Source: a virus. From it: DNA of 34,291 nucleotides. The first letter of the stretch is position 1. Each line of letters begins with the position of its first letter. The position numbers were made by a program, and so were the translations under genes. The stretch is taken from positions 1 through 34,291 of IMG/VR virus record IMGVR_UViG_3300049846_000560. One strand, given 5' to 3'. Under the pieces are notes generated by a model. It did not search any database. It was not told the DNA's origin and saw nothing but the letters and a program-made list of their open reading frames with translations. Shown here in pieces: positions 1 through 34,291 of the stretch.

Positions 1-1943
1 GACGAACCCCCGCCGCCGGCCCCGTCCACGATTCCATTGCGCAATGAACTGAAGATGTCGCGCATCAAGGGTGAGTTGGGCGCGGCGCCATTGCCCCCGC
101 TGGCACTCGCACCAGGCGCACCGCCCGCGCAGGAGTACCCAATGCCGCCCACAGAGAACGCGGACGGCTGCATGGACCCACCACCGCCACCGCCACCCGA
201 CGTTCCGGTGCCCCCGGCGGTCCTGTAGCCGCCACCGCCACCGCCGAGCGACGTGATGCCGCTGCCGCCGCCATCGCCGCCCAGCCCGGCGCCGCCCAGC
301 CCGCCGGAGTAGGTGTTGGTTCCAGCGAACGTGATCGTGGGAGACGACCCGCCGTTGAAGCCGAACCAGCCGCAAGAGCCGCCGCCGCCGCCGCCCATTG
401 CCATGTAGGTCATCGTGTCCGACATGGAAACAGACCCGCCCGTGCCGCCCGTGGACGTACTGGCTTCACGCAGGGCGCCAAGCACCGTTCCTGTGCCGCC
501 CGTGGGGCCGCTCGCGCCCGTGGCAGAAATCGCACCGCCCACCGACGACGTACCGCCCACGCCGCCCACGACGTAGGAAAGCGTCTGCCCAGGCACCACG
601 TCGATGATGCCGCTGGCAAAGCCGCCGCCCCCGCCGCCATAGGCGGAGTTCGGAACCGAGACGTACAGCGGGCACGAACTGTTGTTCGTGTGGACGAGCA
701 CCTGTCCCGAAACCACCGTCGCCGAGAGGACGGCGGCGGTCATGGTGTCTGTGTAACCGCTCCAGAGCGTCGGATACCAGCTCAGCCCACCGTCGATCGA
801 CGCCGCGCCATACCAGTCGGTGTTGGTGGCGGTCGGGTCGTAGGCGAAGAAGACATCGCTGGCGGGAGAGACGACACCGCGGAAGGTCTTGCTGCCGGTG
901 ATCCCGGACTTGGTTGCAGCCGCCCAGGTCACCGCATCGGTGGAGTAGAGGATGGTGGCCGATGCCCCGACCGCCACGTATCTCGTGCCGTCCCAGGTGA
1001 CATCGTGCAGGGCATTCGCAGTGCCCGAGGTTCTGGGGGTCCAGGTGATGCCGTCAGGCGAAGTCGCGATGTACCCGGAGTTGCCGACAACGATGAACTG
1101 CCCGTTGAGGAAGCGAACGCTGTTCAGGGTGCGGGTGTCCGCGGTGCCCGACGCCCTGGCCGTCCAGGTCGCCCCGGTTGGCGAGGTCGCAATCCCCCGG
1201 TCGGTGGTGCTCGTGGAGCCCACCGCCACATACAGCCCAGCCCCCGCAGCCATTCCATACGCGGCGCCGATGTTGGCCCCGGAGAGGGCGGCGGACGCCG
1301 ACCATGTGGTCCCGGCGTTGGTGGTGTAGACGGCGACGTTGCTGCTGTTCGCACCGCAGAAGCTGCTCGAGCTCAGGCTGGCCGACCCGCCATCCCAGCA
1401 GGTGGAGTACGCGGGGATTGCGCCACCGGACGAGAAAGTGACTCCGCCATCGGTGGACTTGTAGCTCGTCCCGCCGCTCGACCTCGGAACCACGAGAACC
1501 GTTGTGCCGTTCTTGACGAGGTACGCCCCGTCGCCAAGCGAAACCCCACCCACCGCGGACTCGCCCTGGTAGTTGCGAATGTCGGAGTTCGAGTAAAACG
1601 CAGCCGAGTCGCAGTACAGGTGTTTGCCGGCATCGCTCACAACGACAGGCCCGGCGCCCGACGAGTGAGGACTGTGGTTGACGTGGTAAGCCCCCCCGTA
1701 GTTCCTGTACTTCTGCGCCGGCAGGAAGTGAAACTTCCTGCCCGAAACCATCGGGTCGAAGAAGGGGTTGCAGCCGTCCGCCCCGCCGCCGATCACGGTG
1801 GCGCGCACCTGAAAGACGTTCTGCGGCACCGTGAATGTGCCGGCACCCGCCTGGGTGATGAGTCGCTGGTTGACCCACCGTGCCGGGGCCACTCGGGTCG
1901 GCACATTCGGGGGCAGCGGGTAGCCGTACATGCCCTTGTTCAT
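1..1943 (-). CDS. Gly-rich/Asp-box tail fibre or adhesin (3' end beyond window)
   Basis: The frame stays open from the ATG at 1943 to the window edge, so at least 647 residues are present and the C-terminus is missing. The N-terminus reads GTFTVPQNVFQVRATVIGGG, the type of beta-strand lead-in seen before glycine-rich phage fibre domains. The middle (roughly residues 200-340) carries Asp-box-like repeats, for example GYIATSPDGITW, as in sialidase/BNR-type beta-propellers. The last ~200 visible residues are extremely glycine-rich (GGGGG runs), like adhesin domains that pack polyglycine helices. The start is preceded by GGAGGTGA, and the ATG overlaps the stop of the upstream gene (TGATG). It is the most distal gene of the fibre cluster and is probably a receptor-binding protein. 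The exact receptor cannot be read from the sequence. Confidence 0.85.
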   Translation of the reverse strand, partial: MNKGMYGYPLPPNVPTRVAPARWVNQRLITQAGAGTFTVPQNVFQVRATVIGGGADGCNPFFDPMVSGRKFHFLPAQKYRNYGGAYHVNHSPHSSGAGPVVVSDAGKHLYCDSAAFYSNSDIRNYQGESAVGGVSLGDGAYLVKNGTTVLVVPRSSGGTSYKSTDGGVTFSSGGAIPAYSTCWDGGSASLSSSSFCGANSSNVAVYTTNAGTTWSASAALSGANIGAAYGMAAGAGLYVAVGSTSTTDRGIATSPTGATWTARASGTADTRTLNSVRFLNGQFIVVGNSGYIATSPDGITWTPRTSGTANALHDVTWDGTRYVAVGASATILYSTDAVTWAAATKSGITGSKTFRGVVSPASDVFFAYDPTATNTDWYGAASIDGGLSWYPTLWSGYTDTMTAAVLSATVVSGQVLVHTNNSSCPLYVSVPNSAYGGGGGGFASGIIDVVPGQTLSYVVGGVGGTSSVGGAISATGASGPTGGTGTVLGALREASTSTGGTGGSVSMSDTMTYMAMGGGGGGSCGWFGFNGGSSPTITFAGTNTYSGGLGGAGLGGDGGGSGITSLGGGGGGYRTAGGTGTSGGGGGGGSMQPSAFSVGGIGYSCAGGAPGASASGGNGAAPNSPLMRDIFSSLRNGIVDGAGGGGS

Positions 1944-2338
1944 CAGAAGTCACCTCCCAGGGCGATGACATTGAACGTCTCGGCGTTGTTCGTCGCGGCC
2001 CGCAAGCTGTAGCCGTTCGGGATGACCAGCGGCAACTCGAGGTCGACCTGACTGCTCACGTTGGATGCCCACGCAGGCTGCGTCGAGCTCGGGGTCACCG
2101 CCACCACGGGGACTTCCTTCCACAGACGGGCGTTGGTGCCGTCGTGAATGAACAGCCGGATCATCCCCGCCGTCGTGGTGCCGACAGCGTGGATGCGGAC
2201 CTGATCAATCCGCGAGCCCGATGCGCCAGCGCTGAAGACGGTGACGATGGTGCCGGTGCCGTCCCGGTTGGTGTTCGCAGTCGAAATCTGCCCGATGGCG
2301 CAGCGGGGGGTCGCTGCGTACTGTGCTTGAGTTGCCAT
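1943..2338 (-). CDS. Small beta-rich virion-type protein, function unknown
   Basis: This encodes 131 residues with no recognised catalytic motif. The composition is rich in Thr, Ala, Val and Asn with few Lys, and the alternating hydrophobic pattern (for example LFIHDGTNARLWKEVPV) suggests a beta-sandwich, as in small phage decoration or fibre-associated proteins. A GGAGTGA ribosome-binding site precedes the ATG. The gene abuts the 986-residue fibre upstream (its TAG is directly followed by this ATG) and overlaps the Gly-rich fibre downstream by one base, so the three are probably translated together as a distal tail fibre set. It could be a fibre subunit, a cap or an assembly partner. Confidence 0.8.
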   Translation of the reverse strand: MATQAQYAATPRCAIGQISTANTNRDGTGTIVTVFSAGASGSRIDQVRIHAVGTTTAGMIRLFIHDGTNARLWKEVPVVAVTPSSTQPAWASNVSSQVDLELPLVIPNGYSLRAATNNAETFNVIALGGDF

Positions 2339-5299
2339 CTAGATCACTCCATGTGCCATGAGTAGGAAGTCGGGCGCGGGCCGGGCGTTGGTGATCCCGT
2401 AGCCTTCGAGCGTTGTCGGGTTCGTCCCCGCAGTGACCCGGCCCTTGGCGTCGACCGTGACCGAGCGATAGGTGCCCGGGGTGCCCACCGAAGCCAGGGT
2501 CAGGGCCAGATTGACGTTGCCCGCGCCCGTGAAGCCGACAGCAGGTGCAGTCGCGTCACCCGAAGCAGAAAAGTCGCGCGAGGTCGCCAGCGCAGTCGCG
2601 GTGGACGCATTGCCTGTCAACGACCCAGAGAACGACGATGCCGCAACCGCGCCGGTGAAGGTGGTCGTGCCGTCGATTCCGTACAGTTTGGTGAAGGCGT
2701 TGGAGGTGTAGTCGACCGGAACCGAAGCGAGTTCGCTGGCTGAGTTCGTGTTCATCACCACATCGGCATAGGTGCTGCCTCGGTGGTGGACCGTCATCTC
2801 GACGAAGACGTTGCCGAAAATCTGGGTGATCACGTTGAGCGCCAGCTTCGCTGCCGCCGTAGTGGTTTCCTTCGTCCACAGCACCGGGTCGACGTAGCGC
2901 ACGCCTCCGACCAACTCCTCCCAATAGGTGATACTCCAGCTCAGATCAGGCAGTGTGTTCGAGCGCAGACCCGTCGTGAAATGAATGATCTGCAAGTTAG
3001 CGCCAGAGCTAACGGTGATCGTCCCCTCCAGCACGTAGTTCTGCGAGGGACTCGCCGGGGTGACGGTGCAGATTTCCTGGAACTCACCCGGCATGAGGTA
3101 GGAGGTTCCGACGTAATACTGCGAGAACTTCTGGGTCAGGCTGTTCACGCTGCGAACCTCGCCCAGCGTGGCTAGCCCGGAGAAGGTCTTGTTGCCGGTG
3201 AAGGTTTCTACGCCGCCCAGGGTCGCAAAGTCGCCGTCCGACAAGGCTGCGTTGAACTGCGCGAGAGTCCCGGTCAGCGTGTTGCTGGACAGGTTGAACG
3301 TCTTGCCGGTCAGGGTCTGTGTACCGTCCAGCGTCGCAACCGTGCGTTGCGCAGAGCCATCTCCGAAGCTCAACGCTCCACTGAGGTATCCCAGGCGTCC
3401 AGCGGTCGTGCCAGATGCAGTGCCCGCAAGCGTTGGCGTTGTGAGGGTCGGCGACGTGGAGAACACCAGATTCGTGCTGGTGGTGCCGGTTGCACCCGCC
3501 GCCGTGTAGCCGGTGATGTTGTTGAACGCGGCGATGCCAGCGGCGCTCGCGTTCGTTCCGCCGTTTGCCACAGGCAGCACGCCGCTGATGTGGGTGGTCA
3601 GAGCGATCTTGCCCCAGCTCGGAGCTGCCCCGACACCACCCGAGATAAGTGCGTTGCCGGTCGCAACATCGGCAAGCGCAGCAATGGTGGAGGTTCCGCT
3701 CGCATAAAGAAGGTCGCCCACTGCATAGCTGGTCAACCCTGTGCCACCGCTGGTCGGTGCAAGCGTGCCGGTCACACCAGCGCTCAGGCTGACGTTGGTG
3801 ATGGTGTTGGATACACCACTGATCGTCTTGTTGGTAAGAGTCTCAACGCCATCAACCGTCGCGATGTTGCCGTCAGACACGCTCGCATTGAATTGCGCCA
3901 AGGTGCCTGTTAGCGTGTTGTTGGCGAGGTCGATCGTCTTGCCAGTCAACGTCTCGACCGACGCAGACGTCGAGTAGTCGGTGCCTGCAACAGCCGCAGT
4001 GAATGCAGAGGTTCCGTTGCCTTTGAGCAGTCCCGTCAGGGTCGTAGCGCCCGTACCGCCGCTTGCGACAGGAAGAATTCCGGTGGCGTTGGTGACCGAA
4101 ATGCGGTAGTTGACACTCGAGTACCACTGCGTCGTGCTACTGGCGTCGAAACACATCACCCCGCCAACAGGCAACTGGATGGACGTGTTGATCGCCAGGG
4201 CGTCGATGTAGGCGCTTGTGGCGGGGTAGATGTTGATCGGGTTCGCGCCCTTGTTCACCACCACCATCCGTCGCCCGGTCGTAGCCGTTGGGAGGGTGAC
4301 GCCGGATGGATTGCTGGCCGCTGTCGTGACAACGACAAGATCACCCGTCAAGGCGCCCTGCCCTTGCGCGTTGGTGCCTGCGGTAACAGCAGCAGTGGTA
4401 TTGAAAACCGGCGCGCTTAGCGTCTTGTTGGTCAGGGTCTGCGTGCCGTCCAGCGTTGCAACGGAGCGCTGAACGGAACCGTCACCAAAGCTCAGAACGC
4501 CACTGGAGTACCCCAAACGCCCAGCGGTTGTCCCTGATGCCGTGCCTGCAAGCGTGGGTGTCGTGAGGGTCGGTGAGGTTGAAAAGACGAGGTTGGTGCT
4601 GGTGGTGCCGGTGGCACCAGCCGCGCTATAGCCCGTGATGTTGTTGAAGGCGGCGATGCCCGCCGAGCTGGCGTTCGTTCCGCCGTTGGCGACAGGGAGG
4701 ACGCCGCTGACATGGGCGGTTAGTGTGACCTTGCCCCAAGATGGCGCGACACCGACGCCGCCTGAAATCAAAGCGTTCCCTGTAGCAACGTCAGCGAGCT
4801 TGGACAGTGCCGATGTAGTGCTGGCATACAGCAAGTCGCCGACCGCATAGCTGGTCTGTCCAGTGCCGCCACTTGTTGCTGGGAGCGTTCCAGTAACGCC
4901 AGTGCTCAGGCTGACGTTGGTGATGGTGTTGTTGGAGCCGCTGATCGTCTTGTTGGTCAACGTGACGGTGTTGTCCGTCACAACCGCCACGTTGGTTGCC
5001 AACGTCAACGAAACTCGCTTGGTTCCGGCTGCAAAGTTCACCAGCGCACCGGCATTCGAGCTGGCGTGAACGGTGGTGCGCGCAAGGGTTCCGGCACTCC
5101 AAGTCCCGATGCCGGTTTCCCAATCGCCCGTGGGGGCGCCGAAGTTGTCGACCGCCGCAATGCTGTACGGGACCGTATCGCTTGCGGTGCAGACACTGCC
5201 GAACGTGCGGAAACCAGCAACCGCACCGTCAAGCGTGACGGTGCCAGTGCCCGTGGTGACGGATGTCTCCATCACCCGATCAGCAATGATCAGCGGCAT
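2339..5299 (-). CDS. Tail fibre protein with duplicated repeat module
   Basis: This 986-residue protein is low in charge and rich in Thr, Gly, Ala, Ser and Asn. It has many short fibre motifs (SGGTGxTSYAVGDLLYA, LPVANGGTNAS, TNKTISG). An approximately 181-residue module occurs twice (about residues 114-294 and 488-668) and is nearly identical in protein. Between the copies (about 310-400) lies a separate beta domain. A non-repetitive region at about 700-860 (FSQYYVGTSYLMPGEFQEIC onwards) is the likely specialised or receptor-facing part. The C-terminus carries the LEGYGITNA motif of many phage side-tail fibres. The start has a modest AACAGG site. It is followed immediately by the 131-residue gene. 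Its role as a trimeric side or tip fibre is inferred from composition and position. Confidence 0.9.
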   Translation of the reverse strand: MPLIIADRVMETSVTTGTGTVTLDGAVAGFRTFGSVCTASDTVPYSIAAVDNFGAPTGDWETGIGTWSAGTLARTTVHASSNAGALVNFAAGTKRVSLTLATNVAVVTDNTVTLTNKTISGSNNTITNVSLSTGVTGTLPATSGGTGQTSYAVGDLLYASTTSALSKLADVATGNALISGGVGVAPSWGKVTLTAHVSGVLPVANGGTNASSAGIAAFNNITGYSAAGATGTTSTNLVFSTSPTLTTPTLAGTASGTTAGRLGYSSGVLSFGDGSVQRSVATLDGTQTLTNKTLSAPVFNTTAAVTAGTNAQGQGALTGDLVVVTTAASNPSGVTLPTATTGRRMVVVNKGANPINIYPATSAYIDALAINTSIQLPVGGVMCFDASSTTQWYSSVNYRISVTNATGILPVASGGTGATTLTGLLKGNGTSAFTAAVAGTDYSTSASVETLTGKTIDLANNTLTGTLAQFNASVSDGNIATVDGVETLTNKTISGVSNTITNVSLSAGVTGTLAPTSGGTGLTSYAVGDLLYASGTSTIAALADVATGNALISGGVGAAPSWGKIALTTHISGVLPVANGGTNASAAGIAAFNNITGYTAAGATGTTSTNLVFSTSPTLTTPTLAGTASGTTAGRLGYLSGALSFGDGSAQRTVATLDGTQTLTGKTFNLSSNTLTGTLAQFNAALSDGDFATLGGVETFTGNKTFSGLATLGEVRSVNSLTQKFSQYYVGTSYLMPGEFQEICTVTPASPSQNYVLEGTITVSSGANLQIIHFTTGLRSNTLPDLSWSITYWEELVGGVRYVDPVLWTKETTTAAAKLALNVITQIFGNVFVEMTVHHRGSTYADVVMNTNSASELASVPVDYTSNAFTKLYGIDGTTTFTGAVAASSFSGSLTGNASTATALATSRDFSASGDATAPAVGFTGAGNVNLALTLASVGTPGTYRSVTVDAKGRVTAGTNPTTLEGYGITNARPAPDFLLMAHGVI
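3296..3838 (-). repeat. Direct repeat copy B inside tail fibre gene
   Basis: This encodes residues ~488-668 of the fibre and matches copy A (4418-4960) almost residue for residue, offset by 374 residues. Many synonymous differences separate the copies at DNA level. Confidence 0.8.
4418..4960 (-). repeat. Direct repeat copy A inside tail fibre gene
   Basis: This encodes residues ~114-294 of the fibre. Both copies contain SYAVGDLLYA, ATGNALISGGVG, VLPVANGGTNAS and TPTLAGTASGTTAGRLGY in the same order. The duplication is in phase and probably lengthens the shaft. Confidence 0.8.
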
Positions 5300-5312
5300 A
5301 CGCGACTACCTG

Positions 5313-5573
5313 TTAGACGTAGCCAAGTTGAGCAAGTCGTTCGTCGCTGATACCTTCGACGCGACACGTCGGAATGCTCGACTTGCGGGCGATTCGCACG
5401 TTACCGACCGAGGATTCAGGCAGCGCAGCCAGAGTGGCCCCATCTGCGCCCACCAAATGGACCCAGGGGACCATAACCTCGGCGCTACCCAGCTTGGTCG
5501 CTTCGATCATGCGAATGCCCACGCCCAGGTCGGTTTCGACCCAGACGCCTTGACGATCAGTCCAGTTCTTCAT
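5313..5573 (-). CDS. Small hypothetical phage protein
   Basis: This 86-residue protein of unknown function starts MKNWTDRQGVWVETDLGVGI. The ATG has a clear AAGGAG site upstream. It lies in the run of small genes between the tail tip protein and the fibre, where virion accessory or fibre-attachment proteins are usual. I see no membrane segment, zinc motif or known domain. Confidence 0.7.
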   Translation of the reverse strand: MKNWTDRQGVWVETDLGVGIRMIEATKLGSAEVMVPWVHLVGADGATLAALPESSVGNVRIARKSSIPTCRVEGISDERLAQLGYV

Positions 5574-5587
5574 GGCGCACTTGCTCC

Positions 5588-5986
5588 TTAGTCGGCAGTG
5601 ATCTGGGGGGTGACCTTGATCGTGCCGCCGCCAGAGGGGATCGAGAACGGGGCTCCGGTGAACCGCTCAGCCAAGGCGATCCGCCCGCTGACGGAACGGG
5701 TCATGTAGTAGCCGTATGCGTCGCCAGCGCCTGTCATGGTGAAAGTCTGTTGCGCATACGCGATCGAGGTCGGCGCACCCTCGGACGGAGCGCCCCAGCT
5801 CGCGCCAGTCAGCGTGATCGCCGAGTAGCCGGTGGCTGCGTACTCCGTGTAGGTCGCAGCAACGTCCGTCTCTGCGGGCGTGGTGTTGCTGCCGAACAGC
5901 CGCAGGATGAGGTTCTGCGGCGCAGTCTTGTTGACGAAGTATTCGAGGGCGTCGCCTTCGCCGTTGTTTGGGACTACAAGTGCCAT
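5588..5986 (-). CDS. Virion-type small beta protein, unknown function
   Basis: This encodes 132 residues starting MALVVPNNGEGDALEYFVNK, with an AGGAG site before the ATG. The N-terminal pattern of a short glycine turn followed by an amphipathic EYFVNKTAPQNLILRLF strand or helix is one I associate with a small conserved phage structural family located near tail fibre genes. The rest is Thr/Ala/Gly-rich and looks all-beta (FTMTGAGDAYGYYMTRSVSG). It sits 21 bases from the upstream gene. A minor tail or fibre-associated role is likely from context. Confidence 0.75.
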   Translation of the reverse strand: MALVVPNNGEGDALEYFVNKTAPQNLILRLFGSNTTPAETDVAATYTEYAATGYSAITLTGASWGAPSEGAPTSIAYAQQTFTMTGAGDAYGYYMTRSVSGRIALAERFTGAPFSIPSGGGTIKVTPQITAD

Positions 5987-6007
5987 GTCGGGCTCCTATT
6001 GGTGGGG

Positions 6008-6301
6008 TTAGGACTGGATCACCTGAGTGGGGCGACCTTCGCCGTCAAGAGTCACGGTCCAGACGCTTCCGCCGCCCGTGATCGTGATCGTGTTCGTGTT
6101 CGGGTATGCGACAACGTAGGCGACCCCCGCCCGCGTGTACGCGACAACCCTCGAAAGCTCGTCGTAGGCGATGTCGCTGATCGACACCTGCTCCGCAGAC
6201 GGCCCCGGAGGGCCTTGGAGTCCAGACTGGATGATCGTGGGCGTCTCGGGCGTGAACTCGATCACCGAGACGACTTCGGTTGTGACCGCAATCGTGCTCA
6301 T
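6008..6301 (-). CDS. Small tail-associated protein with short collagen-like triplets
   Basis: This 97-residue protein starts MSTIAVTTEVVSVIEFTPET. Near residue 30 it carries a GLQGPPGPS stretch, a minimal collagen-like Gly-X-Y segment common in phage fibre and tip proteins. The rest looks like beta strands (ITITGGGSVWTVTLDGEG). Its start overlaps the stop of the upstream gene as ATGA, with GGAG nine bases before the start, so the two are coupled. It is probably a small virion or fibre-adaptor protein. Confidence 0.75.
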   Translation of the reverse strand: MSTIAVTTEVVSVIEFTPETPTIIQSGLQGPPGPSAEQVSISDIAYDELSRVVAYTRAGVAYVVAYPNTNTITITGGGSVWTVTLDGEGRPTQVIQS

Positions 6302-6645
6302 TCGGTGACGCTCCGGGTAACCAGCACTTTGCCGCCAACCGGGTACAGGACATCGCCATTCTGGAACTCGACTCGCAAGTCCCAGGACGCCTTGGCGAAC
6401 GTCAGTGCGGCGGTCTGTGCAGCGGTCAGTAACAGCTTGATTTCGCCCTTAGCCGGTGTAACGATCAGCCCGCCATTGCCAACGGTCAACTCCAGCAGCA
6501 GCGTGCCGTCCGGCGCATCGCGAAAGTGGATGCGAACGACGCAGCCTGTAATGTCGATCGCCTTGCCCTTGGAGTCGGTCCACCGCAATGTGGACCGAAA
6601 AGTCTCGCCTTCGCGCAGCAACAGGTTAAGGTTAGCGGTCGCCAT
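6298..6645 (-). CDS. Small beta-sandwich phage tail/baseplate-type protein
   Basis: This 115-residue protein begins MATANLNLLLREGETFRSTL and contains a pattern of paired strands (TGCVVRIHFRDAPDGTLLLEL, GEIKLLLTAAQTAALTFAKA, WDLRVEFQNGDVLYPVGGKV). Such proteins in tail regions often resemble the N-terminal domain of baseplate upper proteins. That match is by eye only. The gene is coupled to the next gene by an ATGA overlap. A structural or fibre-attachment role is inferred from position. Confidence 0.75.
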   Translation of the reverse strand: MATANLNLLLREGETFRSTLRWTDSKGKAIDITGCVVRIHFRDAPDGTLLLELTVGNGGLIVTPAKGEIKLLLTAAQTAALTFAKASWDLRVEFQNGDVLYPVGGKVLVTRSVTE

Positions 6646-6668
6646 AGTCCCGTGACTCTATCAGTAAG

Positions 6669-6932
6669 TCACCGATGAGTAAAGATTGGATGATCGCGAA
6701 ACTCTGGCGGAAGCTGATGACGGCGCTGCTCGGACCTATAAGAAGCCTCGCAGTGATCGTTCTCCCAGAAAAACATGGCATCGATCAGACGACGCAGCAG
6801 CTCCCACATGCCGGCGCGTCGAAGCGAAAGTCTCCACACTCGACTCGAAAGCGTCTCGTCAGCCCAGCCGCCGAGGATCGTGTTGATGAACTGATCGATG
6901 GCGATTGCCACTTGCTTCAGCTTCACACCCAT
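6669..6932 (-). CDS. Small conserved phage protein, 87 aa, unknown function
   Basis: The frame can be extended upstream to 7382, but that extension only mirrors the neighbouring gene. The ATG at 6932 has AGAGG at the right distance, overlaps the preceding gene by 10 bases, and gives a sensible protein: MGVKLKQVAIAIDQFINTIL, then GGWADETLSSRVWR, then WELLRRLIDAMFFWENDHC. I recognise this pattern (IDQxxNxxxGGxADExxSxRxW ... FFWxxDHC) as a small protein found in many phages, often near lysis or tail fibre genes. Its function is not established. It has amphipathic helices but no clear signal peptide. Confidence 0.75.
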   Translation of the reverse strand: MGVKLKQVAIAIDQFINTILGGWADETLSSRVWRLSLRRAGMWELLRRLIDAMFFWENDHCEASYRSEQRRHQLPPEFRDHPIFTHR

Positions 6933-7483
6933 TGGATCGCCTCTACTTCTTCCACGGTTGTTGCTGCGTCGATCGCCGCTCGCAGCAGTCGCGCCTTCTC
7001 GTACTGCGCATTGATGTGCGCCCCCAGCGCCAGCCCCAGGCTGACCATCTGACCGCCGTTCAGCGTCACCACCGAGTCGTCCTCGGTCGTCCAGTCGATC
7101 GAGTAGGGCACGCCGTTGGCCTGGGCGACAAGCGCCATCGTCACCGCGCCGTTGATGTTCTGCACCGACACCCGGTCGGACTGATACGTCACACCGTCGA
7201 AGACGAATCCCGCCTCCTTGGCTGCGATCCGGGCTCGCTTGATCGTCTCCCACTTCGCCGCCTTGACCTCTGCAAGCGGGGGTGGCGGCGGCGGTGGCGG
7301 CGGGGGTGGCGGCATGTAGCGAACCAGCGATCTCGACCGCACGTCGATCGAGTCTTCCGGGTTGGCGTCGCACTCGAGCCACTGCTCGTCGCCGCTTACC
7401 TGAAGGGTGATGTACTCAGGCTTCGGCAGGGTGACCACACGCAGGATGGTCCCCTGTGGGTTGAAGATCGCGTACTTGTGCAT
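6923..7483 (-). CDS. DUF4376-type tail fibre-associated protein
   Basis: This encodes 186 residues. The N-terminal ~55 residues form a small domain (MHKYAIFNPQGTILRVVTLP). A run of twelve prolines (about residues 58-69) then acts as a rigid linker. The C-terminal ~115 residues match the DUF4376 pattern: KWETIKRARIAAKEAGFVFD, VQNINGAVTMAL, SIDWTTEDDSVVTLNGGQMV and a final ATTVEEVEAI helix. This domain is found at the C-terminus of many tail fibre assembly or fibre-associated proteins. The gene follows the central tail tip gene by 6 bases and overlaps the next gene. A chaperone or fibre-adaptor role is inferred. Confidence 0.85.
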   Translation of the reverse strand: MHKYAIFNPQGTILRVVTLPKPEYITLQVSGDEQWLECDANPEDSIDVRSRSLVRYMPPPPPPPPPPPPLAEVKAAKWETIKRARIAAKEAGFVFDGVTYQSDRVSVQNINGAVTMALVAQANGVPYSIDWTTEDDSVVTLNGGQMVSLGLALGAHINAQYEKARLLRAAIDAATTVEEVEAIQWV

Positions 7484-7489
7484 CCTGCC

Positions 7490-10400
7490 CTACCTCTTGT
7501 GAACGATGACGGCGAGCGACACTGACGTGCTAACCCAGTCGACGAACTCGTCCTGGTACTGATCGATGACGGTGACGGTGCTTCCGGCTACCCGGGTTGT
7601 CGATACCGTGTGGGTGGCGACCGAGACGTTGGTGAAGGTCCACATCGGCGAGCCGGGGTACGTCGCGGTGTTGCTACCGTCGATGGTGGCGTACCCGGAA
7701 GCCGGCTTCGTGTAGTTGCTCCAGGCACCCCACGCACCGCCGACCGGGTTGCCCTGTTCGTTGTAGTTGTAGATCCAGTCGCGTCTGCGACGCTGCTCCA
7801 GCCCGAAGGTGGCGAACAGCGCCACTCCTGCAGCGGGCGTGCCCACCACGGGCACCGCGACGTTGCCCGTGGTGGTGGTGAGGGACGTGGCGGAGAAGAA
7901 GTCCGAGATGGCGTTGGTTTGGACGTTGCCGGTCGCCACCACGCTGCCGTTCAACGTCAGCGTCGAACCGTTGAAGCTGATGTTGGTCGTGCCGTTGCCC
8001 AGCGCAAAGGTGCCATCGGTATTGAACTTCGCACCCGTGCCGGTCATCGTCGAGCCGGACACCTCTGCGGTGTTAACCTTCAGCGATCCGCGAACGACCG
8101 CATTGGACAGCTCGGCAGACCCGTCACCCCTGATACGCCACCCGGTCGATCCGGCAACGAAGTTGTTGCTGAAGATGTCCCCGGTGACGGTGATGTTGCC
8201 GTTGGCGGTCAGGTTGCCGGTGTTGACGGCGACTGCGGACAGCGTGCCAACCTTCAGGCTCGAGATGTACGGCGTGCTCCAGGTGGTCTGGTTGGTCGCT
8301 GGGTTGTAGGTGCCGTCCGCTTGGTACAGAGTGTTGGTCGACGACGGCAGCGGATCAGCGGCCGACCACGCGACATTCAGCGCCCAGTTGTTGTTCGATT
8401 GCGTCTGGGTCGGAAGCGCATCGCCCGCCACGTTGAACGTGGCGCCGGTAGGGGTGGGGTTGCCCACGATGCGCGAATAGGCACGCCGGGCAGATGCCCC
8501 GGCGACGCCCGGTGAGCCATTGGTGCCCGCGTATCCGCGAGCGGTGATGCTGGCGTTCACCCAGTCGAACGAAGTCTGGGCGTTCGACGCCGCGTCCGAC
8601 AGGAAGACGCTCGCGCCCCAGAGGGTGTAGCCCGGTGCGGGGGCGGTCCCCGGCGTTAGTTGCCAGTTGGTCGGGGCGGCGCCGAAGCTGTTGGTCGCCC
8701 AGGTGTAAAGGGGGCTTCCGCTGGGGCCGGTAGGCGCCCCAGCACCCGTCTCCCACCGATACACAGTCACCGTAGTGGTCTTGATGCCGTCGATGCCGTT
8801 CAGCCCATTGCTGCTGACTGCATCGACTGTGATCGACGATGGATCGGCAGACCAGTCGACGCTAGTCGAAACCGCCGTGCTGAGTGCGGTGATGAGCTTG
8901 GTGGCGACCCATAGGTACTGACCGGAGATGCCAGGGTTGGACGGAATAGTCATCGACCACCCGCCAGCGCCTGCGTAACCCGTTTGCGCCGACGACGCCC
9001 AAGTCCATGTGCTTGTCCCTGTCGGCTTTGCCGGGGTTGGAGAGATGGGCGCCCATCGGAAGAGCTGAACCTTCGCTGTGTTCGTCACGTCCACACCCAC
9101 CAAGACGGGGGCGCTCCAGCTTGCGTTCGACAGCGTTGCGGTTCCGCTCGCGCCAGAGCAGCTTTGTTGGATTGACCACAGATACGCGCCAGAAGACGAC
9201 CCTGGGTCGGCGATCGTCCAGTTGAGCGGCTGACCGCTGATGAACCCGCTGCCGAATGTGTAGGTGGCTGAACCCGTGGTGTCGACAGAAGGCGCGCTGT
9301 TCGTCGTCGTGCGTCTGAACAGCGTGACGATCGTCGAGGTCGAGCCGGCCTTCGCCTTGGTCAGCGTCTGGTCCATGAACAGGGAGATTGCGCCGCCCGT
9401 GCTGGTCTTGCCGGTGACGGTGTACCGGACGGTCGCAACGTCGGTCGTCAGCCCTCCGTGATCCCCGACCACCGCCCGCTTGACCGACTCGGTGATCGTG
9501 CCAAGCGTGCTCAGGATGCCCGTCTGCACTGCGCGGGAAAGCGTCCAGGTGCCGTTGGCAGCTCCGATTCCGTCGTAGTCCAGCTCGGTCACGCCTTCGA
9601 ACACGCGCACTTCCGTGCCGGAGCCAACGTAGCTCGTGACGGTTCCGTCACTGGCGGCCGGCAACGTGTGCGCCCCGTTGGAGAGGGACATCTGGATCGC
9701 GTGCTCGCCGTTGCGGACCTTGTTCGCCAGGAGAGTGCGCTCGATCGTGACGCCGCCGCCCAGGTCAGCGCGGAAGGTCGCGCTGGCGGACGCCGCGGAG
9801 ATGCTTGGGATGGAGATGGCGCCCGTGCTCGAGTTGATGTACGTGGCGAAGGTTCCGGTGAACCCGGTTGCCGTGGTGCACGAATACGTCACCCCTGACG
9901 TAAGCGTCGTGGCGCCCTTCATCACCGTCATCTGCGACAGCAGCGGGGTGGTGCCAGGAAGAGGGGTGCCGGCGGCATCGCACAGCACGCCCTGGTATTG
10001 GTTCTGCAGGCTTGCGGAAATCGCGCTCGAGCCGTCGCGCAGTCGATGCAGGCTGATCATGTCGATCTGCCCGCCCCACGACACGCTAACCGTCAGCTCG
10101 TCGCTCGTCATGTTGGCGGGCAGGATCGTCCGCGAATTCCCCGACCCGGTGATCACGCCGGTGAGCGTGCCGGTGAGCGTGCCGGCGGTGACCGTGAATA
10201 CCGGCGACCCGGCGAAGCCCTGCCCGTTCGCGGTGATCGTGATCGACGCTGGTGTGGTAGTTGTGCCGTCAGACGAAACTTTGAAGATTTGCGAGTTCGT
10301 TGTGAGGGTCAGAATGCCGGTTAGGGCAAACCCATCCCACACAATAGTAGAAGTCACAGGCGTTACGCTCTCTTGTGTGCCGTCGACGGTGTGATGCTTC

Positions 10401-13400
10401 ACCCAAATCGTGTACGCCCCTGGCGGTGGAGCCACCGCCGTGTAGGTGTTCGACTTACCTCGAAAGAGTGTCGCGCCGGTTGCCCAGTCGGAGCCGACGC
10501 GAATCTCGGTGTCGCCCGCCCATGGCGTATTCCATGACACCCAGGTCACCACCAATCCAACATCGGTCGCCTCAATTGTGAGGCCCGTGACATCAGGCGG
10601 CGCCGTCGAAATTCCGGTCACCGTATAGCTGATTACTTCAGAGTTGACGAAGCCAGAGGTATTGCCGTGAACGTCGCGAGCAACGACTCGGAAGTCCAAT
10701 ACATCACCCTTACTCGCAAACACAGATACCGAGCGCGGATGCGTACCTTCAATCTGGTAAACACCGCCGTTTCGGGAGACATAAACGTCCGCCTCCTTAT
10801 AGGTCTGCTGAGTCGAATGGTAGTCAATGAAGACGTAGAGTCCAGATGAGCTTCCCACTAGACTTCCGGTTTCGCGCACGCCGTCAACAACGACGTTCTG
10901 AACCAACCTGGGGTCGAGCGCAGAGTAGTTCGGCGCCGGCCCAGCGACCGACCCGCTGTAGACATCGGGGTAATACTCAATCGCCTTGATGTCGCGTCGG
11001 TACTCGTGCGAACCACTGATGGACACCACGCGGAACGGCTTGTTGACCTTATTAGTTTGCCCGAACAGCCACTTGTCGAACTGGTTTGGCGTGACATCAA
11101 GCGCCGTCGCAAGGGTCAACTGTGTGTACGTCTGTACTTGCCCTGTGCTCAGTGGATTGACTACGTTGCGCGTAAGCAGCGCATTGGTGTCGTGCAAGAC
11201 GGCGGTCTGACCTGGGGAGATGCCTGTGGTCGACGATACTGTCACGCCCCAATAGGCTCCCGATTGGACGATGTTAAGAATCTCAAGATCCTTCGTCCCG
11301 ATGATGATCCGACGCACGTTCGTGGCGCCCGAATAGCCGTTCAGCAGGATGTCGGTGCCGACAACTGAGTGTACGGTCGTCGTCAATCGCACAACATCAT
11401 CGACATGAACCAGTGCTTGATAGGTCTTGCCACCCTCCATCAGCACGGGGCGATCGAGCTTAATGACGCTGGTGGTGTTTCCAGACTCTAGGCGCCCGCC
11501 AACCCCCCACTGAGGCATGTCGTGCTGCACCAACACCACATCGCCCGGGGTGCAGGCGATGGCGTCAGTGAATGCGCCGAACTCGACGGTGCGCTGAACC
11601 CAGTGGTTTAGATTGAGCTGTAGTTGGGCCTCTTTGAATGCACGATCGGAAGTGACAATACCCATGCCGTCGATACTTGCGACGCGCTGGGGTTGTCCAG
11701 CCGCAAATGCAAGCTGATTGTAGAGACGGATGGTGCGCTGACGGTAGTTGTCTTCCTTGTCTGAATAGGTGACTTCGATTTCGTTGGCACGATCGGACAT
11801 TCCAGTCCAATTTTCCTTGAAGGTGCCGGAAATCATGTTCGCCACCGAGAACATCATGACAGGCGACTCTGCACGCTCAATGACCACGGTATAGCGTGTG
11901 CCGACCATCATGACCTGGGCGTGCCCGCAGCGAGCCACTTCGCTCGCGGCGTCCCAGACGTTCTTCTGGGTGTCGAATATGCCGTTGAACTCAAGCCCCT
12001 GTGACTGACACCACGACGCCCAATCGATCCACTTATCCAAGTCGATACGGCTTTCCGAGCAACCGCCGCCGTAGCGCTTGTTGGTCAGAATGTCATACGT
12101 GATCCAGGCTGGATTTGAGCTGGACTTGAGGTCGAACTGTTTTGTCGTCTGATTCCAGACCTTAACCAGCTTGCCGTGATTCAGGTAGGTGACGTTCGGC
12201 ATGCCGTTGAGCTGGTCGGTCAGACGAACCTTGAGCGCAACCAGAGCGGTGTTGCGATAAGCAACATCCTCATCGATGATCTTGTTGACATCGGTCAGGT
12301 AGATTATGTCGGTGACCGTAGGGTCGGTGTTCAGAGCCTCAAGTCGACGATAACGAAGTTGATACGCTCCTTGAGTGAGCGCTCCCGTCATGATGCTTCG
12401 ACGAACCGCGTCTCGCTTGGACCCCTTGACGGTAATCGAACCTACGGAACTATAAACGGGGGTTTGAGTTACATGCCCAACAACCTGCTTGATGGTCGAC
12501 TCACCCACCACATCGATATAGATAACGTCATTCTCGATGTACTCAGCCCCGGTCGGGGAGTAGCCGGTGACATAGGAATTCCCGGATGTATACCCGGAAA
12601 CGGTGTCGGTCATCGGCAGCGGCATCCATCCGGTATCTCCAGGGGTGCCTGCGGGTCGATAATCGATTTCAATCGTCAGCGTAACAGGCCCACTATTGCC
12701 CGCGTTGGCCCAAAACAAGCCACCCGGCGCAGAAAGATCCACCCGTAGACGGTCATATACGTCGGTGCCCGGGGTGCCGATAGTCACGTACTTATAAGCC
12801 GTTCCGATTTCTTGCCCGACGCTGATCGGCACGATCGAGTCCGCAAACCATGGAATCGGCAACTGGTCCGGCTTGCCCGTTCGATCAAGAACCTCTTCGT
12901 GCTCTTTGAACGACGTGATCGGCTGATCATTCAACTGGATGTCGGTCAGTCCAGCAACCTCGCCCTCACCAGCGCAGATGAGCATGTAGAGGATCTGAGT
13001 CTTGTCGTCATTGACGACGTAGTTGCTCAGAATGTTGCCCGCCATGCGGAACGTGCCATAGCACACCGGCACCACCACGCCTTCGGCAGATGTATTCTTC
13101 GCGCCGTCAATTCCGTAGGAACTGGTGTCCTTATCCCTTTTCGGCTTCGGCGGCGCCAGCAGGGAGTTCACCAGCATCGCGCCGGCGACCGTAAATCCAA
13201 CCGTCAATGCGGCATTGGCAGCGGCGATTTGCGCGCCTGTGGTCAATATCCCCGCGGCTGCACCCTCGAAGGTCAGAAATCCGGCCAGGGGCGGCGCATA
13301 GATTGAAATCACAATCATCGCCACAACGCGAATGACGTTCTTTGCCCCTCCACCATCACCGCCCTCGGGAATCGGGCAAACGGTTACGAAGTCGCCATCG

Positions 13401-13594
13401 GCTGGGAAAGTGGAAGCAAGCTCGTGCGACTCAATCACACGCCCGTTGATCGTGTACGCAAGCGGGGCTACGGTGCCCAGCACTGTTGGGAACAGCTCAC
13501 CCAGGCTCTTGCCGTCCGTAAACATCATCGACTCGCGCGTATGCACGGTCGGGTTCAACGGGTTGTCAATACGAATGAGGTTTAGTTGACTCAT
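7490..13594 (-). CDS. Central tail tip / host-specificity protein (gpJ-like, with gpI-like N-terminus)
   Basis: The frame opens at 13675, but the ATG at 13594 forms an ATGA overlap with the upstream K-like gene and begins MSQLNLIRIDNPLNPTVHTR, so I take it as the start (2034 residues). Residues ~1-85 look like a small beta-grasp domain. Residues ~85-150 hold two hydrophobic stretches (VIRVVAMIVISIYAPPLAGF; ALTVGFTVAGAMLVNSLLAP). This layout resembles lambda gpI fused ahead of gpJ. After ~165 the typical J domain starts (GVVVPVCYGTFRMAGNILSN). Fibronectin III-like domains occur at ~890-990 and ~1000-1070. The C-terminal third has Ig-like repeats, then a fibre region (GDIFSNNFVAGSTGWRIRGD near residue 1800). 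It forms the tail tip and contacts the host surface. Confidence 0.9.
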   Translation of the reverse strand: MSQLNLIRIDNPLNPTVHTRESMMFTDGKSLGELFPTVLGTVAPLAYTINGRVIESHELASTFPADGDFVTVCPIPEGGDGGGAKNVIRVVAMIVISIYAPPLAGFLTFEGAAAGILTTGAQIAAANAALTVGFTVAGAMLVNSLLAPPKPKRDKDTSSYGIDGAKNTSAEGVVVPVCYGTFRMAGNILSNYVVNDDKTQILYMLICAGEGEVAGLTDIQLNDQPITSFKEHEEVLDRTGKPDQLPIPWFADSIVPISVGQEIGTAYKYVTIGTPGTDVYDRLRVDLSAPGGLFWANAGNSGPVTLTIEIDYRPAGTPGDTGWMPLPMTDTVSGYTSGNSYVTGYSPTGAEYIENDVIYIDVVGESTIKQVVGHVTQTPVYSSVGSITVKGSKRDAVRRSIMTGALTQGAYQLRYRRLEALNTDPTVTDIIYLTDVNKIIDEDVAYRNTALVALKVRLTDQLNGMPNVTYLNHGKLVKVWNQTTKQFDLKSSSNPAWITYDILTNKRYGGGCSESRIDLDKWIDWASWCQSQGLEFNGIFDTQKNVWDAASEVARCGHAQVMMVGTRYTVVIERAESPVMMFSVANMISGTFKENWTGMSDRANEIEVTYSDKEDNYRQRTIRLYNQLAFAAGQPQRVASIDGMGIVTSDRAFKEAQLQLNLNHWVQRTVEFGAFTDAIACTPGDVVLVQHDMPQWGVGGRLESGNTTSVIKLDRPVLMEGGKTYQALVHVDDVVRLTTTVHSVVGTDILLNGYSGATNVRRIIIGTKDLEILNIVQSGAYWGVTVSSTTGISPGQTAVLHDTNALLTRNVVNPLSTGQVQTYTQLTLATALDVTPNQFDKWLFGQTNKVNKPFRVVSISGSHEYRRDIKAIEYYPDVYSGSVAGPAPNYSALDPRLVQNVVVDGVRETGSLVGSSSGLYVFIDYHSTQQTYKEADVYVSRNGGVYQIEGTHPRSVSVFASKGDVLDFRVVARDVHGNTSGFVNSEVISYTVTGISTAPPDVTGLTIEATDVGLVVTWVSWNTPWAGDTEIRVGSDWATGATLFRGKSNTYTAVAPPPGAYTIWVKHHTVDGTQESVTPVTSTIVWDGFALTGILTLTTNSQIFKVSSDGTTTTPASITITANGQGFAGSPVFTVTAGTLTGTLTGVITGSGNSRTILPANMTSDELTVSVSWGGQIDMISLHRLRDGSSAISASLQNQYQGVLCDAAGTPLPGTTPLLSQMTVMKGATTLTSGVTYSCTTATGFTGTFATYINSSTGAISIPSISAASASATFRADLGGGVTIERTLLANKVRNGEHAIQMSLSNGAHTLPAASDGTVTSYVGSGTEVRVFEGVTELDYDGIGAANGTWTLSRAVQTGILSTLGTITESVKRAVVGDHGGLTTDVATVRYTVTGKTSTGGAISLFMDQTLTKAKAGSTSTIVTLFRRTTTNSAPSVDTTGSATYTFGSGFISGQPLNWTIADPGSSSGAYLWSIQQSCSGASGTATLSNASWSAPVLVGVDVTNTAKVQLFRWAPISPTPAKPTGTSTWTWASSAQTGYAGAGGWSMTIPSNPGISGQYLWVATKLITALSTAVSTSVDWSADPSSITVDAVSSNGLNGIDGIKTTTVTVYRWETGAGAPTGPSGSPLYTWATNSFGAAPTNWQLTPGTAPAPGYTLWGASVFLSDAASNAQTSFDWVNASITARGYAGTNGSPGVAGASARRAYSRIVGNPTPTGATFNVAGDALPTQTQSNNNWALNVAWSAADPLPSSTNTLYQADGTYNPATNQTTWSTPYISSLKVGTLSAVAVNTGNLTANGNITVTGDIFSNNFVAGSTGWRIRGDGSAELSNAVVRGSLKVNTAEVSGSTMTGTGAKFNTDGTFALGNGTTNISFNGSTLTLNGSVVATGNVQTNAISDFFSATSLTTTTGNVAVPVVGTPAAGVALFATFGLEQRRRRDWIYNYNEQGNPVGGAWGAWSNYTKPASGYATIDGSNTATYPGSPMWTFTNVSVATHTVSTTRVAGSTVTVIDQYQDEFVDWVSTSVSLAVIVHKR

Positions 13595-14007
13595 CTTTGA
13601 AACCTGTAGTAGCCCGTGATGAGGCGGCGCCAAGTGTGAAGCCGCTCCACGCAGACGCCGCCCGAGCGCTCCCACGAATGAATCATCCGATCGAACGGAA
13701 GAACAATGCCGACATGGGAAATGTGCTCACCCAGACGAATCGTCGCGACCGCTCCGGGCTCGGGCTCGCACGGCGTCCAATGGGGCATTTGTCTTCCGAT
13801 TGACGCGGCGACCTCCTCCATCACCTGTGGGCTGCGATAGTCCGGGACTGACGCACCTGCTCGACGCATCAGCTCCATCACGAGCCCATAGCAGTCAAAA
13901 GCGTCAGGCCCTCGAGCGCCCAGACGAAACGGCGCACCAATCAGGTCGTCGTATGGAATGGTCAAACCGGGTGACGGCGGCAGTGCGTCAGACGTAGCGA
14001 TAGCCAT
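13591..14007 (-). CDS. NlpC/P60-family tail tip peptidase (gpK-like)
   Basis: This 138-residue protein has the core of an NlpC/P60 cysteine peptidase: FDCYGLV with the probable nucleophile Cys39, HISHVGIVL with His98, and a third polar residue at His110 (RMIHSW). Lambda gpK has the same domain at this place in the tail cluster. The family cleaves cell-wall peptides and may help the tail cross the envelope. The start at 14007 lies 20 bases inside the upstream L-like gene, and the end overlaps the J-like gene by four bases, so the trio L-K-J is translationally coupled. No N-terminal Mov34-type domain is present, so it is shorter than lambda gpK. Confidence 0.9.
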   Translation of the reverse strand: MAIATSDALPPSPGLTIPYDDLIGAPFRLGARGPDAFDCYGLVMELMRRAGASVPDYRSPQVMEEVAASIGRQMPHWTPCEPEPGAVATIRLGEHISHVGIVLPFDRMIHSWERSGGVCVERLHTWRRLITGYYRFQR

Positions 14008-14626
14008 TGCTGTTCAGCCCAGGGAACGCACCGAAGTTGACGGAGTTGCCGTGGGCTTCGCAGCCGTTCGGACCCTGAAGGGTCAGGTCACAACTGGTCT
14101 TCGCGCCGTTTGTTGGGTAGCCACACTCTGCACTCTGGTAACGCCACTGACAGAAGTCCCGCGTTTGTCGACGACGCGGAAAGGTCTGCATTAGTGCGTT
14201 CTCGGCGCCAAGAGTGAATGTCTGCACGTACTCGGATGCGGTGGCGCCGATGATCTGGAAATACTCGATGATGTCGGCGGGCTTGGTCAGTGCGGCGCCA
14301 TTGACGAGGTAGAAGGTGACGTTGGACCCCACGCCACCGCCGTACTGCTCCATGTAACTTTGGATGGTCTGCGTGTAGTCATTGACGATCAACTGCACTT
14401 CCGAAGGCTTGCCCGCCTCATGCGTCAGTTGAATATCGAAGCTGCCCTTCATGTAGGTATCCCCGTTGAAGACGACATCCTCTGGGTTGCGCGCAATGCG
14501 CTGGGTGGTCACGACCAGTCCTGTTGTCGGGTTGACGACTTCAAGGTCGATCAGGCATAGAAACGGAACACTGCTCGAGAGCCTGTTCGCCTCAATGGCG
14601 GTGGCAACGGAAAGTCGCTGTGTCAT
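13988..14626 (-). CDS. Minor tail protein L-like, cysteine-rich C-terminus
   Basis: This encodes 212 residues. The N-terminal two thirds look like a beta domain (FLCLIDLEVVNPTTGLVV, FDIQLTHEAGKPSEVQLIVN). The C-terminus carries four cysteines in the spacing expected for the lambda gpL family: DFCQWRY, AECGYP, TSCDLT and NGCEAH, followed by NFGAFPGL. Members of the gpL family are known to coordinate an iron-sulphur cluster with C-terminal cysteines, so these four are the likely ligands. The gene sits between the M-like and K-like genes as in lambda. The ATG at 14626 has no strong ribosome-binding site. Confidence 0.88.
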   Translation of the reverse strand: MTQRLSVATAIEANRLSSSVPFLCLIDLEVVNPTTGLVVTTQRIARNPEDVVFNGDTYMKGSFDIQLTHEAGKPSEVQLIVNDYTQTIQSYMEQYGGGVGSNVTFYLVNGAALTKPADIIEYFQIIGATASEYVQTFTLGAENALMQTFPRRRQTRDFCQWRYQSAECGYPTNGAKTSCDLTLQGPNGCEAHGNSVNFGAFPGLNSNGYRYV

Positions 14627-14653
14627 GGGTTGAACTACTATGTAAGGACTGAA

Positions 14654-15025
14654 TTATGCCTGCTTGACTGCGAAGGAGCAATCCCACAGCTTCAAGTTCC
14701 CCATGCCGACATACTTGAATGTCAGCTCGCCCTTGAAGCGCACGGCGTAAGTCACGTTGTCCTCGTGATTGAGCCAGTCGAAGATGACACTACCGCCCTT
14801 CACGGTTGAGTCCCAGAAGTTGACCAGCGCGACCTTTTGCGCGTCAGTCAGTTGCCGGTATCCGACCTTGAATGACCTTCGTGGTGCGCGGGTATGGCGC
14901 GCCCGTGTGAACTCGTATCCACCCTCTGTCGGTGCGGACATCGAGGGGTCTTCGAGCGAAACTTCGTATTGCGAAGAGTCCGGGCGCGTACCGCCCGCGA
15001 GCACCGGAAAGACTGGATTCGGCAT
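14654..15025 (-). CDS. Minor tail protein M-like
   Basis: This encodes 123 residues from the ATG at 15025. A GTG one codon earlier is possible, but GGAG is better spaced for the ATG, and that ATG overlaps the tape measure stop as TGATG. The protein starts MPNPVFPVLAGGTRPDSSQY and contains RRSFKVGYRQLTDAQKVALV, then FWDSTVKGGSVIFDWLNHE, the layout of lambda gpM-type distal tail proteins (an LT..E/DK....FW..HGG..F.W pattern). It is predicted to sit at the tail tip next to gpL. The assignment rests on gene order and this pattern. Confidence 0.85.
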   Translation of the reverse strand: MPNPVFPVLAGGTRPDSSQYEVSLEDPSMSAPTEGGYEFTRARHTRAPRRSFKVGYRQLTDAQKVALVNFWDSTVKGGSVIFDWLNHEDNVTYAVRFKGELTFKYVGMGNLKLWDCSFAVKQA

Positions 15026-18000
15026 CACCTAGCTCCTGACAGTTGTTGCATCCCGCTGCGGAATGCACCGGGCTTGCTTGCTGCGCTCAGCACCACGTCA
15101 AGAATCATCTGTCGCCCGTCAACGCGGGGTGAGCCCTGATTCGCAGACACGGGTTGCCCGGACTGGTTGATGACGTTCACCGTGACGTTGGGAGTGCCAG
15201 CGCCGCCAGCGCCGCTCATCGTGACTGGAATCGTGCGCCCATCAGGCAGCGGCACGTATGCCTCTGGTCTGCTGCCTTCGCCGAATACCGCTACCTGCGG
15301 ACTGCTGGCAACACCACCGCTCGCATAGCCGCGCAATCTCACCGGCCCGCGTCCGCTCATGACGCCCCCATTTGCGAAGAACAGCGACAACAAGTCTCCC
15401 GACACCTGCGGGTCGACCCCGCCGACCAATCTGGTCGAGAAGAGCGTTGCCGACGTTGTGGCCTGAGCGAGCGCGGATGAGAGCAAGTTCGCCGCTGCGG
15501 CACCAGCGGTATCAGCAGCAGCCTTCTGCCCTGCGGCTGCGGCTGCGGCTGCGTCCGCCGCGCCGTGTCCGCCCTTCATGTCGAGCGCGCCCTTGAGCCA
15601 GTTGGTTCCGTCAGACGTCAGTCCACCAAGCGGACCCGCCAGAACCTCCTTCAGCTTGATCTTCGCGATGTCTCGCGCGATGGACTCGACGAACTTGCCG
15701 ACCTTGAAAGTGCCGTCCGCAAGCTGATCGACGAGATTGCCCATCCAGTTTGCACTGGCGGCGTCCATCGCACCAATCGCGTCAGACCACTGACGCGCGA
15801 GCTTCTGGATCGGCGTCTCGAGCTGAAGGGATGCCGCTTTCTGATGAAGCGCGACTGACTCGTGGAACAGCTTGATACGCGCAAGCGCCTGCTGGCGTTG
15901 TGCCTCATCCATGTGCCCGGAGCGGGTCAGCTCGAGCATGTGCGCCTCGAACACGCGACGATCTTGGTCGATTGCAAACGCAGTGCGCTCTCCAATCGCG
16001 ACGCGAGAGTCGGTCGACAGACTCGCTTGCGTTTGTCGATTGCGTTCGGCGAGCTTTTCCATCTCTTTGCCAACGCCGACGAATGCGGCGCCCGCACGGA
16101 GACTGCGCATCTCGGCCTCGAAGTCAACCCCGGTGGCGGTGATGACTTCCCTGAACTTCTCCAGTCGTGCAATCGTGAGGTCAATCGCTCGAGTCTCGGC
16201 GGTGAGCTGATGTCCGCCGCCGGCAAGCTGGGCGTCGTACTCCTGACGGGCAACGGCTACATTGCGCTTCGCCTCGGCAAAAGCGTTGGACGCCTTCTTC
16301 TCCTGATCAGCAAACAGTCGGTCGTACTCAAGCGTCTCCGCAAACGCCCGCAGCCCATCCGGGTCGCCGCGCCGTGAGAAGGCAATCTTCTTGCCGTCCT
16401 TATCGGTGGCGTCGAATTCGCCAGAGCTGATCTTTTCGCCAACCAAGCGACGTGCTTGCTCGCGTAGGGAGGAAAGGCTGACGATTCCATCCTCCATATC
16501 TTCTGCGGCAGCCTTCAGCTTGATCGTGCTTTCCTTCGTCTGATGAACCCATTGGTCGAACGGGTCTTGACGCTCGCGCTTGACCTTGCTCTTGTCGTCC
16601 TTCAGAAACTTGTTGGGGTCGGAAACGAGTCGGAACTGCTCCGACAGGCCCTCAACTTGCTTTTGGAGCAAGACCTTCAGTCGAGTGCGAGTTGATTCGG
16701 ACTCTCCGGCAGCCCAGCTATCGACCGTATCGAACGCCTTCTGGAACTGATCGCGCTTGATCTTCGCCAGCTCGACACCCAAGAGTCTTGCCGTCTCACG
16801 AAGCGGCTTCAGTACCGCCTCTGACTTACCGGCCTTCTCTGCGTCCAAGACTTCTTTGTTGGCGTCCAACGATCGCTTCTGAAGGCTTGATGCAAGAATG
16901 AGCGCATCCGTGTCATCCTGAACCTTCTTCAGCAAGTTCTGAGCGGACGACTCGGTTGCCATCTGTGCGACCGTAGTCTTTGCCGCATCGCGCAGCTCGA
17001 CGATCTTCCTATTGTCCGCCTCGAGCTGCGTCAGCTCAGCGATGAAGCCGCTACGCTTCAGATTGCTCGCGTAATCCTCTTTCCCATTGAGTGCGGCGAT
17101 CTTGTTAACAAGATCGTTGCGCTTGCGCTCATACTCCGCGACCTGAGCTTCCTTGTCCTTCAGATCCTGTTCGGTCGCGACACCTTGCTTGATCCGAATA
17201 GCCGCCATCTGCTCTTCTTTGGCGCGACGGGCAGCTCCGGTCACCTTGTCCCACAACCAGACAAGACCCTCGATAGCGAGGTAGAACGCCCCGGCAAAGG
17301 CAATCGACTTTGCGAGCGACTTTCCGAACTCGACAATTGCGCTGCCGCTCTTACCGGAGCTTTCCGCCAGCGCATTGTTGGTCGTAATCGAATCCTGCAT
17401 CTTCTTGATCTGTTCTTCCTGACGAGTCGACAGCGCCCGAAGTGCGTTCGCCCTTTCTTCATTGGTCTTGGTGAGAGCGCGGTTCGCCTCAATCTTGCCC
17501 TTTGCCTCACGAACGGTCGAGGCGGACGCCCTCGATTCCGCCTCAAGCGAATTGATGAGCCGCTGACGCTCGGCAATCTCGCTTTGAATCTGCGAAATCT
17601 GCGCCTCCTTGACCTCCGCGCTCACGAAACGCCCGGCGCCCGGCTGACCTTTCGGAACGCGGTCAGGCACGAGAGATCCGTCTTGCAACCCCTTCACCTG
17701 CTCCATCTGCATTGCGCGAAGCTCGGTGATTCGAGCCTTGCGCTCGCGCTGGGCGCTACGCTCGGCTTCAAGTTGTGAATTCAACCCGGTGATCAGGGCA
17801 GATGTCTGAGTCGCGGTCGCGCCGACAATCGTCGCGGCATGACTTCTGTACGCATTTGCAGACTCGCGCAGGGTCTTCATATTGCGCAAGATCGCCGCGT
17901 TCTCTGCGTCGTACTTTGCCCTGGCGCTGTTCCGCTGTGCCTGAAGACCCGCCTCTTTCTCGGCAAAGCTCGTCTTCATGGACTGAATGAGATTCAGGAC

Positions 18001-19038
18001 TTTTGCCTGTCCGTACAAAGACACAAGCCCGATTCCGATCCACTTTAGCTGCGTGGTAACGGACGCCAGCGCTTCAGCAAGGTTGAGCGCGCCTTCTGCG
18101 AATCTCTTGAGGAACTGACCGATGTCCACGGCAAGCTGCTTGCCATTGGCGCTGTTGAAAAACTTCGTTAGCTCCTGCGTTGCATGAGTCAGCACCGTCA
18201 TGAAGCCCTGGTCGCCCACGGTCTTCTGAAAGAGCTGCCACTCAGTTCCGAGTCGCTGCAACGCACCCGGAAGTGTGTCGAGCATACGCAGACTGGCGCC
18301 CTTAGACTCCAGCTCGAGCTGGGCAAACATCTTCGCCAGCGCAGACCTTGATTCAACGGTGCCTTTCGAGATGAGCTTAGTCAGCTCGGCCATCGACAGC
18401 CCCATACCACGGGCCATCGCCTGCATCGCGGTCGGGATGGCTTCACCCAACTGCTGACGCAGTTCTTCCATCGAAATGACGCCCTTACCGGACATCTGTT
18501 GAATCGCAACTGCCGCTCGGTCGAGGTTCTGGCTGGAGCCGCCGACGTGTGCAATTGCGTCCACCAACGCGCGCATGCCGCCGGTCATCGGGTCGATGCC
18601 AGCCGCTTTGAACTTGACGAATGCCGATGACAGAGCCTTCATGTCGAAGGGGCTGTCTTTCGCGAGGTTTACGAGCGAGGACATATCGGCTATGCCCTCG
18701 AGCTTCCTGGCGGTATTGTCGGTCGCCTTGCTCAAGCCCTCCATGAGAGTCTGGAGCTTCTGGAATTCACCACTGGTCTTGGCAACAGACTTCGGGAACG
18801 ACAGCAGAATGTCGTTCACGTCCATCAGCGCGAACCGGAGCGCGCCGATCGTCATGATCGACGTGCGCAGGTTGCTGCCGAAGTTGTGCATCGCCTGATC
18901 GGCCTTGAAGGAGTGCGTCTCGACATCCTTCAGGTTCGCGATCAACGACTTGGTGAGCTGACCCGCCTTGCTCACACCGACCTGATAGCCGTTCGTAAGA
19001 AGGTTGAGCGCTACGTTTAGTCTTCCGACAGATTCCAT
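15025..19038 (-). CDS. Tail tape measure protein
   Basis: From the ATG at 19038 it is 1337 residues. TTG and GTG starts at 19050 and 19047 are in frame, but GGTGA sits six bases before the ATG. The N-terminus (MESVGRLNVALNLLTNGYQV) leads into a tape-measure domain (FALMDVNDILLSFPKSVAKT; MSGKGVISMEELRQQLGEAI). A membrane-like stretch occurs near residue 585 (AFAGAFYLAIEGLVWLWDKV). Long coiled-coil, charged segments fill the middle. The C-terminus has the GGVMSGRGPVRLRGYASGGV, EAYVPLPDG and VNVINQSG signature of lambda gpH-like proteins. At ~0.15 nm per residue, the length implies a tail near 200 nm. It is not overlapped by the upstream GT gene; a hairpin terminator lies between. Confidence 0.95.
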   Translation of the reverse strand: MESVGRLNVALNLLTNGYQVGVSKAGQLTKSLIANLKDVETHSFKADQAMHNFGSNLRTSIMTIGALRFALMDVNDILLSFPKSVAKTSGEFQKLQTLMEGLSKATDNTARKLEGIADMSSLVNLAKDSPFDMKALSSAFVKFKAAGIDPMTGGMRALVDAIAHVGGSSQNLDRAAVAIQQMSGKGVISMEELRQQLGEAIPTAMQAMARGMGLSMAELTKLISKGTVESRSALAKMFAQLELESKGASLRMLDTLPGALQRLGTEWQLFQKTVGDQGFMTVLTHATQELTKFFNSANGKQLAVDIGQFLKRFAEGALNLAEALASVTTQLKWIGIGLVSLYGQAKVLNLIQSMKTSFAEKEAGLQAQRNSARAKYDAENAAILRNMKTLRESANAYRSHAATIVGATATQTSALITGLNSQLEAERSAQRERKARITELRAMQMEQVKGLQDGSLVPDRVPKGQPGAGRFVSAEVKEAQISQIQSEIAERQRLINSLEAESRASASTVREAKGKIEANRALTKTNEERANALRALSTRQEEQIKKMQDSITTNNALAESSGKSGSAIVEFGKSLAKSIAFAGAFYLAIEGLVWLWDKVTGAARRAKEEQMAAIRIKQGVATEQDLKDKEAQVAEYERKRNDLVNKIAALNGKEDYASNLKRSGFIAELTQLEADNRKIVELRDAAKTTVAQMATESSAQNLLKKVQDDTDALILASSLQKRSLDANKEVLDAEKAGKSEAVLKPLRETARLLGVELAKIKRDQFQKAFDTVDSWAAGESESTRTRLKVLLQKQVEGLSEQFRLVSDPNKFLKDDKSKVKRERQDPFDQWVHQTKESTIKLKAAAEDMEDGIVSLSSLREQARRLVGEKISSGEFDATDKDGKKIAFSRRGDPDGLRAFAETLEYDRLFADQEKKASNAFAEAKRNVAVARQEYDAQLAGGGHQLTAETRAIDLTIARLEKFREVITATGVDFEAEMRSLRAGAAFVGVGKEMEKLAERNRQTQASLSTDSRVAIGERTAFAIDQDRRVFEAHMLELTRSGHMDEAQRQQALARIKLFHESVALHQKAASLQLETPIQKLARQWSDAIGAMDAASANWMGNLVDQLADGTFKVGKFVESIARDIAKIKLKEVLAGPLGGLTSDGTNWLKGALDMKGGHGAADAAAAAAAGQKAAADTAGAAAANLLSSALAQATTSATLFSTRLVGGVDPQVSGDLLSLFFANGGVMSGRGPVRLRGYASGGVASSPQVAVFGEGSRPEAYVPLPDGRTIPVTMSGAGGAGTPNVTVNVINQSGQPVSANQGSPRVDGRQMILDVVLSAASKPGAFRSGMQQLSGAR

Positions 19039-19052
19039 ATGACTCACCAATC

Positions 19053-19074
19053 AAAAGGGGGTCGCTAGACCCCC
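19053..19074 (-). terminator. Intrinsic terminator overlapping the GT stop
   Basis: On the minus strand GGGGGTC-TAGC-GACCCCC forms a seven-pair stem with a four-base loop, followed by TTTTGATT. The loop holds the TAG stop codon of GT. It precedes the tape measure start and probably lowers its transcription. Confidence 0.75.
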
Positions 19075-19720
19075 TGTGTCAACAACTTCAACTGCTCCAT
19101 CCCCTCTTTGTCCATCTTGACGTCCAGCGGGCTCGGCGGGGGCGCCACAACCACTTCCCCAATCTGCCCATCCAGCGCGCCGAACAGCTCTGTAGCACCT
19201 TCGCCGCTTTGCGCACAGGTTGACACCTGAAGCGCTAGACGTTGCTGATGAGCCTCGATCCTCGGAATCTGATCGCACAGAGTCCAGAAGACCCTGATCG
19301 GCAGATTCATCAGCGCTTGATAGCCCAGGGAGTAGAAGGCAAGGACTCGGGCAAAGAAAAAGCCGATGTCGATGCCTTCAACTCCCCCGTCTACTTTCCC
19401 TCGCTCTCCTTCTCCGCAATGGCTTCGCCGGTCTGCTGAAGCTCTTCCAGCGTGCCGTTCAGAAACTGGATGAGCGTGAAGAGCTGTTCGAGCTTCAACG
19501 CCCGGACATCTTCCTCAGTCAGCGTCGGAATCAGACGACGAACGTGTCGTGCGCTCGCCTCGAGGTTCGCAGCAATGTCGTCCTTGTTTTCGAGCTTCCT
19601 GGCGTCCGCAGACGCCTCGAGGAAGTCGCCAACCCCCATGTCTTTGACCGTGTGCTCGATGCCTGCAATGATGACCGTCTTGGTCGGGGTCAGCAGGGAA
19701 TCGAGGTTCAACATCTTCAT
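19065..19720 (-). CDS. Tail assembly chaperone GT, made by -1 frameshift
   Basis: Translation starts as gene G at 19720, slips back one base at GGGAAAG (19400-19394), and continues in the -1 frame to the TAG at 19065, giving about 218 residues. The -1 frame is open without stops across the whole G end and the gap, which is the evidence for a fusion rather than a free T gene. The extension reads VDGGVEGIDIGFFFARVLAF, then YSLGYQALMNLPIRVFWTL, and ends PSPLDVKMDKEGMEQLKLL. In lambda the G part coats the tape measure and the T part recruits the tail tube protein. The position between tail tube and tape measure genes fits. Frameshift efficiency cannot be judged here. Confidence 0.88.
19391..19720 (-). 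CDS. Tail assembly chaperone G-like
   Basis: This is a 109-residue acidic helical protein, MKMLNLDSLLTPTKTVIIAG then IEHTVKDMGVGDFLEAS, ending EKESEGK. The ATG has AAGGAG just upstream. It is the unshifted product of the G/GT pair and holds the place of lambda gpG. Its last two sense codons, GGA AAG, are the slippery site, and the TAG follows at once, so terminating and shifting ribosomes compete at the same spot. The protein is expected to bind the tape measure during tail assembly and to be absent from the virion. Confidence 0.9.
   Translation of the reverse strand: MKMLNLDSLLTPTKTVIIAGIEHTVKDMGVGDFLEASADARKLENKDDIAANLEASARHVRRLIPTLTEEDVRALKLEQLFTLIQFLNGTLEELQQTGEAIAEKESEGK
19394..19400 (-). 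promoter_or_regulatory. Programmed -1 frameshift slippery site GGGAAAG
   Basis: On the minus strand the heptamer GGGAAAG lies in the G frame as G-GGA-AAG, the same heptamer used by lambda G/GT. It is followed directly by the G stop codon TAG. The -1 frame downstream is open for 110 codons. Confidence 0.88.
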
Positions 19721-19735
19721 TCAGCCTTCTCCTTG

Positions 19736-19762
19736 AAAAATGGGCGGGCACGCGGCCCGCCC
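19736..19762 (-). terminator. Intrinsic terminator after tail tube gene
   Basis: On the minus strand GGGCGGGC-CGCGT-GCCCGCCC makes an eight-pair GC stem, followed by ATTTTT. It lies 28 bases after the tail tube stop codon and before the ribosome-binding site of G, so it should cap the tube transcript and reduce G/GT expression. Confidence 0.85.
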
Positions 19763-19790
19763 TCACGCTTCACATCGCCCGTGTGATGGG

Positions 19791-20624
19791 TTAGACGCCG
19801 ATGTAGTACAGGCGGCGAGTGGTCGGGTCCGGGTAGCCGGTGAACTCGCAGTTGTAGACGCGCTCTTCCTCGAGTCGGTAAGCGAACTGCACACCACCAG
19901 CGGTGCCCGCGAGCGGAACCACGAAGTCCAGACTCTTGTCGGTCGCGGCGTTCTCTTGCGGGTGCAGACGCAGTTCCTTCGCGACGCTCAGCAGGTTCAC
20001 GCCCACCGCGTCCGACACGTCCACGCGCATGTAGGTGGCATTCACGCCGCCGGTCAGGCTGACAATGGTGGCACCGGAAGTACCAGCCGCCAGCGTGTAG
20101 CTGGGCGATGCGCCGTAGTCACCGTAGGTCACGGTGATGGCGTTGGTGCCGGCGGTGTAGGTGAACTGTGCAAGGTCAACCACGCCATCGGTTGCGCCGA
20201 CCAGCTTCGCGTACAGGTTCGCAGCGGTCGCTTCCTTCGAGGCGCCGAGCAGAACGTCGTACATGCCGGTGGCAGTAGCCTTGAACGTGAAGGTCTTGCC
20301 GTTCACGACAATGGTCTGACTGGCGGTCGGGTTGAGTCCCAGGGTGATCGAACCTGCGGCGCGAACACCGTCCGTCACAATCGTCGCACCCGGCATCACT
20401 CGAGCCATGTTCAGGATGGTCGTCTCGGCCAGCGGAACCTTGACCTTGACGTTGCGGCTCGAGATGATTTCCGAGATGGCGGTCTTGCCGAACTGATCGA
20501 CTTCGGTCTTGTAGGACTCGGAGCTGACCTCAACCTCGACACCGCCCTTGGTGTAGCCCAGGTCGTAGCCGTCGTAGAAAACCTTGCAGACGCCGACCTT
20601 GACGTTGATGGTATTGGAAGCCAT
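19791..20624 (-). CDS. Major tail tube protein with inserted beta domain
   Basis: This encodes 277 residues. The N-terminus (MASNTINVKVGVCKVFYDGY, then DLGYTKGGVEVEVSSESYKT, VDQFGKTAISEIISSRNVKV) and C-terminus (LRLHPQENAATDKSLDFVVP ... TRRLYYIGV) form a typical tail tube fold. Between them, about residues 98-205, lies a separate Thr/Ala-rich segment beginning ASQTIVVNGKTFTFKATATG, which resembles small Ig-like or decoration domains inserted in phage structural proteins. It would project from the tube surface. AGGAG precedes the ATG. The gene is framed by its own TTGACA promoter-like site and a strong terminator, consistent with a very abundant product. Confidence 0.9.
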   Translation of the reverse strand: MASNTINVKVGVCKVFYDGYDLGYTKGGVEVEVSSESYKTEVDQFGKTAISEIISSRNVKVKVPLAETTILNMARVMPGATIVTDGVRAAGSITLGLNPTASQTIVVNGKTFTFKATATGMYDVLLGASKEATAANLYAKLVGATDGVVDLAQFTYTAGTNAITVTYGDYGASPSYTLAAGTSGATIVSLTGGVNATYMRVDVSDAVGVNLLSVAKELRLHPQENAATDKSLDFVVPLAGTAGGVQFAYRLEEERVYNCEFTGYPDPTTRRLYYIGV

Positions 20625-20670
20625 TGGGTATCTCCTAGATTGGGATCATGGATGAAGTCACGGGTTACTG

Positions 20671-20699
20671 ATACTAGCGTTTTGACTCGCTGGTGTCAA
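20671..20699 (-). promoter_or_regulatory. Sigma70-like promoter for tail tube gene
   Basis: On the minus strand TTGACA, a 17-base spacer and TAGTAT. The -10 box overlaps the TAG stop of the tail terminator gene. The expected transcript starts near 20664, about 40 bases before the tube ATG. Confidence 0.65.
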
Positions 20700-21075
20700 C
20701 GTAAATCACATCGATGGTGGTATGGAACTCGTTGTTCTGCCCCAGCGATGGGGCATAGGCAAAGGGCTTGGACCTCGGGCGGGCATAGTGGAAAAGCAGC
20801 CCATCGATCTTGACGGTCGCGATGTTCCATAGCGCCAAGACTGCTCGATTCATCAGCTCTTGGCTTGCCTCGTATCCGTGAGCCCTGGTGATGAGCATGA
20901 AACTGCCCTTGTAGTAGCCGGGAAGCTCATGGTCGTAGCGCATGCCGCCAAACTGCTCGCGCAACAAGACGCCAGGAAGGTCGTTGGCGACGAAATTGAC
21001 GAAAAGACTCTTGCCTGTCTCGCCGACGCCTTCGCTTTCAAGATGACTGGCAATTGCATTGAGCAGCGCAGACAT
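20674..21075 (-). CDS. Tail terminator / minor capsid-type neck protein
   Basis: This 133-residue protein starts MSALLNAIASHLESEGVGET and continues GKSLFVNFVANDLPGVLLRE, with strands GYYKGSFMLITRAHGYEAS and FHTTIDVIYVDTSESK. This is the pattern of the phage minor capsid/tail terminator family lying directly before the tube gene, which closes the tail and joins it to the neck. Its ATG overlaps the upstream stop (TAATG), with AAGAGG upstream. Its last codons double as the -10 region of the tube promoter. Confidence 0.8.
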   Translation of the reverse strand: MSALLNAIASHLESEGVGETGKSLFVNFVANDLPGVLLREQFGGMRYDHELPGYYKGSFMLITRAHGYEASQELMNRAVLALWNIATVKIDGLLFHYARPRSKPFAYAPSLGQNNEFHTTIDVIYVDTSESKR

Positions 21076-21566
21076 TAGAAATACCTCTTGAGAACGCCAA
21101 TGGTGGAGCTGATGACCTCCTTGGACCTGTCGATCAGCGCCCGACGTAGGAAGCCGCCGCCTACGGGATAGCCCGTTGCCGCAGCTTTAGCGGCAGATCG
21201 TGGGCCGAGCTGGTATTGACTGCCCTCGGTAACCTGTCCTTCGTGGATCAGATAGGCATAGTCGCCCACCTTTCGCCCAGCGGAACCGCCCCCGGAGCCT
21301 TCCATGTCCTCATCGACATGGACAACGTGAGTGCTGCGTGTGAACTGCCCCTTGGCGTTGCGTTCGCCGGGAACCTTGAAGTCCTCGATTGCAGCCTCGA
21401 GCGGGCCTTCGTCGATCGGGGCATAGTTGCGGGCCGTCTCGGCAATGTGCTTCGCCTCGGTCGCCATGGTGCGCGCACCGTGTTCGCGGGCGCGCTCGCC
21501 CACCTGCTGAAGCAAGACCTCCAACTGCCCAGCGGTGATGAACTCGCCTGTGAAGGTCACGCCCAT
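21075..21566 (-). CDS. HK97 gp10-like neck/tail completion protein
   Basis: This encodes 163 residues. A helical N-terminus (LEVLLQQVGERAREHGARTM, then AETARNYAPIDEGPLEAAIE) is followed by a beta hairpin region and YAYLIHEGQVTEGSQYQLGP, ending in FLRRALIDRSKEV. This combination (APxDxGxLxxSI ... Y...xHxG ... FLxxA) is the signature of HK97 gp10-type head-tail proteins. It lies between a stopper-type gene and the tail terminator. A nine- to ten-base overlap with the upstream gene suggests coupling. Confidence 0.85.
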   Translation of the reverse strand: MGVTFTGEFITAGQLEVLLQQVGERAREHGARTMATEAKHIAETARNYAPIDEGPLEAAIEDFKVPGERNAKGQFTRSTHVVHVDEDMEGSGGGSAGRKVGDYAYLIHEGQVTEGSQYQLGPRSAAKAAATGYPVGGGFLRRALIDRSKEVISSTIGVLKRYF

Positions 21567-21898
21567 AGTTCGCAGTCCGTCTCGTAGTGATCAACGTACC
21601 CGGAAATGTCCAGACGCGGGCGCATCTCGATGATGCGAAGTTGGGCGCCAAGGACGACGAGACGGTCGCCAAGATCGGCGATCGTTTCCCCGGACAAGAG
21701 AACTTTCGACTGAGCGGTCTTCTCGTCACCATGCCCGCGACTGGACGAGCTGTCGGCACGCACCGTCGTGCGGGTCATCATCCGGGCAAGCCGAATAACC
21801 GCGATGGGTTCGCGTGTCGGTGAGCCGAACTTGGGTTCGCCGTTGATCGTGAAGCCGGTCACCTTCTCGACCGTGCAGGTTCCGTTTGAATTCAGCAT
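21557..21898 (-). CDS. Small head-tail connector (stopper-type) protein
   Basis: This 113-residue protein starts MLNSNGTCTVEKVTGFTING and continues EPKFGSPTREPIAVIRLARM, with a core LSGETIADLGDRLVVLGAQL and end IDGYVDHYETDCELWA-like (DISGYVDHYETDCELWA). Small all-beta proteins of this size at this place in siphovirus clusters are usually neck stopper proteins. I base the call on position and the strand-rich pattern, not on a firm family match. Confidence 0.65.
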   Translation of the reverse strand: MLNSNGTCTVEKVTGFTINGEPKFGSPTREPIAVIRLARMMTRTTVRADSSSSRGHGDEKTAQSKVLLSGETIADLGDRLVVLGAQLRIIEMRPRLDISGYVDHYETDCELWA

Positions 21899-21915
21899 CG
21901 CGGCATTCTACTCAG

Positions 21916-22662
21916 TCATGGCTTCCTTACCAAGTATCGAGCATTGGGGTGCATGTGCTCGCTCGCCTCGTCGAGCTTCGGAAGACCCGAGGTCGCCCCG
22001 GTGATCGAAAAATAGAACGAGCCAGAGGAAGTGTCGATGACCGCCGTATCTTGTCCGTCGCACACCAGCGCCATCATGGTCGTGTGGTTGCAGATGCTCA
22101 TCAGTGCGTCGCGCACGTTGAACGTGGACATCACCTGGGTCGACCAGCGCCGACCAATGGCGTCGGTTCGCGTGAGCTTCAGCGACTCAAGCACCCCGAT
22201 GCAGGCGATCTTCATCGCGGTGGGCGCATTACAACCCCGGGAAGCTGCGATCATGGACGCGCGAAGCTGGGTGTGGCGCATCGTCTGCAAGATCGTCGCC
22301 TCATCCGTCCGCATCGAATCACGAACCGATGACAGGACGGACTCGATCAAGTCGAAGCTGTAGTCGCTAACGTCGACCATCGCCTCTTTCGGAAGGGCTA
22401 GATCGACGACGCGCAGGGACTCTTCGATCAGCAAGTCCACGATAGCCCGAAGATCGCCGTTCTCATAGGGCGCAACCAGCTCGCCCACTAGGTTGCGCGA
22501 CCCACGCAGATCCGCCGCAAGCATCTCGACCGCGCCGCGCGAGTGCGAGCCGTTACGGGACAGGGTATCAGCGAAAGACCCTCGGGCGGTGCGGTGCCAG
22601 AGGGCGTACCTACCGGCGAATCGACGAGTCTCTTCGTCGATCGTTTCGATCAAGTCAATCAT
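21916..22662 (-). CDS. Hypothetical protein in head-tail connector region
   Basis: This 248-residue protein was not recognised. The first ~170 residues look helical (MIDLIETIDEETRRFAGRYA; LRAIVDLLIEESLRVVDLAL; SFDLIESVLSSVRDSMRTD). The C-terminal ~70 residues look beta-rich (VCDGQDTAVIDTSSGSFYFS). Its start overlaps the upstream stop as ATGA. The location between capsid and neck genes suggests a head completion, adaptor or virion internal protein. I see no catalytic motif. Confidence 0.7.
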   Translation of the reverse strand: MIDLIETIDEETRRFAGRYALWHRTARGSFADTLSRNGSHSRGAVEMLAADLRGSRNLVGELVAPYENGDLRAIVDLLIEESLRVVDLALPKEAMVDVSDYSFDLIESVLSSVRDSMRTDEATILQTMRHTQLRASMIAASRGCNAPTAMKIACIGVLESLKLTRTDAIGRRWSTQVMSTFNVRDALMSICNHTTMMALVCDGQDTAVIDTSSGSFYFSITGATSGLPKLDEASEHMHPNARYLVRKP

Positions 22663-23441
22663 CCGCGCCCGACCCTTCCTGCTGCCAGGAACCTGCCGAT
22701 GTAGGGCATGGCGCCCTTGGAGATGGGGGCTTTGCCGCCCTGGAAGAACGTGCGCGATGATTCACCGATGACGATCGATCGGACGCTGCCGCCACCCATA
22801 TCGGTAGTCGTGTCGAGGATCGCGTTCGCCTCCGCGACCTGACCCATCTGCATCGCCTTCTTGAATTCGGCGCTCATCGACTGCCACTCGGAAGGGCTCA
22901 GGTCGAACAGGCGGAAACCCTCTCCACCAAACCCATACCCCGCATACTGCTTTGCGGCCCATCCGCTGCGCGAGCGATCTACAAGCAGCAGCTTGCCGAT
23001 CCGCATATACGCGGCGCGGAGTGCGAAGACGCGATCCTCGGACGTTGCCGCGTCCCAGTACGTCACACCAGGCATGTCTTCGGCGAGCATTTCCGCCATC
23101 AGCAATGTCACGGTACTGGTCGTAGGGACAACCAAGAGCGAGTCTTGGTACAGGCGATAGGCGACCCTGACTGTCTCGGTCGAAGTGGCGCTCGATAGCG
23201 TGACAAGCACTTCGCGAGCGCCCTCAGTGGCTTCGATCGAAAGCGTGTTCTCCGACTCCGTAACGACAACCGTCGCAACATCAGCACCAGCGACGTACCC
23301 GGAAACCGGGGTGGTCGCCGTCACGGTTGCGCCGTTCTCGTCAAGGATGCGGTAGCTGGCAGCGGTTGCGTCGGCGTAGATCGACGCGCCCGTCAGATCG
23401 ACCTCGAGCGTCTTGGCAGTACCGGATGCGAGCGCTTCCAT
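22659..23441 (-). CDS. Hypothetical head-tail region protein with Ig-like N-terminus
   Basis: This encodes 260 residues. The first ~95 residues alternate in a beta pattern with Thr and Val (TLEVDLTGASIYADATAASY; VATVVVTESENTLSIEATEG). The second half is mixed helical (LLMAEMLAEDMPGVTYWDAA; VFALRAAYMRIGKLLLVDRS) and may hold the adaptor-type helical bundle of a head completion protein. It is ATGA-coupled to the next gene and follows the upstream stop directly. The family is not recognised. A connector or adaptor role is inferred from gene order only. Confidence 0.7.
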   Translation of the reverse strand: MEALASGTAKTLEVDLTGASIYADATAASYRILDENGATVTATTPVSGYVAGADVATVVVTESENTLSIEATEGAREVLVTLSSATSTETVRVAYRLYQDSLLVVPTTSTVTLLMAEMLAEDMPGVTYWDAATSEDRVFALRAAYMRIGKLLLVDRSRSGWAAKQYAGYGFGGEGFRLFDLSPSEWQSMSAEFKKAMQMGQVAEANAILDTTTDMGGGSVRSIVIGESSRTFFQGGKAPISKGAMPYIGRFLAAGRVGRG

Positions 23442-23442
23442 G

Positions 23443-24054
23443 TCAGATCGCCTTCAGGTACTTGACCGCCTTTGCGATGTGCTCTTCACGCAGCTCCTGG
23501 CGCAATGCGTTCCAATCCACCGTGCTCAGCCCAGACGCGACGAATGCGTCGCGCACTACGTCGCCGAGCGTGACGGTCCTGCCGTTGACCTCGAAGCTGG
23601 AGGGTTGCACGTTCGAGCCCATCAGTCCTTCAATGGGCTTTTCATCGCGAGCGACGGGGCGGGTCACGTCCAGCACCATGTCGATGAGCTTGCCGACCGA
23701 ATTGGACTTCACACCCAGGTCGTCGGAGATTTCGCGAATGCCTGCGATGCCCTTTTCGTCGGCGATCTTCTCGAGCATTTCCCGAGTGATGTGCTTGGGT
23801 GCCATCGCCTGGGTGATCGTGCTCTGGGCGACTTCAACCGACTCGATGGCGTCCGTGCTCTGCCCATTCATGTCGATGAGCTTTTGCGAAGCGCTGGGGT
23901 TGGTGCCGTCGATGCGCTCGACAGAGACGATGTTCGCGAGTCGCGTTGCGGTGCGCGGATCGACATCCACGACCGAGACGGCGTTGTCGAACTGCACGCC
24001 GCCGAAGTCCCCGGTGAATCCTTCCCATCCGGGTTGCGTGATCTTCAGTTTCAT
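23443..24054 (-). CDS. Phage protein with HeH/Rho-N-like helical motif
   Basis: This encodes 203 residues. The N-terminus has a short beta segment (PGWEGFTGDFGGVQFDNAVS). The centre carries IREISDDLGVKSNSVGKLID, which matches the helix-extension-helix pattern (LREIAxxLGVKxxSxxxLI) seen in SAP/Rho-N-like motifs that bind nucleic acid or partner proteins. The C-terminus is helical (WNALRQELREEHIAKAVKYL). The ATG is inside the 3' end of the HNH gene (ATGA) with AAGGGG upstream. It is probably a capsid-neck region accessory protein; its function is unknown. Confidence 0.7.
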   Translation of the reverse strand: MKLKITQPGWEGFTGDFGGVQFDNAVSVVDVDPRTATRLANIVSVERIDGTNPSASQKLIDMNGQSTDAIESVEVAQSTITQAMAPKHITREMLEKIADEKGIAGIREISDDLGVKSNSVGKLIDMVLDVTRPVARDEKPIEGLMGSNVQPSSFEVNGRTVTLGDVVRDAFVASGLSTVDWNALRQELREEHIAKAVKYLKAI

Positions 24055-24479
24055 TGAATTCCCCTTCTCTTAAAGTCTCGAGAGATGTGTGTTTTTAGCC
24101 TGTGACAGTTCGCGCACAGGGTCTGGTAGTTCGACGGGTCACTGTTTGACTTGTCGCCGTCGATGTGATCTACGTCGAGCTGACACGAGTGCTCGGCAAT
24201 GAAGCCGCACTTTTCACAATGGTCCTTCTTGAAAGCCTTATAACCAATGCGTTGCCGCTTGTCCTTTTCAAGCTCGCGGAAGCCCTCATGCTCACGCCGA
24301 GCCCTCATGTACTCGCGCTGATATTCCCTTGTCTTTGGGAATCGCTCCGTATGACACGCATTGCAGAGTGCGCGAAAGAGCCCGTACCCCTTGTGGGACT
24401 GAGGCTCTTTCGCGCACTGGACACAGACGCCCTTTACGTTGGGCGGCTCTGGCTTTGAGATTCTGGTCACTGAAAACAA
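24051..24479 (-). CDS. HNH endonuclease, probable homing type
   Basis: The protein has two zinc-binding modules: CVQC...CNAC (Cys19/22/39/42) and CEKC...CANC (Cys88/91/122/125). The second encloses the catalytic core LDVDHIDGDKSNSDPSNYQT with His105, followed by LCANCHRLKT. This is a beta-beta-alpha metal HNH nuclease. No ATG exists before the first zinc module. The start must be TTG at 24479 or GTG at 24470, neither with a Shine-Dalgarno, and both lie in or next to the U-tract of the capsid terminator. It therefore depends on readthrough. Its placement next to the capsid gene, with an ATGA overlap to a structural gene, fits a free-standing homing endonuclease. A packaging-type HNH is the alternative but less likely so far from terminase. 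Confidence 0.88.
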   Translation of the reverse strand: MFSVTRISKPEPPNVKGVCVQCAKEPQSHKGYGLFRALCNACHTERFPKTREYQREYMRARREHEGFRELEKDKRQRIGYKAFKKDHCEKCGFIAEHSCQLDVDHIDGDKSNSDPSNYQTLCANCHRLKTHISRDFKRRGIQ

Positions 24480-24505
24480 TAGGGCGGCGTTTTTGACGCC
24501 GCCCT
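24473..24505 (-). terminator. Intrinsic terminator after major capsid gene
   Basis: On the minus strand AGGGCGGCG and CGCCGCCCT pair over nine bases around a seven-base loop, followed by ATTGTTTTC. It lies 29 bases after the capsid stop. Its U-tract contains the possible TTG start of the HNH gene. Confidence 0.8.
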
Positions 24506-24534
24506 ACTAAGTCAGCCGTGAGGTATCACGACGT

Positions 24535-25440
24535 TCAAATGTTGGTCACACCCTTCAGGCGGGCCAGCGACTTCGTGCTCTTCAGGGCAAGACCGCAGTA
24601 CCACTTCAGACGGGTACGGGTCGCGTCCTTGTTCTGCACGGTGCCGATGTCTTCCACGGCGATACCGGCGTTCGGGCCACCGTAGATGCCATGCAGGCCA
24701 TCGGCTTCGTTGGCGCGGAAGGCATAGATCGAGCAGCAGACGCCGTTCGCGGTGCCTTGCGTCTCGTTGCCCGGCAGGTAGTCGTTGCGCAGGATCGGGG
24801 TGCCGTTGTGACCCAGGACCGGGACGCCGAAGTTCGGAATCTCGACCATCGAGGCGTCGGTGCCCGACTGAGCACGCAGCAGCGCGCGATAGGCGCGGAT
24901 CGTGCCCGCGCGCATCACCAGGGCGTCGGCGCCCAGCGGCACCATGTCCAGCAGCTCGTCGAGCATGCTCATGGTCAGGGCAGCGCCGTTGTTGCCGGCG
25001 GCGATCGTCTGACCGGCAGTCACCAGCTTGCCGATGCCGTCGAATTCCTTCGGGGCGCCGGTGTTGTCGCCAGTGATGAAGGTCTGCTTGAACTTGCGCG
25101 ACAGACCCTTCGCCTTCTGGGCGATCTGAATCGCCTTCTGGTCGTTGGTGTCGTCCATCGTGGTGTCGAGGAACTTGTCCACGTCCACGTCGCCGATCAG
25201 GATACGCAGCTTCGACGTGACTTCCGTGAAGGTCGAGGCTTCCTCGTTCACGGTGTCGTTCGGGTCGAGGAAGTCAGCGCCGCCGATGGCGTTCTCACGG
25301 TCGTAGACGTAAGCCTTGCCGGTCACCTTCATGAAGGGCAGGAGGGCGAACGTCTCGTCCTTTTCGATGATTTCCTCGATGACGCCAGCTTCGAGCTGGT
25401 TGTTGGAGAGCTTTTCAGCTTCGACTTTGAGCAAAGGCAT
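24535..25440 (-). CDS. Major capsid protein
   Basis: This encodes 301 residues starting MPLLKVEAEKLSNNQLEAGV with AAGGA upstream. The pattern fits HK97-fold capsid proteins of the ~300-residue group: an N-terminal helical arm (VIEEIIEKDETFALLPFMKV), an AYVYDRENAIGGADFLDPND beta segment, a long helix (QKAIQIAQKAKGLSRKFKQT), FITGDNTGAPKEFDGIGKLV, and the A-domain end (NDYLPGNETQGTANGVCCSI). It is not preceded by a protease gene; the scaffold-like gene lies directly upstream. A TTGACA promoter-like site and a terminator frame it, consistent with several hundred copies per particle. Confidence 0.93.
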   Translation of the reverse strand: MPLLKVEAEKLSNNQLEAGVIEEIIEKDETFALLPFMKVTGKAYVYDRENAIGGADFLDPNDTVNEEASTFTEVTSKLRILIGDVDVDKFLDTTMDDTNDQKAIQIAQKAKGLSRKFKQTFITGDNTGAPKEFDGIGKLVTAGQTIAAGNNGAALTMSMLDELLDMVPLGADALVMRAGTIRAYRALLRAQSGTDASMVEIPNFGVPVLGHNGTPILRNDYLPGNETQGTANGVCCSIYAFRANEADGLHGIYGGPNAGIAVEDIGTVQNKDATRTRLKWYCGLALKSTKSLARLKGVTNI

Positions 25441-25486
25441 GATTTTTCCTTTTCAGGTTCTGTGACTGGCAAGTCAGTAGGGCCGA

Positions 25487-25515
25487 ACTATGTCAGCCCT
25501 TACTTGCTTTGTCAA
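25487..25515 (-). promoter_or_regulatory. Sigma70-like promoter for major capsid gene
   Basis: On the minus strand a perfect TTGACA, a 17-base spacer and CATAGT. The -35 box overlaps the TGA stop of the scaffold gene. Transcription should start near 25480, about 40 bases before the capsid ATG. Confidence 0.7.
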
Positions 25516-26402
25516 GCCTTTTTCTTCGCCAACAGTGCAGCGCGAATCCGCGACATACCTGTGAGGTTCTTGTCCGCCACCGGGGCGGGGCCTGCCCTGT
25601 TCTCAGTGCCGGAACCCGCGCCGGTCTTCACCGTGCTCTTGAGCAGATTGTCGGAATCGGGGTCGAGAGAGACGAGCTTCTCGAGCGCCGAGTCGAACGG
25701 AAGCGGGTCGCCAGAGGAATCCACCAGCATCACGCGACCGTTCATCCCGGCGGGCTTGTCGTACCCGACAACCCGTTGACCATCGAACTCGAAGTGCGCG
25801 CCGTAGAGGGCGCGGGTCTTGCCGACCGGAAGGCTCATCTTGTCCGCAATGAATTTGGACGTGCCGAACGAATTGCCCACGGTCAGCTCGGCGATCTGCT
25901 TCTGGAGGGCCTGCTTGGCGGCGCGCTCTTCGGCGAGTTCCTTGGTGGTCTTCGTCATGTCGGCAAGATGAGCGTCACTCATCTGCTTCTTCAACGCATC
26001 CCACTGACCCCTCGCTTCCAGCTCTTGTGCCTCGCGGTCCTTCTTCTCCTTCAGCAGCTCGCGAATCGACGCGGCGTCCAGACCGTCGAAGTCCTTCAGC
26101 TTCGCATTCACTTGCGAAAGCTGCTCTTGAACCTCGCGGAGCTTCGTCTTCTTCTCCATGACTTCGCGCAACAGCGCAGCTTCGGTATCGGAAACGCCTG
26201 ACTGACCTGACTTGCCGGACTTGTCGCCAGTGTTGCCGCCCTTGTCGTCGCTGCCGCCCTTGTCGTCGCTGCCGCCCTTGTCGTCGCTGCCGCCCTTGTC
26301 GTCGCCACCACCGCCACCACCACCGCCGTCATCGGCAACAGTGAGGGGCATCGCGAAGCCAAGACCGGCGCGCTTCATAAGACGAATCAGATATGTCGGC
26401 AT
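25512..26402 (-). CDS. Capsid scaffold-like protein
   Basis: This 296-residue protein lies between portal and capsid genes, the usual scaffold position. After a short N-terminus come eight glycines and four DDKGG[S/N] repeats (about residues 26-57), a flexible acidic linker. Residues ~72-175 form a strongly predicted coiled coil (EVMEKKTKLREVQEQLSQVN; KKDREAQELEARGQWDALKK; TKELAEERAAKQALQKQIAE). The C-terminal region ends in RIRAALLAKKKA, a basic helix like the capsid-binding tails of scaffolds. A GAAGGAAGG site precedes the ATG. No protease motif is visible, so it is probably not an autoprotease fusion. Confidence 0.82.
   Translation of the reverse strand: MPTYLIRLMKRAGLGFAMPLTVADDGGGGGGGGDDKGGSDDKGGSDDKGGSDDKGGNTGDKSGKSGQSGVSDTEAALLREVMEKKTKLREVQEQLSQVNAKLKDFDGLDAASIRELLKEKKDREAQELEARGQWDALKKQMSDAHLADMTKTTKELAEERAAKQALQKQIAELTVGNSFGTSKFIADKMSLPVGKTRALYGAHFEFDGQRVVGYDKPAGMNGRVMLVDSSGDPLPFDSALEKLVSLDPDSDNLLKSTVKTGAGSGTENRAGPAPVADKNLTGMSRIRAALLAKKKA
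26241..26312 (-). repeat. Tandem 18-bp repeat in scaffold gene
   Basis: Three exact 18-base units run from 26241 to 26294, and a fourth diverged unit ends at 26312. Each encodes Asp-Asp-Lys-Gly-Gly-Ser or a variant. Copy number changes would keep the frame. Confidence 0.9.
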
Positions 26403-26452
26403 GTATGCCTTCCTTCTTCAGTTGACGCTATCTCTCGCGTCGGGGTTGAACT

Positions 26453-26474
26453 GAGGGGCAGTCTCTTGCCCCTC
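26453..26474 (-). other. Hairpin between portal and scaffold genes
   Basis: The eight-base arms GAGGGGCA and TGCCCCTC surround a six-base loop. No U-run follows on either strand, so it is not a standard terminator. It might be an RNA processing or stability element. Confidence 0.5.
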
Positions 26475-26478
26475 GGGG

Positions 26479-28023
26479 TTAAACGGATGCCTTGCCGCCA
26501 GCGACGAGCTTGGCGGAAAGCGCTTGATTGCCAGATGCCTTCACAGAGTCAGTCCCGGATGGAGCGCCGCCCGCTGCGAGCGGGTCGAGCTTCGGGGGCC
26601 AACTCTTGAGTTCAGCAACCAGCTTGTCTCGGATGTCCTTCGTCAACTTCGGGAAGAGCTTGTCGATGACCGCCTCGAACTGCTGACGACGGGTGCCATC
26701 AGGTGCTTCGATCAGCGCAAGACGCGCGGCAATCTCGAACTCGTCGTAGAGCCCACGAACGTCGAAGTCGTCCGGGTACGCAACCGGCTTCTCCTTCAAC
26801 TTCTCGCCCGCGTACATACACACCAGCTCGGCAAGACGGTTCTCGACATCCTCGAGACTGTCAGCCTTCGACGCAAGCAGTCCGTTGACCCGCTCGAAGT
26901 CGTAGGCTTTCGCCACTCCCGAGCTGTTGTCGATGCCCAGTGCGTTGTCTTCCTTGGTGCGCTCACCAGCCAGGCCGACCGAGTGGTAAATCTCGTTGAT
27001 GATCTTGTTGACCACCTTCAAGATCAGCTCGGCCTGCTTCACATCCGGGCTCAGGTAGAACGGAGCATTGCCCGGGACGCTGCCGTCGTAGGTGAAGACG
27101 CGCTTGGTGCCCATCTCCAGCAGCTTCTCGTAGGGGTCCGTTCCAGGCTCGATGCCCTGCGAGGGGATCACGAGCTGGCTGAAGGTCTGGTCCTGAATGA
27201 TGGCGTCGAGGTTCGACAGGTAGTTCGCACAGGCGCGGTCGAGGTACGCCACATCCGTAATGAGCGCGGGCGATGTCCACTTCTCGTCGCTGAGCGTGTT
27301 GTCGGCGTGGATGATCGGCACCACCCCAAGTTCATTGATGACCGGCGGGTCGACGATCACCTTGCGCTTGCCGCCAGTGCCTTCGATGTGAAGGGTCTGA
27401 CTGAAGGTGCGGGTCCACAGTCGATACCGGCTCTTGAGCTTGCCAGTCGAAGTGATCGGATCTTTGTCGTCACGCACGACTTCATGCACCAGCGCCCACG
27501 CCAGGACGCCTTCGTCGTCGTAACCCACATCGAGCATGTTCTGCGGCGACACGGTGTAGGCGTAGATTTGTGCGCCCACTTCTCGGTCTTCGGCCTTGGT
27601 CTTGGTCTTGACGTTCTTGGTCGAGTCGACCACCAGCCAGATACGCCCAGACACTGACGACTCGGTGGCGACCGAGCGCATCAGCTCGCGAATGCCCTGC
27701 CCTTGCTTGGTGGACCTCTTCCAGAAGTTCTTCAGCGCCTCGGGGGCGTCGCCCGCTCGAGCAGCGTCCATCTTGAAGAGGTACTTGACCGTCAGCTCGA
27801 CAACTTCGCGGGTGTGGTTGAAGCGATAGGCTCGGTTCACGCGGTCGGTGTATTCACGGTCGCCTTCCTTCAGGTAGCGGTGAATGTTCTCGACGAACCA
27901 GCTCCTGCCACCCTCATAGGTGGCTTGCATGAACTCCCAATGCGGGCGCATTTCCTCGTACAGCGGGTGCCTGCGATCGAGGAAGGCCAGGAGTTGTTTC
28001 TGCTCAGCAGCGACGTTTGCCAT
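26479..28023 (-). CDS. Portal protein
   Basis: The frame opens with a GTG at 28044, but the ATG at 28023 (MANVAAEQKQLLAFLDRRHP) is favoured; a weak GGA lies upstream. It gives 514 residues, a normal portal size. Features include the N-terminal LYEEMRPHWEFMQATYEGGR, the wing region (SPQNMLDVGYDDEGVLAWAL; VINELGVVPIIHADN), a loop with DVAYLDRACANYLSNLDAII, and the stem/tunnel helix IINEIYHSVGLAGERTKED, then SGVAKAYDFERVNGLLASKA. It forms the dodecameric channel at the capsid vertex and docks terminase. It follows the terminase large subunit by 40 bases. Confidence 0.93.
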   Translation of the reverse strand: MANVAAEQKQLLAFLDRRHPLYEEMRPHWEFMQATYEGGRSWFVENIHRYLKEGDREYTDRVNRAYRFNHTREVVELTVKYLFKMDAARAGDAPEALKNFWKRSTKQGQGIRELMRSVATESSVSGRIWLVVDSTKNVKTKTKAEDREVGAQIYAYTVSPQNMLDVGYDDEGVLAWALVHEVVRDDKDPITSTGKLKSRYRLWTRTFSQTLHIEGTGGKRKVIVDPPVINELGVVPIIHADNTLSDEKWTSPALITDVAYLDRACANYLSNLDAIIQDQTFSQLVIPSQGIEPGTDPYEKLLEMGTKRVFTYDGSVPGNAPFYLSPDVKQAELILKVVNKIINEIYHSVGLAGERTKEDNALGIDNSSGVAKAYDFERVNGLLASKADSLEDVENRLAELVCMYAGEKLKEKPVAYPDDFDVRGLYDEFEIAARLALIEAPDGTRRQQFEAVIDKLFPKLTKDIRDKLVAELKSWPPKLDPLAAGGAPSGTDSVKASGNQALSAKLVAGGKASV

Positions 28024-28063
28024 ATAAGATTCCGAGTATGTCACGTCTGACTTAGGTTTGCAA

Positions 28064-29350
28064 CTACAGCGAAATGCCCATGATGGTCGGCCTGCGCAAC
28101 GGGAACATGAACTCGATCGGGTAGCCCAGCGCGTCCGTTATGTGCTCCACCCCGAGTTTCTTGTCCACGTTCCTGCCGTCTTCCTCGTAGATCGTCTGTT
28201 CGAGCGACTGAATCAGGGCATCACAGGTTGGATCGACGAAGAGTCGGGCGGTGCCGTCCGCCGCGTGGAACATCCGGTTCACCGAATTGACCCGATCCGC
28301 CACGGGCGGATGCTTCGCACGGTGCTTGATCCGCTTGAACCCCTTTTCCCTAAAGATGTCGAGGTCGGTTTCGCCTCGAGCGTGCTGTCGGTAGCTACCT
28401 GCCGGGTCCGGGAAGATCGTGACGTTGCGGATTTGCCGGTAGTAGCGACGTTCAATCTCATCCACGACCTCTGCCGTGTTGGATGACTTGAGGTTGATTT
28501 CCGACACCGCCCAGACTTCGCCGTTGGGCTGCGGCTGGAGAATGACACTCGACATCGGGTTGATGTTGAAGTCCTGCCCCACCCAGATCGGCAAATTGGG
28601 GTTGAACCGGCAGCTCTTGACATGCGTCCTGCGATCGAAGGCGTGGTAGACCCGCCCACTCATCGTCTCGAAGCTCGCCTCGAACTCCTGACGGAACGAA
28701 CGCTCGTCCATGTCCCGACGAGCAGCCTCGACTTCCTCGCGCGGAATGAACGGACTGGTGATCGTGGGAAACTGCCAGCTCGACCAGTCGTTGCGGCGAA
28801 TCACCCCCTTGTTGTCGACGTAAGTGTCACCGCGCTGCCCGAGCATGTAGATGTCGTAGAGGAAGTTGTACGCCTTGGGCGTACCGATGAACAGGGCGTA
28901 GCCGCCGGTCGAAGCAAGGGTAGGACGCAGAACCTTGTTCCAGGCTTCCTTGTCGATGTCCTGAACCTCGTCCATGACCAGAAAATGGATTCCCACTCCG
29001 CGCAGCGAATCGGGGTTGTCCGCTCCCTTCAGTTCGATCCGGGTGCGGTTCTTCAGCGTGACCGCCAGGGTGGTTTCGTTGACCTTCTCGATCCACTCCT
29101 TGGGCAGCGACTCCATCAGCTCGGGCCACATGATCTGTTTCGCCATCCGATAGGACGGCGCGACGTACCAGATCAGCCGCTTGGGCTGGGCGGCGTAGGC
29201 AATCATGCAGGTGCGGGACAGGATCGACTTTCCCCACCGCCGCCCTGCCACCACGACCCGGAACCTACTCCGGTTCGAGTAGACCTGGGCCTGACCCGGA
29301 TGCAGGTACAGCGATCCGGGGTCGAGCGCGAACTTAGCTCGGATTGCCAT
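28064..29350 (-). CDS. Terminase large subunit
   Basis: The frame can be extended to 29410, but the ATG at 29350 has GAGG upstream and gives 428 residues. The ATPase domain has Walker A AGRRWGKS (residues 35-42), Walker B FLVMDE (Asp127, Glu128) and the coupling motif LFIGTPK (~154). The nuclease domain has its acidic residues at Asp260 (VGQDFNINP), Asp315 (IFPDPAGSY) and Asp406 (HITDALGYPIEF). It cuts concatemers and drives DNA into the procapsid through the portal. The start overlaps the small subunit gene by 17 bases. Confidence 0.97.
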   Translation of the reverse strand: MAIRAKFALDPGSLYLHPGQAQVYSNRSRFRVVVAGRRWGKSILSRTCMIAYAAQPKRLIWYVAPSYRMAKQIMWPELMESLPKEWIEKVNETTLAVTLKNRTRIELKGADNPDSLRGVGIHFLVMDEVQDIDKEAWNKVLRPTLASTGGYALFIGTPKAYNFLYDIYMLGQRGDTYVDNKGVIRRNDWSSWQFPTITSPFIPREEVEAARRDMDERSFRQEFEASFETMSGRVYHAFDRRTHVKSCRFNPNLPIWVGQDFNINPMSSVILQPQPNGEVWAVSEINLKSSNTAEVVDEIERRYYRQIRNVTIFPDPAGSYRQHARGETDLDIFREKGFKRIKHRAKHPPVADRVNSVNRMFHAADGTARLFVDPTCDALIQSLEQTIYEEDGRNVDKKLGVEHITDALGYPIEFMFPLRRPTIMGISL

Positions 29351-29969
29351 TGAGGGCCTCAGCGGCTTCGTCCGCCTCGCGTTCACGCTGCAACTGCGAC
29401 ACGATGGCATCCGCGCCGTCGATCGCCTCTTCCTGCAAGTCGCTGATTTCCTCCGGGGTCATCCCACGGATCGTCAGCTCGGGCAGCGGCTTGTCGCCAG
29501 CGTCGTCTTCCTGAATGCCCAGAACCTTGTACGCTTCCTCCCGACAGGTCCGTACCGTCGTCGCAGCGTCTCGAAGCGCCCGGATGTCGTTCACAAGCGT
29601 GCCAAGGGGCTTGCCCTGCTTGTGGGCGTCGATGATCTGCGCGGCGACCTTCTGACGGATCATCGCGATGATCTTGTAGGTTTCGTTCTTGGTCGTGAAA
29701 ATGCGCTTCGCAAGCTCGCTGGGCTCGATCACCAGGGCGGCTTCCGCTGCCGCAGCTTGTCGGGCAAGGATCTCTCCTTTCACCGCCCCGACGTGCTTGA
29801 ACTTCTCCTGAAGCCGACGCTTGCTGACGCCGTACTTCTTGGAAAGCCCAACCAGGGTGGCCTCGCCTTGCTTCCACTCAAGGATCGCGTCGTTCCACTG
29901 CGCCGCTGTCAGCTTACGGGTTGTCCAGCCCTCGGGCTTCTCGGACTCTTCGGTCTTCGGATCGGTCAT
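29334..29969 (-). CDS. Terminase small subunit
   Basis: This encodes 211 residues. After an acidic N-terminal tail there is a helix-turn-helix at residues ~39-58 (LVGLSKKYGVSKRRLQEKFK) suited to packaging-site recognition. A long helical oligomerisation region (YKIIAMIRQKVAAQIIDAHK; LRDAATTVRTCREEAYKVLG) and an acidic C-terminus (LQREREADEAAEALNG) that could contact the large subunit follow. The ATG lacks a good Shine-Dalgarno and lies 12 bases after an intrinsic terminator, so expression depends on readthrough or antitermination. Confidence 0.88.
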   Translation of the reverse strand: MTDPKTEESEKPEGWTTRKLTAAQWNDAILEWKQGEATLVGLSKKYGVSKRRLQEKFKHVGAVKGEILARQAAAAEAALVIEPSELAKRIFTTKNETYKIIAMIRQKVAAQIIDAHKQGKPLGTLVNDIRALRDAATTVRTCREEAYKVLGIQEDDAGDKPLPELTIRGMTPEEISDLQEEAIDGADAIVSQLQREREADEAAEALNGNPS

Positions 29970-29981
29970 GGTTGAGTCAGC

Positions 29982-30012
29982 AAAAAAAATGGCGCACAGG
30001 GGATGGGCGCCA
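29982..30012 (-). terminator. Intrinsic terminator or attenuator before terminase genes
   Basis: On the minus strand TGGCGC and GCGCCA pair around an 11-base loop and are followed by eight T residues. It ends 12 bases before the terminase small subunit ATG and lies about 60 bases after a promoter-like site. Confidence 0.75.
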
Positions 30013-30049
30013 AGACAAGGAGGGAAACGGAACCCCCATGTGTGCCCGG

Positions 30050-30078
30050 ACTGTAACGACCGGCACGCCGAAAGTCAA
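30050..30078 (-). promoter_or_regulatory. Sigma70-like promoter upstream of terminase genes
   Basis: On the minus strand TTGACT, a 17-base spacer and TACAGT. The spacer contains the small palindrome CGGC-GT-GCCG. The predicted start is near 30043, giving a leader of about 60 bases to the terminator. Confidence 0.6.
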
Positions 30079-30220
30079 TGAGCACTGACTTACCCATTCC
30101 GGGAGTTCTCGACCCCAGATCGGGCATGTGTAGAGGCTTGGGGAAGTGTAACAAGATGTAACGCCATCAACAGTTAAATCTTCTTCTCTTCTTCTTCTTC
30201 TTTGTATTGAGAAGGTCTTA

Positions 30221-30249
30221 TATATATAGGAAAAGTCATTTTTACCCAA
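30221..30249 (-). promoter_or_regulatory. AT-rich promoter-like element
   Basis: On the minus strand TTGGGT, a 17-base spacer and TATATA inside TATATATATA (30228-30219). The -35 match is weak. It could be a second promoter for the packaging operon or an AT-rich bend. Confidence 0.35.
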
Positions 30250-30308
30250 CGACGTGCCAAAAGTGGATTTTCTGGATGGAAATACAGTGCTCCGGGAGCG
30301 AAAAAGGA

Positions 30309-30337
30309 TTGACAAAAGGGAAGTTCAAACATAAAGT
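30309..30337 (+). promoter_or_regulatory. Plus-strand promoter-like site overlapping palindrome
   Basis: TTGACA at 30309-30314, a 17-base spacer and TAAAGT at 30332-30337. The -10 lies in the left arm of the palindrome. No plus-strand gene follows; a transcript would be antisense to the accessory block. Confidence 0.3.
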
Positions 30338-30356
30338 GCGAAGCACTTTATGTTTG
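30326..30356. other. Perfect 14-bp palindrome at end of accessory operon
   Basis: CAAACATAAAGTGC and GCACTTTATGTTTG flank a three-base centre (GAA on plus, TTC on minus). The right arm covers the TAA stop of the winged-helix-like gene. It could be a bidirectional terminator with U-rich arms, or an operator. Confidence 0.7.
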
Positions 30357-30716
30357 CACCCCGTCTGTCAGGATGCCGTCATAGGGAGAGGCTTCCGGTT
30401 CGTGGAAGACAGGAAGTTGAGGCTTCGGAGCTGCGATGATTGAGCCCTTCCGGGTCGCGATGTAGCCCACCCTCTTATAGCTCCTACGCTTGCCGACATC
30501 CCGTTTTTCGATCAAGCCTCGAGCCACCAACACCCGGATTAGGAACTGCATGCTGGACTTGGTAGTGGCCCGGAACTCGATGGCAAGCCGGTCCAGCAAT
30601 TGATCTAGGTCAATTACAGCGTCCATTCCCTGCTCGCCGGGGTTGCCCCGGCAGATCAGTTCAAGCGTCTTGAGCTGAAGCGCTGTCAGCTCGCCGTTGA
30701 CAAGAATCTCGGTCAT
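30348..30716 (-). CDS. Winged-helix-like protein, possible regulator
   Basis: This encodes 122 residues: MTEILVNGELTALQLKTLEL is followed by LDRLAIEFRATTKSSMQFLI and RVLVARGLIEKRDVGKRRSY, then YIATRKG. The order helix, helix, recognition helix and a basic beta wing fits a winged helix-turn-helix of about 80 residues. The C-terminal ~35 residues look disordered. It is the last gene of the accessory block, coupled by ATGA to the GNAT gene, and its stop lies in the palindrome. It may regulate the adjacent promoters, or bind DNA as part of the GNAT/ATPase system. Confidence 0.72.
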   Translation of the reverse strand: MTEILVNGELTALQLKTLELICRGNPGEQGMDAVIDLDQLLDRLAIEFRATTKSSMQFLIRVLVARGLIEKRDVGKRRSYKRVGYIATRKGSIIAAPKPQLPVFHEPEASPYDGILTDGVQT

Positions 30717-31618
30717 AGAAGGTCCAGCCTCAGTGGCTCGTCTGTGGGTTGGTTGTCGAATGCGGTGATGGGGATTCGATCCGGGAGCTTGCGACCGTAG
30801 TCGGGGTTTCTGTAGACCGAATAGACCGTCGAGGCGAACGTGATCTGCATGACTTGCTTGATCAGGTAGGCCACCGGAAGCGTCGCGACCCGACTGCGGC
30901 CCGCAAGGCGCTTCTCGCCTGACTTCTCCATCGCGCTGTGCTTGTAGTAGAACTCGCGGATGTCGCGCAGAGCGGCTACCCGCGCGTAATCCGGCATCGT
31001 CTCAAGCTCTTCCAGAATCGCCGCGTAGTCGTAGGGCGGCGACTTGAAGTTGCGAGTCAGGGCTTCGATCCCGGCCTCGAGCGCAGGGGCCGTTTTGGGG
31101 CTGACGAAGCGCATCCCGGCCTTCGTGGCGAACGGGTTGAACCGCGTCATGCTGGCTCGTGTTTCGAGGTAGCGAAAGCCCGACATCCTGAAGGCAAGGT
31201 TGCACAGGCGATAGCCGATCCCAGCGCTTCGGTACATGGTGTCCACTACATTGCGCGACCCACTTCGGATGTTGCGGTTCATCCACTTCACCCGCATCGA
31301 CTGCATCAGCTTCGTGTCGATGCCGTCTTGGTTGGGCTTCAGGTTCGGGAAGACCTCGTTGCGGCCCGCGTCCAGCACCTTCGGCACCGCCAGGACAAGC
31401 GCACCGATCGTCTCTTCCACACCGGGTTTGTGCTCGATCAGACAGCGAGTGAAGATCGGACCAACCCCCGTGTCGTGAGCCTTGTAGTGGAGCGCCTTCA
31501 TGGCGTTCCAGTCTTCCGCGCAGCCTCGCTCGACGTAGATCGACGAGATGAGGCTCAAAGGGCGTTTGTACGGCCCCGGGTCGGTCTTGACGACGGTTTC
31601 GGACAAGTCATCGTGCAT
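30713..31618 (-). CDS. GNAT-fold acyltransferase-like protein
   Basis: This encodes 301 residues. The acetyl-CoA loop of the GNAT fold is visible as VVDTMYRSAGIGYRL (Arg130-x-x-Gly133-Ile-Gly135), preceded by a strand (IGALVLAVPKVLD, ~71-83) and followed by FRYLETRASMTRFNPFATKA then GMRF (Asn161 to Phe171), the usual motif B. The C-terminal ~120 residues are helical and end YGRKLPDRIPITAFDNQP. Sequence style and a nearby matching ABC ATPase recall the cellular COG2401 family, where the two are fused. Mu Mom shows that phages use GNAT folds to modify DNA bases, but whether this protein acts on DNA is inference. It overlaps the thioredoxin gene by 11 bases. Confidence 0.78.
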   Translation of the reverse strand: MHDDLSETVVKTDPGPYKRPLSLISSIYVERGCAEDWNAMKALHYKAHDTGVGPIFTRCLIEHKPGVEETIGALVLAVPKVLDAGRNEVFPNLKPNQDGIDTKLMQSMRVKWMNRNIRSGSRNVVDTMYRSAGIGYRLCNLAFRMSGFRYLETRASMTRFNPFATKAGMRFVSPKTAPALEAGIEALTRNFKSPPYDYAAILEELETMPDYARVAALRDIREFYYKHSAMEKSGEKRLAGRSRVATLPVAYLIKQVMQITFASTVYSVYRNPDYGRKLPDRIPITAFDNQPTDEPLRLDLL

Positions 31619-31901
31619 CGGGCAACAACGCCATCAGCGCCGCCTCCGTCTGTGCGCCCTGACGTTGACTGAAGGGCGACCCGTTGACATAGAAGAAGGT
31701 TGTGGGCACCGCACGCACGCCGTAGGTGCCTGCAAGGTCTGGGCGCTTGCCTGCATCCACGTAGCCCAGGTTGATGCCCAGACGCTCGCAGAAGCGCTCA
31801 AGTACCGGCTTGTAGGTCCGGCACGGGGCGCAGGTATGCGAGCCGAACAGGACCAGTCCGGTGAACCCCTTGAGGTCGTTGAGTCCGTTGATTTCCTTCA
31901 T
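31608..31901 (-). CDS. Thioredoxin-like protein
   Basis: This is a 97-residue minimal thioredoxin. LVLFGSHTCAPCRTYKPVLE holds the CxxC redox pair (Cys24, Cys27; CAPC rather than the usual CGPC), and RAVPTTFFYVNG carries the conserved cis-proline at Pro66. No signal peptide is visible, so it is cytoplasmic. It lies between the GNAT gene and a small membrane protein with overlaps on both sides, so it is probably made with them. Possible roles are reductant for a modification enzyme, polymerase processivity (as in T7 with host thioredoxin), or redox support of nucleotide synthesis. Context favours the first weakly. Confidence 0.92.
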   Translation of the reverse strand: MKEINGLNDLKGFTGLVLFGSHTCAPCRTYKPVLERFCERLGINLGYVDAGKRPDLAGTYGVRAVPTTFFYVNGSPFSQRQGAQTEAALMALLPDAR

Positions 31902-32068
31902 TGCCAGCCTCTAAAGATGTTGTCGAAAGTTCGCAGGAAGTCCGCCTTCCAGATGGGCCAGTGATACTTGATCGCGAATCGCGATTCCGTGATCGTTACG
32001 ACCGCTATGACGAAGACGAACACAATCGGCCATAGCAGCATGTAGAGAATTGCCTTGAATCGGTCCAT
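31898..32068 (-). CDS. Small single-pass membrane protein (56 aa)
   Basis: The sequence begins MDRFKAILYMLLWPIVFVFV and continues IAVVTITESRF, giving one membrane helix at about residues 7-25, then an amphipathic tail with several tryptophans (HWPIWKADFLRTF). Its ATG overlaps the ATPase stop (TGATG) and its TGA overlaps the thioredoxin start (ATGA), so it is embedded in the coupled series. It could anchor the ATPase or thioredoxin to the membrane. Function is unknown. Confidence 0.75.
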   Translation of the reverse strand: MDRFKAILYMLLWPIVFVFVIAVVTITESRFAIKYHWPIWKADFLRTFDNIFRGWQ

Positions 32069-32772
32069 CACAGCACCTTCAGGAGTTCGGCGTAGACCCG
32101 TGCTGACGGGGTTTCGTCGGCGGCCAGGGCGTGCTGGGTTTCGACCCGCAGCTTTTCCCGGTATCGCTTCTCGATGTAGAGGCTCGGGGCGAGGTCGTGA
32201 ACCATGTCAGTGTGGGTGGTCGCCACCAGCACCGTCGCGCCCACTGCGCGGGCGGTCTTCTGCACGCTGTAGGCGATCACCTTCGCAGCGGTGCGGTCCA
32301 GTACCGCCATGAACTCGTCCGCAACCCAGACCTCGGCGCCCGTCTCGATCGCTTTGGCGAGTCGGAAACGGTAGCGCTGCCCGTCCGACAGCTCCTGGGG
32401 CTTGCGGATGAAGAGATAGGCGTCGTTGAGCCCGGCGATCGACAGCAGGCGCAGCGCGTCGCTGGTGTCCGTGCCGATCTGGTCGACGAGGGTCTTGTCG
32501 GGGTCGAGCGTTACCTTGTCCAGATTGATGACTGATTTGCCGCGAGCTTCCATCTGCGCGGCCAGCTCGCGCAGCGCGATCGACTTGCCCGACCCGGACT
32601 GCCCGGTGATGTAGACGACCGAGCCCTGCGGCACCGTCAGCTCGAGCTTGTCGAAGACGACGAACTCTTGATCGTCCAGGCCCAGCCCGAACGCTTCGGC
32701 GACCTCCACCACCCGCTGGCTGCGGGCGACCTGGGTCGTGAACTTCTTGTCGAGGATGTAGGTGTCGCTCAT
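32068..32772 (-). CDS. ABC-type ATPase, COG2401-like
   Basis: The frame extends to 33081, but the ATG at 32772 forms an ATGA overlap with the upstream gene and gives 234 residues: a single nucleotide-binding domain. Walker A is GQSGSGKS (57-64), the signature is ELSDGQRYRFRLAKAIE (LSDGQ at 128-132), Walker B is VWVADE (Asp152, Glu153) and the H-loop is TTHTDM (His187). There is no permease gene, so it is not a standard transporter. The pattern (INLDKV, DALRLLSIAGLNDAYLF, QKTARAVGATVLVATTHTD) resembles the ATPase part of COG2401. It probably works with the nearby GNAT protein. Confidence 0.88.
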   Translation of the reverse strand: MSDTYILDKKFTTQVARSQRVVEVAEAFGLGLDDQEFVVFDKLELTVPQGSVVYITGQSGSGKSIALRELAAQMEARGKSVINLDKVTLDPDKTLVDQIGTDTSDALRLLSIAGLNDAYLFIRKPQELSDGQRYRFRLAKAIETGAEVWVADEFMAVLDRTAAKVIAYSVQKTARAVGATVLVATTHTDMVHDLAPSLYIEKRYREKLRVETQHALAADETPSARVYAELLKVL

Positions 32773-33239
32773 TCGTCGTACCAATCTGCCTTCTTCAGAC
32801 GTTTCGTCGTGGTGCCCTCCTGCAGAGCAAGGCTGGTTCCGTAGTCGTGACATACCAGCCAATCGCGCCCAGGCTTCCCGCCCTTCTTCTTGGACTGCGC
32901 CAGCCCCCAGTTCGCGCGCTTCAGGTCCGTGAACCACGCCGGTACCTTGCGAGGGAAGTTGGACGGGCGTGCGGGGTAGGTGCGCTCCTGGATGAGAATC
33001 TTCCCGTTGGGGGAGATCCACCTGCACTCGGCAAACCACCGCGACGCGGCGGTGTGCTGCACGAAGCACCATGTTCTCCACTCCATGATGTTCTGGTAGT
33101 GGTGGTGGGGGTCACTCTCGACCTTCACCACATACCCCGGAAGAATGGCGCACTCGAAAACCGTGCGACTCATGCCCGAGCCCAGCTCGGCACCGCAGAG
33201 CAGGTTGAAGGATTCCTTGAAGACTTCCTTGTTACTCAC
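32769..33239 (-). CDS. Miniature protein-kinase-like protein
   Basis: This 156-residue protein carries an ordered set of kinase-like motifs. ELGSGMSRTVFE is a glycine-rich loop (Gly20, Gly22, Val27). GYVVKVE supplies the possible ATP lysine Lys39. Glu53 in an NIMEWRTW helix could pair with it. ILIQERTY looks like a hinge. FTDLKRANWGL matches the catalytic loop DLKxxN (Asp105, Asn110). WLVCHDYG matches the metal-binding DFG (Asp132). The usual large helical C-lobe is missing, so it is much shorter than known kinases (~250 residues). It could be an active minimal kinase, a nucleotidylating enzyme or a binding protein. It is ATGA-coupled to the ATPase. Confidence 0.65.
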   Translation of the reverse strand: MSNKEVFKESFNLLCGAELGSGMSRTVFECAILPGYVVKVESDPHHHYQNIMEWRTWCFVQHTAASRWFAECRWISPNGKILIQERTYPARPSNFPRKVPAWFTDLKRANWGLAQSKKKGGKPGRDWLVCHDYGTSLALQEGTTTKRLKKADWYDE

Positions 33240-33510
33240 GCGCGGCGTCCCATTCCTTGCTCAGCCACTGGAATTCCGGCAGCTCCGAGGTATCAATCTC
33301 GAAGGCGCGAGTCATGAACAGCGCCGCAGCCCAGTTCGCCCTCTTGTGTTCGCCGCCCAGGTCGACAAAGGACATGGCGACATTGCAGTGCCAGGACCAT
33401 GCCCAGCTCGGGTCGCGTTGCATGTTGCGCTTCAATACCCAGAAGGCAACGCGGCTCGAGAGAATGGTTGGGCGGCAGCAGTGCAGCCAGTAGCGAAGTT
33501 TTTCAAGCAT
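33232..33510 (-). CDS. Small conserved phage protein, unknown function
   Basis: This encodes 92 residues starting MLEKLRYWLHCCRPTILSSR. The core SWAWSWHCNVAMSFVDLGGE is followed by KRANWAAALFMTRAFEIDTS, a pattern I recognise from short, uncharacterised phage proteins (a W.WH.N.AM.F.D.G ... N..AA.FM...F..D.S line). There are no zinc or catalytic motifs. GAAGGA lies at a usable distance from the ATG. It overlaps both neighbours by eight bases, so it is part of the coupled accessory operon. Confidence 0.75.
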   Translation of the reverse strand: MLEKLRYWLHCCRPTILSSRVAFWVLKRNMQRDPSWAWSWHCNVAMSFVDLGGEHKRANWAAALFMTRAFEIDTSELPEFQWLSKEWDAARE

Positions 33511-33898
33511 GGTTCGATTCCTTCCTCATACGTCGAAGCGTCTTGTTCATCCAGTTGTCCAGGCGCGGGTTTCTCAGACGGGTTTCAACTACCCCCTTTG
33601 AGTTTTGCGTGACGAAGTGCTCTTCCGAGCTGTCGTCGCCAACCCCATATACCCAGTTGACGCAGTGACTGATTTCGTGATGAACCACTTCGGCGCACCG
33701 CTGAAACGCGAGAGTTCTGGGCAGATAGATACGAAACTTGCCGATCACCGACATTCCGTCGTTACCGTCGAGCACCGGATCGCCCTCGTCAACAATCGAG
33801 ATTCGGAATGCGTAGGGACCGATCAGGATTCGTCTTGGCAGGCCCTTGAATACATCGTCTTCCTGTTCAGTCGTCGGCAGGTTTTCGACTTGCGTCAT
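33503..33898 (-). CDS. Small zinc metallopeptidase-like protein (HExxH)
   Basis: This encodes 131 residues. CAEVVHHEISHCVNWVYGVG contains HExxH (His74, Glu75, His78), with Glu92/Glu93 and His94 (SEEHF) 14-16 residues later as possible third ligands. Before it, IGPYAFRISIVDEGDPVLDG and IGKFRIYLPRTLAFQRCAEV match the beta sheet and active-site helix of compact phage SprT/ImmA-like peptidase-like proteins. The C-terminus is basic. The target is unknown; plausible roles are cleavage of a host regulator or a structural zinc fold without activity. Confidence 0.72.
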   Translation of the reverse strand: MTQVENLPTTEQEDDVFKGLPRRILIGPYAFRISIVDEGDPVLDGNDGMSVIGKFRIYLPRTLAFQRCAEVVHHEISHCVNWVYGVGDDSSEEHFVTQNSKGVVETRLRNPRLDNWMNKTLRRMRKESNHA

Positions 33899-34013
33899 GG
33901 GCGTCTCCCCGAATAGAACTGCGAATGTTGAAAGTACCCCAGGCGATGATCATGCAGGCGACGAGCGGAGAAATAGCTGGGAAAATGCCAGCCAGTGCGA
34001 ATAAGTCTCTCAT
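33867..34013 (-). CDS. Small membrane protein (48 aa)
   Basis: The product begins MRDLFALAGIFPAISPLVAC and continues MIIAWGTFNIR, with one hydrophobic segment covering residues ~4-28 and a polar basic C-terminus. The ATG lies three bases after the preceding stop, and the 3' end overlaps the metallopeptidase gene by 32 bases. It is short and has no clear ribosome-binding site. Its support comes from tight spacing and the membrane helix. Confidence 0.55.
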   Translation of the reverse strand: MRDLFALAGIFPAISPLVACMIIAWGTFNIRSSIRGDAHDASRKPADD

Positions 34014-34016
34014 GAC

Positions 34017-34291
34017 TTATGCCACGCAGTCAGCAGCGTACTTCACAAGCGCTGCCTCGCCCTGCATTCCGGTCTTGTCTTCGACCCAGGCCATGAACCG
34101 ACTGATGGTCAGTTGGTTGCGGCCCTCGATGTGCTTGAAACCCAGCACCTTCCCAACCGGAACCGGCTTGGCGGACGACGTGGAGATGGCGTTGTTGATC
34201 TTCTGCACCTGATCGTCGACCGCCCCGGCAATGTCTTCGACGAAGGCGGATTCGTCCACTTCGCCGATGTCGGCGATGGCGAACTCGAGTT
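34017..34291 (-). CDS. Unknown protein, 5' end beyond window
   Basis: The frame stays open to the right edge, so the start is missing. A GTG at 34259 lies in frame, but coding-like sequence continues upstream (LEFAIADIGEVDESAFVEDI). The visible ~90 residues include DDQVQKINNAISTSS and LGFKHIEGRNQLTISRFMAW, then VEDKTGMQGEAALVKYAADC. The family is not recognised. It is soluble and acidic, and is the first visible member of the accessory operon. Confidence 0.6.
   Translation of the reverse strand, partial: LEFAIADIGEVDESAFVEDIAGAVDDQVQKINNAISTSSAKPVPVGKVLGFKHIEGRNQLTISRFMAWVEDKTGMQGEAALVKYAADCVA

Follow-up and report, generated by a model that had tools for sequence, protein, structure and literature searches.

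A split ABC-ATPase/GNAT cassette of SSU5-like phage-plasmids with a possible role in DNA acylation

Gene organisation of the region

The window analysed here, the whole stretch of 34,291 nucleotides, comes from a phage-plasmid-like virus, and the cassette under study lies directly ahead of its DNA-packaging genes. A preliminary description of the sequence had noticed a coupled series of five genes at this place, and the series was indeed found as described. All five open reading frames are on the minus strand. The kinase-like gene (32769-33239) is joined to the ABC ATPase gene (32068-32772) by ATGA, the latter to a membrane peptide gene (31898-32068) by TGATG, and this in turn to a thioredoxin gene (31608-31901) by ATGA; the thioredoxin and GNAT (30713-31618) genes overlap by 11 bases. 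Such overlaps are unremarkable by themselves, as around ten further overlapping junctions are present elsewhere in the window.

The series extends on both sides. Downstream, the GNAT gene is joined by ATGA to a gene for a winged-helix protein (30348-30716, minus strand; phrog_900, 3.7e-10, along with a weak MarR_2 match). The operon ends in a perfect 14-bp inverted repeat with a 3-nt loop (30326-30356, minus strand), which is probably a terminator (RNA fold of -31.4 kcal/mol, z = -7.2). Next on the minus strand is a putative small terminase or DNA-binding protein (29334-29969), named from its position before TerL and from its relatives, whose annotations read DNA binding domain or wHTH; its Pfam search was without a match. 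It is followed by the terminase large subunit (28064-29410, minus strand), recognised by DNA similarity to the TerL of SSU5-like phages and by a profile match after the GNAT and HTH genes in other loci. Upstream, the series continues with the reading frames 33232-33510, 33503-33898 and 33867-34013, of which the second (minus strand) encodes a small, metallopeptidase-like HExxH protein (HHEISH). Beyond them lies the gene of ParB2, a ParB/Srx-like protein (34017-34289, minus strand; match of 1e-21 to a profile built from relatives). It is cut by the window end, so that only its 3' end, encoding the C-terminal part, is retained.

Two members of the original series found no support as parts of the system. 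The kinase-like gene, earlier counted as a part of the system, is present in no other ABC-GNAT locus, and it is probably an accessory gene lying outside the cassette. Its product belongs to phrog_4301, which has no annotated function and whose relatives are found mostly in Pseudomonas phages. It has neither a Pfam kinase match nor a PDB sequence match, and its structure model (pLDDT 42.6), predicted from too shallow an alignment, adds little. The membrane peptide consists of 56 residues with one helix, as judged by hydropathy, and had been taken for an anchor. It matched no family in Pfam or PHROG, and a hydrophobic protein of some kind occupies this place in only 28 of 84 loci, so that it is sporadic cargo and not a conserved anchor.

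The ABC ATPase and the GNAT as a split pair

Both enzyme identities given in the preliminary description were upheld. The stand-alone ABC ATPase domain matches Pfam ABC_tran (8e-13), and its motifs are intact, namely Walker A (GQSGSGKS), LSDGQ, ADE and the H-loop. As a search model for this domain, phrog_293 was rejected; it is too broad and matches every genome. The GNAT protein matches phrog_886 (1.8e-97), and its AlphaFold model (pLDDT 87.5) is matched in Foldseek by solved GNATs. The CoA-binding motif YRGxGxxYR is invariant or nearly so. A Pfam search with this protein (E up to 1) and a PDB profile search with its alignment gave no match.

It had also been proposed that the two proteins are the separated halves of a COG2401-type protein. 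This is well supported, as both align, in order, to the fused ABC-GNAT proteins of phages, which include P12024S gp24, Leptospira phage LE4 gp15, Gordonia phage Axumite gp2 and those of vB_VmeM-32 and pT24. In hhalign, the ABC ATPase corresponds to the N-terminal part (E 6.3e-29, 99.8%) and the GNAT to the C-terminal GNAT half (E 3.8e-7, 92.9%), the two covering adjacent parts of the fused template (1-194 and 215-298). With shuffled columns, the maximum score was 21.3, against 52.8 for the real alignment. In every SSU5-like locus checked, as in the window, ABC and GNAT are encoded by two genes and do not form one polypeptide; the pair is thus, on sequence grounds, a split variant and not a fused member of the type. 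Further differences from the fused systems are the two ParB-like genes, the greater length of the GNAT, which has a C-terminal helical region, and the variable slot at the fusion joint, often filled by a thioredoxin. The genomic setting is nevertheless similar: a ParB-like gene lies immediately upstream of the fused genes of LE4, Axumite and EastWest, and in LE4 and Axumite a terminase gene follows at a short distance, a shared setting that speaks for DNA acylation.

According to PMC7824862, the combination of a GNAT and an ABC ATPase was predicted to acylate a DNA base. Phage pT24 is named there, and its protein belongs with the other fused proteins. The same source ascribes the prediction of the ABC-ATPase/GNAT system to Iyer et al. 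2013. The class is already predicted in print, while the split form with its thioredoxin slot is new. The depositors of the Cyrano and ST13-OXA48phi12.3 records apply the name of the COG2401 type to the GNAT; a literature search for COG2401 and MK0520 returned no useful mention.

Many database records read the ATPase as part of an ABC transporter, for which the membrane peptide would supply the membrane part. The labels of depositors and PHROG, and the one-helix peptide adjoining the ATPase, agree with this. However, the conserved neighbours include no permease, the peptide occurs only sporadically, and the homologues are fused to a GNAT and lack a membrane domain. The transporter reading is strongly disfavoured and has only a very slight chance of being right; the lack of an associated permease gene is, like the published prediction, in keeping with DNA acylation.

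Conservation of the cassette

The order ParB-ParB-(HExxH protein)-ABC-[variable slot]-GNAT-wHTH-TerS-TerL was held in all 92 loci examined. Wherever relatives of the HExxH protein were found (35 loci), they lie between ParB2 and ABC; one of them has a weak SprT-like/DUF6782 match. Relatives of ParB2 carry Pfam ParB_N, and an HTH profile match follows the GNAT in every locus. Of the five genes first described, ABC and GNAT keep their order and the thioredoxin is recurrent, while the kinase-like gene and the membrane peptide are not conserved.

The region is an ABC-ATPase/GNAT cassette of SSU5-like phage-plasmids, as the order cassette-TerS-TerL-portal-capsid and the sequence are both conserved; plasmid replication and partition genes are absent from the record, which is only a 34 kb fragment. 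The SSU5-like phage-plasmids SSU5, Cyrano, nickie and RHEph10 have an orthologous pair of ABC and phrog_886 genes, likewise arranged ahead of the terminase, to which the window, with the pair in the same order, adds the thioredoxin, the membrane peptide and the kinase-like gene. The pair is already visible in these existing records, although labelled there as ABC transporter subunit or hypothetical. Relatives of the GNAT were found in 30 phage records and at least 905 plasmid records, many of the latter being SSU5-like phage-plasmids of Klebsiella, Escherichia, Acinetobacter and Salmonella. Their database labels (again ABC transporter subunit or hypothetical) are mostly wrong or missing. A search for cellular homologues in a genome collection returned 20 matches, nearly all on proteobacterial contigs of phage-plasmid size.

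The location invites the reading that the cassette serves to package or organise DNA, in which case ParB, the ABC ATPase and the wHTH protein would act at the genome ends beside the terminase and be tuned by the GNAT. The cassette is always directly before TerS-TerL, and the linear SSU5, Cyrano and Nican01 records have their break between the wHTH gene and the terminase genes. Against this, the fused homologues of the T4-like phages vB_VmeM-32 and PX29 have no terminase within the flanks shown, and it is not obvious what a GNAT would do in packaging; this reading is distinctly improbable.

The thioredoxin and the variable slot

The protein encoded between the ABC ATPase and the GNAT is a thioredoxin, as first described (Pfam Thioredoxin, 2.5e-12; CxxC active site CAPC). 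It sits exactly at the fusion joint, and a thioredoxin is found here in 56 of 84 loci, with the CxxC always kept. Among 32 records searched over their whole length, 19 have one thioredoxin each, and all 19 are in the ABC/GNAT slot. In other loci, the slot holds DUF2829, an HExxH protein or unrelated proteins, or is empty. The thioredoxin is patchy on the tree, with 11 changes, a number as low in 109 of 500 shuffles; as a clade marker of one origin it was rejected, there being no clustering.

The thioredoxin had been assigned as the redox partner of the enzymes, an assignment to which cysteine conservation lends no support. No cysteine of the ABC ATPase or the GNAT covaries with thioredoxin presence; the commonest GNAT cysteine (Cys59 in the window) is about equally frequent with and without it, and a partnership through co-varying cysteines was rejected. 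With the thioredoxin appearing and disappearing over the tree, and with none of the pair's cysteines following it, a role as redox partner is unproven. It may instead be a mere passenger, encoded in a slot that tolerates insertions and having a redox role of a general kind, independent of the ABC ATPase and the GNAT. The varied occupancy of the slot, the patchy distribution and the cysteines all agree with a passenger, but the confinement of all 19 thioredoxins to this one slot and the constant CxxC do not, and the odds for it are a little short of even.

Comparison with Mom and nucleobase acetyltransferases

Mu Mom (PF25680, PDB 8bv8), a GNAT-type protein that modifies DNA adenine, offers a natural comparison. 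The GNAT protein was rejected as a member of the Mom family, with no Pfam PF25680 match at E up to 1. In hhalign the two gave 6%, although above 60 shuffled controls; no Mom match was obtained in 26 related records, and 8bv8 is not among the best 50 Foldseek matches of the GNAT model. Mom also differs in having no ABC ATPase partner. The two nevertheless share a His-Tyr pair in the first helix, which is invariant in the split (30/30), fused (6/6) and Mom (8/8) proteins and seen in none of 25 cellular GNATs. Moreover, in Dropshot and BarretLemon, the Mom-like gene comes after a ParB-like gene, as the GNAT does in the cassette. The failure to fall within the Mom family counts against DNA acylation, the His-Tyr pair and the ParB-like gene for it.

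The best PDB matches of the GNAT model in Foldseek are, weakly, the nucleobase acetyltransferases NAT10/TmcA. In these RNA cytidine acetyltransferases a GNAT domain is combined with an NTPase, as in the cassette, but the NTPase is of the helicase type and the substrate is RNA. Their rank favours DNA acylation, and the poor coverage of the model (TM about 0.33, rmsd about 14 A) opposes it; the scores are little above those of GNATs acting on proteins or small molecules.

Such targets are usual for GNATs, protein acetyltransferases are among the structural matches, and phage GNATs predicted to modify host proteins are listed in PMC7824862. The GNAT might then acylate a protein (host RNA polymerase, a ribosomal protein, or a phage protein involved in packaging or partition) and be regulated by the ABC ATPase. 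The presence of DNA-linked ParB-type proteins beside both split and fused forms, and the His-Tyr signature in common with Mom, make protein acylation an unlikely, though not negligible, account.

A proposed role in DNA acylation

The reading preferred here, with a probability of roughly 0.55, is that the cassette is a split, multi-gene COG2401-type system that would acylate phage DNA before it is packaged, gated by ATP and assisted by ParB. Recruitment of the complex to the phage DNA would fall to the wHTH protein and the two ParB/Srx-like proteins. The ABC ATPase, a soluble protein, may form an ATP-dependent dimer that acts as a gate for the DNA or sets it in position for the GNAT. With acyl-CoA as donor, the GNAT would then acylate a DNA base just before the neighbouring terminase packages the DNA. 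The thioredoxin would be an optional accessory encoded at the joint of the enzyme halves. The neighbourhood counts only as indirect evidence here because gene order is conserved throughout these genomes. Modification of DNA is plausible; the evasion of defence, suggested earlier, is speculation. A bolder version, an ATP-gated, ParB-directed DNA acylation machine of a widespread phage-plasmid lineage that makes a novel base and has the thioredoxin as a working subunit, structural or redox, appears rather doubtful.

If DNA acylation is true, these elements, with the GNAT in at least 905 sequenced plasmids, would carry an undescribed modified base, which could protect them from restriction and affect their spread. 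Laboratory phages with the cassette exist, and thus a prediction more than 10 years old becomes directly testable.

The ParB-like component has parallels beside other DNA-modifying enzymes. The domain kind of ParB2 is that at the N-terminus of the PADLOC type II DNA methyltransferase model (1e-21), an observation in line with DNA acylation. In DpdB/DndB, likened here by description only, a ParB/Srx-fold partner likewise stands beside a DNA-modifying enzyme, although the chemistry of these systems is other than that proposed for the cassette.

Split and fused forms of the ABC-GNAT system

According to PMC7824862, the class of systems combining an ABC ATPase with a GNAT was predicted earlier by Iyer et al. 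2013; the printed example is Tenacibaculum phage pT24. In pT24, the GNAT starts at the end of the ABC gene, and its CoA motif is found in the next ORF. This gene (L174, the pT24 locus, 2567-3739) is annotated as two ORFs about 70 bases apart, and it may be frameshifted or genuinely split within the GNAT. Intact fused proteins of 366-401 aa are present in phages P12024S, vB_VmeM-32, LE4, Axumite, EastWest and PX29.

When compared with these fused proteins, the family of the window's ABC gene (32068-32772, minus strand) aligns to residues 1-194 (99.8%, E 6.3e-29), and that of its GNAT gene (30713-31618, minus strand) to residues 215-298 (92.9%, E 3.8e-7). The GNAT-half alignment scored 52.8 against a maximum of 21.3 in column-shuffled controls. 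The two genes are thus the halves of the fused architecture, which supports the proposal that COG2401-type halves occur here as separate genes. The gene pair itself is already visible in SSU5-like records.

The conserved cassette

The preliminary description gives the five minus-strand ORFs and their junctions correctly. They sit inside a longer overlapping series, which runs from the 3' end of a ParB-like gene, cut by the window edge, to the wHTH gene and a strong hairpin. Since about 10 further gene junctions elsewhere in the window also overlap, the coupling of these five is not special. The hairpin (30326-30356; z = -7.2) is an inverted repeat whose 14-bp arms match perfectly around a 3-base loop; it overlaps the wHTH stop codon and is probably the terminator closing the cassette operon. 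The record, a virus fragment of 34,291 bases, has head and tail genes of SSU5-like type, and its DNA resembles SSU5-like phage-plasmids of Rhizobium, Pseudomonas, Klebsiella, Escherichia, Stenotrophomonas and Salmonella. Relatives of the GNAT occur in 30 phage records (duplicates of one phage counted separately) and 905 plasmid records.

The neighbourhood was surveyed in 80 IMG/VR loci together with annotated phages and plasmids. For the genes present, the order ParB1-ParB2-ABC-GNAT-wHTH-TerS-TerL was held in 92/92 loci. The ABC gene was detected in 85 of the 92; the remaining 7 have their GNAT no more than about 950 bases from the start of the contig. Relatives of a small HExxH protein (window 33503-33898) were detected in 35 loci, in every one of them between ParB2 and ABC.

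Co-occurrence of all five genes stood only in part: the ABC-GNAT order is constant and thioredoxin is frequent (56/84 loci), but the membrane peptide (31898-32068) is sporadic, and the kinase-like gene (32769-33239) was present in no other cassette locus. The latter, which starts with a G-loop-like GxGMSRxV and a VVKVE motif, belongs to phrog_4301, whose carriers are mainly Pseudomonas phages (M6, PAE1 and others). It was apparently acquired in the window lineage and is probably not a member of the system.

The slot and its thioredoxin

The fused proteins join ABC and GNAT at the very position where the window lineage has a slot of variable content. The slot is empty, or the two genes overlap, in several loci (L006, L010, L011, L017, L048, L073); elsewhere it holds DUF2829, HExxH, membrane or unknown proteins. 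The slot protein in Klebsiella and some IMG/VR elements (L003, L057, L068, L092) is an HExxH protein different from the one between ParB2 and ABC. The commonest cargo is thioredoxin (window 31608-31901), present in 56/84 loci or, counted at 80% identity, in 18/37, and the CxxC is kept in all slot thioredoxins. Pfam thioredoxin was found in 19 of 32 records searched whole, one per record, and after coordinate conversion all 19 were placed in the slot. Two loci (L005, L007) have a small hydrophobic protein after the slot thioredoxin; in the window it comes before.

On the GNAT tree, thioredoxin presence is patchy, with 11 changes, at least 4 of them forced by well-supported branches. This distribution suggests either one ancestral gene lost many times or a slot that was refilled. 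It had been suggested that thioredoxin is the redox partner of the system. No cysteine in the ABC or GNAT proteins tracks its presence, and redox action on the two is therefore not supported; it may have a structural role.

The GNAT fold and a possible function

In the AlphaFold model of the GNAT (pLDDT 87.5), a helical region extends the GNAT core at its C-terminal side. The model's best PDB matches are the GNATs of NAT10/TmcA (E ~1e-4), which are RNA base acetyltransferases, but they overlap the whole model poorly and score little better than other GNATs. Viral matches include the 366-aa fused protein of Leptospira phage LE4. Membership of the Mom family was rejected, as PF25680 gave no Pfam match and hhalign only 6%. 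The hhalign score with Mom was 25.7, above all 60 shuffled controls (21.5). The split GNAT, fused and Mom families nevertheless each have a single invariant His-Tyr pair, placed toward the end of the first helix; such a pair was seen in that region in 0/25 ordinary cellular GNATs, an approximate control of ORFs picked by motif.

The ABC ATPase has all its catalytic motifs intact but lacks a permease. Split forms, fused forms and two Mom-like genes all have ParB/Srx-like genes beside them, and a ParB/Srx-like domain also makes up the N-terminus of a type II DNA methyltransferase model. The terminase follows directly on the cassette. Based on these motifs, companions and position, ATP-gated acylation of phage DNA by the GNAT and ABC ATPase before packaging is slightly favoured (probability roughly 0.55). 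Its main rivals are acylation of protein and a role of the cassette in packaging. The proposed evasion of defence is speculative.

For the split nature of the SSU5-type pair, the thioredoxin slot and the His-Tyr pair shared with Mom, no earlier statement was found in an incomplete literature search, so such statements may exist.

In SSU5, Cyrano and Nican01, the linear records break in the gap matching the 378 bases between the wHTH and small-terminase genes (window 29970-30347), which may therefore contain the packaging site or genome ends. A ParB-like gene precedes the Mom-like gene in Microbacterium phage Dropshot and Arthrobacter phage BarretLemon (L132, L133), in parallel with the ABC-GNAT cassette, and Aeromonas phage PX29 (loci L129 and L180) has a Mom-like gene in addition to its fused ABC-GNAT gene.
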